The position numbers and the translations under genes are program-made. From Gemmatimonadota bacterium (GTDB taxonomy: Bacteria > Gemmatimonadota > Gemmatimonadetes > Longimicrobiales > Gaopeijiaceae), in the NCBI GenBank assembly GCA_026706635.1, contig JAPOYJ010000084.1, positions 1-64,000 on the forward strand: a stretch of 64,000 bases of DNA, in the 5' to 3' direction. This document shows positions 1-64,000 of this stretch, piece after piece (position 1 is the stretch's first letter; the number at the start of each line of letters is the position of its first letter). The notes under the pieces are model-generated. The model saw nothing but the letters and a program-made list of their open reading frames with translations, was not told the DNA's origin and did not search any database.

Positions 1-23
1 CGTCGCGCCTTGCCAGCGGGGCG

Positions 24-68
24 CTTCGCCGCTCTCGGTGCTCGCGCGAGATTAGCCACGGACTGCTA
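24..68. repeat. REP-like extragenic repeat, copy 1
   Basis: A roughly 45-bp stretch running into the susD stop codon. It shares the core CTTCGCCGCTCTCGGTGCTC and the ending CCACGGACTGCTAG with 8787-8832, and in shortened form with 11984-12013. The core contains a small CTCG/CGAG hairpin. It is seen by direct comparison within the window; its function is unknown. Confidence 0.7.
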
Positions 69-1418
69 GCTGCAGCCCGCCTCCCAATCCTGCGGATTCG
101 CGGTCCTCTCGATGTTCGGCACCGGCAGCATCACGCCCGGACACCTGACGGCGTCGGAGACATCCTGCCAGAGCGCCCCCTCGATACCCCAACGGTACAT
201 GTCCGCGAGGCGCAGGCCCTGCAGGAGGACGGTCACGCGGCGCATGTGCTGGAGCATCTCGAGTCTCGGAATCTGTTCGTTGTAGGCGGTCAGCTGGTCC
301 ATCGCCCTGATGTGGTTGATGTGTTGCGCGAATGCGTCCGCGTCGCTGGACGCCAGCGCGTCCTCGGCCATGATGACGTGCATCATCCGGGTGGAGGCGA
401 TGGTCAGCGGCGGGTAGATGCCACCCCGGTTCCGGTAGTCCCCACCCTTCCACTGGTTCAGCCACTTGATCACCGAGGGGTCTCCCCTCCACCAGTTGAT
501 CGGATCCCTCAGCGCGATTCCTTCGATGTCGTTGGCTGCGCTGAGAGTCACAATCGAGGTGTCGAGCTGATTCTCCTTGCGGTCGTTGATCCACGCGGCC
601 ATCGAGTTCGCGACGCTCGCGGCCGAATAGGTCAGGTTGAATACCCAGTCGGCACCCGCGACTGCATCTACCACCGCCTGGGCGTCGGCAGCCGCCTGCG
701 ACGATCTCACCAGCCCGTCGCCCGACGCGGAGGGGTTGATCGCATCCCACACGCCCCGGGAGTGATGCGCCCTGGCGCGCACCGCCATCGCGCTCGCAAC
801 CATGTCGTCGTCGCCGAGCACCCCGAATCCCGACACCGCCGCGTCGAGGCGAGCAATCGCGTCGTCCAGCACGGTGTGCATATTGCTCCTCCCAACCGGC
901 TCGGCCCCCTCGTTGCGGTCGGAGAAGGCGAAGTCCTCCTGCACCTCTCCGATCACCATGTAGATGATACCCGAGTAGAGGTTGGCACGCGCTCGGTGGT
1001 GCTCTAGCTGGTCGAGTTTTTCGGAGTCCGCGTACCTGCTCACATGTTCGTCGAGGATCTCCACCGCCAGATCGCTCATCCAGCGGGCCTGTCCCACCGC
1101 AGGGAACGCGCCGTCTGTGAACTCGTTCAGGGGGTCGTCGACGAACCCCTGGTCAAGCGACTGCCACGCGTTCCTGGAGCCTGTCCAGTGGAGCTCGTCC
1201 GAAGCGACCAGGTACGGCTGCCACGACTGCGACACCGCGGAGGAAACGAGCGCCACGGTGCCGTTGACGACCGCGGCCGCGAGAGCCTCTGCCCTGATCG
1301 CCTCCTCTTCGAGGTCGTTGGGGTTGCCGACATCGAGCAGCCCGCAGCCCGCGACGGCCACCGCCGAGGCCAGCGCACCGACCCGAGCCGCGACGTTTCC
1401 CGCTATCCCGAATCTCAT
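66..1418 (-). CDS. SusD/RagB-like outer-membrane lipoprotein
   Basis: A 450-residue secreted lipoprotein. The N-terminus is a short hydrophobic segment ending in a lipobox (AVAGC, Cys25), so the mature protein should be lipid-anchored at the outer membrane. The body is Trp/Ala-rich and helical, as in the TPR-like SusD/RagB fold, and ends with the typical C-terminal AMNW-type region, here NPQDWEAGC. It lies 128 bp downstream of a SusC-type receptor gene, the usual susCD arrangement, where SusD acts as the lid that captures substrate for TonB-dependent import. The substrate cannot be told from sequence. The stop is TAG followed by the conserved CAGTCCGTGG motif. Confidence 0.85.
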   Translation of the reverse strand: MRFGIAGNVAARVGALASAVAVAGCGLLDVGNPNDLEEEAIRAEALAAAVVNGTVALVSSAVSQSWQPYLVASDELHWTGSRNAWQSLDQGFVDDPLNEFTDGAFPAVGQARWMSDLAVEILDEHVSRYADSEKLDQLEHHRARANLYSGIIYMVIGEVQEDFAFSDRNEGAEPVGRSNMHTVLDDAIARLDAAVSGFGVLGDDDMVASAMAVRARAHHSRGVWDAINPSASGDGLVRSSQAAADAQAVVDAVAGADWVFNLTYSAASVANSMAAWINDRKENQLDTSIVTLSAANDIEGIALRDPINWWRGDPSVIKWLNQWKGGDYRNRGGIYPPLTIASTRMMHVIMAEDALASSDADAFAQHINHIRAMDQLTAYNEQIPRLEMLQHMRRVTVLLQGLRLADMYRWGIEGALWQDVSDAVRCPGVMLPVPNIERTANPQDWEAGCS

Positions 1419-1493
1419 AGTCTCTCCTCGCGTCGATTACGTAGCTCCCATGGTCTACAATTCACACCCGGGGCTGCGCTCGCCTCTTCAAAG

Positions 1494-1532
1494 TGTAATG
1501 TTTGCTTTACAATTTGTAATTCATGGTTTACA
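1494..1532. repeat. Paired 18-bp palindromes, 21-bp period (susC-susD gap)
   Basis: Two 18-bp units, 1494-1511 and 1515-1532, separated by the 3-bp spacer ATT. Each has the form TGTAA-N8-TTACA (second unit TGTAATTCATGGTTTACA). A degraded third unit, ending CCATGGTCTACA, is seen at 1442-1459. The tract is AT-rich in GC-rich surroundings and sits between susC and susD. The same layout occurs at 20138-20176, 30214-30252 and 60050-60088. It could be an operator or a mobile repeat. Confidence 0.8.
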
Positions 1533-1546
1533 ATACCCACGAACCG

Positions 1547-4500
1547 CTAGAAGGTGACCCGGCCGGACAGCGTGACGCGCCTCGGGACGGGGATGCCCCA
1601 CCCCTCGGTCGCGTCCAGGAAGTTGCAGTCTAGTCCCTCGTTGCACCGACCCAGAACATTGCCCTCGGGGTCCATCCCGGGGTAGTCGCCGAGCATGAAG
1701 AGTCGCAGGTTGCGCGCCCCCAGGCTCAGGGTAGCCGTCGAGAACAGCCACCTCTCGAGGAGCTCGGCGGGAACCCTGTATACCAGCGACAGCTCCCGCC
1801 ACTGAATCCAGTCGGCGTCGTAGATTCCGTTCATCCCGCTCATCGGGAGCAGGCCCTCGATCTCGCGGGCCCACGCAATCGCCGCGTCGAGCCGCTCCTG
1901 CGGAAGCGAGCCCGGATTGAGCAGCGTCGCGTAGAGCTCCGCAGCGCGAGGCGTGTTGCGCCCTATGTAGGAGTTCGCCCGCCGGAACATCCCCGACAGG
2001 TCGTGCACCTGGTGGCCCAGCTTGTACTCCATCAGCGAGCTGAGTTCGAAGTTGCCGGCGAAGGCCACGGTGAACCCGAAGGAGCCAGCAAAATCGGGAG
2101 TCGGCTTGCCTAGGTAGCTCAGCAGCAAGCCCTCCCCGCAGTTGTGCGAGGCCAGCTCGCCGTTCGGCTCACCGAAGTCGCTGTTGCCCACCCCCAGCGG
2201 CTTGAATTCGTCGGGGTCGCGCGGCTGGTCGAAGAACTCGAGCGCATTGCCGAGCGTCGGCGGCACGCAGGCCCCCTCGGCCGACGGCGGAAGGATGTTG
2301 AGGGGGATCGCCTCCTCGGCCAGCTTGGCGCCGAAGAAGGCGCCGGGCGTGAAGCCCTCGACGAGGTAGTTCCGGTAGCGGGGGTAGCTGCCGCCAGTCT
2401 TGAGCGGCGGCGCTCCGCCCAGGTCCGTGATCTCCTGGCTCTCGTAGGCGGTGTTGGCGAAGGCCGTAACCGAGAGCCCGGGGCGCTGCACGAGGGATCC
2501 GCGCAGGCTCAGCTCCAGGCCGTGGGCCTCCATGGCGCCGATGTTGTCGAGCTGGGTCTCGATGAACCCCCCGGTGACGGGGAACTGCCGGTCGACGAGC
2601 ACATCTCTGCCGCTCCGGTCCCAGTAGGTGGCCTCCAGCGACCAGCTGTCGTTCCAGAGGCCCATCTCGGTGCCGATCTCGAACTCTGTCGAGACCTCGG
2701 GCTTGAGCTTGTCGTTGCCCAGGTTGGCGGGCGCAACCCCCGGTCCCGCCTCCGAGCCCTGCGACGAGAAGGTCGTGAATTTGTCGAAGGCACCCGGCTG
2801 CAGCCCCGACTGCCCGACCGCCGCCCGCAGGCGGAAGGTCGAGAGCGCCTCCGACGAGATGCCCCGAGCCCTGAGCGGCTCGACCGAAAGCGAGACCTTG
2901 GGGTAGAAGGCCGTGCCGAACTCGGAGCCGAAGGCCGAGTTGGCGTCCCAGCGACCTCCCACGGTCACGAAGGCCCAATCGCGCCACGACATCTGTTCCT
3001 GCAGGTACCACCCGACCTGGGCGACCCTGATCCACGTCTCGTAGGAGCTCTCCGAGCCGAGCGCCGAGAGCGTCTCGAGCCCAGGGCCCGGAAAGTCCTG
3101 GCCGCCCCCGCCGACCGACTGGGCCTGGCGGACGAAACCCTGGGTTCCGACGAGGAGCGTGTGCTCGATGTCGGCCCCGCCGATCCGGTACGACCCCTTG
3201 ATGTCGGCGGTGAGCTCCCGGCTGCGTCCCTCGTTCACGTCCCGGCTCCCGTCGGGGGTCGAGCCGGAGAAACCGTCCACGGCCCACCCGTAGGGACGAT
3301 AGTCCACCGCGTTGTCCGAGGTGAAGTCCACGCCGAAGGTGCCCACAAGGCGCAACTCCCGACCGGGCGAGTACTCGATGCTGGTCGTGCCGGTGAAGTG
3401 CTGCGAGTTCACGAAGTTGCGCTGGTACGTGTTCTCGCGCAGCGTCGCGAAGGATGGCTGGCCGAAGTAGTTGATCGAGTCGGCCAGCCGCAACTGCATG
3501 TCGAGCGCCGCAGTGAAGACGCCGTACACGTTGTTCGAGTTGTCGGGCGTGTGGTGGGCCATGTCGGAGAAGAGCGAGGTCACCCCGATGCGCAGGTCGC
3601 TCGTCGGCAGCACGGTGAAGCTCGAGGTGATCGAGGCGCGCCGGTTGTAGTCGCGCTCCGGCTCCAGCCCCTCGACCGGGTCGAAGTTGCGAGGCGCGTC
3701 GTACGGGCCGTCCTCGGAGGCGATCCTCCCGGAGAGGAAGTACTGGAAGACCTCGCTCCCGCCGGATACCGAGGCGGAGGCCGTCGAGCCGACGCCCGTG
3801 GAGAGCATATCCGGGATCAGGTCGCGGACCACCGGTTCGTACGCCTGTATCGGCTGTCCCCAGCGGTCTGTCATCCGCGTGATCGTCTCCTCGAGGATCG
3901 CGCCGTCGGAGGGACCCATGCACCCCGGCTGCGCACAGGCCCGCGCGGCGAAGTCGGCCAGCGGCAGGATCCGGTTGGTGGGTACGGTGATGCCAGTCAG
4001 GTCGGCCTGGGCGGTGAAGCGAGGCGCACCGATCTGGCCCCTCTTGGTGAAAATCTGTATGACTCCGTTCGAGGCCTCGGTACCGTAGAGGGTGGCTGCG
4101 GCCGCGCCCTTCAGGATCTCGATCCGCTCGATCGACTCCGGCGGAATGTCGTCGAGCCTCGATGGGTTGCCCTGGAAGTTGAAGGTCGCCACGGCCGAGC
4201 GGTCCACCCGGATCCCGTCGACATAGACGACCGGCTCGTTGAGCTGGGTGAGCGACGCCGAGCCTCGGACCCTTATGCGCGCGCCCTCGCCCGTGTAGCC
4301 CGACGACGGCAAGGCGACGACTCCGGGTTCGCGCCCGGCGATCAACTGACTGAAGTCGCTCACCGGGGCGTCCTCGAGGGAGGCCGGATTGATCGTTGCG
4401 ACCGAGTTGCCGAGCTTGCGCCTCTCGGTGACGACGCCAGCTCCGGTGACGACGAGCTCGTCGAGGGCGATGGCTGCCGGCCTGAGCGCGAAGTCGAGCT

Positions 4501-4804
4501 CCGCCGCGCCGTCGGCGGGCACCACCGCGGTCGCCTCGACGGCGCGGTATCCGACCAGGCTGGCGCTCACGTCGTACTCGCCGGGGGGCATCGACAGGAT
4601 CAGGAATCCGCCGGTGGCGTTCGTGAAGGCCCCGAACGAGGTCCCCACTATCGACACCGTCACGCCTTCGAGGGCGCGCCCCGACCCCTCCTCCGTCACC
4701 CGGCCTGTTAGGGCGCCGTTCTGCGCGCTCGCTCCGGACGCGAACACGGACCCCGCGACGACGGCCATCAGAGCTACGATCCCGGCGGTCTTCATCGGCT
4801 TCAT
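1547..4804 (-). CDS. SusC/RagA-type TonB-dependent outer-membrane receptor
   Basis: A 1,085-residue TonB-linked receptor. I start it at the ATG at 4804 because it is preceded by GGAG at good spacing and opens a clear signal peptide ending ASGASAQ (about 28 residues); the frame stays open far upstream but that part is not protein-like. Order: a carboxypeptidase-regulatory-like beta domain (about 30-110), a plug domain with the characteristic YGTEASNGVIQIFTKRG segment, then a long 22-strand-type barrel ending in aromatic RVTF. It imports a ligand captured by the SusD partner downstream, using TonB energy. It lies 35 bp after ridA, so the three genes probably form one operon. Substrate unknown. 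Confidence 0.93.
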   Translation of the reverse strand: MKPMKTAGIVALMAVVAGSVFASGASAQNGALTGRVTEEGSGRALEGVTVSIVGTSFGAFTNATGGFLILSMPPGEYDVSASLVGYRAVEATAVVPADGAAELDFALRPAAIALDELVVTGAGVVTERRKLGNSVATINPASLEDAPVSDFSQLIAGREPGVVALPSSGYTGEGARIRVRGSASLTQLNEPVVYVDGIRVDRSAVATFNFQGNPSRLDDIPPESIERIEILKGAAAATLYGTEASNGVIQIFTKRGQIGAPRFTAQADLTGITVPTNRILPLADFAARACAQPGCMGPSDGAILEETITRMTDRWGQPIQAYEPVVRDLIPDMLSTGVGSTASASVSGGSEVFQYFLSGRIASEDGPYDAPRNFDPVEGLEPERDYNRRASITSSFTVLPTSDLRIGVTSLFSDMAHHTPDNSNNVYGVFTAALDMQLRLADSINYFGQPSFATLRENTYQRNFVNSQHFTGTTSIEYSPGRELRLVGTFGVDFTSDNAVDYRPYGWAVDGFSGSTPDGSRDVNEGRSRELTADIKGSYRIGGADIEHTLLVGTQGFVRQAQSVGGGGQDFPGPGLETLSALGSESSYETWIRVAQVGWYLQEQMSWRDWAFVTVGGRWDANSAFGSEFGTAFYPKVSLSVEPLRARGISSEALSTFRLRAAVGQSGLQPGAFDKFTTFSSQGSEAGPGVAPANLGNDKLKPEVSTEFEIGTEMGLWNDSWSLEATYWDRSGRDVLVDRQFPVTGGFIETQLDNIGAMEAHGLELSLRGSLVQRPGLSVTAFANTAYESQEITDLGGAPPLKTGGSYPRYRNYLVEGFTPGAFFGAKLAEEAIPLNILPPSAEGACVPPTLGNALEFFDQPRDPDEFKPLGVGNSDFGEPNGELASHNCGEGLLLSYLGKPTPDFAGSFGFTVAFAGNFELSSLMEYKLGHQVHDLSGMFRRANSYIGRNTPRAAELYATLLNPGSLPQERLDAAIAWAREIEGLLPMSGMNGIYDADWIQWRELSLVYRVPAELLERWLFSTATLSLGARNLRLFMLGDYPGMDPEGNVLGRCNEGLDCNFLDATEGWGIPVPRRVTLSGRVTF

Positions 4805-4839
4805 CGGCAATTCTCCAAACTCACACTCCTGGGTGATTG

Positions 4840-5238
4840 TCAAGGGGCCTCCCGCGCGACCATCGCCGTAGCGTCGATCTCCACGTCCACGCCCTTCGGC
4901 AGAGCTGCCACGGCCACCGTGGAGCGGGCGGGCCGATGGTCGCCGAAGTGCCTGGCGTAGACGGCGTTCATATCGCCGAAGAAGGCCATGTCGGAGAGGT
5001 AGACCGTGGTCCTCACGACCGTGCCCAGTCCACCGCCCGCCGCCTCCAGCACCGCGGCCAGATTGCCGAGCGCCTGTTCGGTCTGCTCCTCCACGGTTCC
5101 GCCCGGGATCGCGCCGGTGGCCGGGTCGATGGGAATCTGCCCGGAGGAGAATATCCACCCGCCCGCGATCACCGCCTGCGAGTAGGGTCCGATCGCAGCT
5201 GGCGCCCGATCGGTCTGAACAACCGCGATTTGCGGCAT
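4840..5238 (-). CDS. ridA: RidA/YjgF family enamine/imine deaminase
   Basis: A 132-residue cytosolic protein covering the whole RidA/YER057c/UK114 family length. Family features are AIGPYSQAV near the N-terminus, the SGQIPIDPATG loop, and the C-terminal ARSTVAVAALPKGVDVEID, which carries the conserved Arg and Glu of the active site between subunits. RidA proteins hydrolyse reactive 2-aminoacrylate and related imines made by PLP enzymes. The start at 5238 is chosen because family homology begins at MPQIAV. It is the first gene of the apparent ridA-susC-susD operon, which hints at an amino-acid- or peptide-linked substrate, but that is inference. Confidence 0.92.
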   Translation of the reverse strand: MPQIAVVQTDRAPAAIGPYSQAVIAGGWIFSSGQIPIDPATGAIPGGTVEEQTEQALGNLAAVLEAAGGGLGTVVRTTVYLSDMAFFGDMNAVYARHFGDHRPARSTVAVAALPKGVDVEIDATAMVAREAP

Positions 5239-5672
5239 AGCACAGCGTCCTCGGTTGTAGGAACCCTGCGAGCGCGGACTCTCTGGGCCGTGCGCGGCGC
5301 GGCCCGACCGCGTGTCCCCTATCCGTCCGGCCAGTGGAATTGTAGCGCATCCGCGCGCTGGGGGGCAACCGGCGCTCAACGGCGGCCGCGGGTGCGTCGT
5401 GTCCCCGGAACCATCGCTCGCGCCGCGACGCCGCCCCCGCCCCGCCCATCGGCTAGTTGGTACCGGGGGTCGTAATGCTGTATTGTCCAGGTTGCGGGGC
5501 CGAGTCGTGGCGGATGCAGCGCCGCTCGAACCGCGGGGGCTCTCCACGGGATGTTGGCGCGGGCCGATTCCGAGGGCGCGCCCCGGGCGGACCCGTCAGG
5601 GGGCCAACGGTGTAGTCGAGGTATCGGTCCAACAAGACAAGTCCAGGCGACACGGAACCAAGGGGACGCCAC
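5239..5672. other. Divergent intergenic region (ridA / protease-barrel)
   Basis: This 434-bp region separates ridA (leftward) from the plus-strand protease-barrel gene and must hold both promoters. I could not pick convincing -35/-10 pairs. At about 5512-5555 there is a copy of the repeat segment GCGGATGCAGCGCCGCTCGAA followed by a CCACGGG end, matching 60118-60162. No RNA gene or further coding sequence is supported. Confidence 0.5.
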
Positions 5673-8600
5673 ATGCCGGCAAGACGCTCCGCTTTACTGC
5701 TGGGCCGCTCGCGTGATCTCGCCGTAGGGCTGCTCGGGCTCCTCGTGCTTCTCCCCGCCCTGCCCAACACGGCCTCCGCCCAGTACTTCGGTCACAACAA
5801 GGTGCAGTACGAGACGCGGGACTTCTTCGAGCTCTCCACCCCGAACTGGACGATCTACTTCTACGAGGAGGAGTCCGAGGCGATCGAGGACATCGCGCGT
5901 ATGGCCGAGCGGTGGTACGAGCGCTTCTCCCGTTCCTTCCAGCACGAGTTCGAGGGCCGAAAGCCGCTCGTCATCTACGCCGACCACCCCGACTTCCAGC
6001 AGACGAACACCCTCTCCGGGATGATCGGACAGGGAACGGGCGGGGTCACCGAGTCCCTGAAGAACCGGGTGATCATGCCGCTCACCTCGTCGTACCGGGA
6101 GACGGACCGGATCCTCGGGCACGAGCTGGTGCACGCCTTCCAGTTCAACGTCGCCCAGAACCGGATGACCGGCGGCTTCATGAACCTGGTGCGCCTCCCG
6201 CTATGGGTCGTCGAGGGGATGGCCGAGTACATGTCGATGGGGCGCGAACACCCCCACACCGCAATGTGGCTCCGCGACCACCTCCTCCGCGACGACAAGC
6301 CGACGCTCAGGGAGATAAGCCGCAACCCGAAGTACTTCGCCTACCGCTTCGGGCAGGCCTTCCTCTCGTACATCGGCGGCACCTACGGCGACGACGCCGT
6401 GCAGGACTTCTTCCGCGCCTCGCTCGCCGATGGATGGGAGCAGGGGATCCAGCAGGTGTATGGCATGCCTTCCGACAGCATCTCGGCCGAGTGGTGGGAG
6501 GCGATCGAGGACGCCTACCGGCCGCTGATGGCCGGAAAGACCGACCCGTACGAGACGGGCGACGTGCTCCTCTGCGAGGAGTGCGGGGCCGGGCGCGTGA
6601 ATGTAGCCCCGTCGCTCAGTCCCAACGGCCGCTACATCGTCTTCCAGTCGGAGAAGGACATCTTCTCGATGGACCTCTTCCTGGCCGACGTGACCACCGG
6701 CAGAATCCTGCGCTCGCTGCGGCGCAACGAGACGGCCTACATCGACGGCATCCGCTACATCGACAGCAGCGGCTCCTGGTCGCCCGACAGCCGCAAGCTC
6801 GCCTTCGTGGTCTTCGCCGACGGGGACAACCACCTGGCGATCATGGATGTGCAGAGCGGCCGCATGGAGGAACGCATCGAGGTGGAGGGCGTGGGAGCGA
6901 TACAGAACCCCGCCTGGTCTCCCGACGGCCGCCGCATCGCCTTCAGCGGCCTGCGGGGCGGGATCACCGATCTGTACCTCTACGATCTGGAGAGCGGGAG
7001 CGTCCAGCAGCTGACCAACGACAGGCACGCCGACCTGCAGGCCTCCTGGTCGCCGGACGGAAAGCGCCTCGTCTTCGTCTCGGACCGAGGCCCGGAGACC
7101 AGCTTCGAGAGACTCTCCTTCGGCAACTACGTCCTCTCCTTCCTGGAGCTGGAGACGCTCGCGGTGACGCCGCTCTCCGTCTTCGACGGCGCGAAGCACA
7201 TCAATCCGGTGTACGACCACACCGGCGACGGGATCTACTTCGTCGCCGACGCCGACGGATTCTCGGACATCTACCACCTGGGCCTCTCCGACGGCGATCT
7301 GCGCAGGATCACCAGGTCGGTCACCGGGATCACCGGGATCACCTCGAACTCGCCACCCTTCTCGTACTCGCCGCGCGCCGATCTGCTTGCCTTCTCGGTC
7401 TTCAACGAGCGGGGCTACATCATCAACACGGCCTATCCGGACAGTATCTCCACCACGGTCGACCTGGTCGCCCAGGCGGCACCCAACCCGGGAAGGCTGC
7501 TCCCACCGGGCGACCCGGCCTTTCCGAGCCGCGTGGCGAGGTACCTGACGGACCCGTACATGGGGCTGGTGGCCGACAGCGTCTACCTGGCCGACCAGGC
7601 CGAGCCGTACAATCCTTCGCTTGGGCTCGACTACATCGGCCAGCCAACCATCGGAGTGGGCGTCGATCCTTACGGCGGATCCGCCTCCGGAGCCACCTCC
7701 GCAACCTTCAGCGACATGCTCGGCGACAGGTTCCTGGGCGTGCAGCTCCTGGCGAACGGCACCATCAGAGACATCGGCGGGCAGGCGTTCTACCTGAACC
7801 AGAAGCGCCGCTGGAACTGGGGCGTCGGCGTGCAGCACACACCGACGCTCTTCCGGAGGGTGGAGCACGGCTTCACGGAGTTCGGCACACAATACATAAT
7901 TCACCACTACCGGATCACGGTCGACGCCGCCGAAGGGGTGGTCGCGTTCCCCCTGTCGGCGACCCGACGCCTGGAGGCCGGGCTGGGCTTCACACGCTAC
8001 GGCTGGCATCGCGAAGTCGAGTGGCACGACCTGGATCGCTTCGGGCGACCATTGAATTACAGGCGCGAGCAGATCGACACCTACAAGCCGTTGTACCTGC
8101 CCTCGGCATCGGCTGCGTTCGTCGGGGACAACTCCTACACGGCATTCACCAGTCCCGTGCGCGGCGCGCGCTTCCGAATCGAGGCCGGGACGACCGTCGG
8201 GACGGCGAACTTCCACACCCTTACCCTCGACTACCGCCGCTACTTCAACACCGGAGGTCCGGTGACGCTCGCCGCGCGTGGTCTGCACCTTGGGCGCTAC
8301 GGCGACCTGTCGAACATCCAAGACAGGATGCACCCGTTCTTCCTGGGCTACGAGACGCTGGTGAGGGGGTACGAGTACTACTCCTTCGACTTGCAGAACG
8401 AGTGCTCGACCACGGTGCAGACGCGCTGCCCCGAGCAGGAAAGACTCTTCGGCCACCGCGTGGGCGTGGTCAATGCGGAGATCCGCCTCCCGTTGACCGG
8501 AATCGAGAACTTCGGCCTCGTCAACTTCCCCTACCTGCCGCTGGAGCTTACCGCCTTCGCGGACGCGGGGGTGGCCTGGGACCGCAACGACGCCCCGCAG

Positions 8601-8768
8601 CTACGCTTCGACCGCGATACGCGAGACCGCGTCCCCGTGATCAGCACCGGATTCTCGCTACGGGCTAACCTGCTTGGGATGCTGGTGATGGAGTGGTACT
8701 ACGCGTACCCGTGGCATCGGCCCCGCGCGGGCTGGGTCAGCGGATTCCACTTCGCCCCCGGCTGGTAG
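5673..8768 (+). CDS. Secreted gluzincin-type protease / TolB-like propeller / outer-membrane barrel fusion
   Basis: A 1,031-residue multidomain envelope protein. A signal peptide ends near ASAQ (about residue 37). The N-terminal domain has a zinc-peptidase motif HELVH at 150-154 and a downstream VVEGMAEY (E181/E185) as the likely third ligand, the pattern of the peptidase-MA/gluzincin group. Residues about 300-570 hold several SPDG/SPDSRKLAF-type blades of a WD40-like (PD40, TolB-like) propeller. Residues about 640-1031 look like a BamA/TamA-like outer-membrane beta-barrel ending in an aromatic residue. Such fusions suggest a protease displayed at or tethered to the outer membrane; the substrate is unknown. 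No operon partner is seen on the same strand. Confidence 0.8.
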   Translation: MPARRSALLLGRSRDLAVGLLGLLVLLPALPNTASAQYFGHNKVQYETRDFFELSTPNWTIYFYEEESEAIEDIARMAERWYERFSRSFQHEFEGRKPLVIYADHPDFQQTNTLSGMIGQGTGGVTESLKNRVIMPLTSSYRETDRILGHELVHAFQFNVAQNRMTGGFMNLVRLPLWVVEGMAEYMSMGREHPHTAMWLRDHLLRDDKPTLREISRNPKYFAYRFGQAFLSYIGGTYGDDAVQDFFRASLADGWEQGIQQVYGMPSDSISAEWWEAIEDAYRPLMAGKTDPYETGDVLLCEECGAGRVNVAPSLSPNGRYIVFQSEKDIFSMDLFLADVTTGRILRSLRRNETAYIDGIRYIDSSGSWSPDSRKLAFVVFADGDNHLAIMDVQSGRMEERIEVEGVGAIQNPAWSPDGRRIAFSGLRGGITDLYLYDLESGSVQQLTNDRHADLQASWSPDGKRLVFVSDRGPETSFERLSFGNYVLSFLELETLAVTPLSVFDGAKHINPVYDHTGDGIYFVADADGFSDIYHLGLSDGDLRRITRSVTGITGITSNSPPFSYSPRADLLAFSVFNERGYIINTAYPDSISTTVDLVAQAAPNPGRLLPPGDPAFPSRVARYLTDPYMGLVADSVYLADQAEPYNPSLGLDYIGQPTIGVGVDPYGGSASGATSATFSDMLGDRFLGVQLLANGTIRDIGGQAFYLNQKRRWNWGVGVQHTPTLFRRVEHGFTEFGTQYIIHHYRITVDAAEGVVAFPLSATRRLEAGLGFTRYGWHREVEWHDLDRFGRPLNYRREQIDTYKPLYLPSASAAFVGDNSYTAFTSPVRGARFRIEAGTTVGTANFHTLTLDYRRYFNTGGPVTLAARGLHLGRYGDLSNIQDRMHPFFLGYETLVRGYEYYSFDLQNECSTTVQTRCPEQERLFGHRVGVVNAEIRLPLTGIENFGLVNFPYLPLELTAFADAGVAWDRNDAPQLRFDRDTRDRVPVISTGFSLRANLLGMLVMEWYYAYPWHRPRAGWVSGFHFAPGW

Positions 8769-8786
8769 CCTCGGGGCTACCCTTGG

Positions 8787-8832
8787 CTTCGCCGCTCTCG
8801 GTGCTCGTGCGAGGTTATCCGCGGACTGTCTA
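8787..8832. repeat. REP-like extragenic repeat, copy 2
   Basis: A near match to 24-68: CTTCGCCGCTCTCGGTGCTC, then a CGAG half-hairpin, then TTATCCGCGGACTGTCTAG, which runs into the mlaD stop codon. It fills the 61-bp gap between two convergent genes and may act as a bidirectional transcript end, but has no T-run. Confidence 0.7.
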
Positions 8833-9771
8833 GAAGATCTCGACCTTGACGTAGCGTCCGGGGTTGGCCTTCAGGTCGACGACCAGCTCGCGAATGCTCT
8901 CCGTCGTGGCGACGAGCGATTCGTAGAGCCGGTCGTCGGTCGAGAGGAGGCCGAGCGTGCCCTCGCCGCGCTCGATGCGCGCCAGCACCTCGTTCAGGAG
9001 CGCGACCGACTCCCCCAGCTCGGCCGACACGCCGTCCAGAGCGGCGATCGTCGTCTCGGCGGATGCCAGCACCTCGCTCCACTCCTCGGCCGAGGTGATC
9101 CCCTCCACATTCTCGGCCGACCTCAGCAGGGTGCCGGTCAGCTCGCGAAGCTCGCCTCCCTGGCTATCGATCAGCCGCGAGATGTCGGAGATGAGGTCGC
9201 GCAGCCTCGAGATCGACCCGCTGGCCGCCTCGAGCGTCGAATCCGCGAAGAGGTTCCGGATCTGGTTCATCGCCTCCCCTGCCTCGACCGCCAGCTCGCC
9301 AGCCGACTCCATCATCCCCGGATAGCTCGCGCCGGGGATCTCCTCCAGCGGCTCGACGAAGTCCTCGCCGCTCCCCGGCTCTATCGAGACCACTATGCCG
9401 CCGAGCACGCCAGCGGAGGCCAGCACCGCGCTCGACCCCCTGGGCAGGCGCCATTCGTTGTCGATTTCCAGCGCGAGCACAACATCCGGCCCGGCAAGCT
9501 CGGATCCCGTCACCCGCCCGATGTTGATTCCGCGCAGCTGCACCGCGTCGCCGTTGCGCACGCCACCTGCGTCGGAGAGCCGGGTGTGGATCGTGTAGCG
9601 CCCCCGGAAGGTGCCGGGGTCGGTCATCATGAAGAGGAAGGTCAGGAAGCCGAGTACACCGAGGACCACGAAGACGCCGATGCGGAATTCGCGGATCTTC
9701 GCGGTAGGGGGCACCGCGCTCATGATCTCCTCGGGCGACAGCCCGCTGCTGCCCAGGTCGGCTCGGCTCAT
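8830..9771 (-). CDS. mlaD: MlaD-like MCE-domain lipid-transport protein
   Basis: A 313-residue membrane-anchored periplasmic protein. A single N-terminal membrane helix (IGVFVVLGVLGFLTFLFMM, near residues 30-50) is followed by an MCE domain with YTIHTRLSDAGGVRNGDAVQ and GINIGRVTG. The C-terminal half is a long predicted helix, longer than in E. coli MlaD. MCE proteins form hexameric rings that pass phospholipids between inner membrane and outer-membrane carriers. The start overlaps the mlaF stop by ATGA, so the two are translationally coupled. An internal Met before SAVPPTAKIREF is an alternative start. Confidence 0.9.
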   Translation of the reverse strand: MSRADLGSSGLSPEEIMSAVPPTAKIREFRIGVFVVLGVLGFLTFLFMMTDPGTFRGRYTIHTRLSDAGGVRNGDAVQLRGINIGRVTGSELAGPDVVLALEIDNEWRLPRGSSAVLASAGVLGGIVVSIEPGSGEDFVEPLEEIPGASYPGMMESAGELAVEAGEAMNQIRNLFADSTLEAASGSISRLRDLISDISRLIDSQGGELRELTGTLLRSAENVEGITSAEEWSEVLASAETTIAALDGVSAELGESVALLNEVLARIERGEGTLGLLSTDDRLYESLVATTESIRELVVDLKANPGRYVKVEIF

Positions 9772-10550
9772 TGCATCTCCACCTCGTCCAGGGCGGCCTC
9801 GGCGGCCGCACGGTCAACGAAGGCCCTGACTACCGGGTCCGCAGAGGACCTGAAGTCGTCAGGGGTTCCAAGGAAGCGCATGGTACCACCCTCCAGCATT
9901 CCCACCCGGTCGCACATCCAGAGCGCCCCCTCCACGTCGTGGGTGGCCAGGACGGAGGTGACGCGCAGCTCCCGCGAGAGCCGCCTGATCAGGCGCTCCA
10001 CCGCAGCGGTGTTCACCGGGTCGAGCCCGGTCGTGGGCTCGTCCCAGAGCAGAATGCTCGGTCTACCCACGATGGCGCGCGCGATCCCGACACGCTTCTT
10101 CATCCCGCCGGAGAGCTCGTCGGGGAGGAGCGGCATCACCTGGGCTGGGTCGAGGTTCACCAGCTCGAGCGCCCTCCAGATCGCGCTGGCGGCCTCCTCG
10201 CGACTCAGGCGCGCCAGCTGCTCGGGGGGCACACCCGTCCCGACGTTCTCGTAGACATTCAGCGAGTCGAAGAGGGCCGAATGCTGGAAGACGTAGCGGG
10301 CCCGCCGCCTCGCGGCCAGGAGCGCGCTGCGGCCGCCGAAGAAGACCGAATCCCCGCGCACCTCCACGTCGCCGCGATCGGGCACGACCAGTCCGATCGT
10401 GGACTTGAGGAGCACGCTCTTGCCAGTCCCGGAGGGTCCGAAGATGGCGAACATCTCGCCCTCCTGGATATCCAGGTCAACGCCCTTCAGCACCGGCTTG
10501 CCGTAGGCCTTGTGGGTGCCCAGGTACCGGAGAACGAAAGAGTGGCTCAT
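9768..10550 (-). CDS. mlaF: MlaF-like ABC transporter ATPase
   Basis: A 260-residue ATPase that should power the Mla lipid transporter from the cytosolic face. Visible motifs are Walker A GPSGTGKS, signature LSGGMKKRVGIARA and Walker B with DEPTTGLDP. The C-terminal part carries the MlaF-type FLGTPDDFRSS segment. The ATG at 10550 is used because the ABC fold begins there with YLGTHKAYGKPVLKGV. Its stop overlaps mlaD (ATGA), and mlaE lies 26 bp upstream, giving the order mlaE-mlaF-mlaD. Confidence 0.94.
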   Translation of the reverse strand: MSHSFVLRYLGTHKAYGKPVLKGVDLDIQEGEMFAIFGPSGTGKSVLLKSTIGLVVPDRGDVEVRGDSVFFGGRSALLAARRRARYVFQHSALFDSLNVYENVGTGVPPEQLARLSREEAASAIWRALELVNLDPAQVMPLLPDELSGGMKKRVGIARAIVGRPSILLWDEPTTGLDPVNTAAVERLIRRLSRELRVTSVLATHDVEGALWMCDRVGMLEGGTMRFLGTPDDFRSSADPVVRAFVDRAAAEAALDEVEMQ

Positions 10551-10576
10551 GGTGTGGGAGGTCTGTCCACGGACTG

Positions 10577-11368
10577 CTAGTCCAGGAAGAGCGCCGGGAA
10601 CATGGCGTCGACGGTGAGGATCGTCAGCGTCTGGAACATCACCGAGGCGGTGGTGATGCGCCCGACGCCCTCGGCGCCGCCACCGGCGCGCAGCCCCATG
10701 TGGATCGCGATCAGCGGGATCGCAAGGCCGAAGGCCACGGACTTGAGGAAGGAGTAGAAGAGGTCCCACGAGTACCAGAAGAGGCGTGCCCCGAAGAGGA
10801 AGGTCTCGAAGCTGAGGCCCAGCGCGATCTGGGAGCAGACCATCCCGGAGATCAGCCCGACGATGTTGGCTATCCCGACGAGGAGCGGCATTACGACCAG
10901 TCCGGCCAGGATGCGGGGCGCGCCCAGCACGATCAGGGGGTCGCGCCCCAGCGACCGGTAGGCGTCCATCTGCTCCGAGACGACCATCGTGCCCAGCTCC
11001 GCGGTGATGCGCGCGCCGACCCGGCCGACGAGCACGATCGCGGAAAGCACCGGCGCCAGCTCGAGAGCGATGCTCTTGGCCGTCACGCTCCCCAGCACGT
11101 ATAGCGGAACCGTCGCGGTGATCTGGTAGCCACCCTGCTGCGAGGTGACGATCCCGGATAGGACCGAGGTGACGACGACGATCGGGATGCTCTGGACGCC
11201 CATCACGAAGAGCTGGTTGGCGAAGACCCGAAGCGGTATGCGCAGCCGCGCCGCGGTGGTGGCGGTGCCCCAGAGGAGCAGCCCCATCTGGCCAGCGTGC
11301 TCCGCTCCTGTCATCCAGCCGCGCCCAATGGCACGGATCGGGCGCTCCAGCAGGGAGTCCCCGGTCAC
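10577..11368 (-). CDS. mlaE: MlaE-like ABC transporter permease
   Basis: A 263-residue integral inner-membrane protein of the MlaE/YrbE family. It shows the family core SIPIVVVTSVLSGIVTSQQG and the coupling-helix region EQMDAYRSLGRDPL. It forms the permease dimer of the Mla lipid-transport complex with MlaF and MlaD. Translation starts at GTG (11368), which overlaps the TGA of the upstream small envelope gene. The stop TAG is followed by CAGTCCGTGGACAGACC, the post-stop motif also seen after susD, mlaD and ftsZ. Confidence 0.94.
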   Translation of the reverse strand: MTGDSLLERPIRAIGRGWMTGAEHAGQMGLLLWGTATTAARLRIPLRVFANQLFVMGVQSIPIVVVTSVLSGIVTSQQGGYQITATVPLYVLGSVTAKSIALELAPVLSAIVLVGRVGARITAELGTMVVSEQMDAYRSLGRDPLIVLGAPRILAGLVVMPLLVGIANIVGLISGMVCSQIALGLSFETFLFGARLFWYSWDLFYSFLKSVAFGLAIPLIAIHMGLRAGGGAEGVGRITTASVMFQTLTILTVDAMFPALFLD

Positions 11369-11904
11369 CTGGGGGGCCTCCGAGGCGCCCGGCGGGAGCC
11401 GACGGGGCCGACGAGCAGACCGATGGCGACCGTCTGGTCGCGCAGGCCACGCCCGAGGGACTGTCTAACCTCCAGGAAGGGCACCGCAATCGGGAGAAGG
11501 TCGCCAACCCTGACCCCCACCACCACCGAGTGCTTCCACTCGGGGTCGCCCGCCTCGCCCTCCGCATCGCGGGTGGCTCGCAGCACGTTCAGGCCGGCGT
11601 AGGCGGAGCCCCCGCCATAGGTGAGCTGGCCCCCTACCTCGGTGAGAGTTCCGCAATCCCTCTCGCCGCAGGGGAAGGTGTTGTAGACGCCGGCGATGCC
11701 CAGCCTCGACACCAGCACTCCCAGGTCAATCTCCAGACGCGCCCCGTAGCCGAAGTCCCCGACGAGCTGATCGCGATAGATGCCCTGCCCTCCGAGCCGG
11801 AACTGGCCCGGCAGTCGCGCCGGAGTCAGTGCCGCCAGGACCCCTGCCAGCACAACCGCTGTCGCGGCACCCCTGGCAGCCCATCGACAAACCCCCCATC
11901 GCAT
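11365..11904 (-). CDS. Small secreted envelope protein coupled to the Mla genes
   Basis: A 179-residue protein starting at the ATG at 11904, where a signal peptide begins (RWGVCRWAARGAATAVVLAG, then a hydrophobic stretch ending near LPGQ). The mature part alternates polar and hydrophobic residues and is rich in Gly (YGARLEIDLGVLVSRLGIAG), as in a small outer-membrane beta-barrel. Two Cys lie close together (CGERDC). I do not recognise a named family. Its TGA overlaps the mlaE GTG start, so it should be made with the Mla transporter; a role as its outer-membrane partner is possible but not shown. A longer start at 12087 is open but not signal-like. Confidence 0.7.
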   Translation of the reverse strand: MRWGVCRWAARGAATAVVLAGVLAALTPARLPGQFRLGGQGIYRDQLVGDFGYGARLEIDLGVLVSRLGIAGVYNTFPCGERDCGTLTEVGGQLTYGGGSAYAGLNVLRATRDAEGEAGDPEWKHSVVVGVRVGDLLPIAVPFLEVRQSLGRGLRDQTVAIGLLVGPVGSRRAPRRPPR

Positions 11905-12232
11905 TTCTCTGAAACAATGCCAGCGAGCACAGCGCGTTTCAGCCCCGCGGGGTGGCCGCTCGCGACCATCGGAGATTCGAGCACTTCGCCGCTCTCGCGA
12001 GATCATCCACGGACCCCCCCTCCCCAGGAGGTGCGCTCCCACGGTGTCCCCTACCTCGCTGCGACTAGCCGTCGACGGTTCGTCCATTCAGTCCGGTCGG
12101 TCCATGGCGTTAGGTTGATCCGAAGGCACCATTGTAGGCATCTTCCACGCATACAACACGCGCCGCCTTCGGGTTTCGCCAAGCCCGGTGCGCTCCGAAC
12201 CCAGCCCCGCTCCGGCGCGGGCCACTTCGAAA
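11905..12232. other. Divergent intergenic region with REP-like copy 3
   Basis: A 328-bp gap between the Mla-linked gene (leftward) and the DUF6702-like gene (rightward). At 11984-12013 there is a shortened copy of the REP-like repeat (CTTCGCCGCTCTCGCGAG, then ATCATCCACGGA). Near 12200-12225 the stretch CCCCGCTCCGGCGCGGGCCA forms a GC-rich hairpin, resembling 48476-48500. Both promoters should be here, but none is clear. Confidence 0.5.
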
Positions 12233-12784
12233 ATGTACCACAATCGGACAGATGGGGGATTGGGAAGTCCGGGTCGCGTCGCATTCGCGGTCCTATGCGC
12301 ATGCGTCGCGGTGGTCGCGGCCGCCGCGCCGTCCCACCCCTTCCGCCTCTCCGTGGCCGACATGCGCGTCACCGACGGGGGGCTCAGCGCGGAGATCCGC
12401 TTCTTCTGGGACGACCTGCAGTTCGCCGTGATGGAGCACTCCTCCGACATGGAGTTCGTGCTGGCCGAAAGCCCGGAGGTGGACTCGACGGTCGAGGGGT
12501 ACATCAACGAGCTGCTCCTGCTGCGAGTCGGCGAGGCGCCCCTCAGGGGAAGGGTTGAGGCACGCGGCATAGAGGATGCGGAGATCATCGACGAGATCAT
12601 GTGGTGGTACCGGCTCGAGTATGCGCTGCCGGCAGGTGCCGAGCGTTTAGAGGTACAGAACCGGCTGCTCTTCAACCTCTTCGAGGACCAGCGGAACATC
12701 GTGAACCTCCGGACGCTGGGGGGGCGCGAGCGCACCTACGACTTCTCGTGGGGCCGGGAGAGCGTGTCGATCCCGCTGCTATGA
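12233..12784 (+). CDS. DUF6702-like secreted protein
   Basis: A 183-residue protein with a hydrophobic N-terminus (VAFAVLCACVAVVAAAAPSH) that looks like a signal peptide. The mature part begins HPFRLSVADMRV and later has EIMWWYRLEYALP and VQNRLLFNLFEDQRNIVN, features I associate with the DUF6702 family of Bacteroidota and relatives (exported, function unknown). The start at 12233 is preferred over 12188 because the extra residues are not signal-like. A CorC-type gene follows 37 bp downstream on the same strand, so the two may be co-transcribed. Confidence 0.72.
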   Translation: MYHNRTDGGLGSPGRVAFAVLCACVAVVAAAAPSHPFRLSVADMRVTDGGLSAEIRFFWDDLQFAVMEHSSDMEFVLAESPEVDSTVEGYINELLLLRVGEAPLRGRVEARGIEDAEIIDEIMWWYRLEYALPAGAERLEVQNRLLFNLFEDQRNIVNLRTLGGRERTYDFSWGRESVSIPLL

Positions 12785-12821
12785 ACCGCTCGCACCGCAG
12801 AGCGACGCCCATGCGCCGAAG

Positions 12822-14048
12822 TTGCTAGCCCTACTGGCCGCTGTAGTCGCCGCCAGCCTGGCGGTCTCCTTCCTCTGCTCGGTGCTCGAGGCGGTGCTCC
12901 TCTCGGTGGGCCGCTCCTACATCGCGGTGCTCCAGGGCCGGGGGGACCGGGCCGGCGAAATCCTGCACGGGATGAAGAGCAGGATCGACGAGCCGATTAC
13001 CGCCATCCTGACGCTGAACACCATCGCTCACACGGTCGGTGCCACGATGGGCGGCGCAATCGCGGCCCGCACCTTTGGGGGCGGTGTCGCGGTGGCGATC
13101 TTCGCCGCTGCGCTGACGCTCGCGGTCCTGGTCCTCTCGGAGATCATTCCCAAGACGATCGGCGCCACCTTCTGCCGTCAGCTGGCGAGGCCGGCCGCGT
13201 ACCTGCTCCGCGCGCTGGTCGTCGCCACCAAGCCGCTGATCGTGCCGCTCGGCTACCTCAGCAGATGGATCAAGCCGACGGATACGCACTCGGTGACGGT
13301 GTCGCGCGCCGAGATCGGCGCCCTCGCGGAGATCGGGCGCCGGGAGGGCGCGATCGACGAGGGGGAGTTCAAGGTGATGTCGAATGTCATGCAGCTCGAC
13401 GCGATCGCCGTCAGCGAGGTCATGACGCCCCGGATCGACATAGTGGCCGTCCCCGTCGAGGCGACGGTCGAGGAGGCCATGGACACGATGCTGGAGGGCG
13501 GGAAGCTCCGCCTCCCGGTCTTCGACGGCAATCTGGATCAGATCATCGGCGTGCTCCTGGCCCGCGATCTGTGGCGCGCCGCGCGGGAGGGGCTGACCAG
13601 GATCCGCAAGGTCGTGCGCCCGATCGGCTTCGCCCCCGCCACCAAGCCTGTCGAGGAGCTGACCCGCGAGATGCGGTCCGAGCGCGCCAATATGGTCATT
13701 GTGGTCGACGAGTTCGGGGGCACGGCGGGACTCGCCACCCTCGAGGATCTAATCGAGGAGATCGTGGGCGAGATCCAGGACGAGCACGAGGTGGACGAGC
13801 CGCTCGACTTCGAGGAGACCGAGGAGGGGCGCACCCTGATCCACGGGCGCACTCCTGTGCGCGACGTGGAGGAGCGGCTCGGAGTCGAGCTGGGCCAGGA
13901 CTTCGACACGATCGGCGGGTACGTCTTCGGCGCCCTGGAGGGGGTGGCCAAGCCCGGGGACGCGGTCGCGGTACCGTCGGGGAGCTTCCGGGTCGTCAGC
14001 GTGCGGCGACGGCGGATCGACTACGTCGCCTTCGAGAAGGACTGCTAG
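12822..14048 (+). CDS. CNNM/CBS/CorC_HlyC-domain membrane transporter (hemolysin-like family)
   Basis: A 408-residue inner-membrane protein. Order: a DUF21/CNNM membrane domain (about 1-190) with SEIIPKTIGATF; a CBS pair (about 200-320) containing VMTPRIDIVAVP and MVIVVDEFGGTAGL; a C-terminal CorC_HlyC domain (about 330-408) with DTIGGYVFG. Members export Mg2+ or other divalent cations, or help metal homeostasis. Translation appears to start at TTG (12822); the nearby ATG at 12811 is in another frame and stops at once. Its TAG and the TAG of convergent lspA share the same CTAG tetranucleotide. Confidence 0.9.
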   Translation: MLALLAAVVAASLAVSFLCSVLEAVLLSVGRSYIAVLQGRGDRAGEILHGMKSRIDEPITAILTLNTIAHTVGATMGGAIAARTFGGGVAVAIFAAALTLAVLVLSEIIPKTIGATFCRQLARPAAYLLRALVVATKPLIVPLGYLSRWIKPTDTHSVTVSRAEIGALAEIGRREGAIDEGEFKVMSNVMQLDAIAVSEVMTPRIDIVAVPVEATVEEAMDTMLEGGKLRLPVFDGNLDQIIGVLLARDLWRAAREGLTRIRKVVRPIGFAPATKPVEELTREMRSERANMVIVVDEFGGTAGLATLEDLIEEIVGEIQDEHEVDEPLDFEETEEGRTLIHGRTPVRDVEERLGVELGQDFDTIGGYVFGALEGVAKPGDAVAVPSGSFRVVSVRRRRIDYVAFEKDC

Positions 14049-14575
14049 TCGGAGTCATCGGCGCTACCGGCCGCCGCCTCCGCCCCGGCGCGTCTCAACG
14101 CGCGTTCCTCCATCCAGAAGGAGACGGCCAGGAGCACCGCCCCGCAGGAGATCGCCATGTCGGCGACGTTGAAGATCGGCCAGTGCATGAAGCCTAGATC
14201 CACCGGCCCGATGAAGTCCACCACACCCCGGTCCCAGCGGATCCGGTCGATCAGGTTGCCCACCGCGCCGGTCACCACCAGGACCAGCGAGACGATGCGC
14301 AGGTGGTCGCGCTCGTGTGCGCGGACAAGCAGTACCGACATCAGCGCCAGCGCGGCCAGCGCGATCGGAATGAAGACCCAGCGCGGGTCGTCGCCGATCG
14401 AGATCCCGAAGGCGGCGCCCCGGTTCGTGGCGAAGGTGAGGGGTACGTAGCCACCCAGAAAATCCGGCCTGGGGCCCTCTGCCTGGAGCACGTTGACCGC
14501 CCAGCGCTTGGTGAGGATGTCGGCCACGATGATCGCCGGGAAGATGGTGCCGAGGAACGCCAGCTTGCGCTTCAC
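14045..14575 (-). CDS. lspA: Lipoprotein signal peptidase (signal peptidase II)
   Basis: A 176-residue membrane aspartyl protease that cleaves prolipoprotein signal peptides before the lipidated Cys. The catalytic Asp motifs are present: VTGAVGNLIDR...VDFI and FNVADMAISCG. NRGAAFG is also conserved. Four membrane segments are visible. The GTG at 14575 is chosen because the family starts with a short basic residue run before the first helix and there is AGGAG upstream; the longer ORF would run into the tmRNA 3' end. Its substrates would include the several lipoproteins in this window. Confidence 0.93.
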   Translation of the reverse strand: MKRKLAFLGTIFPAIIVADILTKRWAVNVLQAEGPRPDFLGGYVPLTFATNRGAAFGISIGDDPRWVFIPIALAALALMSVLLVRAHERDHLRIVSLVLVVTGAVGNLIDRIRWDRGVVDFIGPVDLGFMHWPIFNVADMAISCGAVLLAVSFWMEERALRRAGAEAAAGSADDSD

Positions 14576-14627
14576 TGTGCAGCTCTTCTCCTGTCGGTTA
14601 TCGGCTGGGTTTCGGCATGTCGGAGAG

Positions 14628-14976
14628 TGGAGGCGGCGGGAGTCGAACCCGCGTCCGAGAAAAGGTCGCTCCAAGCATCTACGTGCGTAGGACGCCATTC
14701 AATTTCGCCGTCGGCCGAGGTCGGCGAACCACCTCTGCCGGGCTAGTCGCCTGGATTCTCGTCCCTTGGCGCGGCGACGCCGCCGTGGGACCAGCCCGAC
14801 TCGTCGACGCTTCCGGAGCCTGCCTCGGGCGGGCGGACAGGGAAGCGGGCAGTCTGTCTAGGCTGCCAGGGCCAAGTTATGGTTGGCTGTCATGATTGTT
14901 CCAGGGTAGTTACGAGGCCCCGGACCTCGGCACGCAGCTTCGAGATTCCAAGTCCCGTCGAAGCCGTTTCGCCCCC
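14628..14976 (-). ncRNA. ssrA: tmRNA (transfer-messenger RNA)
   Basis: The 5' end begins GGGGGCGAAACGGCTTCGAC, the tmRNA hallmark. The 3' end is the tRNA-like half with GGTTCGACTCCCGCC (T-loop) and acceptor strand CGCCTCC. The acceptor arms GGGGGCG and CGCCTCC pair. The tag frame at 14887-14858 encodes ANHNLALAA followed by TAG, a typical ALAA-type degradation tag. The terminal CCA is not encoded (the DNA reads ACTC after the stem), so it must be added by nucleotidyltransferase. Length is about 349 nt. It rescues stalled ribosomes. Confidence 0.96.
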
Positions 14977-15029
14977 TCTCAATCAGCGGCCCGGCGGCGG
15001 ACTGGTCCGGCCACCGGGCGACGGTAACG

Positions 15030-16031
15030 TTACATCGCCTCGCGCGATTCGAAAACCCCCCCGGAGTACTCCCCCAGGAGGGCCCGGAGCTCGCCCAGCT
15101 CCTGGACCCGGAAGAGCCGGGTGCGCAGCTGTCGCCCCCCGGGCAGCCCCTTGGTGTACCACCCGAGGTGCTTGCGGAAATCCCTAAGTGCCCGCTCCCC
15201 GTCCTTCTCGAAGGCCACGGCGTTCTCGGCGTGCGAGATGCAGATCTCGAAGCGGGCACGGGTGTCGGGTGGTCCGGGGACCGGGCGTCCGTCGAGGGCG
15301 GCGCGGGCCTGCCGGAAGAGCCATGGCGCCCCGTGGCAGCCTCGCGCGATCATGATGCCGTCGCACCCGGTGCGCTCCCACATCCGGCGCGCATCCTCGC
15401 CCGTCCGGACGTCGCCATTGCCGATGACGGGGATGTCGAGGGCGGCTACGACCGCCCTGATCTCGCTCCAGCGGGCGCGGCCCGAGTACATGTCGGCGCG
15501 GGTGCGCGGGTGCAGCGTCGCCATGGCGGCACCGCTGTCTCGGCAGGCGCGTGCGATCGCCACCGGATCGCGGGTGGCCTCGTCAAAGCCGGAGCGGAGC
15601 TTGACGGTCGCCGGCACCGAGACGGCCGAGGAGACCGCGCGGACGATTCGGCGCACCAGCCCCAGATCCCGCAGGCACCCCGACCCCCCGTTCCGCCTGA
15701 CCACCTTCTTGACCGGGCACCCGAAGTTGATGTCCACGAAGTCGGGCCGGTACACCTCCTCGACGAGCGCCGCGGCGGCGGCCATCGCGCCCGGATCGGC
15801 GCCGAAGATCTGGATGCCGATCGGCCGCTCCTCGTCGTCGAAGCGGAGGTAGTCGGCGGTGCGGGAGCTGCCCCGCACGATCCCCTCGGCGCTCACGAAC
15901 TCCGTGAGCACGACGTCCACCCCATAGCTGCGGCAGAGTCTGCGAAAGGGCGACTCCGACACCCCGGCCTGGGGGGCCAGGAAGAGGGGTGGCGAGGAGC
16001 GTCGAGGCGTCTCGAAGGGGAGAGTCCTCAC
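15030..16031 (-). CDS. dusB: tRNA-dihydrouridine synthase
   Basis: A 333-residue flavoenzyme that reduces uridine to dihydrouridine in tRNA. Motifs: LAPQAGVSESPFR for FMN, DINFGCPVKKVVRRNGGSG with the catalytic Cys, TVKLRSGFDE, LHPRTRADMYSG and IGNGDVRTGEDA for phosphate binding. The DusB subfamily is the best fit by the GCPVKKV form. It ends 53 bp before the tmRNA 5' end, and its ATG lies 3 bp after the stop of the small FlgD-like gene, so those two are probably co-transcribed. Confidence 0.92.
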   Translation of the reverse strand: MRTLPFETPRRSSPPLFLAPQAGVSESPFRRLCRSYGVDVVLTEFVSAEGIVRGSSRTADYLRFDDEERPIGIQIFGADPGAMAAAAALVEEVYRPDFVDINFGCPVKKVVRRNGGSGCLRDLGLVRRIVRAVSSAVSVPATVKLRSGFDEATRDPVAIARACRDSGAAMATLHPRTRADMYSGRARWSEIRAVVAALDIPVIGNGDVRTGEDARRMWERTGCDGIMIARGCHGAPWLFRQARAALDGRPVPGPPDTRARFEICISHAENAVAFEKDGERALRDFRKHLGWYTKGLPGGRQLRTRLFRVQELGELRALLGEYSGGVFESREAM

Positions 16032-16034
16032 CCG

Positions 16035-16490
16035 CTACCTCCTGACGAACATCCTCCGAACGGCGGGCTCCCTGCCATCCACCCGCATCTGCACGAAGTA
16101 GACCCCCGACCCCACCGGCTGTCCGCTCCGGTCCGCTCCGTCCCAGTGGGCCTCGTAGCGCCCCGGCGATCCGTACTCGAGCTGGAGGAGAGGCAGACCC
16201 GCGCCCTGGGGGTGCTGCAGAGCGGTCGGCGCACCCACGAACTGCTGCAGGACGTTGTAGATGCGGATCGACACGGACACCGGCCCCCCCTCCTCGAAGA
16301 GGGACTCCCCGAGCTCGAAGGGGATCCGCGTCTCGCGACTCAGCGGATTTGGGTAGTTCTGCCCCAGCTCGAAGCCTGCCGAGTGGTCGCCTTCGCGACC
16401 CGCCGGATGCTGGGCCGCCACCTCGGCGAGGCCGTAGGAGCAGAGCAGAAGCGCGGCGCAGAGCGCACGCTTCAGTATGTATCCTGCCAT
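16035..16490 (-). CDS. Stand-alone FlgD-Ig/T9SS-sorting-like secreted domain
   Basis: A 151-residue protein: signal peptide (LCAALLLCSYGLAEVAAQ) then FELGQNYPNPLSRETRIPFE, the signature opening of C-terminal sorting/FlgD Ig-like domains of Bacteroidota-type secreted proteins, then VSIRIYNVLQQFV, YEAHWDGADRSGQPVGSGVY and a basic end RRMFVRR. Normally this domain is the C-terminal tail of a large secreted protein; here it is almost the whole mature protein. The ATG at 16490 opens the signal peptide. It sits 3 bp upstream of dusB. Function unknown; it could be a remnant, or a surface-anchored domain on its own. Confidence 0.75.
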   Translation of the reverse strand: MAGYILKRALCAALLLCSYGLAEVAAQHPAGREGDHSAGFELGQNYPNPLSRETRIPFELGESLFEEGGPVSVSIRIYNVLQQFVGAPTALQHPQGAGLPLLQLEYGSPGRYEAHWDGADRSGQPVGSGVYFVQMRVDGREPAVRRMFVRR

Positions 16491-16691
16491 GGGATCAGTA
16501 GCGCTTGTTCGTTCGCCCCTCCGTAGGGCCCTTGCGTGGTGCCGCGGAGGCCGCCTCACCCGGTCGCCCGCGTGCGGCACACACCCACTGGACATTCTCG
16601 TAGACCTTCCGACGCTAGCGGATTGGACTCAAGTGGTCAAGGCCGGGGCTGCGGGCCGGTTGCGGGCCGGTGTCGGCTGGTCGCTCGCCCG

Positions 16692-17519
16692 CTATCCCCC
16701 CGCTGCCACCGCCGTGCGCTCCTCGCCCTCCGCCGGGGGCGACGCCTCGCCGGATCCCAGGCTGGCCTTCAGAGCCTCCATCAGGTCGATGATCTTCGTC
16801 TCGGGCTCCTCCTGGGGGGCGAGAGTGATCTGCTCGCCCTCGATCTTGCGGTCGATCAGCGCCAGGACGCGTTCGCGCACCTCGTCGCCGTAGCGGGACG
16901 GGTCGAACGACTCGCTGGCCGCCTGCTCGATGAACTGCTTCGCCAGGGCGAGCTCCGCCTCCCCAACCTCCGCCGACTCCAACGGCACCTCGTCGAAGGA
17001 GCGCACCTCCTCGGGGTAGTAGAGCTGCTCCAGTATGAGCCCCTCGCCGATCGGGCGGATCATGACGAGGCGCTGCTTTCCGCGGGCCGAGTGACGCGCA
17101 ATCGCCACCCTGCCCATCTCGCGGAGCGCGGCCGAGAGGAGTCGATAGGCGCGGGCGCCGCCACGGGCAGGACCCAGGTAGTAGGCGCGCTCCAGGTAGA
17201 CGCGGTCGATCTCGGTGGCGGGGACGAACTCCGCTATCTGGATCGACTCGTCGGACTGCGCCTCGATCGCCCTGAGCTCGTCGGGCTCGAAGGTGACATA
17301 TTGGTTCTTCGCGAATTCGTAGCCCTTGACCAGACGGTCGCGCTCCACCGGCTCGCCGCTCCGACCGTCGGTGTACTGGTACTTGACACGCGCGCCGGTA
17401 TCCCGGTTGATCCAGTTGAAGCGCACCTTGGCCGACGACTGGCCGGTCGAGTAGAGCTTGACCGGGAGCGACACCAGGCCGAAGGAGACGGTCGAGGTGG
17501 AGATCGGTCGGGGGGCCAT
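16692..17519 (-). CDS. ku: Ku-family DNA end-binding protein
   Basis: A 275-residue protein of the bacterial Ku family. It begins with the typical SFGLVSLPVKLYST and has the Ku core with FNWINRDTGARVKYQY and YEFAKNQYVTFEPDEL. The tail is acidic/Pro-rich (SGEASPPAEGEER). Ku homodimers thread onto DNA ends and recruit LigD for non-homologous end joining. It is divergent from ligD, with only 25 bp between the two start codons, so a shared promoter region is likely. Confidence 0.95.
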   Translation of the reverse strand: MAPRPISTSTVSFGLVSLPVKLYSTGQSSAKVRFNWINRDTGARVKYQYTDGRSGEPVERDRLVKGYEFAKNQYVTFEPDELRAIEAQSDESIQIAEFVPATEIDRVYLERAYYLGPARGGARAYRLLSAALREMGRVAIARHSARGKQRLVMIRPIGEGLILEQLYYPEEVRSFDEVPLESAEVGEAELALAKQFIEQAASESFDPSRYGDEVRERVLALIDRKIEGEQITLAPQEEPETKIIDLMEALKASLGSGEASPPAEGEERTAVAAGG

Positions 17520-17544
17520 CCGCTAACCTACAGAGATAGGGCGA

Positions 17545-20142
17545 ATGCGGCCAACCGAGACGGATGCGCCCGAGCGGCGAGGCAGGAGGCCTGCGAGTCC
17601 CGACCACCGCTTGCAGCCGCCGGAGACCGAGAGCCGCCTCCAGCGCTACCGGGAGAAGCGCTTAGCCTCGTCGACGGGCGAGCCCTACGGCGGAGCCGGT
17701 GCGGGCGGGGGCGGGATCTTCGTGGTGCAGAAGCACCGCGCCTCCTCGCTCCACTGGGACCTGCGCCTCGAGATGCACGGCGTGCTCGTCTCGTGGGCGG
17801 TCCCGAAGGGTCCGTGCCCCAGTCAGGCGGAGAAGCGCCTCGCGGTCCACGTCGAGGACCACCCGCTCGAATACGCCGACTTCGAGGGCGTGATTCCCGA
17901 GGGCAGCTACGGCGCGGGACCGTCGATCGTGTGGGATCGGGGGAGGTGGACGCCGGTCGAGGACCCGGACGAGGGGATGCGGAGCGGCAAGCTCCTCTTC
18001 GACCTGCACGGCTACAAGCTGCGCGGCCGGTGGACGCTGGTGAGGACTAGGGGCGGCGCCGACAACCACTGGCTCCTGATCAAGGAGCGGGACGACTACG
18101 AGGACCCCTCCTCGGGAACCGACGCCTACCCGGACGACTCGATCCTCTCCGGGCTGACGGTGGATGAGCTGGGGGCCGGCGGCGACTTCGGCGCCCGCCT
18201 CAGGGATCAGTGCGAGGAGGCGGGAGGGATGCTGGCCGAAGTGCGACCGGAGGAGGTGGCTGTCATGACCGCCACGGCGCGCGACGAGCCATTCTCGCGG
18301 ACCGGCTGGCTATTCGAGGTGAAGTACGACGGGTACCGTCTCCTGGGCGCGGCCGACCAGAGCGAGGCGAGGCTCTTCTCGCGAAGTGGCAACGAGCTGA
18401 CGCGGAGCTTTCCAGAGGTGGCCAGGGCGGTGGCCAGACTGCCGTACCGGTCGCTGATCCTAGACGGCGAGGTGGTCGTGAACGACTCCGAGGGACTCCC
18501 CTCCTTCGGGTTGGTGCAGCGGCGAGGCCAGCTGAGGCGGGAGGCCGATGTGGCACGGGCGGCCGTCGCCCTCCCCGCCACCTACTACGCCTTCGACCTG
18601 CTCGCATGCGAGGGATACGATCTGCGCGGCGTCCCGCTCCTCGCGAGGAAGGAGCTGCTGAGGGAGGTGCTCCCCACCACTGGGCCGGTGCGCTACTCGG
18701 AGCACATCGCCGGCGAGGGGGTGGCGGTGTATCGGCGCGTGGTGGAGATGGGCCTCGAGGGCGTGGTCGCCAAGCGTGCCGACTCTCCGTACCTCCCGGG
18801 CCGAAGCGCCGCCTGGCTGAAGGTGTGCCGGGTGCGGACGGCGGACTTCGCAGTGCACGGCTACACCGAGCCGGAGGGCGACCGCCCTGGCTTCGGCGCC
18901 CTGCATCTGGCCTCGTGGCACGATGGCAGCTACCGCTACGCTGGCCGGGTGGGGACCGGCTTCGACATGGAGATGCTGGAGGAGCTCGGCGCTCGACTGC
19001 GCGAGGCCGCGGGAAGCGCCGAGCCGCCGATGGGCGCGGAGGCGGCCGGGAGCGGCAGGCACCGCTGGGTGGCGCCGGAGCTCGTGGCCGAGGTGCGCTA
19101 CAAGGAGGTCACCGGGTCGGGTGCCCTCCGTCAGCCCTCTCTGGTGCGCGTACGGACCGACAAGGTGCCGGAGGAGTGCCCCCCGGTGGAGGCCGAGCGG
19201 TCGCTGCCCGAGCCCGAGCCTCCGGCGGATACGCCACCGGATCGGGTCGTGCACCTCACCAACCTGGAGAAGGTGCTCTGGCCCGACGCAGGCTACACGA
19301 AGGGCGACCTGGTCGAGTACTACCGGGCGATCGCGCCTGTGCTCCTCCCCTACCTTGCCGATCGGCCCCTGGTGCTCACCCGGTATCCAGACGGGATCGA
19401 TGGCAAATCGTTCTTCCAGAAGAACTTCCCCGACTTCGCCCCTGCCTGGATCCGTCGTGTGCGCCTCTACAGCGAGGGGTCCGAGGGGGGGCTGCAGTAC
19501 TGCGTGGCCGACGACCTGGAATCGCTCCTCTACGTCGCCAACAGCGCCAGCATCCCGCTCCATATCTGGCAGAGCCGCGCCGCGACCATCGAGTCCCCCG
19601 ACTTCTGCGTGCTCGACCTCGACCCGAAGGGGGCGCCGCTCGCCGATGTCGTCACGATCGCCCTCTTCCTCCGGGAGCTATGCGACCGGATCGGCCTGCC
19701 GTCGTTCGTCAAGACGAGCGGCTCGACCGGACTGCACGTCCTGGTGCCGCTGGGGCGGCAGCTCACCTTCGACCAGTCTCGGAGCATCGCCCACCTCCTC
19801 GCGCTTATCGCGACGAGGGAGCTCGGCGATATCGCGACGGTCGCGCGACTTCCCTCTCAGCGGGAGGGCAAGGTCTACATCGACTACGTGCAGAACGGAC
19901 CCGGACGGCTGATCGCGGCCCCATACTGCGTGCGACCCCTGCCCGGTGCGCCGGTGTCGACTCCGCTCGAGTGGGGGGAGCTAGAGGTGACGCTGGAGCT
20001 CGGCGACCACACGATTCGGACGGTCCCCACCCGCGTGGGCGAAGGAAAGGACCCCATGGCGGATCTGCTCACGGCGGAACCCGACCTGCCGCGGGCCCTC
20101 ACGCGCCTGGAGGCGAGCGAAGCCACGGGCACGGCGCTGTAA
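17545..20142 (+). CDS. ligD: Multifunctional ATP-dependent DNA ligase D
   Basis: An 865-residue NHEJ enzyme with three domains. A phosphoesterase domain (about 35-160) has HWDLRLEMHGVLVSWAVPKG and PEGSYGAG. The ligase domain (about 225-530) has the adenylated Lys260 in FEVKYDGYR, with GVVAKRADSPY downstream. The polymerase/primase domain (about 565-860) has VLDLDPKG, with Asp691 and Asp693 as metal ligands, and VKTSGSTGLHVLVPL. The order PE-Lig-Pol differs from the Pol-PE-Lig order of mycobacterial LigD. The stop TAA lies inside the first unit of the paired palindromic repeat at 20138-20176. Confidence 0.96.
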   Translation: MRPTETDAPERRGRRPASPDHRLQPPETESRLQRYREKRLASSTGEPYGGAGAGGGGIFVVQKHRASSLHWDLRLEMHGVLVSWAVPKGPCPSQAEKRLAVHVEDHPLEYADFEGVIPEGSYGAGPSIVWDRGRWTPVEDPDEGMRSGKLLFDLHGYKLRGRWTLVRTRGGADNHWLLIKERDDYEDPSSGTDAYPDDSILSGLTVDELGAGGDFGARLRDQCEEAGGMLAEVRPEEVAVMTATARDEPFSRTGWLFEVKYDGYRLLGAADQSEARLFSRSGNELTRSFPEVARAVARLPYRSLILDGEVVVNDSEGLPSFGLVQRRGQLRREADVARAAVALPATYYAFDLLACEGYDLRGVPLLARKELLREVLPTTGPVRYSEHIAGEGVAVYRRVVEMGLEGVVAKRADSPYLPGRSAAWLKVCRVRTADFAVHGYTEPEGDRPGFGALHLASWHDGSYRYAGRVGTGFDMEMLEELGARLREAAGSAEPPMGAEAAGSGRHRWVAPELVAEVRYKEVTGSGALRQPSLVRVRTDKVPEECPPVEAERSLPEPEPPADTPPDRVVHLTNLEKVLWPDAGYTKGDLVEYYRAIAPVLLPYLADRPLVLTRYPDGIDGKSFFQKNFPDFAPAWIRRVRLYSEGSEGGLQYCVADDLESLLYVANSASIPLHIWQSRAATIESPDFCVLDLDPKGAPLADVVTIALFLRELCDRIGLPSFVKTSGSTGLHVLVPLGRQLTFDQSRSIAHLLALIATRELGDIATVARLPSQREGKVYIDYVQNGPGRLIAAPYCVRPLPGAPVSTPLEWGELEVTLELGDHTIRTVPTRVGEGKDPMADLLTAEPDLPRALTRLEASEATGTAL

Positions 20143-20176
20143 ACCATGCATTACATATTGTAAATCATACATTACA
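20138..20176. repeat. Paired 18-bp palindromes, 21-bp period (ligD 3' end)
   Basis: Units TGTAAACCATGCATTACA (20138-20155) and TGTAAATCATACATTACA (20159-20176), spacer TAT. This is the cleanest copy in the window. It lies between the convergent ends of ligD and a lipoprotein gene, so an operator role for a downstream promoter is unlikely at this site; it supplies the ligD stop codon. Confidence 0.85.
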
Positions 20177-20200
20177 ATACGGATACGCGAGCGAAGCGGT

Positions 20201-20863
20201 TCAGCTGCCTTCCGGCTGCAAATCAAGCTCCGAGAGCTGAATCCAGTCGATCGCCATGGCACCCGCTCTGATCCTGCACCTGGTGGCCTCCAGCTTGACG
20301 CTGACCACCTCCTGGGACGCCCCCAAGACGGTCTTGGAGAGGACCTCGGCATCCTGCCACCAGAAGGTGACGGCGTCTCCCGACACCCGGAGCTTGGCTT
20401 GCATTGGGGTCACGAAAAGCTCCCGAGCGGACCCCCCGACGAACTCCCAGCCGTCGCCGTCCCCTACCTGGAGGGACCATTCGACTTCCCTGAACTGATC
20501 CATGTCCTGAAGGACCTGATGGATACGGACGTCTACGGCCCACGTGTGCCGCCGCTCATCGCCGGTGGAGACCTCGATCGCCAGGCACGCGATGCCAGCG
20601 GTGAGACCGAAGTAGGATTCGAACTCCCACCCCGGTCCATACGGGGTGGGGAAGGTGTAGGTCGCCTCCGGCGAGCCGTCTGTTCCGGCGGTCAGATGAA
20701 GGGACCCGCCCTCAATCTCCGCTCCATCCGAGAGCTCCCATCCGGTCACCAGCGAGTCGAAGTCGTCCCGAAAGACCCGCGCAGCGTCAGGGTCGTCCCC
20801 GCACGCCGCCACCAAGGCAGCGCCGACCACCGCAAAGGCACCCGTGCCCAGTGCATTCCTCAT
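20201..20863 (-). CDS. Putative lipoprotein with a jelly-roll-like domain
   Basis: A 220-residue protein starting at the ATG at 20863, preceded by GGAGGAGCAGGG. The N-terminus is a lipoprotein signal ending AALVAACGDD (Cys near residue 20). The mature part opens VFRDDFDSLVTGWELSDGA and continues with alternating beta-strands and GWEFESYFGLTAG, a layout like concanavalin/laminin-G-type or family-16-like jelly rolls that often start with a FxDDF motif. No catalytic motif is visible. I cannot name a family. It follows dnaJ on the same strand, 150 bp downstream. Confidence 0.65.
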   Translation of the reverse strand: MRNALGTGAFAVVGAALVAACGDDPDAARVFRDDFDSLVTGWELSDGAEIEGGSLHLTAGTDGSPEATYTFPTPYGPGWEFESYFGLTAGIACLAIEVSTGDERRHTWAVDVRIHQVLQDMDQFREVEWSLQVGDGDGWEFVGGSARELFVTPMQAKLRVSGDAVTFWWQDAEVLSKTVLGASQEVVSVKLEATRCRIRAGAMAIDWIQLSELDLQPEGS

Positions 20864-21013
20864 TTTCCCTGCTCCTCCCAGAGGTCCAGCCAGCCTACAG
20901 CACGCTCCGGCGCACACCGCCGGGCTCCGTTGAAGGTGGCGGATTGTGGCCCGTCCGGTCAATACACGGCCGCGGCCAGCCGTGTTCCGGGCGATCTCGG
21001 CGCATACCCGAAC

Positions 21014-22129
21014 TCACCAGTTCATATGCCTCGACTCGGCGAATTCGCGCATCCGCTCCGCCTGCTCGTCGGTTAGCTTCCTCGGCACCTTCACCTGGAT
21101 CTCGACGAACTGGTCGCCGGTGTCGCCACCCCGGCGGATTCCCTGCCCCTCCACGCGAAATCGCGTCCCCGGCTGGGTGCCGGCCGGGATGCGCAGGACC
21201 ACCTTCCTCCCCCAGATGGTGCCCACCCGAATGCGGGTGCCGAGGGTGGCCTGGGCCAGGTTGATCGGGACGATGACGTGGATGTCGTTCCCCTCGCTCC
21301 TGAAGAAGCGGTGGGGGATCACCCTGAAGGTGACGATCAGATCTCCCGGCGATCCACCCTTCCGCCCCCGCTCCCCCTGCCCGCCTAGGCGCTGCTTCGA
21401 GCCGTCGCGCACCCCAGGCGGCACCGAGAGCTGGATCTTGCGGCTCTGGTGGACGCTCCCCTCTCCCCCGCAGGCGCCGCACCGCTTCGCGGGCCTCTCG
21501 CCCCGCCCGGCACAGGCGGGACAGGGGCGCTTGACCGCAAAGCCGCCCTGCCCGAAGGAGACGGTGCCGGAGCCCTTGCACTCGGCGCACTTCGGCCAGT
21601 CGGTGCCGGGGGCCCCACCCGACCCCAGACAGGTGGCGCACTCCTCGTCGATCGGCACCTCCAGCTCCACCCTGCCCCCCTTGGCGGCCGTCATGAAGGG
21701 GACCTCCACGACCCGCTCCACCCTTCCCCCACGGCTCGGCGAGCCGGAGTCCCCGGGACGCCTTCTCCGGCGCCCCCGATCGAAGAGCGAGGAGAAGATG
21801 TCGGAGAATCCGCCGAGGCCGCCCAGATCCTCGAAGGAGAAGCTCTGCTGCGAGGTGCCGCCCGGCGACCCCCCGCCCCGCTGCCCGCCCAGACCGAAGG
21901 CGCCCAGCTTGCGCATCCGGTCGTACTTGCGGCGCTTGTCGGGGTCGGAGAGGACGCCGTTGGCCTCTCCGACCTCCTTGAAGCGCTCGGCCGCCCGGGG
22001 GTTGCCGGGGTTCGCGTCCGGGTGGTAGTCCTTGGCGAGCGCCCGGTACGCCTTCTTGATCGTCTCCGCATCGGCGTCCTCCGAGACGCCCAGGATCCTG
22101 TAGTAGTCCTTTTCCGCCTTCGCCATCAT
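21014..22129 (-). CDS. dnaJ: Chaperone protein DnaJ
   Basis: A 371-residue type-I Hsp40. The J domain has YYRILGVSEDADAETIKKAY and the HPD tripeptide in KDYHPDAN; a Gly-rich segment follows (about 75-110); then four CxxCxGxG-type zinc repeats (CATCLGSG, CAECKGSG, CPACAGRG, CGACGGEG) and the substrate-binding C-terminal domains. It stimulates DnaK ATPase and delivers unfolded clients. Its ATG overlaps the grpE stop (ATGA). dnaK is not in the window. Confidence 0.96.
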   Translation of the reverse strand: MMAKAEKDYYRILGVSEDADAETIKKAYRALAKDYHPDANPGNPRAAERFKEVGEANGVLSDPDKRRKYDRMRKLGAFGLGGQRGGGSPGGTSQQSFSFEDLGGLGGFSDIFSSLFDRGRRRRRPGDSGSPSRGGRVERVVEVPFMTAAKGGRVELEVPIDEECATCLGSGGAPGTDWPKCAECKGSGTVSFGQGGFAVKRPCPACAGRGERPAKRCGACGGEGSVHQSRKIQLSVPPGVRDGSKQRLGGQGERGRKGGSPGDLIVTFRVIPHRFFRSEGNDIHVIVPINLAQATLGTRIRVGTIWGRKVVLRIPAGTQPGTRFRVEGQGIRRGGDTGDQFVEIQVKVPRKLTDEQAERMREFAESRHMNW

Positions 22130-22806
22130 CCCTTGTAGACGCTGACGCGCGCCGGCCGCACCAGGTGGCCCCTTAGGGCGTAGCCGCGCTGGAAGACTCT
22201 CTCCACCGTGTCCTCGAGGTCGTCCGACTCGGGGGGGACGCGCATCATCGCCTCCATCGTGTTCGGGTCGAAGGGCTCGCCGAGCGGATCGACGATCTCC
22301 ACCCCGGCCTCCTCGAGCACCTGGAGGAACTTGCGCTCGACCATCTCCACCCCCTCGACGATCGCCTCGACCGATGCGCTCTCGGGCTCGAGGGCGGTCA
22401 CCCGGAGGAGGTCGTCGAGGGGGTCGAGGAGGCGCCCGACGAGTTCGGCCTGGGCCAGATCCCAGCGCTGGCCGAGCCGGTCCTCGGTGCGCTTACGGTA
22501 GTTGTCGAAGTCGGCCGCGAGCCTCAGGTGCCGGTCCCGGTAGCGGTCGCGCTCCCTCCGCAGACGGTCGCTCTCGTCGGCGGCAGCCTCGTCGCCGACG
22601 TCCTCCCCATCCTCCACACCCTCGGCGTCCGGCGCCTCGTCCCGAGCGGTCGCGGCGCCATCGGCGGGATCGTCCGCCGAGTCCCCGGGCGGATCCGCCA
22701 CCGCATCCTGCGCCTGCGCCTCCTCCGCCGCCTGGAGCTCCTGGTCGCCGCCAGCCTCGGAGGCGTCTCTGGCGGACCGATGGGATTCGACCTCTGAGGG
22801 ATTCAA
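22126..22806 (-). CDS. grpE: Nucleotide exchange factor GrpE
   Basis: A 226-residue co-chaperone that releases ADP from DnaK. A long acidic, Ala/Asp/Glu-rich N-terminal tail (about 1-80) is followed by the dimer helix with LAADFDNYRKRTEDR and a C-terminal beta-domain with EPFDPNTMEAMMRVP and VFQRGYALRGHLVRPARVSV. The acidic tail is longer than usual. It is translationally coupled to dnaJ. Confidence 0.94.
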   Translation of the reverse strand: MNPSEVESHRSARDASEAGGDQELQAAEEAQAQDAVADPPGDSADDPADGAATARDEAPDAEGVEDGEDVGDEAAADESDRLRRERDRYRDRHLRLAADFDNYRKRTEDRLGQRWDLAQAELVGRLLDPLDDLLRVTALEPESASVEAIVEGVEMVERKFLQVLEEAGVEIVDPLGEPFDPNTMEAMMRVPPESDDLEDTVERVFQRGYALRGHLVRPARVSVYKG

Positions 22807-22920
22807 TGGAGCCGCCTTCCTGATCCGAAGCTGACCGGCCCGGCCGGATTGTCTGCGCCTGCCCCAAATTCGCAGAAACGGGAGGTCCGGTCCACAGGAG
22901 GACAGGAGGCTCTACGCGGT

Positions 22921-23562
22921 TCAGCGCCTCGGCGCCGCCCCCGCGACGACCTCCCGGTACCGCCAGAGGTAGTCGGCCATGGAGAGTACGGTCAGCGCCA
23001 CGGCCAGGGCGAGCGAGACCGCGATCACAAGACCGTGGAAGTGCCTGAACCCCACCCAGAGCGCACCCGACCACCCCCCCTCGGCCGCCGAGATCGCGGT
23101 CGGGTACCAGAGGAGGAGCGCCCCGGCGAATATGCACTGCGCCAGCGTCTTGTACTTGCCGGTCCTCCCGGCCGCGATCACGACGCCGCGCCTGGCGGCG
23201 TAGCTCCGAAATGCCGTCATCAGGAGCTCGCGCCCCAGGACGACGACGAGGACCCAGATCGGCAGCTCTCCCCACCAGGGTATCCCGCCCAGCTCGTCCC
23301 CACGGGTCAGGAAGTAGAAGGGCACGAAGGTGCTGACGAGGAGGAGCTTGTCGGCGAGGGGGTCGAGGAGCTTGCCGGCGTCGGTGACCGACCGGTACTT
23401 GCGTGCCAGGTGTCCGTCCCAGATGTCCGAGAGCGCCGCGGCCAGGTAGAGGAGGAAGGCGGCGTAGCGGCTGGCGGTGCCGGGGGCCAGCGTCAGATAG
23501 GCCACGAAAGGGCACGCGAAGATGCGGGCGAAGGTGATCGCGTTGGGGAGCGTCACGATCAC
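22921..23562 (-). CDS. pgsA: CDP-diacylglycerol-glycerol-3-phosphate 3-phosphatidyltransferase
   Basis: A 213-residue inner-membrane enzyme that makes phosphatidylglycerol phosphate. The CDP-alcohol phosphotransferase signature is complete: DIWDGHLARKYRSVTDAGKL then DPLADK, giving D-x2-DG-x2-AR-x8-G-x3-D-x3-D. Opening residues VTLPNAITFARIFACP are typical of PgsA. About six membrane helices are visible. Its start overlaps the stop of the small upstream gene (ATGA). Confidence 0.92.
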   Translation of the reverse strand: MIVTLPNAITFARIFACPFVAYLTLAPGTASRYAAFLLYLAAALSDIWDGHLARKYRSVTDAGKLLDPLADKLLLVSTFVPFYFLTRGDELGGIPWWGELPIWVLVVVLGRELLMTAFRSYAARRGVVIAAGRTGKYKTLAQCIFAGALLLWYPTAISAAEGGWSGALWVGFRHFHGLVIAVSLALAVALTVLSMADYLWRYREVVAGAAPRR

Positions 23563-23849
23563 CTGCCGCCGCCCAGCTCGTGCACCATGCGGCCGAGGAC
23601 CACGGTGGCGCGGTTCCTGAGCAGCCGGCCCGGCTCCCAGGCGCAGTAGTCGCGGAGCACGTTCACGTACTCGACGGTGGCCGGCACACGGTTCAGGTAC
23701 TGGATCGCGGCGAGCCTGCGCAGCGGGCTGGGGCTGAAGAGGTCGCGCCGCCCATGTCTCATGACCGCCCGAAGCGCCAGCGAGGTCGCCGCGGCCGCCG
23801 CCACCGCCCCCACGACGAAGAGCCCCGTTCTACGGGAGAAGAGGCTCAC
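23559..23849 (-). CDS. Small membrane-anchored protein of unknown function
   Basis: A 96-residue protein if read from the GTG at 23849 (VSLFSRRTGLFVVGAVAAAA); an ATG at 23900 is possible but lies deeper inside recR. There is one N-terminal membrane helix, followed by a short helical region (LRRLAAIQYLNRVPATVEYV and LLRNRATVVLGRMVHEL) that has the look of one or two HEAT-like helical pairs. It overlaps recR by about 20 bp and pgsA by 4 bp, so it is embedded in the operon. No family recognised. Confidence 0.6.
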   Translation of the reverse strand: MSLFSRRTGLFVVGAVAAAAATSLALRAVMRHGRRDLFSPSPLRRLAAIQYLNRVPATVEYVNVLRDYCAWEPGRLLRNRATVVLGRMVHELGGGR

Positions 23850-24492
23850 CCTGCCCCCTATCCGCTGGCGCACCCCTGCGCGGCCACTCGCCCGCGGCAC
23901 GCATCTCGCGCCGGCCGTCGAAGGCCTCGGCGATGGTGGTGCCGCTCAGGTACTCCAGGTCGCTCCCGACGGGAATTCCCCTGGCCAGCCGGGTGACGCG
24001 CACGCCGAGCGGGCTCAGGAGGCCCTCGATGTAGACCGCGGTCGCCTCGCCCTCGATCGTGGCGTTGGTCGCGAGTATCACCTCGCCGGGACCCTCCTCG
24101 GAGTCGCTGACACGCCCGAGGAGCGCCTCGATCCCGAGTTCGTCGGGCCCCACGCCGTCGAGTGGCGCAAGGTGCCCCCCCAGGACGTGGTAGAGCCCGC
24201 GGTAGCTCCCCGCCCGCTCGATCGCGCCCACGTCGTATGCCTCCTCCACGACGCAGATCAACCCCCTGTCGCGCGTCGGGTCCCGGCAGACGTGGCAGAT
24301 GCGGTCGCTGCAGTAGTTGCCGCAGTGGGGGCAGGGGCGGATGCGGGCGGCGACATCCTCGAGCGCGCTGGCCAGGCGGCGCACCTCCTCCCTGGGTCCC
24401 TTGACGAGGTGGTAGGCGAGGCGGAGCGCCGTCTTGGTTCCGACGCCTGGGAGCTTCCGAAGCTCGCGCGTCAGCGCGTCGATTGCGTCCAC
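23830..24492 (-). CDS. recR: Recombination protein RecR
   Basis: A 220-residue member of the RecFOR loading complex, which places RecA at single-strand gaps. Features: HhH region LRKLPGVGTKTALRLAYHL, zinc-finger Cys pairs CPHCGNYC and CHVC, and a Toprim domain starting ICVVEEAYDVGAIE with VILATNATIEGEATAVYI. The C-terminal 20 or so residues are Arg/Gly-rich and extend past the family consensus. Gene order dnaX-ybaB-recR is the classic one. Confidence 0.95.
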   Translation of the reverse strand: MDAIDALTRELRKLPGVGTKTALRLAYHLVKGPREEVRRLASALEDVAARIRPCPHCGNYCSDRICHVCRDPTRDRGLICVVEEAYDVGAIERAGSYRGLYHVLGGHLAPLDGVGPDELGIEALLGRVSDSEEGPGEVILATNATIEGEATAVYIEGLLSPLGVRVTRLARGIPVGSDLEYLSGTTIAEAFDGRREMRAAGEWPRRGAPADRGQGEPLLP

Positions 24493-24517
24493 GGGAGAGG
24501 GGCTGGCCAGGACCGGC

Positions 24518-24835
24518 TCAGACCAGCCCTGGGAAGGAGAGCGGCAGTCCCCCGGATGCGCCCCTCATCCGCTCCTCGGAGAAGTCCCGCGCCCGGCGCT
24601 GCGCCTCGGTGACGGCCGCCACGATCAGGTCCTCGAGCATCTCCGGGTCGTCGGGATCGACCACCTCGCGGTCGATCGAGATGCCCTTCAGGTCGCCCCT
24701 CCCAGTCACCCGGGCGGTCACCATCCCGCCCCCAGACGAGGCCGAGAGCTCCTCGCTCTGGAGGGTGTCCTGCAGCTCCTGCATCCTGGCCTGGAGCTGC
24801 TGTCCCATCTTCATCAGCTGTTGAATGTTCGCCAT
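24518..24835 (-). CDS. ybaB: YbaB/EbfC family nucleoid-associated protein
   Basis: A 105-residue DNA-binding protein. It starts MANIQQLMKMGQQLQARMQE, the family's typical N-terminal helix, and contains GGGMVTARVTGRGDL and the PDDPEMLEDLIVAAVTEA helix. YbaB proteins are dimeric nucleoid-associated factors. It lies between dnaX and recR, as in most bacteria. The ATG at 24835 is chosen because it matches the family start. Confidence 0.95.
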   Translation of the reverse strand: MANIQQLMKMGQQLQARMQELQDTLQSEELSASSGGGMVTARVTGRGDLKGISIDREVVDPDDPEMLEDLIVAAVTEAQRRARDFSEERMRGASGGLPLSFPGLV

Positions 24836-24860
24836 CTCGCGCACCTCGCAGGTGAAAATG

Positions 24861-26345
24861 CTACCGGCCCACAATCTCCAGATCGAGCTCGGCGATCGCA
24901 GACTCCAGCTGCGGTGCCGCCTCGATCACCTCGCGCAGCCTCCGCTGCCTGTCCGATTCGGCGGCCGCCGCCGCCCCGACCCTCGCGCCTGTCGCGCCCC
25001 CGGGGTCCGCGTCCCGCAGAGGCTCCGCAGAGCCCCTTCCGCCCCCGCCACCGGTGCGGCCGCTGCGGGCGGGCCCGCCACCGCTTCGGCGCACCGGCCG
25101 TCGGCCCGGCCCGGCGATGGCCCCGGCCTTCGCACCCCCGGGCTTCGGCTCCCGTGGCTGGGAGCGCCGAAGGGCCGGCTCTCCGCGACCCTGCGCCCCT
25201 CCGAGCGCCTCCAGGAGCTCCTCCAGCCCGACCGTGCGGTCCAGGTAGCTCATTCTCAGCAGGAGCATCTCGATCAGCAGACGCGGCCTCCCGGTGCGCA
25301 TCAGACTCCCCTGCGTCTCGATCTCCGAGCACATGGCGAGCATGCGCACCAGGTCGCCCGGCGAGAACTCCCCGGCCAGCCTGGCCATCGGCTCGCGGGC
25401 CTCCTCGGAGATGCCCTCGGGGAGCTCGTCGGGGCCGAGGGAGATGCGCAGGAGGAGGCGCAGCCTCCGGGTCACTCCGTGGTAGAACTCGACGAGGTCG
25501 TGCCCCTCGTCGGTCAGCTGCTCGACGAAGTCGAAGACCCCGCCATGCTCCCGGTCGCGGATGATCCCGAGGATCTCCACGTAGCGCTCGTCGGCGACGA
25601 CCCCGAGGACGCGGAGCGCCGCGTCGGCGGTGACCGCACCGCTGCAGAGGGCCAGGACCTGGTCCAGGAGGGAGAGGCCGTCGCGCATCCCGCCGTTCGC
25701 CTTGCGCGCGATAGCCAGGAGCGCCGCCGGCTCGGAGGCGATCCCCTCGCTCTCCAGGACGGTGGCGAGGCGCGCCACGATGTCGGCGGTGCCGATGCGC
25801 CGGAAGTCGAAGCGCTGACAGCGCGAGAGTATCGGGGAGGCGCTCTGCTGGATCTTGCGCGCCTCCGTGGTCGCGAAGACGAAGATGACCCGGGGCGGCG
25901 GCTCCTCGAGGATCTTGAGGAGCGCATTCCACGCCTCGCGCGTCAGCATGTGCGCCTCGTCGAGGATATAGACCTTGTGGCGGCCCTCGTCCGAGGGGGC
26001 GTACATCGCCCGCTCCCGCAGCTCGCGCGCATCGTCCACCCCCCGGTTCGAGGCCGCGTCGATCTCGACCACGTCGAGCGAGGTCCGGCCCGCCCAGACC
26101 GGCGTGCAGTCATCGCACTCGCCGCAGGGTTCGCCGTCGTCGGAGCGTCGGGCGCAGTTCAGCGCCATCGCCAGGACCCGCGCCAGAGTCGTCTTTCCCA
26201 CCCCCCGGGGGCCGCAGAAGAGGTAGGCGTGCCCGACCCGTCCTCCTGCGACGGCGCGACGCAGCGTCTCGGAGACGTGCTCCTGGGTCGTCACCTCGCC
26301 GAATCGACGAGGCCGGTACTTGCGGGCGAGGGCGAGGTATGACAA
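24861..26345 (-). CDS. dnaX: DNA polymerase III subunit gamma/tau
   Basis: A 494-residue clamp-loader ATPase. I start it at the TTG at 26345, giving (M)SYLALARKYRPRRF, the family's canonical opening; the longer frame to 26426 would overlap the SRP RNA. Walker A is GPRGVGKTT; a zinc site uses CARRSDDGEPCGECDDC; VYILDEAHMLT is Walker B; sensor 1 is FVFATTEARKI. The C-terminal region is a Gly/Arg/Pro-rich linker with a short helical end, so a full DnaE-binding tau domain is not evident. No obvious slippery A-run for gamma frameshifting was seen. Confidence 0.93.
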   Translation of the reverse strand: MSYLALARKYRPRRFGEVTTQEHVSETLRRAVAGGRVGHAYLFCGPRGVGKTTLARVLAMALNCARRSDDGEPCGECDDCTPVWAGRTSLDVVEIDAASNRGVDDARELRERAMYAPSDEGRHKVYILDEAHMLTREAWNALLKILEEPPPRVIFVFATTEARKIQQSASPILSRCQRFDFRRIGTADIVARLATVLESEGIASEPAALLAIARKANGGMRDGLSLLDQVLALCSGAVTADAALRVLGVVADERYVEILGIIRDREHGGVFDFVEQLTDEGHDLVEFYHGVTRRLRLLLRISLGPDELPEGISEEAREPMARLAGEFSPGDLVRMLAMCSEIETQGSLMRTGRPRLLIEMLLLRMSYLDRTVGLEELLEALGGAQGRGEPALRRSQPREPKPGGAKAGAIAGPGRRPVRRSGGGPARSGRTGGGGGRGSAEPLRDADPGGATGARVGAAAAAESDRQRRLREVIEAAPQLESAIAELDLEIVGR

Positions 26346-26385
26346 CGGCGCCGAGGCGGGTTGGGAGGGGCTGAGGTCGCGCGGG

Positions 26386-26496
26386 CGGAGTGCGCCCCAG
26401 GCGCTCCGCGGCCACGGTCGCCGCACCTACCGCTGCTACCTGCGGGGTCCTGACGGGATTCGGGGGCTTCCGCCCCGCGGACCTGGGGCACGGCGA
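26386..26496 (-). ncRNA. ffs: Signal recognition particle RNA (4.5S-type)
   Basis: The minus strand reads CCCGTCAGGACCCCGCAGGT followed by AGCAGCGGTAGG, matching the SRP helix-8 core (UCAGG ... AGCAGC). The long terminal helix also forms: GTGCCCCAGG/TCCGCGG (26491-26475) pairs with CCGCGG...CCTGGGGCGCAC (26411-26390). Its place directly upstream of dnaX-ybaB-recR is the common bacterial arrangement. The apical stem is ACC/GGU (covarying with the usual UCC/GGA), but the loop is CCGCA rather than GGAA. Ends are approximate. It would act with Ffh (not in the window) and FtsY (57766-58671) in protein targeting. Confidence 0.82.
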
Positions 26497-26521
26497 AAGC
26501 TACCCGAAGCGGCAACGCACT

Positions 26522-26896
26522 TCAACGAGGAGAATAAGACGGCCGCCAGGCGTCGGGGATGTGGGAGATCTCGTGGCTTCCCCCAGCCAATTGCACCGCG
26601 ACTGCGTCGAAGCGGTACGCCACACCTCTCCGGCCGTGCTCGTGGATCCACCGCCTCGCGGCGGCCTCGACGGCCCATCGCTTGGGTGCCCGGATCGGCT
26701 CGAGCGGGGTCCCCCCGGTCGCGGTCGCCCGGGTCTTCACCTCGACGAAGGCGACCACCCCACCGCGCTCGGCGACGATGTCGATCTCCTTGGGTCCGGC
26801 GCGGTAGTTGCGGGCCAGGATGCGCCACCCCCGCTCGACCAGGTAGGCTGCCGCCAGCTCCTCGCCGCGCCTCCCGACGCTCTGCCTTCCGGACAT
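26522..26896 (-). CDS. yraN: YraN/UPF0102 family endonuclease-like protein
   Basis: A 124-residue protein of the YraN family, which has a restriction-endonuclease-like fold. The N-terminus has GRRGEELAAAYLVERGWRIL, and the catalytic-type residues fall in EIDIVAERGGVVAFVEVKTR (D and ExK). Biochemical role is poorly known; it is often near ribosome or tRNA genes. It follows aroF by 27 bp in the long minus-strand cluster. Confidence 0.9.
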   Translation of the reverse strand: MSGRQSVGRRGEELAAAYLVERGWRILARNYRAGPKEIDIVAERGGVVAFVEVKTRATATGGTPLEPIRAPKRWAVEAAARRWIHEHGRRGVAYRFDAVAVQLAGGSHEISHIPDAWRPSYSPR

Positions 26897-26923
26897 CGCG
26901 GAGCGCCGCCCCCTGCCCCGGCG

Positions 26924-27808
26924 CTACGGTCCCGCCACGGCAGCCGGCGCCGACCTCGGCGGGGCGAGGGAGCGCCCGACTGCGCGGGCCACCGCTCCGC
27001 ACTCCGACACCAGCTCGCGGAGCTGACCGGGGTAGATGCTCTGGGCGCCGTCGGAGCGGGCCTCGGAGGGATTGGTGTGGACCTCGACGATGATCCCGTC
27101 CGCCCCCGCGGCCACGGCGGCCCGGGCCATCGGCGCGACGTGGGCCCGCACCCCGGTTCCGTGGCTGGGATCGGCGACGAGGGGGAGGTGCGTCAGGGTG
27201 CGGAGCAGCGGGATGGCGTTCAGGTCGAGGAGGTGGGGCGCGGCGGGGTCGAATCCCCTGACGCCCCGCTCGCAGAGCGCCACGGCCTCGCTCCCTTCCG
27301 CCAGGAAGTACTCCGCCGCGAGGAGGAGCTCGTCGATCGTCGCCCCCATCCCGCGCTTGAGGAGCACCGGCTTGCCGGTCCGCCCCACCCGCCGGAGGAG
27401 CCCGAAGTTCTGCATGTTGCGTGCGCCCACCTGGATCATGTCGGCATGCTCGGCCACGATGGGGACGCTCTCGGTGTCGACCGCCTCGGTGACGACGGGC
27501 ATCCCGGTCGCCGCCCTCGCCTCGGCGAGGAGCTCCAGCCCCCGGACGCCCAGCCCCTGGAAGGAGTAGGGAGAGGTGCGGGGCTTGAAGGCGCCGCCGC
27601 GGAGCACCGTGGCCCCCGCGGCGCGCACCGCCTCGGCGATCTCCAGGATCTGGGTGCGCCCCTCGACCGCGCACGGCCCCGCCATGACGGCGACCTCGGG
27701 CCCTCCCAGGAGGACGCCACGCCCCAGATCGACGACCGTGCCCTCCGGGCGGAGCTCCCGCGAGACCCGCCGGGGCGGCCTGGCGCCTAGGCGCGGGTCG
27801 TCGCTCAC
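26924..27808 (-). CDS. aroF: 3-deoxy-7-phosphoheptulonate synthase (DAHP synthase, type I-beta)
   Basis: A 294-residue enzyme for the first shikimate-pathway step, condensing PEP with erythrose-4-phosphate. Motifs: [55 protein letters not shown] and [19 protein letters not shown]. The GTG start at 27808 overlaps the smc stop (GTGA). There is a short N-terminal extension but no full regulatory ACT or chorismate-mutase domain. Confidence 0.94.
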
Positions 27809-30800
27809 GACGGGGCCGCGGCCGGGGCTTCGTGCCGCTCCAGCTGGACGCCCACGAGCGAGGATATTCCCGGCTCCTCCATCGTCACCCCGTAGATCCA
27901 GTCCGCCGCCTCGATGGTGCGGGGGTTGTGGGTGATGACGACGAACTGGGTCTCCCCCTTGAAGTCGTGGAGGAGCTGGACGAAGCGCCCGATGTTGGAC
28001 TCGTCGAGGGGGGCGTCCACCTCGTCCAGGACGCAGAAGGGGCTCGGCTTGACGAGGTAGATCCCGAAGAGGAGCGCCAGAGCGGTGAGGGCGCGCTCGC
28101 CGCCGGAGAGGAGGTCGATCCGCTGGGCCCGCTTCCCCTCCGGCGCGGCCTGGATCTCGATCGGCGACTCGAGCGGCTCCTCCGGCTCGGCGAGCCAGAC
28201 CTTGGCGTCGCCCCCGCTGAAGAGGTGCCTGAAGGTGCGTCGGAAGTTCTCCTGGATCGCGGCGAAGCTCGCCTCGAAGAGCTCGGTGGCGGTTGCGTTG
28301 ATCCGCCGGACAGCCGCCTGCAGGTCGCGGCGAGCGGCCACCAGGTCCTCGTGCTGACTCTCCAGGAACTCGAGCCGCTCGCTCTCCTCGGCGTGCTCCT
28401 CGACCGCGAGCATGTTCACGGCGCCGATCCTGGCGAGCTTCGCCGCCAGCTCGGCCGCCTCGGCGGCGAGCTCCTCCGTGTCGCCCTCGACCGGCTCCGC
28501 CTCGGAGAGGAGCGTCGCGAGCGTCTGGCCCCACTCGGCCTCGAGGCGCTCCTCTATCCGCGCCACCGAGCTCCGCGCCTCCTGGATCTCCATCGCCAGG
28601 GCGTGGCCCCGCCCCACCGCCTCGCGCTCCAGACCACGGGTCTCCCGGAGCTCCCCCTCGGCCTCCGCCACCGCGGCGGCGACAACCTCCAGTGCCCGGT
28701 CGCGCTCGGCGAGGTGGCGCTCGAGCCCGCTGCGCTCGGCGAAGAGGCGCTCCAGCTCCTCGCCCCCGGCGTCGCGGGCCGCGCGGGCCTCGGCGATCCG
28801 GCCTCCGAGCTCCTCGGCCTCCCGGGCGAGCTCCGCCCTCCGCTCGCCGGCCCGCCTGGACGCCTCCCGGTTGTCGGTCAGCCGCCCCTGCAGGCGGGCC
28901 GCCTCGCTCTCGAGCCGGGCGGCGCGGACGGCGATCTCGGCCTCGGTGTCGCGCGCCACCTCCCAGCCGCGCTCGGCCTCGTCCTGCAGAGCGCGCGCCT
29001 CGCGCAGCTCCCGCGTTGTCGCCTCCTCCCGGTCGCGCAGGAGACCGAGTGCCCGCTCCGCCTCCTCCTCCTGAAGGAGCGCGCGCTCCCGCGCCGCCCG
29101 CGAGCTCCGGGTCCGGCTCTCCGTCTCCTCGCGCTGCCGCTCCAGGAGCTGACGGCGCGATCCGTGGGCGTCGCTCTCGGCCTCGGCCGCGCGCACCTCG
29201 TCGCGGCTCAGGAGGAGCCGCTCGGCGGCCGCCTCCGCCTCGGCCTCGATCCGCTCGCACTCCTCGCCGAGCGCGACCCTCGCCGCGCGGGCCCGGGCGG
29301 CCTCGGCGCTGGCGCGCTCCACCTCCCCCTGCAGCACCTCGGCGCGGCTCCGGCGGGCGAAGTGGCCCTCGCCCAACTCGTCCGGAAGGAGGTGGAGCGC
29401 GCCTCGGAGATCGCTCCAACGCCTTCCACCCCCGGGGGCGCCCCGATCGCCCCCCTCCAGGCGCACGCCGCCGAGCAGCGCCTCCACCCAGGGTGCGCCC
29501 TCCCCCTCGGCGCGGGCGCCCGCAGGGAGCGGCCCGCCGGGCGGCGGCGCCGAGTCGAGGGGAAGGAGGACGAGGGCGCTGGCCCTCCCGCCGCCTAGAC
29601 GGTACCAGGAGGCCACCGCCTCGGCCGCCTCGCTGCCGGTGACGAGCACCGCCGCGCTCATCCTCCCCAGGATGTCGTCGACCACCGCCGCGGCCTCCCC
29701 GCCGACGCGGATGTAGTCGGAGAGGAGCCCGAGCGCACTCCCCGGGTGCGCCTCCAAGGCGCTCCGCGCCAGCTCCTCGCCACCGTCCTGCCACTCCGAG
29801 CTCCGGAGCAGGGTCCCGAGCTCCGCGGCGAGCGACGCCTCCCTGGCCTCGGCCAGACGCTCCTCCTCGACCGCCTCGCGGAGCGCCTTCCGGAGCTCGG
29901 CGAGCTGGCCGCGCAGAGCCTCGGCCGTGCGGCCCGCCTCGGTGGCGCGCTCCGCCGCATCGCGGCTCCGGGTGGAGAAGAGGTCCCCCTGCGAGTCCAG
30001 CTCGCGGGCCGCATCGGCGATCCGGCGGGAGTCGCCCTCCAGGCGCTCGATCCGGACCCCCAGCTCGCGCGCATGCCGCCCGGCCGCCTCGCGCTCCCCC
30101 CCGGCGCGGGCCATCTCCCTGTGGAGACCCCGGGCGCGCTCCTCCAGCTCGGCGATCCCCTCGCGTCCGCGCTCCATCCGGGCCCGCGCCTCGGCCGCGA
30201 CGGACGACGATCTTGACAACTCCTCATTACATTTTGTCAACCGCAGATTACATTCTGCGTACTGGCGCTCCAGGAGGTCCGCCTCCCCGACGGAGCGCGC
30301 CACCGTCTCGGCGAGCGACTCCTCCTCCGCTCCGAGGTGCGCGAGCCTCCCCTCGCCGCCCTCGATCCGCTCGTGGGCGACGGCCACCTCGCGCTCGACG
30401 CGCGCGAGCCCGCGCGCCACCCGCTCCACCCTCCCCGCCACCTCGGTCCGCTCCCGCTCGGCGTCGAGCTGCGCCGCCCTCCGCTCCTCGAGCGCGGCCT
30501 CCCCGGCGGCGAGACGCGCCCCTAGGCGCACGCCCTCCTCCCCGCTCCGCCTCTCGGCAGCGTCCAGCTCGCCGAGCCGCTCCTGGAGCACCCCCAGCTC
30601 GAGGCGGGCGAGGGCGACCTCCAGATTCCGGCGTCGCTCCCTCATCGTGCGGTACCGCTCCGCCTTCCCCCTCTGCCGGGCGAGGGAGCGGACCTTGCTC
30701 CGCACCTCGGCGATCAGGTCCTCGAGGCGCAGGAGGTCGGCCTCGGAGTTGGCGAGGCGCGAGAGCGCCGCACGCCGCCGGTCCTTGTACTTCCCGACCC

Positions 30801-31296
30801 CGGCCGCCTCCTCGAAGAGCGAGCGGCGCTCTCCGGCGTGGTCGGAGAGGATGGCGTCGATCATCCGTCCCTCGATGACGGTGTAGGCGTTGGCGCCGAG
30901 CCCGGTGTCGCGGCAGAGATCCAGGATGTCGCGCAGCCGGCAGGAGGCGCGGTTCAGCCGGTAGTCGCTCCCGCCATCGCGGAAGACGATCCTCCCGATC
31001 TCGACCTCGCCGTAGGGGACGGGGAGCTTTCCGTCCTCGTTCGAGACGACGATCGAGACCGCGCCCCGATTCACCGCCCGCCGCGTCGCCGTCCCCTGGA
31101 AGATCACCTCCTCCATCCTGGCGCCCCTAAGCGCGCGCGGGCGCTGCTCGCCGAGGACCCACCGGATCGCGTCGGCGATATTCGACTTTCCGCACCCGTT
31201 CGGGCCCACGATCGTCGTCATTCCGTCGTGGAAGCGGATCTTCGTCCGGTCCGGGAAGGACTTGAAGCCGTGCAGCTGGAGCGACCTGAGCTTCAC
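27805..31296 (-). CDS. smc: Chromosome segregation protein SMC
   Basis: A 1,163-residue SMC ATPase. The N-terminal head begins [18 protein letters not shown] with Walker [11 protein letters not shown]. Two very long coiled coils flank a hinge near residues 500-640 with GLLSDYIRV. The C-terminal head has the signature [20 protein letters not shown] and Walker [16 protein letters not shown] dimers with ScpAB organise and segregate the chromosome; scpAB are not here. Codons for residues about 349-361 form the AT-rich paired-palindrome repeat at 30214-30252, unlike the surrounding GC-rich coding sequence. It is coupled to aroF and follows rsfS by 4 bp. Confidence 0.97.
30214..30252. repeat. Paired-palindrome repeat inside smc, in frame
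   Basis: Units TGACAACTCCTCATTACA (30214-30231) and TGTCAACCGCAGATTACA (30235-30252), spacer TTT: the same 18-3-18 layout as the intergenic copies. By my count 27 of 39 positions match the copy at 20138-20176. On the coding strand it reads as two heptads, ECNLRLT and KCNEELS, in the coiled coil. Confidence 0.7.
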
Positions 31297-31300
31297 CGCC

Positions 31301-31663
31301 TCACCCCTCCCCCACCTCGATCCGGGGCGCGTCCCCCCAGAGCGCCTCCAGACGGTAGAAGTCGCGCACCTCGGGGTGGAAGATGTGGACGACGTAGTGG
31401 ATGTAGTCGATCAGGACCCAGCGCCCCTGGTCGAACCCCTCCACATGGCTCGGGCGACGCCCCTCCTGGCGCGAGGTGCGGAGGATGTGCTCGGCGATCG
31501 CCCGCACCTGCACATCGGAGCGCCCGCTCGCTATCAGGAAGTAGTCGGTTGCCGAGGAGAGCTCGCGCAGGTCGAGTACGACGCCCCCGATCGCCTTGCG
31601 CTCCCGGGCGAGCTCGACGGCCCGCTCGAGCCCCGCGGGCATGCGCCCCCCCTCCTGGCTCAT
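31301..31663 (-). CDS. rsfS: Ribosomal silencing factor RsfS
   Basis: A 120-residue protein that binds bL14 on the large subunit and blocks subunit joining in starvation. Family features: VVLDLRELSSATDYFLIASG, VRAIAEHI, and DYIHYVVHIFHPEVRDFYRLE, which includes the conserved DYxxVVVHIF region, followed by LWGDA. A second start at MPAGLERAV (31642) is possible. It is located between rplI and smc. Confidence 0.95.
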   Translation of the reverse strand: MSQEGGRMPAGLERAVELARERKAIGGVVLDLRELSSATDYFLIASGRSDVQVRAIAEHILRTSRQEGRRPSHVEGFDQGRWVLIDYIHYVVHIFHPEVRDFYRLEALWGDAPRIEVGEG

Positions 31664-31688
31664 CGGTATCCGCGGCTGGCCGCCCCCG

Positions 31689-32144
31689 TCACCCCTCCTC
31701 GATCTCCACCACCACGCGGAGCGTCGCCTCGACGTCGGCGTGCAGGCGAACCGGGATCTCGTGCTCGCCGACCGTCTTGATCGGCCCGTCGAGCTCCAGC
31801 GTCCGCCTCTCGAGCACGAATCCGCCTTGCGTGCGGCCGACCTCGTCGCATATCTCCCTGGCGGTCACCGACCCGAAGAGCTGCCCCTCCTCGCCGGCGC
31901 GCCTCGCGAAGGTGAGGGTGAGGCCCTCCAGGAGCGCCGCCTGCCGACCGGCCTCGAGGCGGTCCCTGCGACGCTGCTCGCCCCGCACCCGGGCCTCCTC
32001 CTCGACGCGCCGGAGATTCCGGTCGGTGGCCATGTACGCCAGGCCCCTGGGGAGGAGGTAGTTCCGCCCATAGCCGGCTCTGACGCGCACGACGTCGCCA
32101 GCGCCGCCGAGGGAGGGGACGTCCTCTCTGAGTATCAGCTTCAC
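31689..32144 (-). CDS. rplI: 50S ribosomal protein bL9
   Basis: A 151-residue ribosomal protein. It starts MKLILREDVPSLGGAGDVV and has RAGYGRNYLLPRGLA, the 23S rRNA-binding N-domain, a long connecting helix, and a C-domain with GQLFGSVTAREI and HADVEATLRVVVE. It lies 3 bp after the S6-S18 fusion gene, the standard rpsF-rpsR-rplI order. Confidence 0.96.
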   Translation of the reverse strand: MKLILREDVPSLGGAGDVVRVRAGYGRNYLLPRGLAYMATDRNLRRVEEEARVRGEQRRRDRLEAGRQAALLEGLTLTFARRAGEEGQLFGSVTAREICDEVGRTQGGFVLERRTLELDGPIKTVGEHEIPVRLHADVEATLRVVVEIEEG

Positions 32145-32147
32145 CGG

Positions 32148-33020
32148 TTAGCCCCCGTGGTCGCGGATGTAGGGGAGGAGCGCCAGGAAGCGCGCCCGCT
32201 TGACGGCGGTGCCGAGCTCCCTCTGGAAGCGGGCGGTCACCCGGGTGGTGCGCTTCGGGAGGATCTTCCCCTGGTCGTTCAGGAAGCGCGAGAGCGTCGC
32301 CACATCCTTGTAGTTGAGGCGCACGATCGGAGGACCTTCGCGGCGGCGACCCCTGCCGCGCACCCCGGCGTACTCGGGAGGACCCGCCCGTGGCCCTGGG
32401 GGAGACGGCTCGCCGGTCTCCTCCTCCTCGCCGTCGGTGGCCTCCTCGGCGCCCTCTTCGGCGTCGGTGTCCGCAGCTGGGTCCGCACCGGCACCCGCAC
32501 CCTCGCCCTCTTCGGCGTCGGTGTCCGCACCGGTGTCCGGAGCTGCGTCCGCGCTGGCGTCGGCAGCTGCACCCGCGCCCTCTTCCGAAGGACCGTCGGG
32601 CTCTCCGTCCTCTTCCGCCGCGCCTCCGGCCTCCTTGCCCCCCTCGGCGGCCGCATCCTCCCCGTCCGTCTCGCCTTCCGTCTCCGGCGCGCCGTCGCGG
32701 GGTCGGTGGACGGCGCCCAGAATCGACTCCCCCGAGGTCGGGAGACCCTCGTCCATCACTACGAGGTAGCGGAGCGTCTCCTGATCGAGCTTGACGACCC
32801 TCTCGAACTCAGGCAACGCCTCGGGCGAAGCGCTGAGGCGCACCACGACGTAGTAGCCACTCCTGGATTTCTGGATCGGGTACGCCAGCTGCCTGGCGCC
32901 CCAGTGGTCGATCTTCGCGACCTCGCCGCCGAGGACCGCGTGGAAGGACTCGAGCTTCTCCTCGACCGCGCCCTCCTCGAGCACGGGGTCGAAGATGTAG
33001 ACCACCTCGTAGCGTCGCAT
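32148..33020 (-). CDS. rpsF-rpsR: Fused 30S ribosomal proteins bS6 and bS18
   Basis: One 290-codon frame encodes both proteins. Residues 1 to about 97 are bS6 ([40 protein letters not shown]). Residues about 222-290 are bS18 ([50 protein letters not shown]). Between them is a roughly 125-residue acidic linker of Glu/Asp/Ala/Gly with a repeated DTDAEEG. The ATG at 33020 matches the bS6 start. No stop codon interrupts the frame and no clear Shine-Dalgarno precedes an internal bS18 start, although a GTG before RGRGRRREG cannot be excluded. bS6 and bS18 are neighbours on the 30S platform, so a tethered pair is structurally reasonable. ssb, often between these genes, is absent. Confidence 0.92.
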
Positions 33021-33244
33021 CAGTCGCTGGGACTCCCCTGGACCGTGGTCGTATACGGGCTCCGCTTCCCCGGCGGAGCGGGAACGCCGACTCGGCAGGC
33101 CCGAGCGGGTAACTGCCACCGCTCCCCCCGGTCGCCTGCCCAGCCAGCCCGAATATAGCGGGTGCTGGGTACTCGCGCGACCCGCTTGCGAGGCGAGCCG
33201 CGCCAGCCCCGCCCCCCAACTACCTACACACCCACCTAAGGGCC

Positions 33245-33313
33245 GCCCCCGGCCGGGCCATCCCGACCGGGGGCGCTCCCACCCTTCAGGGAACTCGCGG
33301 CCTAACTGGCCGC
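33245..33313 (-). terminator. Two GC-rich hairpins downstream of the giant lipoprotein gene
   Basis: GCGGCC-TAACT-GGCCGC (33297-33313) and GCCCCCGGCCGGG-CCAT-CCCGACCGGGGGC (33245-33274, one mismatch). They lie 26-95 bp after the stop codon at 33339 on the minus strand and before the ribosomal-protein operon. No T-run follows, so intrinsic termination is unproven. Confidence 0.5.
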
Positions 33314-33338
33314 TAGCCCCTTCCGGAAGACTTCCCTG

Positions 33339-36300
33339 CTACTTCGCCTTGTCCAGCACGTCGAACCTGATCGCGTACTCCCTCTCAATCTCACCACCAT
33401 CTTCTTCATCAGCATCTGGATCGATGAAGTACCCGTTTTCTTCTTCTTCATCCGACTCCGTCCCGATAAACTCCACCTCATAGTTGCGGTAGTGGTACTT
33501 GGCCACCGAATCCGGCTCGGTCACGGCCACAACGACATCCAGAGAGAAGGTGGTCTGGTCCAACGAAACAGTGGTTCCTCTGGTGCCAAACACGCAGCTA
33601 AACCACTTCGGACAGCCGCGCGCCAGATCCAGCGAATCGAAGTCCACGCTGCCGTCGAGTATTAGATCGTTCTGACCATCCGTAGCACCGCGTCTCCACA
33701 GGAACACTCTCGTGGTGTCCGGGCGCATGGGCGTCCCGTCCGTCAAGGTATCCTCAGGAACGACGATGTTGACCTCCTGGTTCGATACCACGAGCGCATA
33801 TCCGAGACTGTCGATCCAGTTGACGTCGATGTCCGGATAGTCGACATCGTCGTATCCGCCGCCCTCCGCGGTCACCGAAATCTCGAAGTCGTTTCCGGGC
33901 ACCTCGCCGAAGACGTTGAAGACGATTCCAGCGTCTCTCCAGGCAGTCGAAGTCAGAGTCACGTCTTCCGGGGCAACTTCTCCACCATCTGCCGGTTCGA
34001 TCTCCAGATCCACATCGGCATCAACTTCACCTACCTGCTGCACCGGCAACGTGCTCAGCGTCGTCTTCACCCGTGTCCGGAATTCAGCCGGGGCACCCCC
34101 GATTGCCGAGATCTCGGTCGGACCGAGGAAGAGCTTCTCGTCGTTGTCCACGAAGGTCGCGACGAGCGTCGTAGTGCCCGCTTCACCGTCGCCGCCCCCA
34201 GTCGCCTCAATGGCCCAGGTACTGTCCTCGTCCTCGCCATTGTCGTCTTCCCGCCCCGGATCGGTATCGGCGTCCCCTGCGGTCCCCCAGTGCCCGAAGA
34301 TCATTGTATACGTCTTCGGGGCGTGACTGGTACTGGTGAAGGTCCACGAGCTGTCTCTCCAGGCAATGGCAACATCGGCGGTAGGATCGGCCCAGAGCGA
34401 CACCTCCAGCTCCACCGTATCGGCCATATATACCGTCCTAGCGTTTCTCCCAGTCCCTACTCGCACTGCCCGGGGAAAGCCCTCCCGCACCTCTATCGAG
34501 TCGAGGGGGACGTGGACGCCGCGGACGCGTGTCGTGTCGGTGACCTTGACGCGGTCGTCAGTCCGGTAGATGTTGACCGTGTAGGTGGCGGTCTCTGTCT
34601 CGCCGCCTCCCGTCGCCTTGCCGGTGACCGTGAAGGGGGTCGTACGTTTTTCGCCTCTCAGACGCACATAGCTGCTGACGCTCTTCCTGGCCGTCGTGTC
34701 CGCCTCCACGATCGTCGCCGTTGCCATAGGGTCGGTCGTGGTGGCGACGATTTTGACCGAGTCACGATCCCAGCCGACGGTCATCTTGTAGCTGTCCCCG
34801 TCTTCGCCGGGGTCAAATCCGATCACCGTGTCGCCGTCGATCGTCAGGCCGGCCAGCGTTGCGTTGAGCGTCGCGTCGCTGGGGCTGACCTTGAAGACGG
34901 TTTCGCGGTCGTACTCCTCCTCGTAGTCGCCGTTGTCGTGCTCCTGGTAGAAGACCCACAGGGTGTCGACATACGTGGAGTCGAGATCCCTATCGTCCTC
35001 ATAATCGCCGCGCGAGCCGTACCGGTAGGTGAAGTAGTCCAGCTCGTATTCCCCGGTCTTCTCGGTGCTCAGGACGTATACCCCGTCGTTCAACTCGTCC
35101 CAATCGTGACTCTTAACCGTCTTGGCGGTAGTAAGGGTGTCGTGGACGTTCGCAGTCATCTTGGCACCGGCAACATCCGGCACGATCCCGTGCAGCTCGA
35201 CGGTCATGGAGTCTGTGAGGCGCGTAGTCCTCTCGTACTCGCCCCGCTTGTATTTGCGGGGCCAGAACGCGACGTCCACCGTGTTGTTCTCCCACTGGTA
35301 CCCGTAGGTGACGCAGCCGTCGCGACCCTCGTCGTGCCCATTGGCGGGGGTGATGTCGCCGGAAGACCCGACGCAGAGCCACACATCCGAGTGGCCGCCG
35401 CCATTCGCGCCGAAGGTGTTGAAGACGCCGGTGACACCCGACAGATCGAAGGCGTCGATCGACTCACGGCCCAGGGAGCCCTCCTCGTACTGGCTCTTGT
35501 TTGTGCCGATCTCCAGATTGACCTCGAGCAGCGTGCCGGTCGGGATCCTCGGGAAGCGCACCAGCCAGTAGTTGCTCTCGTTCACCTCCACCCACTCGGC
35601 TACGCCTGCGTCGTCGGCACCTTCTTTGTCGCCGTCGTCGTCGTGATCCCACTCGAATGTTTCGAAGCGAGCGCCGACCTTGTGTCTGAAGGTCCAGTCC
35701 ACGCCTCTGTGAAGGTGATTGCTGGCCGGACGATGGTCGAGGACCACGTCGCCGCCGCCGATCCAGTTGCGGGTAAAGCCTGCCACCCCGTCCACCTCGC
35801 GGTAGAAGCCGAGGTAGAGTGACTGCGTGGTCCAGTTGACCGAGACCGTGCCAGCGTCGGCCATGTCGGCGTCGGGGAGATCGAGCCCGGTGTGCGTGTA
35901 CGAGACCGTCTCGCTCGCCCACGCCTCGCCGGTCGTGTCGGGCTGGAAGACCACACTGTCGTCCCCGTCACTGTCCAGGAGGATTACCGAGTCCGGCACC
36001 ATTAGGGTGTATTCCTTCGGAATATCGTCGACGGGGATGTCGCTCTCGCTCGCCATGGCGGAGCCGTTGCTGCCAGCCGCCATGGCGTCCGCAAAGTCGC
36101 CACCGGTCGCGGTTGTCCACCACCCTGCCAGAGGCTCGCCACCGACCTCCATGTCGGCGCTCATCACGCTCCACCCGAAGCTCGCGGTGGTGTTGATGAG
36201 CTTGACCGCCCCATTCGCGTCGGTGGTCCGCTCGGTGAAGGCGAATAGCGCCTCGTACCGGTTGGAGGGGTCGAGGATCGTCAGATCCTCGTGGTAGTCG

Positions 36301-39300
36301 GAGTCGTCGGTGTTGACCGCGATGATGACCACGCCATCGGTCTCCGTCTCCGGCCCGCCGACGCCGTAGTCGTCCGCCCGGAGGAAGGTCACCGCCGCCA
36401 TGCCATTCTCCGCGGTGGTGCCGCCACCGAGCATGTCCTCGCCATCCTGCGCCGCCTTGAGGTTCGGATAGACCTCGTAGGCCACTCCCTCCACGCCGGT
36501 TTCCGTCGTGGTGTCGTTGTTGGCCATGACCGCACCGATGTTGAGCGTCTGCTTGAAGATTCCGTACGGGAGGTCCACCGTCTCCTCGGAGGTCCCGGTC
36601 AGCTCGACTTCCACGCCGAGCGAGTCGCCCGTAAAGGCGTAGCCGGCGTCGTAGAGGTCGCCGTCGCTGGCGGTGTCGTGCATAAGGGTGTAGGTCCCGG
36701 CCTTGAGGCCCATGAACTCGTAGGCCCCGGTCGAGTCGGCGCTCGTGCTCCAGGTGTTGCCGTAGCCGTCCTCCAGATTCAGCTTGACCATGGCCGCGAC
36801 CGCACCCTCGAAGACGGGCTCATCGTCGTCCCGCTTGCCGTTCTTGGGGTCCTCGTCCAGGTAGAGCATGCCGCTGATGGAGGCATCGTAGATGTGCGTG
36901 CCGCTGAAGTCGACGATCCTCGCCTCGGCAGAACCGAGGTCGTCGACGTCCATCTCGGTCACATCGAAGGAGTACCTGTCCTCGTCGGGGTTGGTGATCG
37001 AGACCGCGTAGTCGCCAGCGGCGAGAGTCGGGAAGTTGTACTCGCCGTTGGCGTCGGTCGTCGTGCTGTCGTCGGCATCTCCCGAGAGCACCACCGCAAC
37101 ACCCTCAAGGGCGCTGCCCTCGGCGTGCACCTGGCCGCTAATGCTGGCCCCGCGCAGCACCGAGCCGTCGAAGGAGACGTCGTCCTGCACCTGACCGACC
37201 GATACGTTGACTTCGCTCTCGGTGGTCGGGAAGTCGTACATCTCCGCGTCGGGGTTGGTGATCGAGATCGTGTAGTCGCCCTTGCGCAGACCGTCGAACA
37301 TGTATTCGCCGTCGGCGTCGGTCATCATCGTGTTGTCCTCAGGCGCATACTTGCCCTCGATCATGACCTCGACGTCCTCCATCGGATCGCCGTCCGCCGT
37401 CACCATGCCGCCGATCATCGCGGTCCGGATGATCGTGCCGACGAAGTCGACCGTCACCGTATCGTCGGTGGCGACGTAACCGCTCCAGGCCACAAACTGC
37501 TGGCCAGCCAGGGGGATCTTCGGGAAGTCGTACTCGTCGTCGTACCCCGAGATCACAACGGCGTACCAGTCGTCGAGAAGGCCGTCGAAGGTGAACTCGC
37601 CCATGCTGTCCGTGAGCTGGATGCCGCCTGGGACAGGGACGACCTCGGTCAGAGAGACCACCCTATAGAGACCCGCGACCGCGCCGGCGATCATCTCTTC
37701 CTCGGCCGTGACCGAGCCCGTGATGACCACGGTGCGGAGCGACCGGCCAGCGAAGTTCTGGATCTTGGCCGAATCGCGCACCAGCGTGATCTCCACGCTC
37801 TCCGGCGTGTACTCGTACTCCGCGGTGTCGTAGCCGCTGATCTCGAGGGTGTAGTCCCCAGCCGGGAGGCCCGGGAAGTTGTACTGGCCGTTGGAGTTCG
37901 TCTCCATCTCGGCGTCGTCCTCACCGTCGCTGCTCAGGGTGAGTGTGAGGCCGTCGGCGGCATCGCCGTCCATAGTGACGCGGCCGCTGATGCTGGCCGT
38001 CCGGAGCAGAATGCCGTTCTCGAAGGAGACCTCGACCATGTCGAGCAGCTCGACCATGATCGTCTGCGACGCCGGGTCGAATTCGTACTCGTTCTCGTCG
38101 TATCCGGAGATGGTGACGGTGTAGTCGCCAGCGTGGAGACGATCGAGCGAGTACATGCCTTCGCCGTCGGTGGTCGCCATGACCGTCTCGTCGGCCCTGC
38201 CGCCCGATACCGTCACGGTGACGTCGGCGAGCGGGTTGCCTTCGGCGGCCACGGTACCGTGGATCCCGACCGTGCGGAGCTTGATGCCCGGGAAGTCGGC
38301 CGTGGCGGTCTCCTTGAGCGCGACCATGACCATCTGCGACGCCGGGTCGAATTCGTACTCGTCTTCGTCGGGGTTGGTGACGGCAACGGTGTATTCGCCC
38401 GCGTGCAGGCGGTCGAGCGAGTACATGCCCTCCATGTCGGTGGTCGCCATGACCGTCTCGTCGGCCCTGCCGCCCGATACCGTCACGGTGACGCCTGCGA
38501 GCGCCTCGCCGTCGGTGGTCACGGTACCCATGATCCCGCCCGTGCGGAGCTTGATGCCCGGGAAGTCGACCTGGACCATCTCGTTCAGCTCGGCCATGAT
38601 CGTCTGCGACGCCGGAACGAATTCGTATTCGTCGTCGTCGGGGTTGGTGACGGTGATCGTGTACTCGCCCGCGTGGAGCTCACCGGCCGAGTACTCGCCC
38701 ATCATGTCGGTGGTCTCCATGACCGTCTCGTCCTGCCCCTCCCTACCGCCCGAAATCGTCACGGTGACGCCGGCGAGCGGCTCGCCATCAACGGTTACGG
38801 TACCCATGATCTCGACCGTGCGGAGCATGATGCCGTCGAAGCCGATGTCGGCCGTCTCGCGCAGCCCGACCGAAACCGACTTCACCGTCGGATCGAAGTC
38901 GTACAGGTCGTCGTCGAAGCCGGAGATGGTGACGGTGTAGTCGCCCGCGTGCAGGCGATCGACCGCGTAGTTGCCCGCGGGATCGGTCGTCCTGGTGTGC
39001 TCCTCGTCCCTGCCGTTCACGGTGATCGTGATGCCGGGGAGAGGCTCGCCCCCGATGCTGACGTGGCCCGAGATCGCGGCCGTGCGCAGCATGATGCCGT
39101 CGAAGTCGGCCGTGGCGGTCTCCTTGAGCGCGACCGTCACGCTGGCCGACGTCTCGTCGAAGCCGTACTCGTCCATGTCGTACCCCGAAATGCCGATCGA
39201 GTAGCTGCCCGCGTGCAGTTCGGCGAAGGTCCACTGGCCGGCCGCGTCGGTGACCATCGACAACTGCGCGCCCTCGCCGGTCAGGCTGACGGTGACGCCC

Positions 39301-40214
39301 TCTAGGCCGGTGCCCTCGATCGTTACCACGCCGCTGACTGTCGCCGTGCGGAGGTCGATTCCGTCGAAGTCCGCCTCCGCGGACTCGCCGTAGGCGACCG
39401 TAATGGTCTGCGAGGTCACCTCGAAGCCGTACTTGTCGGTGTCGTAGCCCGAAATTGCGACCGCGTAGTCGCCCTTCCGGAGCTCCGTGAAGTTGAACTG
39501 ACCGCCGCTGTTGGTCCCGACCTCGAGGTCGCGGTCCACGCCCTGCAGGCTGACCGTGACGCCCGCGAGCGCCTCGCCCTCGATGGTCACCTGGCCCATG
39601 ACGGCCGAGGCGCGCAGATAGCTCGCCTGGAAGTGGAGCTGCTCGGTCGCGCCGATCGCGACGTCGGCGACCGAGGTGGTCGCGGAGAAGCCGATGTCCT
39701 CGTCATCGAAGCCAGATATCTCGACGGTGTGGACGCCCGCGCGGAGGCCCGTGAAGCTGTAGGCCCCGGTGGCGCTCGTCACCACCTCGCCTTCGGACAT
39801 ACCCGTGAGCTTCACGGTCACTCCCTCGAGCCCGGTCCCCTCCACCGTCACCTCGCCCGTAATGGCCGAGGTGCGGATCCAGGAGCCGGTGAAGTCGACC
39901 GTCACCTTCTGGCCATCGTTCGTGATCGTCGCCGACTGGCTGGTCTTGTCGAAGCTTCCGTCCTCCGCGAAGCCGCTGATCGTGACGGTGTAGGTATTGG
40001 CTTCGACGTCCGCGAAGCTGAAGGAACCCGTGCTCGTCGTGGTGGCGGTGGCGCCGGTGTTGAGCTTCACCGTGACGCCGGCCTGCTGCTCGCCCTCGAT
40101 CACCACCTGCCCGGAGATCGTACCCAACGGCGTGGGTGCGATCTCCTCTCCGCAGGCGTTGATCAGAGGGACCGCAAGCAAAGCGGCTGCCGCCAGTAGC
40201 CTGAGTCTGTTCAT
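33339..40214 (-). CDS. Giant repeat-rich surface lipoprotein
   Basis: A 2,291-residue predicted lipoprotein. The ATG at 40214 opens a signal ending PLINACGEE (lipobox Cys21). Residues about 33-1110 hold roughly 13 tandem Ig-like, carboxypeptidase-regulatory-type repeats, each about 80-90 residues with consensus elements SGxVTIEGxxLxGVTVxL, AGDYTVTISGYDxDEYxFD and DFxGIxLRT. One further repeat resembles an SdrD-B domain (YLDEDPKNGKRDDDEP). The C-terminal half holds other beta-rich domains, including a cadherin-like beta-sandwich near 1783 (LAGLTIDGDTVIGFDPGEDG). Some repeats are nearly identical in DNA (38166-38223 equals 38436-38493, 270 bp apart), showing recent repeat expansion. Likely a long extracellular stalk or adhesin; ligand unknown. 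Confidence 0.85.
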   Translation of the reverse strand: MNRLRLLAAAALLAVPLINACGEEIAPTPLGTISGQVVIEGEQQAGVTVKLNTGATATTTSTGSFSFADVEANTYTVTISGFAEDGSFDKTSQSATITNDGQKVTVDFTGSWIRTSAITGEVTVEGTGLEGVTVKLTGMSEGEVVTSATGAYSFTGLRAGVHTVEISGFDDEDIGFSATTSVADVAIGATEQLHFQASYLRASAVMGQVTIEGEALAGVTVSLQGVDRDLEVGTNSGGQFNFTELRKGDYAVAISGYDTDKYGFEVTSQTITVAYGESAEADFDGIDLRTATVSGVVTIEGTGLEGVTVSLTGEGAQLSMVTDAAGQWTFAELHAGSYSIGISGYDMDEYGFDETSASVTVALKETATADFDGIMLRTAAISGHVSIGGEPLPGITITVNGRDEEHTRTTDPAGNYAVDRLHAGDYTVTISGFDDDLYDFDPTVKSVSVGLRETADIGFDGIMLRTVEIMGTVTVDGEPLAGVTVTISGGREGQDETVMETTDMMGEYSAGELHAGEYTITVTNPDDDEYEFVPASQTIMAELNEMVQVDFPGIKLRTGGIMGTVTTDGEALAGVTVTVSGGRADETVMATTDMEGMYSLDRLHAGEYTVAVTNPDEDEYEFDPASQMVMVALKETATADFPGIKLRTVGIHGTVAAEGNPLADVTVTVSGGRADETVMATTDGEGMYSLDRLHAGDYTVTISGYDENEYEFDPASQTIMVELLDMVEVSFENGILLRTASISGRVTMDGDAADGLTLTLSSDGEDDAEMETNSNGQYNFPGLPAGDYTLEISGYDTAEYEYTPESVEITLVRDSAKIQNFAGRSLRTVVITGSVTAEEEMIAGAVAGLYRVVSLTEVVPVPGGIQLTDSMGEFTFDGLLDDWYAVVISGYDDEYDFPKIPLAGQQFVAWSGYVATDDTVTVDFVGTIIRTAMIGGMVTADGDPMEDVEVMIEGKYAPEDNTMMTDADGEYMFDGLRKGDYTISITNPDAEMYDFPTTESEVNVSVGQVQDDVSFDGSVLRGASISGQVHAEGSALEGVAVVLSGDADDSTTTDANGEYNFPTLAAGDYAVSITNPDEDRYSFDVTEMDVDDLGSAEARIVDFSGTHIYDASISGMLYLDEDPKNGKRDDDEPVFEGAVAAMVKLNLEDGYGNTWSTSADSTGAYEFMGLKAGTYTLMHDTASDGDLYDAGYAFTGDSLGVEVELTGTSEETVDLPYGIFKQTLNIGAVMANNDTTTETGVEGVAYEVYPNLKAAQDGEDMLGGGTTAENGMAAVTFLRADDYGVGGPETETDGVVIIAVNTDDSDYHEDLTILDPSNRYEALFAFTERTTDANGAVKLINTTASFGWSVMSADMEVGGEPLAGWWTTATGGDFADAMAAGSNGSAMASESDIPVDDIPKEYTLMVPDSVILLDSDGDDSVVFQPDTTGEAWASETVSYTHTGLDLPDADMADAGTVSVNWTTQSLYLGFYREVDGVAGFTRNWIGGGDVVLDHRPASNHLHRGVDWTFRHKVGARFETFEWDHDDDGDKEGADDAGVAEWVEVNESNYWLVRFPRIPTGTLLEVNLEIGTNKSQYEEGSLGRESIDAFDLSGVTGVFNTFGANGGGHSDVWLCVGSSGDITPANGHDEGRDGCVTYGYQWENNTVDVAFWPRKYKRGEYERTTRLTDSMTVELHGIVPDVAGAKMTANVHDTLTTAKTVKSHDWDELNDGVYVLSTEKTGEYELDYFTYRYGSRGDYEDDRDLDSTYVDTLWVFYQEHDNGDYEEEYDRETVFKVSPSDATLNATLAGLTIDGDTVIGFDPGEDGDSYKMTVGWDRDSVKIVATTTDPMATATIVEADTTARKSVSSYVRLRGEKRTTPFTVTGKATGGGETETATYTVNIYRTDDRVKVTDTTRVRGVHVPLDSIEVREGFPRAVRVGTGRNARTVYMADTVELEVSLWADPTADVAIAWRDSSWTFTSTSHAPKTYTMIFGHWGTAGDADTDPGREDDNGEDEDSTWAIEATGGGDGEAGTTTLVATFVDNDEKLFLGPTEISAIGGAPAEFRTRVKTTLSTLPVQQVGEVDADVDLEIEPADGGEVAPEDVTLTSTAWRDAGIVFNVFGEVPGNDFEISVTAEGGGYDDVDYPDIDVNWIDSLGYALVVSNQEVNIVVPEDTLTDGTPMRPDTTRVFLWRRGATDGQNDLILDGSVDFDSLDLARGCPKWFSCVFGTRGTTVSLDQTTFSLDVVVAVTEPDSVAKYHYRNYEVEFIGTESDEEEENGYFIDPDADEEDGGEIEREYAIRFDVLDKAK

Positions 40215-40648
40215 CGTCTTCCGTTCCTCTTGTGGGATGGGAGGTTTTCGCTGCCCCCGGTCTTCCCAGCCGGCCTCGTGCCGGGGGGTCCGCAAGCAGT
40301 GAGAATCTATGGTGAGCGCCCCCCGGGGGGGCCGCATGCGCGACCGCCCGAGAGACGGTGCTCTGGGGTTGTCAAAGTCCAGTCCAGCGGACGGAAGCAC
40401 ACGCTGCAAGAGGTGTGCCAACTACTGGGAATGCTGCAAGTTATTGTGTAGATAGGATTTACGCGTCTAGCCAGATCGGTGTCGGCGGTCATAATGCGCC
40501 CGTCGGTCAGTTTTCGCATCCCCTTTCCGGGTAGGCGCGCCAGTGGAGCGCCCTGCGTCTCCGTAGCTCCGCCCCCCGGTGGCGAGGTCGCCCGCGGGCG
40601 GGCGGCCCCACCGCGGGGCCTACAGCCGATGAATATCGCGGACTTCCC
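40215..40648. other. Intergenic region between fbp and the giant lipoprotein
   Basis: A 434-bp gap on the minus strand, downstream of fbp and upstream of the giant gene. It contains the fbp-side hairpin at 40604-40620 and a less GC-rich stretch at about 40370-40470 that probably carries the promoter of the giant gene; I did not find a convincing promoter pair. No coding sequence or RNA gene is supported. Confidence 0.5.
40604..40620 (-). terminator. GC hairpin after fbp
   Basis: Perfect inverted repeat GGCCCC-ACCGC-GGGGCC about 30 bp after the fbp stop on the minus strand, followed by more GC-rich self-complementary sequence (GCCCGCGGGC). There is no T-run. A transcript end is plausible. Confidence 0.45.
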
Positions 40649-41671
40649 CTACGACTGCAAGTACGACTCGGCGAGGTCGACGAGGGAGGCCGAGCCGAGG
40701 AATAGCGGGGTGCGGTCGTGGAGGCCCGTCGGGACGATCGACATTATGTCGCGGCGGCCGTCGGACGCCCTTCCCCCGGCCGCCTCGAAGACGAGCGCCA
40801 GGGGGGCCGCCTCGTAGAGGACGCGGAGCTTGCCGGCCGGGGCGCGGGTCTCGGCCGGGTACATGAAGAGGCCGCCCTGCAGGAGGGTGCGGTGGGCGTC
40901 GGAGACGAGCGAGCCGATGTAGCGGGACTTGTAGCCCTCCGGCTCCTCTCCCCCGCCCTCGTCGCCGCCGCTCCGGAAGTGGTCGGTGAGGCGGCGCTGC
41001 GGCTCCGACCAGCGCGAGTAGTACGCCTCGTTCACCGAGTAGACGCTGGCGGGGGGCTCGGGGATCCGGATGTCGGGGTTGCTCAGCAGGAACTCGCCGA
41101 TCGAGGGGTCGAGGGTGAAGCCGTGCACGCCCCCCTCCACCCCGGTCGTGTAGACGAGCATCGTGGAGGAGCCGTAGATGACGTACCCGGCGGCAAGCTG
41201 GCGCGACCCGGGCTGGAGGCAGTCGGCCGCCGTCCCGGGGGTGCCGGCGGGGGTGACGCGCTGGTGGATCGAGAAGATCGTCCCGATCGAGACGTTCACA
41301 TTGATGTTCGAGGAGCCGTCGAGCGGATCGAAGAGGAGGACGTAGTTGCCGAGCTCGAAGCGCTCCGGGATCGCGATGATCTCGTCGCACTCCTCCGAGA
41401 CCATGCAGCAGAGGTGCCCTGCGTGGTCCATCGCCTTGACGATCACCTCCTGGGCGAAGGCGTCGAGCTTCTGGACCTGCTCGCCGTGCACGTTCCGCTC
41501 CCCGGTGCGCCCGAGGACGTCGATCAGCCCCGCCATGTTCACCTCGCGCGAGATGATCTTCGCCGCCAGCGCGATGTCGTAGAGGAGCGCCGAGAAGCGC
41601 CCCGATGCACCGGGGTGGTTGCGCTCCTGGTCGATGATGTGCCGGTCGATGGTGACGACTTTGCTTCGCAT
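40649..41671 (-). CDS. fbp: Fructose-1,6-bisphosphatase, class I
   Basis: A 340-residue gluconeogenic enzyme hydrolysing fructose-1,6-bisphosphate. Features: an N-terminal region with NVHGEQVQKLDAFAQE, metal-site segments VSEECDE and LLFDPLDGSSNINVNVSIG, and GGLFMYPAETRAPAGKLRVL with YEAAPLALVFEAAGG near the C-terminus. The start at 41671 fits the family length; the upstream frame is a shadow of comEC. It is separated from comEC by 31 bp. Confidence 0.95.
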   Translation of the reverse strand: MRSKVVTIDRHIIDQERNHPGASGRFSALLYDIALAAKIISREVNMAGLIDVLGRTGERNVHGEQVQKLDAFAQEVIVKAMDHAGHLCCMVSEECDEIIAIPERFELGNYVLLFDPLDGSSNINVNVSIGTIFSIHQRVTPAGTPGTAADCLQPGSRQLAAGYVIYGSSTMLVYTTGVEGGVHGFTLDPSIGEFLLSNPDIRIPEPPASVYSVNEAYYSRWSEPQRRLTDHFRSGGDEGGGEEPEGYKSRYIGSLVSDAHRTLLQGGLFMYPAETRAPAGKLRVLYEAAPLALVFEAAGGRASDGRRDIMSIVPTGLHDRTPLFLGSASLVDLAESYLQS

Positions 41672-41702
41672 GGCGGAAGGATCGCACCGCGCGGGGGGCG
41701 AA

Positions 41703-44003
41703 TCAATGGCTGCGTGAGCCGCTTGCGGAGAGGGAGCCGTCGCTGGCGATCGAGACGGTGACGGTGCCGTGGCGGTCGGTGCGGTAGACCCGGGCGCCGA
41801 CGCGCGCCAGGCGGGCCAGGACGACCGGGTGGGGGTGGCCGTAGCGATTGCGCGCCCCGACGGTGACGAGCGCCAGCTCGGGGGCGACGGCCGAGGCGAA
41901 GGTCTCGGAGGTCGAGGTGCGGCTGCCGTGGTGGCCCACCTTGAGGAGCTCGGTGCGGCCCAGCTCGGGGGCGCGGCCCAGGATCCGCTCCTCGATCGAC
42001 TCGTCCGCGTCGCCCATGAGGAGAGCCTCGAAGTCGCCGTATTCGACGAGGAGGACCACCGACCAGTCGTTCGGCGCAGCTGGCGCAGCCGACTCCGGGC
42101 CGGAGGCGGGGAGGGGGTGCAGCACCCGGAAGTCCACCCCGTCGATCGTCCACGAGTCGCCCGCCGCCACCCGCCTCCAGGGGACGCCCGCCCGGATGGC
42201 CTCGGCCGCACCCAGCATCTGGCCCTCCTGGCCGATGCTCAGACCGGGCCCGAGCACCGCACCGGTCGGGATCTCGCGCAGCACCGAGGCGAGCCCGCCC
42301 GCGTGGTCCTCGTCCGGGTGGGTGAGGACGATCGCCTCGAGACGGCGGGCGCCCTGGCTCCGCAGGTAGGGGACCACCCGGCTCGCCCCCGCATCGGAGC
42401 CGCCGAAGCCGCGCGGCCCAGCGTCGACGAGGAGCCAGCGCCCCTTGGGGGTGCGGATCGCGATGGCGTCGCCCTGGCCCACATCGATCGCCGCGATCCG
42501 GAGCGCGCCCCGCCCGGAGAGGAGGAGCGCCCCCTGCCCCGCCCAGAGCGTGGCGAGCGCCGAGATGGTGGCGAGCGCGGCCCGCAAGGCCGGGCGCACC
42601 AGCCACCGTCTCCCACCCCCGAAGAGGATCGGGAGGAGCGCCCCGGCCGAGAGGAGCGCCGCCTCGATCGGGGTGAGGTGCGCCACAGCCCCCGGCAGCT
42701 CGCCCAGCCGGGCCGCGAGGAGAACGACGAGGTGCAGGGCGCCCTCCGCCCCGGCGCCGGTGAGCGCCGCCCCGGGAAGGTGCAGCATCTCCAGCGCGAT
42801 GGTGACGATCACCCCGGGGACGGCCGCGGCCACGAGGGGGGTGAGCACGATCGAGGAGGGGAGCGAGAGGAGGGGGATCTCGCCGAAGTGGTAGGCGAGG
42901 ACCGGCGCGGTGAAGACCGATGCGCCGAGGCCTGCGGCGACGGGTGGCGCGATCCACCTGCTGCCCCGGTGGCGGGGCCAGTGCCGCATGATCCACCGCG
43001 CCATCACCAGGATCCCGGCCGTACCCGCAACCGTGAGCTGGAAGCCGGCGCCAGCGGCGACCGATGGGGTGAGGAGGGTGACGGCGAGCATCGCGAGGCC
43101 GAGCGCGCCGAGGCCGCGGGCCGGGGTCTGGCGGAGCCGTCCGGCGACGAAGGCCGTCGCCATCCAGGCGGCCCGGGTCGCCGAGGTGGGCGCTCCGATC
43201 AGCAGCACGTACCCCCAGACGCCGACCGCCACGGCGAGGGCGCGGGTGCGGGGGGGACGACCGGTCATGCTGACCAAACCGCTGAGCAGCGCGGCGACGA
43301 CGCCCACATGGAACCCCGATATCGAGAGGAGGTGGGCGCTCCCCGAGCGCGAGAAGGCCTCCCAGAGCTCCCGGTCGATCCCGCCCCGGTCGGCGAGCAC
43401 CAGGGCGGCGGCGACCCCCGCCTGCGCTCCCAGGCGGCGTTCCAGCGCCTCGTTCGCACGGGCCCTGATCGCCGAGGCGGTGCGCACCGTCCAGGGGACG
43501 CGGAGCGCCGCATCGCCCTCGGCCTCGGTGACGGAGGTTGCCGAGAGGTAGAGCGAGGTCGAGCCGTCGGGGCGGAGGTGGCGGACCCAGCGCCCCTCGA
43601 GAACCGTGATGCGGGCCTCGGGGGGAGCGCCGCCCTGGGTGTAGACGCGCACCGGTCCGCGGCACCGGTCCCCCTCGGAGTCGCGACCGCGCAGGCGCTG
43701 GAAGACCGAGGCCCTCTCGGCGCTCGACCTGGTGAAGTACCCCACCATCCGGGTCCGCTCCCCGTCGGTGACGGAGCGGGCGCACGCCTCGGAGGCGCGG
43801 TGTTCGGGCGCGCCCCAGAGGAGACCTGCGACGGCGGCGAGGAGGAGGGCGAACGCGCGGCTCCTGGGGCCGCGCAATAGCAGAATGGGAAGGGTGAAGA
43901 TCAGGAGCGGGATCAGGGTCCCCGCGAACCCCCGGGCCGTGCCGGCCGCGGCGCCAGCCGCGAAGCCGGTGGCCGTCCACAGCACGGCGGGGGCGCGATT
44001 CAC
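41703..44003 (-). CDS. comEC: ComEC/Rec2-type DNA uptake channel
   Basis: A 766-residue polytopic membrane protein. The N-terminal DUF4131-like region follows two membrane helices; the central competence domain has the hallmark HLLSISGFHVGVVAALLSG; the C-terminal third is a metallo-beta-lactamase-like domain with IDVGQGDAIAIRTPKGRW, LTHPDEDHAGG and KVGHHGSRTSTSE. ComEC carries single-stranded DNA across the inner membrane in natural transformation. Its ATG overlaps the stop of the lapA-like gene (ATGA). Other competence genes are not in the window. Confidence 0.93.
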   Translation of the reverse strand: MNRAPAVLWTATGFAAGAAAGTARGFAGTLIPLLIFTLPILLLRGPRSRAFALLLAAVAGLLWGAPEHRASEACARSVTDGERTRMVGYFTRSSAERASVFQRLRGRDSEGDRCRGPVRVYTQGGAPPEARITVLEGRWVRHLRPDGSTSLYLSATSVTEAEGDAALRVPWTVRTASAIRARANEALERRLGAQAGVAAALVLADRGGIDRELWEAFSRSGSAHLLSISGFHVGVVAALLSGLVSMTGRPPRTRALAVAVGVWGYVLLIGAPTSATRAAWMATAFVAGRLRQTPARGLGALGLAMLAVTLLTPSVAAGAGFQLTVAGTAGILVMARWIMRHWPRHRGSRWIAPPVAAGLGASVFTAPVLAYHFGEIPLLSLPSSIVLTPLVAAAVPGVIVTIALEMLHLPGAALTGAGAEGALHLVVLLAARLGELPGAVAHLTPIEAALLSAGALLPILFGGGRRWLVRPALRAALATISALATLWAGQGALLLSGRGALRIAAIDVGQGDAIAIRTPKGRWLLVDAGPRGFGGSDAGASRVVPYLRSQGARRLEAIVLTHPDEDHAGGLASVLREIPTGAVLGPGLSIGQEGQMLGAAEAIRAGVPWRRVAAGDSWTIDGVDFRVLHPLPASGPESAAPAAPNDWSVVLLVEYGDFEALLMGDADESIEERILGRAPELGRTELLKVGHHGSRTSTSETFASAVAPELALVTVGARNRYGHPHPVVLARLARVGARVYRTDRHGTVTVSIASDGSLSASGSRSH

Positions 44004-44338
44004 TCCAGCTGCATATCTCCCTGTTCGTGGGAGTTGCCGTCAGGGTCGGCGGAGTCGGGGGCGGCGTCGGCCTCGGCGTCCGCGGGCTTGGGTGGGGCCG
44101 ACTCGACGCGGCGCTCCTGGAGGAGGCGGCGCACCTTCAGGTCGGAGTTGATCCCCGCCACGAGGACGACGGCCATCCCCACCACCATCCCCCCGAAGGC
44201 GACGAAGGTGACGGGCGCCGAGTCGAGCGAGAAGAGCCCCAGGTTGATGCTGACCACCCGCCCGGCGTTCCCGATGGCGAATCCCGCGCCGATGAGAGCC
44301 ACCGCGCCGAGCGCGATCCACCCCGAGAAGCGTCTCAT
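44000..44338 (-). CDS. LapA-domain inner-membrane protein
   Basis: A 112-residue protein with two membrane helices (WIALGAVALIGAGFAIGN and VTFVAFGGMVVGMAVVLVAG) linked by a short periplasmic turn, then a basic and acidic cytosolic tail. This is the lipopolysaccharide-assembly LapA/YciS-like (DUF1049) layout. It overlaps both miaB (ATGA at 44335) and comEC (ATGA at 44000). A function in envelope assembly is inferred only from fold. Confidence 0.75.
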   Translation of the reverse strand: MRRFSGWIALGAVALIGAGFAIGNAGRVVSINLGLFSLDSAPVTFVAFGGMVVGMAVVLVAGINSDLKVRRLLQERRVESAPPKPADAEADAAPDSADPDGNSHEQGDMQLE

Positions 44339-45792
44339 CGCCGCCCACCCCCTGCGGCCCGGGCAGCCTCGGTCACGCCACCTGCGAGAGCGGTGGCGGG
44401 GGCATGATCGGTGGCGAAGCCCTCCGTCTCGCCCTCGGCGACGACCTCGCCCACGAAGGTGACCCCCGTGGTGCCGGTCAGCCTGACGGTCAGGTAGCGC
44501 CCGATCTCGGCGGGAGCGCCCCTGACGGCCACCGCCTTGTTGGCGCGGGTGCGGCCGAGGACCATCCCCTCGCGCTTGGCGGTGCGCTCGACGAGGATCT
44601 CGGCGACGCGGCCGACCTCGGCGCGGTTGATCTCGGCCTGCACCGCCCGGGTGGCCTCGATCAGGCGGTGCAGGCGGCTGGCGGCCTCCTCGTCGGGCAC
44701 GGCGTCGCGACTCGGGAGGCGGGTCGCGGGGGTGCCGGGGCGCGGGCTGTACCGATAGGTGAAGGCCTCGTCGAAACGGGCCTCGGCGACCAGGTCGAGC
44801 GTCTCCCCGAAGTCCGCCTCGGTCTCGCCGGGGAAGGCCGCGATCAGGTCGGTCGAGAGCGCCACGCCGGGGACGCCGGAGCGCACCATCTCGACCTTCT
44901 CCATGAAGGTGGCGCGGGTGTAGCGCCGCACCATCCGCCTGAGCACGCGGTCGCTTCCCGACTGGGCGGGGAGGTGCAGGTGCTCGCAGGCGGCGGGCTC
45001 GGTCGCCATCGTCTCGACCAGCTCCTCGGTCACGTCGTTCGGGTGGGGCGAAGTGAAGCGGACGCGGCGGATCCCCGGTACGCTGGCCACCTCCCGGAGG
45101 AGCCGCGCGAAGGACCACCCGCCGTGGCTGTACGAGTTGACCGTCTGACCCAGGAGGGTGACCTCGGTGACGCCGGAGTCGGCGATCCGCTCGATCTCGG
45201 CAACCACCTCGGCGGGGGCGCGGTTCTTCTCCGGACCCCTCACGTAGGGGACGATGCAGAAGGTGCAGCGGTGATTGCAGCCTCGCTGGACGGGCACCCA
45301 CGCGGTGACGCCGGAGCGGCGGCGCTGCTCCAGACCCTGGTAGTTCTCGTCGAGCGAGAGATCGACCACCGAGAGGCGGCGATCGACGGCAGAGCTGCCG
45401 TCTGGCTCGCTGCCGGATGCGCCGACCGAATCGAGCGCCTCGGCCAGACCGCGGTAGCCGTCGGGTCCGACGACCAGATCGACGGCGGGCATCCTCTCGA
45501 GGAGGTCGTCGCCCATCCGCTGCGCCATGCACCCGGCGACCGCGATCCTGAGCGACGGGCGGGCCCGCCGGAGGCCGCTCAGCTGCCCCACCCGACCCAG
45601 GACGCGGCGCTCGGCGTGCTCGCGAATCGCGCAGGTGTTCACGACGATCACGTCGGCCTCCTCGGGAGCGGCGGCGATCGCGTAGCCCCGGTCCTCCAGC
45701 ACGCCCTCCATCAGCTCGCCATCGGCGATGTTCATCTGACAGCCGTACGTCTCGACGTAGGCGCGGCGGCGGTGCGCGGGGGGAGTGCCCAT
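44335..45792 (-). CDS. miaB: tRNA-2-methylthio-N6-dimethylallyladenosine synthase
   Basis: A 485-residue radical-SAM methylthiotransferase acting on A37 of tRNA. The N-terminal MTTase domain has YVETYGCQMNIADGE and VNTCAIREHAERR, the three Cys for the second cluster (the third is in VAGCMAQRM). The radical-SAM motif is GCNHRCTFCIVPYVRG. The middle has AFPGETEADF and the C-terminal TRAM domain follows. It begins 6 bp after the stop of a barrel gene. Confidence 0.95.
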   Translation of the reverse strand: MGTPPAHRRRAYVETYGCQMNIADGELMEGVLEDRGYAIAAAPEEADVIVVNTCAIREHAERRVLGRVGQLSGLRRARPSLRIAVAGCMAQRMGDDLLERMPAVDLVVGPDGYRGLAEALDSVGASGSEPDGSSAVDRRLSVVDLSLDENYQGLEQRRRSGVTAWVPVQRGCNHRCTFCIVPYVRGPEKNRAPAEVVAEIERIADSGVTEVTLLGQTVNSYSHGGWSFARLLREVASVPGIRRVRFTSPHPNDVTEELVETMATEPAACEHLHLPAQSGSDRVLRRMVRRYTRATFMEKVEMVRSGVPGVALSTDLIAAFPGETEADFGETLDLVAEARFDEAFTYRYSPRPGTPATRLPSRDAVPDEEAASRLHRLIEATRAVQAEINRAEVGRVAEILVERTAKREGMVLGRTRANKAVAVRGAPAEIGRYLTVRLTGTTGVTFVGEVVAEGETEGFATDHAPATALAGGVTEAARAAGGGRR

Positions 45793-45798
45793 GGGGTG

Positions 45799-46968
45799 CT
45801 AGAAGCTGGTGATTCCGATCGAGACCGACGCCCGCCAGAAGCGCTCCGAGAGGGGGGCGCTCCGGCGCGTGGCCCGCTCGAGGGCGACATCCATCCAGCC
45901 GAAGCGCAGGTTGCCCCGCTTGGCGAGGTTGAGGCCCAGGCCAAGGGACCAGATCGACTCGACGGGATCCTCCTTCCGGTAGCGGAAGGGAGCGGCGAGG
46001 CGCCGGTAGCCGAAGCGGAGCGGGAGACTCCTGGTCTCGCCGTCGGCTATCAGCCACTCCAGCCCTGTGCCCACGCTCCACCTGCGGGCGCTCGCGACCC
46101 CATCGGCGAAGTCGGCGGCGGTGCCCCAATCCCGATAGACGACCGATGCGTTCAGGTGCATCCGGGGGGTCAGGCGGCCCGTCGCGCCTGCCGAGAAGCG
46201 GGCCGGGATCGCGTAGGAGGCGCTCGTGGCGATCGTATCGCCGGTGGGCGTCCGCGTCAGGTCGAGCGACCACTCGGCGGCAGCCGCCAGCTGCACGACG
46301 CCGGCCGCGTCGTAGCTCACCCCGGCGCCGAATGTGGCCCCGCTGTAGCTCCAGCGGTCCTCTTCGGAGAAGGAGTAGACGGTGCCGCCCACATCGGTCG
46401 AATCGAGCTTCCGGTCGAAGGTCTCGACGAGGGCGCCGATGTAGGCGCCCGCACTCGCCCCGATGGCCAGCCGCCGACCGAGGCGCTGCGCCCACCCCAG
46501 GCGGATGACCGAGACCCCCCCGTCGGAGGTGACGCTGTCCCTGACCTCGACGTCCATACTGTCGATCACCACCGTGCCAATGCTCTCGGCGGCCCAGCGC
46601 TGCTCTAGGAACCCCGAGAGGCTCAGCATGACGACGCCGCGAGCCCTCCGCACCGGGTAGCCGATCCCCAGGAGCGGAAAGCGCGTCGCCCGCGAGCTCC
46701 CGACCTGCTCGCCGAGGTCGAAGCGCCCCCAGGTGGGCTGCACCGTGACGACGACCGAGGGTACGGCGAGACGGGCCCACGAGGCGGGATCGCCCGCCGA
46801 CACCTCGTCGCCCTGAAGCCCGATGCCGAGGTTGCCGAGCGCGGCCGCGCGGGCGCCGAGCGCTCCTACCGGCGCCCCCAGCCCCCTCGCGCCGAGCGCC
46901 GACTGCGCCGAGAGAGCGCCGGAGGGCAGGAGCCCCGCCATCACGACCGCAACCCACCACCTCCTCAT
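45799..46968 (-). CDS. PorV/FadL-like outer-membrane beta-barrel protein
   Basis: A 389-residue exported protein: signal peptide (WWVAVVMAGLLPSGALSAQS) then a Gly/Ala-rich N-terminus with LGARAAALGNLGIGLQGDEV and DPASWARLAVPSVVVTVQPT, typical of PorV/UPF0164-like barrels in Bacteroidota-type bacteria. The rest is a run of amphipathic strands (WRASVSIGITSF at the end, closing with Phe). Its start overlaps the stop of the upstream lipoprotein gene (ATGA). Function is unknown; PorV-like proteins can shuttle or anchor secreted proteins. Confidence 0.72.
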   Translation of the reverse strand: MRRWWVAVVMAGLLPSGALSAQSALGARGLGAPVGALGARAAALGNLGIGLQGDEVSAGDPASWARLAVPSVVVTVQPTWGRFDLGEQVGSSRATRFPLLGIGYPVRRARGVVMLSLSGFLEQRWAAESIGTVVIDSMDVEVRDSVTSDGGVSVIRLGWAQRLGRRLAIGASAGAYIGALVETFDRKLDSTDVGGTVYSFSEEDRWSYSGATFGAGVSYDAAGVVQLAAAAEWSLDLTRTPTGDTIATSASYAIPARFSAGATGRLTPRMHLNASVVYRDWGTAADFADGVASARRWSVGTGLEWLIADGETRSLPLRFGYRRLAAPFRYRKEDPVESIWSLGLGLNLAKRGNLRFGWMDVALERATRRSAPLSERFWRASVSIGITSF

Positions 46969-48377
46969 CTTCCGCCCCGAGCGAAGATCAGAACGACGCG
47001 GAGCGACGGTGCCAGCTGCGACTCCGCCCCCTCGAAGGTCAGGTGATCGATCGAGTAGGGCTCGGTGGTGGTCAGGACCGCCGCGGAGCCGCTGATAGGA
47101 TCCCCGAATACGGTCTCGCCCCGGAGGAGATCGCGCACCAGGGTGGTGACCGGGAGCTCGACGACCTCTCCGGCGGGCGCCACGAAGAGGTCGTGCGGCA
47201 CCGCCTGCGCGCCGATCCGGGAGTTGCCGAGGGGGGACTTCGGGAGCACCTCGGGGGCCAGCACCGAGCGCAGGTCCAGGGGGACCGTGTCGGAGGGCGC
47301 GAAGGCGCGCGGCCCGACGCGGGTGACCAGGCGCAGAGCCGCGAAGGAGACGTGCTCCTCGCCGATCTCGACGGGACAGTCGAGCGCCTCGCAGAGTTCC
47401 GGAGGGCCGTGCAGCTCCGTGGGGATGTCGAAGTGGATGACGGAGCGCCAGGCGGGTGCGCCCCCAACCCGCAGAGTCTTGCGGGGCTGCGAGGGCGTCG
47501 GCGCATAGATGAAGGTGTTGATCTGCAAGGGGGCGGAGAGCTCGATCAGGGTGTCGGGATTGACGCTCGGGCGGGTGTCGAGGCGAAGGAGCGAGGAGCT
47601 GACTCGCAGGCGCACCCCCGGAGTCGTCGTGCTCAGGCGCAGGCCTCGGCCGATGTCGGTGGTGTCGCCCCACTCGGCGATCTGGGCCGAATCGACGAAG
47701 AAGCCGACGCTGTCCCCCTCCTCCGGGTCCCAGGTGGCGCTCCCGATCCTCCGGGCAGCGCCGCCGCCCGGCGTCGTCCAGGGCGTCCGGTGCCCGATCG
47801 TGTCGACCGCGTACTCCCAGGTGGCGCTCGGCGCGTCCCAGGGCTCGGAGAGCGCATGGGCGACGATCTCGACCGGGCCGTCGTGCACGCTCGCGACCGT
47901 GTCGATGCGCGTCAGCACCTGCCCCGAGACGAAGGTGAGCGAGGAGTCGATCTGGATCACCCCCAGGGTGTCGAGCACCTGCGCCAGACGGGGGTAGTTG
48001 GGGAAGCGGGAGAGCGTGCGGGCCGAGAGGCCGGTCTCCTGCGGGTCGCCCTCGTCGTCCTGAGCCCCGAACTCGTGCGCCAGGAAGCCCCCGGAGAGCT
48101 GCGACGCAAGTCCGTAGCCACCGTAGACGCGGGCCCCGGTGGCGAAGTCGTCGAAGCGGAAGGTCACCTCGATCACGTACCCGGACCTGATCAGGTCGTC
48201 GTCCTCCAGTAAGGGGAGGAGGTCGCTGCACCCCGAGAGGAGAGCCAGGATCGGAGCTGCTGCGAGATGCAGCGTTGCCCGAATGCCGCCAGGGCGCGTC
48301 TGCGGGCCGTGTGGGCCAATAGCCGCAGCGCTATTGGTCCGAGGAGCAACGCAGAGCGAAGCTAGGGAGACTCGCAT
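46965..48377 (-). CDS. Large putative lipoprotein of unknown family
   Basis: A 470-residue protein read from the ATG at 48377. A lipobox-like AAAPILALLSGCSDLLPLLED occurs near residue 50, so the true start may be further in; the first 25 or so residues are encoded by a repeat element (48343-48384 and beyond) and are probably not the native signal. The mature part is beta-rich with many Thr/Val stretches (DTLGVIQIDSSLTFVSGQV, TEPYSIDHLTFEGAE). No catalytic motif is visible. It is coupled to the barrel gene downstream, so the pair may form an outer-membrane lipoprotein-barrel complex. Confidence 0.65.
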   Translation of the reverse strand: MRVSLASLCVAPRTNSAAAIGPHGPQTRPGGIRATLHLAAAPILALLSGCSDLLPLLEDDDLIRSGYVIEVTFRFDDFATGARVYGGYGLASQLSGGFLAHEFGAQDDEGDPQETGLSARTLSRFPNYPRLAQVLDTLGVIQIDSSLTFVSGQVLTRIDTVASVHDGPVEIVAHALSEPWDAPSATWEYAVDTIGHRTPWTTPGGGAARRIGSATWDPEEGDSVGFFVDSAQIAEWGDTTDIGRGLRLSTTTPGVRLRVSSSLLRLDTRPSVNPDTLIELSAPLQINTFIYAPTPSQPRKTLRVGGAPAWRSVIHFDIPTELHGPPELCEALDCPVEIGEEHVSFAALRLVTRVGPRAFAPSDTVPLDLRSVLAPEVLPKSPLGNSRIGAQAVPHDLFVAPAGEVVELPVTTLVRDLLRGETVFGDPISGSAAVLTTTEPYSIDHLTFEGAESQLAPSLRVVLIFARGGR

Positions 48378-48384
48378 TGTAGGC
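48343..48384. repeat. Mosaic repeat fragment at the lipoprotein start
   Basis: GGAGCAACGCAGAGCGAAGC followed by TAGGGAGACTCGCATTGTAGG. It aligns with 60014-60055 (GGAGCAGTGCGGAGCGAGAC, then CACGGGTACGAGCACTGTAAA). The predicted start codon of the lipoprotein lies inside it. Confidence 0.65.
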
Positions 48385-48615
48385 CTTTTCCGATCACGCC
48401 GTCTTCCTTCGCGCTGCCTGATGCCGCCCGCGCCGATGCCGCCCGCGCCGCGCGCCCATCGGCCCCATGGGGCAGGCCCCGCTCGGGGCCACTTCGTCCG
48501 GCCCGCACCCCGGCCGGGGTGTAAGATAGGCAAGTGTCGCGAACTCGCGAAGGAGTGCCCGCGCCTCAGACGAAACCCCCGTGAGCGGACCGGGGAGCAG
48601 ACGGCGCGCGCTGCC

Positions 48616-49719
48616 TCACCGGCATTGTTCCATGGGAATCCGGGGGAGCCGGGCCGAGAGTCCGGTCAGCACCTGGTGCGCGACCGTGTCCGCCAGCTCC
48701 GCCACCTCCCCGAGCGCGATCTCGCCCCCGCCGTCGCCCCCGAGGAAGGTGGCGGGATCGCCGACCGCGACCTCTGCGGCGACGCGCACGACCGTCGTGT
48801 CCATCGATATCCGCCCGACGATCGGCGATCTCCGGCCTCGCAGGAGCGCCCAGCCCCGGTTGCCGAGCTCCCTGGGGAGGCCGTCGCCGTACCCTATCGC
48901 CACTGTCGCCCACCTCTCCCGCCCCCGCGCCCGGTACGTCGCGCCGTACCCCACCGTCGCGCCGGGCACCGCCTCGCGCACCATCACCACGCGGGCCCTG
49001 AGGGCGGCCACCGTCTCGGGGGTGGGCGCGCCATGCCCCACCGAGCCGCCGTAGAGGAAGATCCCGGGGCGCACGGCGTTGGCGGCGCCCAGGTCGAGGC
49101 GAAGCGCGGCCGCGCTGTTGGCGACGTGCAGGAGGGCGTCGGAGGGGATCCCCTCGACCGAGGCGACGAAGTCGTCGAAGCGTTCGATCTGGCGGCGGGC
49201 GGAGCCAAGGTCGGCCTCGTCCGCGGAGTGCAGGTGGGTGAAGACGCCGAGGAGGCGAAGTCCGGGGGACGCGACCGCCCGGCGGACCTCCGGCCACCAC
49301 TGGGCCGCACCGGAGAGGACGAAGCCGGAGCGTCCCATTCCGGTGTCGATCTCCAGCTGGAAGAGGAGCGGCGCCCTCCCCTTGGCGTGCAGCGCGGCGT
49401 TCGCCAGCACCCCCAGGCTCTCCAGATCCGAGATGGTGGGGACGAGGCGGGCACGCGCCATGCGGGGGAGGTCGCCCGGAGGGGCGGGGCAGAGGACCAT
49501 GACGGGCACCCGGACGCCGAGCGCCCGGAGCGCCCGGCCCTCGTCGACCGTGGCGACCCCGTACGCGAAGGGGCGGGCCGGCGCCAGCGCCTCGACGACC
49601 AGACCGGCACCGAGTCCGTAGCCGTCGCACTTGACGATCGGCACGACCCGCGCCCCTGCACCCACATGCGAGCGGACCAGCTCCAGATTTCGCCGGACCG
49701 CGCCTCCGTCCACCTCCAC
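48616..49719 (-). CDS. alr: Alanine racemase
   Basis: A 367-residue PLP enzyme making D-alanine for peptidoglycan. The PLP-Lys motif is VPIVKCDGYGLGAG; most family members have KADAYGHG, so this is a variant with the Lys kept. Other features: QLEIDTGMGRSGF, ANSAAALR, VRPGIFLYGG, GATVGYGATYRA with the second catalytic Tyr, and GRISMDTTVV. It starts with GTG at 49719, but the family usually begins a few residues earlier (xxRAWVEV is encoded just upstream), so an upstream non-ATG start is possible. Confidence 0.9.
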   Translation of the reverse strand: MEVDGGAVRRNLELVRSHVGAGARVVPIVKCDGYGLGAGLVVEALAPARPFAYGVATVDEGRALRALGVRVPVMVLCPAPPGDLPRMARARLVPTISDLESLGVLANAALHAKGRAPLLFQLEIDTGMGRSGFVLSGAAQWWPEVRRAVASPGLRLLGVFTHLHSADEADLGSARRQIERFDDFVASVEGIPSDALLHVANSAAALRLDLGAANAVRPGIFLYGGSVGHGAPTPETVAALRARVVMVREAVPGATVGYGATYRARGRERWATVAIGYGDGLPRELGNRGWALLRGRRSPIVGRISMDTTVVRVAAEVAVGDPATFLGGDGGGEIALGEVAELADTVAHQVLTGLSARLPRIPMEQCR

Positions 49720-49835
49720 CCAGGCACGCGACCGCGGGGCGGGCGGGCGAGGGTCGCCGAGCGGCCCCTCGCTCAGCGGCCCCTCCCGCGCGAATGGTCT
49801 CCGGAGTGGCCGCCCACCGGCAACACGCCCGGCGC

Positions 49836-51122
<1,287 letters not shown>

Positions 51123-51322
51123 GGTGGGGAAGTTCGCGCCAGCCAGTGCGGTTGACCACCCCTGTGGGGGGAGGCGAGGCATCCCCACGCGCCGCCGCGC
51201 CGACTTCGATCTGGGCACGGCTCGGGGGGAAGGCGAGCCCGGCGGGCGCGGGTGCGGTGAGGGGGCGCAGGGGGATCCCCGGGGGAACTAGTGCGGAAAG
51301 CGCACAGGTTGCTCCGGGCCCC

Positions 51323-51962
51323 CTACATCCCCACCCGGGCCAGGAGCTCCTTGTCGGTGTCGCAGTCGATGATCGCATCGGCGATCTCGGCGAGCCGGTC
51401 CGGGTCGGCAATGTCCCTGAGGACGCGGGAGAGCCGCTCAGCGGTCGCCGCTCCGAACTTCCTCGTCGCCAGACGCCCCACCAGCGCCCTGCCCTCCGCC
51501 CGCCCGCGTTCAAGCCCCTGCTCCAGTCCCTGTTCAAGTCCGCGCTCAAGTCCCTGTTCAAGCCCCTGCTAGATGCCATCGCGGTGAACCTGGTCCCGGA
51601 TCTCACTGACTCTCTCCCACATCGTCTCTGCCTCCAACGTCGTCAGAATCCTCGCCACCTCCTCCTCGGGAATCTGCCATGCCACCGCCGCGCCCGCCAC
51701 CCAGGTGCGCAACGCCGCGCGGAGCTCCGCGAACTCCTCCCCAGCGAACCGGGCCGCCAGGCCCCGCGTGACCCGCCCGAGGCTCTCGGGCGAGGGATCC
51801 CGCTCCACCCTTCCCAGCGAAGTCACCAGGTCCATTGAGGCCCGATTCCGCTCGCCGACCCTCTGCAGATCAAGCAGTAGATGCTGCGCCTGCGGCTGAT
51901 AGAGCGACAGCGCCTCGGGCACCGGGGCAATGAGCTCGGAGATGTCCGTTGCTGCCCGCCAG
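51323..51962 (-). pseudogene. Rpn-type nuclease/transposase gene, copy A (5' truncated)
   Basis: This 640-bp stretch matches the 3' part of copies B and C, including the in-frame amber codon (51569-51571) and the tail after it, which ends at a TAG at 51323-51325. The match stops abruptly at 51962, where the shared GCCCGCCAG runs into unrelated AGCAGGAGGC. The N-terminal catalytic half (D, ExQ) is missing, so it is a fragment. It also shares a little sequence left of the stop with copy B. Confidence 0.85.
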
Positions 51963-51998
51963 AGCAGGAGGCTGAGGACGCGACCGACGACGGCTACG

Positions 51999-52445
51999 TC
52001 AGGATTCGTCGCTCTGCGTTCGACGATCTGCTAGCCCGCGTTCGAGCTCTGCGACACGACGTCGAAGCTCACGGTTCCGAGATTCAAGCTGCTTTAGCCG
52101 ACGAACGCGATCGTCACCCTGCGCTTCGTAATCCTGAATGACGGTTAGCCAGTGAGCCGGATGGTTTCTATCGTCCAACAGACGCCGAAGCATGTGGTCG
52201 TCCTGGAGTGTCGAGGGATACGCGACCTTATCGCCCACGACCCTAACCTCGAAGCCTTCCAGGGTCACGACGATCGGGCGATGCCCTCCGGTCTTCAGCG
52301 CGTCAGCTTCCTGCATGGTCGCACCCTCGCACTGGAACGGCCCCGAGTAGCTCCAGGGCTGATTCTCGAACTCTGAGAGTATGACGATTGCGTAAATGGC
52401 CTGACAAGCACTGGCTGACACTGGAACCTCCATCGTCGTCAGCAT
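51999..52445 (-). CDS. Unknown protein with C-terminal coiled coil (island cargo)
   Basis: A 148-residue protein from the ATG at 52445, directly after the UDG-like gene. The N-terminal half looks globular (QAIYAIVILSEFENQPWSY, RPIVVTLEGFEVRVVGDKV). The C-terminal 45 residues are a charged coiled coil (RLKQLESRNRELRRRVAELE). I do not recognise a family. GC content and codon use are lower than in the neighbours, as expected for acquired DNA. Its close spacing to the UDG-like gene suggests a two-gene unit. Confidence 0.6.
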   Translation of the reverse strand: MLTTMEVPVSASACQAIYAIVILSEFENQPWSYSGPFQCEGATMQEADALKTGGHRPIVVTLEGFEVRVVGDKVAYPSTLQDDHMLRRLLDDRNHPAHWLTVIQDYEAQGDDRVRRLKQLESRNRELRRRVAELERGLADRRTQSDES

Positions 52446-52446
52446 C

Positions 52447-53088
52447 TCAAAGATACGGCGCGATCCCTCTACGCATCTGTCGCTCCACCTCTTCGTCGCT
52501 TCGGTACGCAGAGTAATGCCAAATGCGGCGAATCGGACCCGGAACATCCACACCGGCGTTTCTCTGAAGCCACTTCACCATCCAATGCGCGTTGCCGCCG
52601 ATACAAAAAACCGTAGCCGGCCGCACCGCGTCAAACTCCGTCTGGAGGATCTCGCTCCAAAGACGAGCCGCCCGCAGCTTCTCGTGCCAAGGAGTATCGC
52701 CCCACTCGCCAACGATAGCCGCCTGCTTGATCGCGTTCGTGATGTAGCAGCGCCAGCCGCCAGGCTCCCAGATCGCACCGTCCTTCAACCCGAGGTCGCA
52801 CAGCACCTTGCGGAAGCGCGTGTCCCGGCGGTTGGAGGGATTACCCGTCCACTGGGTATCAAAGTCGGGCGGGCCGTCCCAGGGGCTTTCTCTGATCGCC
52901 CGGAGCGCCGAAAGGGACGGATTCTCGCAGACGAACATCACGTCGGCACCGGGGTCGCCGAGCGCTCCGTAAAGCCAGGGGTACTTTTCGATCTGCTCTT
53001 TCCAACATGGAGGCCGAAGGGTTCGGAGTCTGTCGTGAATCGCCTCGCTCAGCTTAAGGAAGTGTCGGTGCGGCACCTTACTCACCAT
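52447..53088 (-). CDS. Uracil-DNA-glycosylase-superfamily-like protein
   Basis: A 213-residue protein starting at the ATG at 53088 (MVSKVPHRHF). It resembles the UDG fold: a first-strand motif PGADVMFVCENPSLSALR, a middle RCYITNAIKQAA, and a C-terminal RPATVFCIGGNAHWMVKW with RIWHYSAYRSDEE at the place of the family's HPS motif. Catalytic residues differ from classical UDG, so uracil removal is not assured. Neighbours are Rpn-type repeats and the coiled-coil gene, and base composition is lower, suggesting an acquired module. Confidence in the superfamily is moderate. Confidence 0.55.
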   Translation of the reverse strand: MVSKVPHRHFLKLSEAIHDRLRTLRPPCWKEQIEKYPWLYGALGDPGADVMFVCENPSLSALRAIRESPWDGPPDFDTQWTGNPSNRRDTRFRKVLCDLGLKDGAIWEPGGWRCYITNAIKQAAIVGEWGDTPWHEKLRAARLWSEILQTEFDAVRPATVFCIGGNAHWMVKWLQRNAGVDVPGPIRRIWHYSAYRSDEEVERQMRRGIAPYL

Positions 53089-53189
53089 CGTCGATTCCGG
53101 GGGGGACCCACATTCCTGGGATTCTCCTCCCCGCGCCTCTGTGGCCGCCACCTGTCTAGTGCGTCTTCGTAGGCGTTGCCCCGGGCCCC

Positions 53190-53435
53190 CTACATCCCCA
53201 CCCGGGCCAGGAGCTCCTTGTCGGTGTCGCAGTCGATGATCGCATCGGCGATCTCGGCGAGCCGGTCCGGGTCGGCAATGTCCCTGAGGACGCGGGAGAG
53301 CCGCTCAGCGGTCGCCGCTCCGAACTTCCTCGTCGCCAGACGCCCCACCAGCGCCCTGCCCTCCGCCCGCCCGCGTTCAAGCCCCTGCTCCAGTCCCTGT
53401 TCAAGTCCGCGCTCAAGTCCCTGTTCAAGCCCCTG
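53190..53435 (-). other. Post-amber C-terminal tail of Rpn copy B
   Basis: After the amber codon at 53436-53438 the frame stays open for 81 codons to a second TAG at 53190. It encodes QGLEQGLERGLEQGLEQGLE then RGRAEGRALVGRLATRKFG and a helical end ...CDTDKELLARVGM, the usual C-terminal extension of Rpn/YhgA-like proteins. Confidence 0.75.
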
Positions 53436-54209
53436 CTAGATGCCATCGCGGTGAACCTGGTCCCGGATCTCACTGACTCTCTCCCACATCGTCTCTGCCT
53501 CCAACGTCGTCAGAATCCTCGCCACCTCCTCCTCGGGAATCTGCCATGCCACCGCCGCGCCCGCCACCCAGGTGCGCAACGCCGCGCGGAGCTCCGCGAA
53601 CTCCTCCCCAGCGAACCGGGCCGCCAGGCCCCGCGTGACCCGCCCGAGGCTCTCGGGCGAGGGATCCCGCTCCACCCTTCCCAGCGAAGTCACCAGGTCC
53701 ATTGAGGCCCGATTCCGCTCGCCGACCCTCTGCAGATCAAGCAGTAGATGCTGCGCCTGCGGCTGATAGAGCGACAGCGCCTCGGGCACCGGGGCAATGA
53801 GCTCGGAGATGTCCGTTGCTGCCCGCCAGCGGGGCCGCCCGCTGTAGACCGTGACGGGCAGGACTGGCGGCAGCCTGTCGCCCGCCCTGACCTCCCCCCG
53901 GCGGACCAGTTCCTCGTAGGTCAGGCAGGTGTAGGTCAGAATCCGGAGGGCCATGAAGTAGTCGCTCTCCGACTGGAATTCGAGGAGAATGAGCAGGTAG
54001 AGCCACCCGTCCCGAAAGCCAATCTTCCAGAGCAGGTCCATCCGGCGCTGATCCAGACCACCGCTGACACGCTCGGTCGGAAGGGCCTCGAGCGTCTCGA
54101 AGTCGAGTTCGTCGGCGAGATCCCCGCCCACGAAGTTGCGGACCAGCTCCTCGACGGCGGCGCGCTGGGAGAAGACAAGCTTGTAGCTCTCGTCGTGCTT
54201 GCGGGCCAA
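53436..54209 (-). CDS. Rpn/YhgA-like PD-(D/E)XK nuclease, copy B
   Basis: A 257-residue protein (to the amber codon). It starts MARKHDESYKLVFSQ and has the family core RRMDLLWKIGFRDGWLYLLI followed by LLEFQSESDYFMALRILTYT, with the Asp and E-x-Q of the PD-(D/E)XK active site. Later come LPPVLPVTVYSGRPRW and DLVTSLGR. Rpn proteins (transposase-31 group) are DNA endonucleases that promote RecA-independent recombination. Reading through the amber would give 339 residues, the more usual full length. Its amino-acid sequence equals copy C. Confidence 0.85.
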   Translation of the reverse strand: MARKHDESYKLVFSQRAAVEELVRNFVGGDLADELDFETLEALPTERVSGGLDQRRMDLLWKIGFRDGWLYLLILLEFQSESDYFMALRILTYTCLTYEELVRRGEVRAGDRLPPVLPVTVYSGRPRWRAATDISELIAPVPEALSLYQPQAQHLLLDLQRVGERNRASMDLVTSLGRVERDPSPESLGRVTRGLAARFAGEEFAELRAALRTWVAGAAVAWQIPEEEVARILTTLEAETMWERVSEIRDQVHRDGI

Positions 54210-54335
54210 CCGGACTCCGGCGGAGGGGTTCGTGCGATGGTCGAGGCGGTGGGCGGGCGGACCCGGTGCCTGTGGTCAGAGCATCGGGCCGCCGGCCGGG
54301 CGCATACATGGCAAAACGGGCCAGTTGCGCGCGGA

Positions 54336-54353
54336 TGTAAATCACAGTTGACA
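54336..54353. repeat. Single 18-bp palindromic unit between Rpn copies
   Basis: TGTAAATCACAGTTGACA fits the TGTAA-N8-TKACA unit found in pairs elsewhere. It starts 2 bp after the end of unit B. No clear second unit follows, so this may be a decayed pair. Confidence 0.5.
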
Positions 54354-54395
54354 GCGCCGTAGCGTTGTCACCGCCAAGCGGTCCCCGGTTGCCCC

Positions 54396-54641
54396 CTACA
54401 TCCCCACCCGGGCCACGAGCTCCTTTTCGCTGTCGCAGTCGATGATCGCGTCGGCGATCTCGGCGAGCCTTTCTGGATCGGCAACGTCCTTGAGGACGCG
54501 GGAGAGCCGCTCAGCGGTCGCCGCTCCGAACTTCCTCGTCGCCAGACGCCCCACCAGCGCCCTGCCCTCCGCCCGCCCGCGTTCAAGCCCCTGCTCCAGT
54601 CCCTGTTCAAGTCCGCGCTCAAGTCCCTGTTCAAGCCCCTG
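54396..54641 (-). other. Post-amber C-terminal tail of Rpn copy C
   Basis: The same open 81-codon tail after the amber at 54642-54644, ending at TAG 54396. Compared with copies A and B it carries six conservative replacements (R/K, I/V, D/E, T/S, D/E, L/V) and four silent changes, with no frameshift or stop. Confidence 0.75.
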
Positions 54642-55415
54642 CTAGATGCCATCGCGGTGAACCTGGTCCCGGATCTCACTGACTCTCTCCCACATCGTCT
54701 CTGCCTCCAACGTCGTCAGAATCCTCGCCACCTCCTCCTCGGGAATCTGCCATGCCACCGCCGCGCCCGCCACCCAGGTGCGCAACGCCGCGCGGAGCTC
54801 CGCGAACTCCTCCCCAGCGAACCGGGCCGCCAGGCCCCGCGTGACCCGCCCGAGGCTCTCGGGCGAGGGATCCCGCTCCACCCTTCCCAGCGAAGTCACC
54901 AGGTCCATTGAGGCCCGATTCCGCTCGCCGACCCTCTGCAGATCAAGCAGTAGATGCTGCGCCTGCGGCTGATAGAGCGACAGCGCCTCGGGCACCGGGG
55001 CAATGAGCTCGGAGATGTCCGTTGCTGCCCGCCAGCGGGGCCGCCCGCTGTAGACCGTGACGGGCAGGACTGGCGGCAGCCTGTCGCCCGCCCTGACCTC
55101 CCCCCGGCGGACCAGTTCCTCGTAGGTCAGGCAGGTGTAGGTCAGAATCCGGAGGGCCATGAAGTAGTCGCTCTCCGACTGGAATTCGAGGAGAATGAGC
55201 AGGTAGAGCCACCCGTCCCGAAAGCCAATCTTCCAGAGCAGGTCCATCCGGCGCTGATCCAGACCACCGCTGACACGCTCGGTCGGAAGGGCCTCGAGCG
55301 TCTCGAAGTCGAGTTCGTCGGCGAGATCCCCGCCCACGAAGTTGCGGACCAGCTCCTCGACGGCGGCGCGCTGGGAGAAGACAAGCTTGTAGCTCTCGTC
55401 GTGCTTGCGGGCCAA
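54642..55415 (-). CDS. Rpn/YhgA-like PD-(D/E)XK nuclease, copy C
   Basis: A 257-residue protein with the same predicted sequence as copy B: opening MARKHDESYKLVF, active-site region with RRMDLLWKIG and LLEFQSESD, and ending RDQVHRDGI at an amber codon. The upstream 125 bp are also shared with copy B, so both genes have the same promoter region. Recent duplication or gene conversion is the simplest explanation. Confidence 0.85.
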   Translation of the reverse strand: MARKHDESYKLVFSQRAAVEELVRNFVGGDLADELDFETLEALPTERVSGGLDQRRMDLLWKIGFRDGWLYLLILLEFQSESDYFMALRILTYTCLTYEELVRRGEVRAGDRLPPVLPVTVYSGRPRWRAATDISELIAPVPEALSLYQPQAQHLLLDLQRVGERNRASMDLVTSLGRVERDPSPESLGRVTRGLAARFAGEEFAELRAALRTWVAGAAVAWQIPEEEVARILTTLEAETMWERVSEIRDQVHRDGI

Positions 55416-55588
55416 CCGGACTCCGGCGGAGGGGTTCGTGCGATGGTCGAGGCGGTGGGCGGGCGGACCCGGTGCCTGTGGTCAGAGCATCGGGCCGCCG
55501 GCCGGGCGCATACATGGCAAAACGGGCCAGTTGCGCGCGGGCAGGAGATCGGCCCTCTGACTGCGGATCCGCCAGCGCCTGTACCGAC

Positions 55589-57769
55589 TCATCCCACTCC
55601 GAAGAGCTTCGCCCGGTCGCCGTACCGGCGCTCCATCAGGTGACGGAGGAGGATGTGCTCCGGTCGCTCGAGCCGGGGATCGGCCTCCACGACGGCACGG
55701 GCGCGGGCGCGGGCCGGCCCGACGAGGTCGCCGTCGGCCACCAGGTCGGCGATGCGCAGTCGCTGACCGTGGCCGTGCTGGTCGGCGCCGAAGAAGTCGC
55801 CCTGGCCTCGGATCCGCAGATCCTCGGCTGCAATTTCGAAGCCGTCGGTGGTGCGGGCGAAGGCCCTGAGCCGCCTGCTCCTCCCCGCCGCCTCCGAGAT
55901 CGCCACGCAGAGCCCGCCCCGCTCTCCCCTCCCGACGCGGCCGCGCAGCTGGTGCAGCTGCGAGAGCCCGAAGCGTTCGGCGTTCTCGATGACCATCATG
56001 GTCGCGCCCGCCACGTCGACCCCCACCTCGATCACCGTCGTGGCGACGAGTGCCCTCACCCTGCCCGCAACGAAGTCGCGCATGATCCGCTCCCGCTCCT
56101 CGGCGGGGACCCGGCCGTGGACCAGAGCCACCTCGTGCCCCGCGAGAGCTCCGTCCCGGAGGCGCTCGAACTCCGCCTCGGCGGCGAGGAGCTCCGCCTT
56201 ATCCGACTCCTCGATCAGGGGGTAGACGACGAAGGCCTGCTCGCCCCTCTCCAGACGGCGAACGACCTCGTCGAGCACCTGGTCGCGCGCCTCGGGCGAC
56301 CTGACCCAGGTGGCGACCGGACGGCGACCAGGGGGAAGGTCGTCGATCTGGCTGATGTCGAGGTCTCCGTGAATGGCCATCGCCAGCGACCTCGGGATCG
56401 GGGTGGCCGACATCGCCAGAACGTCGGGCGCGGGCTCCCGCTCTCCGAGCGCAAGGCGCTGGCGCACCCCGAAGCGCTGCTGTTCGTCGATCACCGCGAG
56501 GCCGAGCGAATCGAACTCTACCCCCTCCTGGATCAGCGCGTGGGTCCCGACGACGATCTGCGCATCGCCGTTCGCAATCCGCCCTAGAGCCGTCCGCCGG
56601 CGCTGGGGCGTGGCCGATCCGGTCAGGAGCTCCGCCTCGCAGGGGAGGCCGCGCAGAAGCTCGCCGATGCGCGCCGCATGCTGTTCGGCCAGAACGGAGG
56701 TGGGGACCATCAGCGCCGCCTGGCGCCCTCCCTCGACCGCCAGGAGCATCGCGAAGAGCGCCACGAGCGTCTTCCCCGATCCCACGTCCCCCTGCAGGAG
56801 CCGGTTCATCCGCGTGGGCGAGGCCATGTCGGCGTAGATCTCGCGGAGCACCCGAACCTGGGCGCCGGTGAGCTCGAAGGGGAGCGAGTCGTGCAGAGCC
56901 CGGACCAGCCGATTGGTGCGCACCATGGCGATGCCGGGGGTTTCGCGGGTGGCGTGGTGGCGGACCCGGGCGTGCAGGAGCTGCAGGAGGACGAGCTCGT
57001 CGTAGGCGAGACGGCGACGGGCGGGCGCCACGTCGTCGATCGACCGGGGACGGTGAAGCGCGGCGAGCGCGGTGCCGAGGCGGGGGAGGCCGAGTCCCCT
57101 CCGCTCCCGCGGGTCGATCGCATCCTCCTTCGCCGCGTGGCGCAGGAGCCACTCCAGGTTCTGGGTGAGGATCCGCCTGAGCACCCACTGGGGCACCTCC
57201 TTCGAGGCAGGATAGGTGACGAAGATCGTCCCCGGGGCAGCGTCGGGAGCCGCCGCCTGTCGTTCCGGTGGGTGGGATTTCCTCCTCTGTGGGTGATCTG
57301 GTCCTCCCCGTGGGTGACTGTGGGTGGGCGGATCATGATCCTCCCTCCCACTGCCCCTCCGGTCCAATAGGGCGTGCTCGCGAGGCTGGATCTGGCGGCC
57401 ATGGAACGACCTGACCGGTCCGGTGACGAGGATGCGGTCGCCGACTCGAAGCTCCCGGTCGAGCCACGGCTGTCCCGGCCACGAGCAGGTCAGGGCGCCG
57501 GTGTCGTCGCGGATGACCACCTGGAAGATGCGGAGGCCACGCCGGGTGGGGATCACCCCCTTGCTCCCGATCTCGCCCACGACGGTCACCTCCATCCCGA
57601 CCTCCGCCGAGGCGAGCGGGGTGATCGTCGAGGCGTCGTCGTAGCGCCTGGGGAGGTGGTAGAGGAGGTCCCGCGCGGTCAGGATTCCCATCCGCGCCAG
57701 CGACTCGGCCCGCCGGGGACCGACGCCCTTCAGAAACTGGGCGGGCTTGTCGAGCTCCAGAAAGGTCAC
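55589..57769 (-). CDS. recG: ATP-dependent DNA helicase RecG
   Basis: A 726-residue helicase that remodels stalled forks and Holliday junctions. The GTG start at 57769 overlaps the ftsY stop (GTGA). The N-terminal wedge/OB domain starts LDKPAQFLKGVGPRRAESLA. The helicase core has Walker A LLQGDVGSGKTLVA, DEQQ in VIDEQQRFGVRQR, SATPIPRSLAM, and the late motifs VATTVIEVGVDVAGA and QLRGRVGRGERGG. Residues about 135-173 are a low-complexity insert rich in His, Pro and Arg, encoded by GTGGGTG direct repeats, between the OB fold and the helicase linker. Confidence 0.95.
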   Translation of the reverse strand: MTFLELDKPAQFLKGVGPRRAESLARMGILTARDLLYHLPRRYDDASTITPLASAEVGMEVTVVGEIGSKGVIPTRRGLRIFQVVIRDDTGALTCSWPGQPWLDRELRVGDRILVTGPVRSFHGRQIQPREHALLDRRGSGREDHDPPTHSHPRGGPDHPQRRKSHPPERQAAAPDAAPGTIFVTYPASKEVPQWVLRRILTQNLEWLLRHAAKEDAIDPRERRGLGLPRLGTALAALHRPRSIDDVAPARRRLAYDELVLLQLLHARVRHHATRETPGIAMVRTNRLVRALHDSLPFELTGAQVRVLREIYADMASPTRMNRLLQGDVGSGKTLVALFAMLLAVEGGRQAALMVPTSVLAEQHAARIGELLRGLPCEAELLTGSATPQRRRTALGRIANGDAQIVVGTHALIQEGVEFDSLGLAVIDEQQRFGVRQRLALGEREPAPDVLAMSATPIPRSLAMAIHGDLDISQIDDLPPGRRPVATWVRSPEARDQVLDEVVRRLERGEQAFVVYPLIEESDKAELLAAEAEFERLRDGALAGHEVALVHGRVPAEERERIMRDFVAGRVRALVATTVIEVGVDVAGATMMVIENAERFGLSQLHQLRGRVGRGERGGLCVAISEAAGRSRRLRAFARTTDGFEIAAEDLRIRGQGDFFGADQHGHGQRLRIADLVADGDLVGPARARARAVVEADPRLERPEHILLRHLMERRYGDRAKLFGVG

Positions 57770-58671
57770 AGTGCGCCCGTCGGCGCCGCATCCGCCACCG
57801 CGCGGGCGAAGGCTCCGGGGTCGAAGAGCTGCAGGTCGGCCAGCCCTTCGCCCACGCCGACGTAGCGCACCGGAATTCCGACCTCCTGCCTGATTGCGAC
57901 CACCACGCCTCCCTTCGCTGTCGAATCCATCTTGGCGACGACGACTCCCGTCAGCTCGACGAATCTGGAGAATTCTCGCGCCTGCGCCACGGCGTTCTGC
58001 CCGACGGTGGCGTCGATCACCAGGAGCGCCTCGTGCGGGGCGGCGCCGTGCGGGGCGCCGAGTACGCGCCGGATCTTGGCGAGCTGCTCCATCAGGCCGC
58101 CGCTCGTGTGGAGCCTCCCGGCCGTGTCGACGACAAGGTGGCCGGCGCCGCGCGCGCGGGCCGCGTCCAGAGCGTCGAAAGCCACCGCGGCCGGGTCTCC
58201 GCCCGGCTCTCCCCGCACGCAGTGGGCGCCGGTCGGCTCCAGGAGGCGCATCAGCTGCTCGGCGGCCGCGGCCCTGTAGGTGTCGGCGGCCGCCACGACC
58301 ACGCCGTGCCCCTTTGCGGCCAGACGGTGGGCGAGCCTCGCCACCGTGGTCGTCTTCCCCACGCCGTTCACCCCCACGACCATGCAGACCGCTGGGGGGC
58401 TCTCGGCCGAGGCGAGCTCGCGCGGTCCCTCTCCGGCGAAGATCTCCGAGATCTCTCCGGCGAGGATCCGCCCCAGGTCGACGCCGCCGCGCCCTCCCTC
58501 CCTCCTGGCCGCGCTCTCGACCGCGCTCCGCAGGCGCGAGCTCGCCCGCACTCCGAAGTCGGCCGCGATGAGCCGCTCCTCGATCTCGTCGAGCGCCTCC
58601 TCGTCGACCTCGACCGCCAGCCCAGGCGCCAGGCGCGCGAGCGCCCTCCGCCAGACGGCGCCCCCCCTCAC
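57766..58671 (-). CDS. ftsY: Signal recognition particle receptor FtsY
   Basis: A 301-residue SRP GTPase that docks SRP-ribosome complexes at the membrane. NG-domain motifs: VVGVNGVGKTTTVARLAHRL (G1), DTYRAAAAEQL, VVDTAGRLHTSGGLMEQL (G3) and AKMDSTAKGG (G4; the usual form is TKLDGTAKGG). The acidic N-terminal A domain is nearly absent, as in many non-enteric bacteria. It starts at GTG, overlapping the M23 peptidase stop (GTGA), and is coupled to recG downstream. Confidence 0.94.
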   Translation of the reverse strand: MRGGAVWRRALARLAPGLAVEVDEEALDEIEERLIAADFGVRASSRLRSAVESAARREGGRGGVDLGRILAGEISEIFAGEGPRELASAESPPAVCMVVGVNGVGKTTTVARLAHRLAAKGHGVVVAAADTYRAAAAEQLMRLLEPTGAHCVRGEPGGDPAAVAFDALDAARARGAGHLVVDTAGRLHTSGGLMEQLAKIRRVLGAPHGAAPHEALLVIDATVGQNAVAQAREFSRFVELTGVVVAKMDSTAKGGVVVAIRQEVGIPVRYVGVGEGLADLQLFDPGAFARAVADAAPTGAL

Positions 58672-59987
58672 TTGCTGGCGCTGGCCAGACTGGCGCGTGC
58701 CAGCCGCGGGCCTGGCCTGGGTGGCAGGATCGCCAGGCGGTCGTCCCGCTCCCGCTCCCAGCGCTCGCGGTCAGCAGCGGGCACCGGGTCGCCGGCGGGC
58801 AGGTCCACATTCAGCGGATCGACCGGGCGACCCCCCCGGTGGAGCTCGTAGTGCAGGTGGGGGCCGGTCGCCAGCCCCGTCATCCCCACGTACCCGATCA
58901 CCTGCCCCTGCGCGACGGTGGACCCGACGGCGGTCCCCTTCGCCCATCGGCTCAGGTGCGCGTAGCGGGTACGGTAGCCGTTGGCGTGGCGCAGGTCGAT
59001 GACCCGTCCGTAGCTCCGGCTCACGCTTCGCCGCACGACCACGCCCCTGGCGGTGGCCTGGATCGGCGACCCCTGCCGGGCCGCGTAGTCGATGCCGTTG
59101 TGCGCCCGCCAGGTGCGGAGCACCGGGTGGAAGCGGCGCGACTGGAAGCGCGAGGAGATGTACGCCAGGCGGAGCGGCTTCTTGAGGAATGCGCGCCTCG
59201 TGGACTCTCCCTCCATGTCGTACCACCCTCCCTGTTCGTCGCCGGTGGGGGAGAACCAGAGGGCGTGCAGCGCGCTCCCGGAGACCGAGAGCTCGGCCGC
59301 CAGGAGCGCGCCCGAGTGCGTGCTCCCGTCGGGCCTCCGGTTCAGCTCGAAGGCGAAGCGGAAGGTGTCGCCGGGACGCAGCTGCCGCGAGAAGTCGATC
59401 CGCCACTGGAATGCCTGGTCGAGGAGCCACACCAGCCGCTCGCGGTCCGGGATGTCGGCGAGATCGGGGAGATTCGCCACCGCCGACCAGAGGCTGCTCT
59501 CGATCCGGCCAGCGGCGACCACTGTGTCCACCGCCAGCGCCGCCACCCGGGTCGAGGAGCTCCAGCGACTCTCGCCGCCCCCGGCGGGCTCGATCACGAC
59601 GGTGGTGTCGGGTCCCGTCCACACCTCGACGCCGACGAGCCGTTCGGGCGCCCTCGTCCAGCGGGCGCTCACCCTGGTGCCCGGGCGCAGCCGTCTCGCG
59701 TTGGCCTGCTCGCCGAAGGCCGCCAGCAGAGCGGGGTGGTCGCCCGCCCCCACCCCTGCGGACCAGAGCGCCTGGCCCAGATTCGTCCCCGGCGCGAGCT
59801 CCCGCACCTCGATCCGGTCCGGCGGGCGGGCCAAGACGGGGTGGAGCGCCTCCACCTCGGGGATGCGCTCGCACGCCCCCGCTGCCCCCGCCAGGGCGAG
59901 GGCTAGCCCCCAGCCGCCACCCGCCCGCGTAAACCGGGCTCCGATGGGCGACAGCCGCCGGCCCCGCTCAGCCGTGCGCTCCGCCAT
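58668..59987 (-). CDS. M23-family (LytM) peptidoglycan endopeptidase, lipoprotein
   Basis: A 439-residue envelope protein from the ATG at 59987. The signal ends ALAGAAGACERIPEVEA, a lipobox. A LysM/OapA-like region (VRELAPGTNLGQALWSAGVG) and a helical-beta middle precede the C-terminal M23 domain, with the zinc ligands in HNGIDYAARQGSP and GPHLHYELHRGG. It probably cleaves peptidoglycan cross-links. A longer frame to 60059 would begin inside the palindromic repeat and is rejected. It is coupled to ftsY. Confidence 0.88.
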   Translation of the reverse strand: MAERTAERGRRLSPIGARFTRAGGGWGLALALAGAAGACERIPEVEALHPVLARPPDRIEVRELAPGTNLGQALWSAGVGAGDHPALLAAFGEQANARRLRPGTRVSARWTRAPERLVGVEVWTGPDTTVVIEPAGGGESRWSSSTRVAALAVDTVVAAGRIESSLWSAVANLPDLADIPDRERLVWLLDQAFQWRIDFSRQLRPGDTFRFAFELNRRPDGSTHSGALLAAELSVSGSALHALWFSPTGDEQGGWYDMEGESTRRAFLKKPLRLAYISSRFQSRRFHPVLRTWRAHNGIDYAARQGSPIQATARGVVVRRSVSRSYGRVIDLRHANGYRTRYAHLSRWAKGTAVGSTVAQGQVIGYVGMTGLATGPHLHYELHRGGRPVDPLNVDLPAGDPVPAADRERWERERDDRLAILPPRPGPRLARASLASASK

Positions 59988-60013
59988 CGGCTGGTAGGAG
60001 CGCCACCGGCCCA

Positions 60014-60168
60014 AGGAGCAGTGCGGAGCGAGACCACGGGTACGAGCACTGTAAATCATAGTTTACACATTGTAAAGTATAGCTTACAGTATGGAAGGGC
60101 GTGCGCAGCGGTCCAGCGCGGATGCAGCGCCCCTCGAATGCCGGGGGAGGTTTGTTCACGGGCTGCTA
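60014..60168. repeat. Composite mosaic repeat between ftsZ and the M23 gene
   Basis: This segment combines modules seen apart elsewhere: GGAGCAGTGCGGAGCGAGAC (also 48343), paired palindromes at 60050-60088 (TGTAAATCATAGTTTACA, CAT, TGTAAAGTATAGCTTACA), GCGGATGCAGCGCCCCTCGAA (also 5512), and the CACGGGCTGCTA end that runs into the ftsZ stop codon. Confidence 0.75.
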
Positions 60169-61527
60169 ACCCCTCCGGATGAAGGTCGGCAGCTCCATTT
60201 CGCTCGGAGCGCTGGCGTTGATCGGCGACCTGTGGCCTCCGCTAAGCGATGGACGCGCCACGCCCCTCCCGGTCAGCATCGACGACCTGCCGTCCGCAGC
60301 CGGACGCGACGTCTCGGAAGGGGTGGAGGCGTTCGCCCTGGGATGGCTGCGCAGGCCGAGCCCGGGCGCGGGACCATGCGTCGGCGCCGGATGCGCCCCC
60401 GCCACAACCGGCGAGCGGCTGCCCCCCACCGCCTCGTGGCGCATGGCAATCGACTCCTCCCCGATCTCGCCATCCTCGGTCTCCGCTCGCTCACCGCGCC
60501 TGCGGGCGGAGAGCGATGCGACGCGGGCGGCGAGCGACCCCTCCTCCAGGCGCAGATCCTCCTCGCGCCCAAGCTGGAAGCCGGTCGCGATGAGGGTCAC
60601 CCTTACCTCGCCTTCGAGCGCCGGTTCGTGCACGGTGCCGAAGATGATCTCGGCGTCGTCCCCCGCCGCCTCCTGGATAAGGCAGGAGATCCCCGTCACC
60701 TCGTCGATCGTCAGGTCGTCCCCGCCGCTGATGTTCAGGAGGACCCCCTGCGCGCCGTGGATCGAGATGTTGTCCAGGAGCGGCGACTCGATCGCCTCGC
60801 CGGCGGCGAGGAGGGCCCGGTCCTCGCCCCGACCGACCCCGGTGCCGAGGAGCGCGGCGCCGCACGACGCCATGATCGTGCGCACATCCGCGAAGTCCAC
60901 ATTCACCTCGCCGTTCACGCGGATCAGGTCGCTGATCCCCTTCGTGGCCTGCAGCAGGACCTCGTCGGCGTGCTTGAGCGCCTCCCGGAAGGAGGTGCCG
61001 GGCCCAACGACCTTGAGGAGCTGCTCGTTCGGGACCTCGATCACGGTGTCGACCTTGCTGCTCAGCTCATCGATCCCCTGCTCGGCCTGCCGCAGGCGCT
61101 TCCTCCCCTCGAAGTGGAAGGGACGCGTCACGACCGCGATCACCAGGGCGCCCAGCTCGCGAGCCATCTCGCCGATCACCGGAGCGGCGCCGGTCCCCGT
61201 CCCGCCCCCCATGCCGGCGGCGATGAACACCAGGTCCGCGCCCTCCAGCACGCGGCGGACGTCTTCGCTGTTCTCGGCGATCGCCTGGCGCCCCACGCCC
61301 GGACGGGCGCCCGCGCCGAGGCCCTGGGTGAGACGCTTCCCGATCTGGATGGTGTGGGGCGCCCGGGAGGTGGCGAGCGCCTGGGCGTCGGTGTTGGCCG
61401 AGATGAACTCGACACCCTCCAGCTCCTCGTCGATCATCCGGTTGACGGCGTTGCCGCCCGCGCCGCCGACGCCGATGACGCGCATCACCGCGCGGTTCCG
61501 CGGGACCTCGTCGAGCTCGAAGATCAT
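60166..61527 (-). CDS. ftsZ: Cell division protein FtsZ
   Basis: A 453-residue tubulin-like GTPase forming the division ring. The ATG at 61527 has AGGAG 8 bp upstream; two earlier Met codons are in frame but lack this site. Motifs: VIGVGGAGGNAVNRMIDE, the tubulin signature AAGMGGGTGTGAAPVI, and the T7 loop NVDFADVRTIM. A long variable linker ends in the conserved C-terminal peptide MELPTFIRRG, which binds FtsA. It lies 130 bp after ftsA. Confidence 0.97.
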   Translation of the reverse strand: MIFELDEVPRNRAVMRVIGVGGAGGNAVNRMIDEELEGVEFISANTDAQALATSRAPHTIQIGKRLTQGLGAGARPGVGRQAIAENSEDVRRVLEGADLVFIAAGMGGGTGTGAAPVIGEMARELGALVIAVVTRPFHFEGRKRLRQAEQGIDELSSKVDTVIEVPNEQLLKVVGPGTSFREALKHADEVLLQATKGISDLIRVNGEVNVDFADVRTIMASCGAALLGTGVGRGEDRALLAAGEAIESPLLDNISIHGAQGVLLNISGGDDLTIDEVTGISCLIQEAAGDDAEIIFGTVHEPALEGEVRVTLIATGFQLGREEDLRLEEGSLAARVASLSARRRGERAETEDGEIGEESIAMRHEAVGGSRSPVVAGAHPAPTHGPAPGLGLRSHPRANASTPSETSRPAADGRSSMLTGRGVARPSLSGGHRSPINASAPSEMELPTFIRRG

Positions 61528-61657
61528 TTTGCTCTCTCCTTGCATGGTTGCTGCTCCTCGCATCCTTGCACCCCCTCTTCCGGCAGGGTGCGGCAATAGC
61601 CGAAGGGGGATCGCCGCGCTCTCCCCAGTGTATTCGTCTCTCTCCTCGAAGCCATGA

Positions 61658-62884
61658 TCAGAAGAACTCCCTGATCCACGCCCCCACCCTGGCGGCCACT
61701 CCCGAGCCGGCCGTGGTGGCGCCGCCCCCGGTCTCGCCGTAGTAGTCGGCGCCGATGAGCGCCAGCCCGGTGGCCGTGGCGAAGCCTGGGTGTCCCAGCC
61801 GGTCGACGAGCCCCGAGATGTCCGTCCCCACCGTCCCCACCCGGATCGGGACCGCCATCGACCTGCCCGCCACCTCGTCGATCCCGGGGGTGACGGCCAC
61901 TCCCCCCGTGACGACGACCCCCGATCCGAGGGTGCTCGTCGACGCCACCACGTCGTCCAGCTTGCGCCCGATCTGCAGGAAGATGTGCTCCAGGCGCTCC
62001 TCGATGAGCTGCGCCACGAACTCTCCCGCCACTTCGCGGCCGTTGCCGTTTCCGGAGTTCAGGCGAATGGTCTCCGGCGTCGCGATGGCGCGGCTCCCGG
62101 CCGCGAACCGCTCCTTGATGCGGCGCGCCTCGGAGAACGGGACCGAGAGGCCGCGGATGAGTTCGCTGGTCACCGTGTTGCCGCCGTAGGGGAGGACTTC
62201 GAGGTGCTGAATCCGGCCCTCGAAGTGGACCGCGATGCCGGTCGTGGTGCCGCCCATGTCGACCGTCGCCACCCCCAGCTCCATCTCGTCCTCGGAGAGC
62301 ACGGCCCGCGAGGCGGCGAGTGGCTCCAGCACGATGTCCTGCACCCGGTACCCCGCCCGCTCCACGGCGCGGATCACATTGCCGAGCGTCGCCGCGCACC
62401 CTGTGACCAGGTAGAGCTGGGTCTCGAGGCGCGTTCCGGCCATCCCCACCGGGTCCTTCACGCCCGGCTGGTTGTCGACCGTGTAGTGCTGCGGGAAGGC
62501 GTGCAGCAGCTCCCTGCCCCGCGCCGTCGGCACCGCCCGCGCCACCGCGTGGACTCGCCTCACGTCGCGGCGCTGCACCTCCTCGCCCGCGATCGCCACC
62601 ACGCCGACCGACCGGATCGCTTCGAGATGGTCGCCCGACACCCCCACGTACACCCGGTCGATTCGCAGCCCCGCCATCAGCTCGGCCTCCTGGATGGCGC
62701 GCCGGATCGTCCGGGCGGCCTCCTCCAGGTCGGTGACCGAATCGTGTCGGACCCCCGCCGTCGGGGTGCACCCGACCCCTAGCACCCTCAGCACCGGGGT
62801 GTAGAGCTCGCGCACGTACTCGCCGATCACGGCGCGGGTGTAGGTGGACCCGACGTCGAGGCCGGTGAGGAGGATCTGGCTCAT
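61658..62884 (-). CDS. ftsA: Cell division protein FtsA
   Basis: A 408-residue actin-like ATPase that ties FtsZ to the membrane. It starts ILLTGLDVGSTYTRAVIGEY (phosphate 1), and has VATVDMGGTTTGIAVHFEG (phosphate 2) and GVVVTGGVAVTPGIDEVAG (adenosine site). The C-terminal amphipathic end RVGAWIREFF is the membrane-targeting helix. The ATG overlaps the ftsQ stop (ATGA). Confidence 0.95.
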   Translation of the reverse strand: MSQILLTGLDVGSTYTRAVIGEYVRELYTPVLRVLGVGCTPTAGVRHDSVTDLEEAARTIRRAIQEAELMAGLRIDRVYVGVSGDHLEAIRSVGVVAIAGEEVQRRDVRRVHAVARAVPTARGRELLHAFPQHYTVDNQPGVKDPVGMAGTRLETQLYLVTGCAATLGNVIRAVERAGYRVQDIVLEPLAASRAVLSEDEMELGVATVDMGGTTTGIAVHFEGRIQHLEVLPYGGNTVTSELIRGLSVPFSEARRIKERFAAGSRAIATPETIRLNSGNGNGREVAGEFVAQLIEERLEHIFLQIGRKLDDVVASTSTLGSGVVVTGGVAVTPGIDEVAGRSMAVPIRVGTVGTDISGLVDRLGHPGFATATGLALIGADYYGETGGGATTAGSGVAARVGAWIREFF

Positions 62885-63690
62885 TGGGCGTCCTCGTCTT
62901 CCTCGGCGGGCGGCATGGGGGTGGTCCTGACCACCACCTGGTCCGCAAAGCGGAGATCGATCTCGGTTGCGGTGCGGTCGGGGAAGCGGGCATCCGCGTC
63001 GTTCATCGCGACGACGGCCTCGAGGAGGCGGTCCTCCGGGAGCGGAGGGGTGTAGCGGACCCTGAGCCCCTCGTCGCCGAGGAGGAGGGTGGCGTCGGAG
63101 CCGACGAGGCGGGCCTCGGAGAGGACCGAGAGCACCTCTGGGGCCACCTCGCCCAGCTGGTGCAGGTCGCGAGCGAGCGTCCTCACGGCTGCCCGGGCAT
63201 CGGTGCCCGCGGCGCCTTCGGCCGCATTCGCCCCGTCCAGGGCGGAGATCAGCGGCAGGTCGAGGAGCGGCGCCCGGGGGTCGATCGGGAGCACGGCGCC
63301 GCTCGCGTCCACCGGTTCGACGAGCGGGGAGGCGACCAGTGCGACCGGTACCGCCTCCTCGATCGCGACCACCAGGGTGGAGGGGGGCGACCGCTCGACG
63401 CGCGCAGTGGCGACGAGTGGGTGCCGCTCGAGCCGCTCCTCCAGCAGGGCGGCGCTCGTCCAGACCGAGGTGGTCGAGTCCACGCCAGCCGCCTCCCACA
63501 CCATCTCGACGGTGAGACGCCGGATCCCGGTCGCCTCGATCGTCTGGACGCGGAAGATCCTCAGCTCCGGGAACGCCCGGACTCCGGTGTATCCGAGCGA
63601 TCCGGCGACGGCGAGGAGCAAGCCCCACCGCAGGGCGCGGCCCCGGAGGCGACGTCTCGCGAGGCGTCGGCCGAGGGGTACGCGCCTCAT
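62881..63690 (-). CDS. ftsQ: Cell division protein FtsQ/DivIB
   Basis: A 269-residue single-pass inner-membrane protein. A basic cytosolic start (RRLARRRLRGR) precedes the helix WGLLLAVAGSLGYTGVRAF, then a POTRA domain (FRVQTIEATGIRRLTVEMVW, LVATARVERSPPSTLVVAIE) and the beta domain. It bridges early and late divisome proteins. It overlaps murC upstream and ftsA downstream by ATGA. Confidence 0.92.
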   Translation of the reverse strand: MRRVPLGRRLARRRLRGRALRWGLLLAVAGSLGYTGVRAFPELRIFRVQTIEATGIRRLTVEMVWEAAGVDSTTSVWTSAALLEERLERHPLVATARVERSPPSTLVVAIEEAVPVALVASPLVEPVDASGAVLPIDPRAPLLDLPLISALDGANAAEGAAGTDARAAVRTLARDLHQLGEVAPEVLSVLSEARLVGSDATLLLGDEGLRVRYTPPLPEDRLLEAVVAMNDADARFPDRTATEIDLRFADQVVVRTTPMPPAEEDEDAQ

Positions 63691-64000
63691 CGCCCGCCTC
63701 CTGGAAGGAGCTCCATGAGCTCGCCCGCAACCCTCTCGATCGAACCCGCCCCCATGACGACGCAGACGTCGCCGGACGCCAGCTCCCCCACCACCGCGGC
63801 GGCCAGCGTCGCCAGCTCCGGGTGGTAGGAGACCTTCCCGCCCGCCGCCTCGGTCGCTTCGGCCACGAGGGTGCCGTCCACCCCTGCGATCGGGAGCTCG
63901 CGGGCCGGGTAGACGTCGGTCACCCAGGTCGCGTCGGCGAGGGCGAGGGCGCGGCCGAATTCGCCGCAGAGGTCGCGCGTTCGGGTGTAGAGGTGCGGCT
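63687..64000 (-). CDS. murC: UDP-N-acetylmuramate-L-alanine ligase, C-terminal part
   Basis: The gene runs off the right edge; only about 104 C-terminal residues are present. They include QPHLYTRTRDLCGEFGRALA, the MurC-type third-domain motif (family: FQPHRYSRT), DVYPARELPIAGV and VCVVMGAGSIERVAGEL. MurC adds L-Ala to UDP-MurNAc in peptidoglycan synthesis. The place directly before ftsQ-ftsA-ftsZ is the standard dcw-cluster order and supports MurC over other Mur ligases. Confidence 0.9.
   Translation of the reverse strand, partial: PHLYTRTRDLCGEFGRALALADATWVTDVYPARELPIAGVDGTLVAEATEAAGGKVSYHPELATLAAAVVGELASGDVCVVMGAGSIERVAGELMELLPGGGR

What the first reader, a model, noticed from the sequence alone, without database searches (positions are those of the whole stretch)
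51323..55415. Three Rpn copies share the same in-frame amber codon, followed by an open tail
In all three copies the codon after DGI is TAG, where the repeated QGLE pattern predicts a Gln (CAG). The frame then continues for 81 codons to a second TAG. In copy C the tail differs from copies A and B by 10 substitutions: 4 silent and 6 conservative (R/K, I/V, D/E twice, T/S, L/V). That pattern suggests the tail has been translated. Either the amber is read through to give two protein forms, or a truncated version spread recently by conversion.
Basis: partly seen in the sequence, partly recalled or inferred. Interest (0 to 1): 0.75.

Follow-up and report, generated by a model that had tools for sequence, protein, structure and literature searches.

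The report
Nonsense-mutated toxin genes copied by conversion
Three neighbouring copies of a known bacterial toxin gene (rpn) share one stop mutation because they were copied from one another; the conservative-looking tail differences lie outside the copied stretch, so nothing requires the stop to be read through, and the finding is mostly ordinary gene decay.

Summary
All three rpn copies have TAG at codon 258, then 81 open codons to a second TAG. C differs from A/B by 10 tail substitutions: 4 silent, 6 conservative.

The inference from them is weak. Copies B and C are identical over 1,050 bp that include the amber. All 10 differences sit in the last 95 nt, outside that tract. They were made under protein constraint, but nothing shows that this happened after the amber. 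They fit an older paralogue divergence that conversion left uncovered. Two intact copies in a closed sister genome show the same mosaic.

No close homologue examined has a stop there: CAG in most, CGG or GAG in the rest. RF1 is present, no CUA tRNA was found, and TAG is a common terminator. The tail is the Rpn antitoxin-type domain (PMC10327210). A conserved candidate internal start lies upstream of the amber, at codon 241, so the amber should truncate both toxin and antitoxin.

Verdict: a recent CAG-to-TAG nonsense mutation in an rpn toxin-antitoxin gene, spread by duplication or conversion. Readthrough is not excluded, but nothing requires it.

The parts
54396..55415 (-). rpn copy C, full frame with in-frame TAG at codon 258 (TTG start 55415)
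53190..54209 (-). rpn copy B, full frame with in-frame TAG at codon 258
51323..51962 (-). rpn copy A, fragment without the first 126 or so codons, same TAG
54642..54644 (-). amber codon of C
53436..53438 (-). amber codon of B
51569..51571 (-). amber codon of A
54491..55540 (-). tract of C identical to B (1,050 bp), amber included
53285..54334 (-). tract of B identical to C (1,050 bp), amber included
54396..54490 (-). unconverted distal tail of C, holding all 10 differences from B
53190..53284 (-). distal tail of B (A has the same)
54693..54708 (-). candidate internal antitoxin start of C: GGAGG (54704-54708), 8 nt, ATG codon 241 (54693-54695)
53487..53502 (-). candidate internal antitoxin start of B
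51620..51635 (-). candidate internal antitoxin start of A

Best explanation
The copies are members of the Rpn (YhgA-like, PF04754) family, which in E. coli are gene-within-gene toxin-antitoxin systems that act against phage. A single C-to-T change turned the glutamine codon at the hinge between the nuclease body and the repeat/antitoxin tail (CAG) into TAG in one copy. Tandem duplication and gene conversion then copied that version over its neighbours, leaving only the last 95 nt of one copy unconverted. Translation most likely stops at codon 257. The long product loses the repeat helix and C-terminal domain, and the product of the internal start at codon 241 would be a 17-residue stub, so one mutation disables both partners. 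The tail looks well kept because the mutation is recent. Shown: the sequence facts, the mosaic, the private amber, RF1 and the tRNA set. Inferred: the order of events, internal initiation, and loss of function.
For: 1,050 bp identical between B and C including the amber, all differences distal. No stop at this site in the close homologues: CAG x7, CGG x3, GAG x1, and none in three further tail-bearing homologues. The same mosaic in sister genome G021: two copies about 1.07 Mb apart with 771 of 771 body bases identical but different upstream DNA, repeat number and 3' end. Other rpn copies in the genus are broken at scattered other positions. RF1 over its cut-off. 45 tRNA genes, none with anticodon CUA. 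TAG ends 13 of 30 other probable genes of the window and is the usual terminator of the homologues. Tail omega on the lineage is 0.08-0.12, equal to background, as expected if inactivation is too recent to show.
Against: The tail shows no decay at all, which readthrough would also predict. The age of the amber relative to the B/C distal divergence cannot be fixed with the data held. The body of B and C is intact, so the 257-residue form could still be doing something.
Confidence: 0.8

Rival explanations
1. Leaky or programmed readthrough: a fraction of ribosomes insert an amino acid at the TAG, giving a 257-residue and a 339-residue form, and also a full antitoxin from the internal start.
For: The tail is open and protein-like, with omega 0.08-0.21. 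All three copies keep the stop, and UAG differs from glutamine codon CAG by one base, so near-cognate misreading by tRNA-Gln(CUG), which is present, is conceivable.
Against: The stop is private to this genome. All tail differences lie outside the tract that carries the amber, so constraint after the amber is not shown. RF1 present, no CUA tRNA, TAG a common terminator; the tail itself ends in TAG.
Confidence: 0.08
2. Functional split: the amber separates a working 257-residue nuclease from a tail domain that is translated on its own from a downstream start, such as GTG codon 288, much as rpnS exists as a separate gene in some E. coli strains.
For: Stand-alone rpnS genes are known (PMC10327210). 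GTG288 has GGAGG about 11 nt upstream (visible).
Against: The conserved candidate start is at codon 241, upstream of the amber. GTG288 is GTA in two homologues, has no SD at normal spacing, and its product would lack the repeats that set partner specificity.
Confidence: 0.07
3. Assembly or base-calling error shared by collapsed or duplicated repeats.
For: The copies are identical over long tracts, which are hard to assemble, and the genome is a draft of 86 contigs.
Against: A, B and C have different flanks and C has its own 3' end, so at least three sites were resolved, and the body shows no other damage.
Confidence: 0.05

Closest known systems
E. coli RpnA and the Rpn (COG5464, PF04754) toxin-antitoxin family (PMC10327210)
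   Same: N-terminal nuclease domain (profile match to E. coli RpnA, E 1e-17 in a one-sequence search); four-residue repeats of variable number; ribosome-binding site plus ATG inside the gene just before the repeats; tandem arrays made by duplication.
   Different: Here an amber stop follows the internal start, so both products should be truncated; the C-terminal domain is not detectably similar in sequence to that of E. coli RpnA.
Stand-alone rpnS genes (ypaA/rpnE-S, DUF4351)
   Same: Tail domain encoded apart from the nuclease reading frame.
   Different: No convincing start of its own was found for the tail here; it is the same frame behind a stop.
Nonsense pseudogenes in multicopy families homogenised by gene conversion
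   Same: A shared lesion inside a perfectly identical tract with diverged edges.
   Different: Nothing essential.

Membership tests
Rpn family (PF04754) | Transposase_31 nuclease domain | tested here: met
   79-80 bits against a cut-off of 21
Rpn family (PF04754) | PD-(D/E)XK-type acidic residues kept (D58, E77-x-Q79) | tested here: met
   E77, F78, Q79 invariant and D58 nearly so in 21 sequences, present in B and C; absent from fragment A. Which residues are catalytic is from general knowledge of the superfamily.
Rpn RpnL/RpnS gene-within-gene | Four-residue repeats of variable number starting 8-20 residues after the internal Met | tested here: met
   repeats begin 17-18 residues after Met241; their number varies between copies
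Rpn RpnL/RpnS gene-within-gene | Internal ribosome-binding site and ATG | tested here: met
   25 of 26 sequences have at least 5 nt of SD at normal spacing versus 9 of 136 other internal ATGs; by sequence only, the rows are related and the residues are conserved as protein too
Rpn RpnL/RpnS gene-within-gene | C-terminal domain of the RpnS/DUF4351 kind | tested here: inconclusive
   DUF4351 matched by 15 of 22 members, best E 1e-4, below the curated cut-off for the window copy; long helix plus three helices predicted; no match to the RpnA-S structure listed
Rpn RpnL/RpnS gene-within-gene | RpnS blocks RpnL | not testable with these tools
   needs expression
Programmed or reassigned amber readthrough | Stop conserved at the site in relatives | tested here: not met
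   sense codon in all close homologues examined
Programmed or reassigned amber readthrough | Suppressor tRNA(CUA), loss of RF1, or avoidance of UAG as terminator | tested here: not met
   the genome is 96% complete, so a missed tRNA is possible
Programmed or reassigned amber readthrough | Selection on the tail after the stop arose | tested here: inconclusive
   selection on the tail is real but cannot be dated after the amber

The most novel reading that the evidence does not exclude
A leaky amber placed exactly at the hinge of a gene-within-gene toxin-antitoxin system sets the ratio of tail-less nuclease to full-length toxin and antitoxin, and spread through the array because it was useful.
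Probability: 0.06. Interest if true: 0.7.

Novelty: new member of a known kind. Interest (0 to 1): 0.3.

Why it matters
It is a warning about reading selection from multicopy genes: protein-like differences between copies can predate a lesion that conversion spread afterwards. It also extends the sequence hallmark of the Rpn internal antitoxin start to Gemmatimonadota, and shows in a closed genome that conversion can homogenise the nuclease body while repeat number and 3' end stay different, which bears on how toxin and antitoxin specificity diversifies.

Tried and rejected
UAG reassignment: rejected (RF1, tRNA set, stop usage). A recurrent stop at the hinge in the genus: not seen among the listed matches; the other in-frame stops that could be placed are elsewhere. 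Searches for near-identical DNA or relatives in viral contigs found nothing. A solved structure for the tail: sequence and fold searches gave no convincing match, RpnA-S (7TH0) not listed; the models were of middling confidence, so this is inconclusive. The count of silent versus replacement changes alone is not unusual (P about 0.3-0.4); only their conservativeness is. A first alignment mixed strands and was discarded in favour.

Full report
What is there. Three rpn copies lie head to tail on the minus strand: C (54396-55415), B (53190-54209) and a fragment A (51323-51962) that lacks the first 126 or so codons. All have TAG at codon 258 after DGI, 81 sense codons, and a second TAG. The body is a Transposase_31/Rpn nuclease (PF04754, 79-80 bits).

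Where the differences are. A base-by-base comparison of B and C gives zero differences over 1,050 bp (53285-54334 and 54491-55540), which include the amber, the repeats, the first part of the tail, the body and upstream DNA. All ten fall in the last 95 nt of the frame. Random placement would do this with probability about 1e-11. B and C are therefore a mosaic: a recently homogenised block carrying the amber next to an older, diverged edge (about 10%). The distal segments of B and C are each other's nearest relatives, at about half the distance to other homologues.

What the differences mean. Random mutations give as few replacement changes as seen, without a stop, in 28-42% of trials, but changes as conservative as these in only about 0.03%. 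A codon model gives omega 0.21 on the B and C tips, not different from background (P 0.58), with neutrality rejected at P 0.043. So the tail was translated during most of that divergence. Because the amber lies in the recently copied block, the divergence may well be older than the amber. If the amber were older than the divergence, continued translation would have to be supposed; if younger, nothing new is needed.

Is the amber ancestral or functional? At this site the closest homologues have CAG (7), CGG (3) or GAG (1); further tail-bearing homologues also lack a stop. The amber is private to this genome. The genome has RF1 (467.6 bits, cut-off 423.25) and 45 tRNA genes, none with a CUA anticodon. 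TAG ends 13 of 30 other probable genes in the window and is the usual terminator of the homologues. The tail's omega on this lineage is 0.12 (C) or 0.08 (B), against 0.10 background, and the body's 0.20 against 0.16: no sign of decay, so inactivation, if it is that, is recent.

Conversion is a habit of the family. In the closed chromosome of sister genome G021 (OX639991.1), two intact copies about 1.07 Mb apart are identical over all 771 body bases compared, yet differ upstream, in repeat number and at the 3' end. Other rpn copies in the genus carry stops or frameshifts at scattered places.

What the tail is. In E. coli, rpn genes encode a toxic nuclease and, from an internal start, its C-terminal domain as an antitoxin; [quoted passage not shown] The present family has the same layout. 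An ATG at codon 241, 17 codons before the amber, is preceded by GGAGG at 8 nt in the close relatives and by AAGGAGG at 5 nt in the more distant group: 25 of 26 sequences, against 9 of 136 other internal ATGs. The rows are related and the residues are also conserved as protein, so this is good but not conclusive evidence. E. coli rpnA has AAGGAG, 6 nt, ATG at its proven internal start (with PMC10327210). The tail is predicted as a long helix followed by three helices and matches DUF4351 weakly. Since the amber lies after the internal start, it should truncate toxin and antitoxin together.

Conclusion. The best account is a recent CAG-to-TAG nonsense mutation in one rpn copy, spread by tandem duplication or gene conversion. 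Readthrough or a functional split remains possible at low probability; the data cannot date the amber directly. The organism is a Gemmatimonadota bacterium by its relatives, probably of the sponge-associated genus Candidatus Palauibacter (own knowledge, not tested).

Noticed in passing
L009 and L031 (G021:C1:1643415-1644431 and 568970-569950): Two intact rpn copies about 1.07 Mb apart with identical nuclease body but different upstream DNA, repeat number (12-base units) and 3' end: conversion confined to the body.
   Followed up: yes
window 55510-55540 and homologous places about 100-135 nt upstream of the TTG start in other loci: A conserved edge, roughly CCCATTNCACCATGTATGCGCCCC, in unrelated loci across the genus, with unrelated DNA beyond it: a promoter or the end of a mobile cassette.
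   Followed up: no
window 51999-53151, minus strand: A uracil-DNA-glycosylase-superfamily reading frame (52447-53151) and an overlapping frame without Pfam match (51999-52553) lie between copies A and B, next to A's truncation point.
   Followed up: partly
L072:1358-1454 (contig C30 of the same genome): ARAGORN calls a tRNA-SeC (anticodon tca); it concerns UGA, not UAG, and was not checked further.
   Followed up: no
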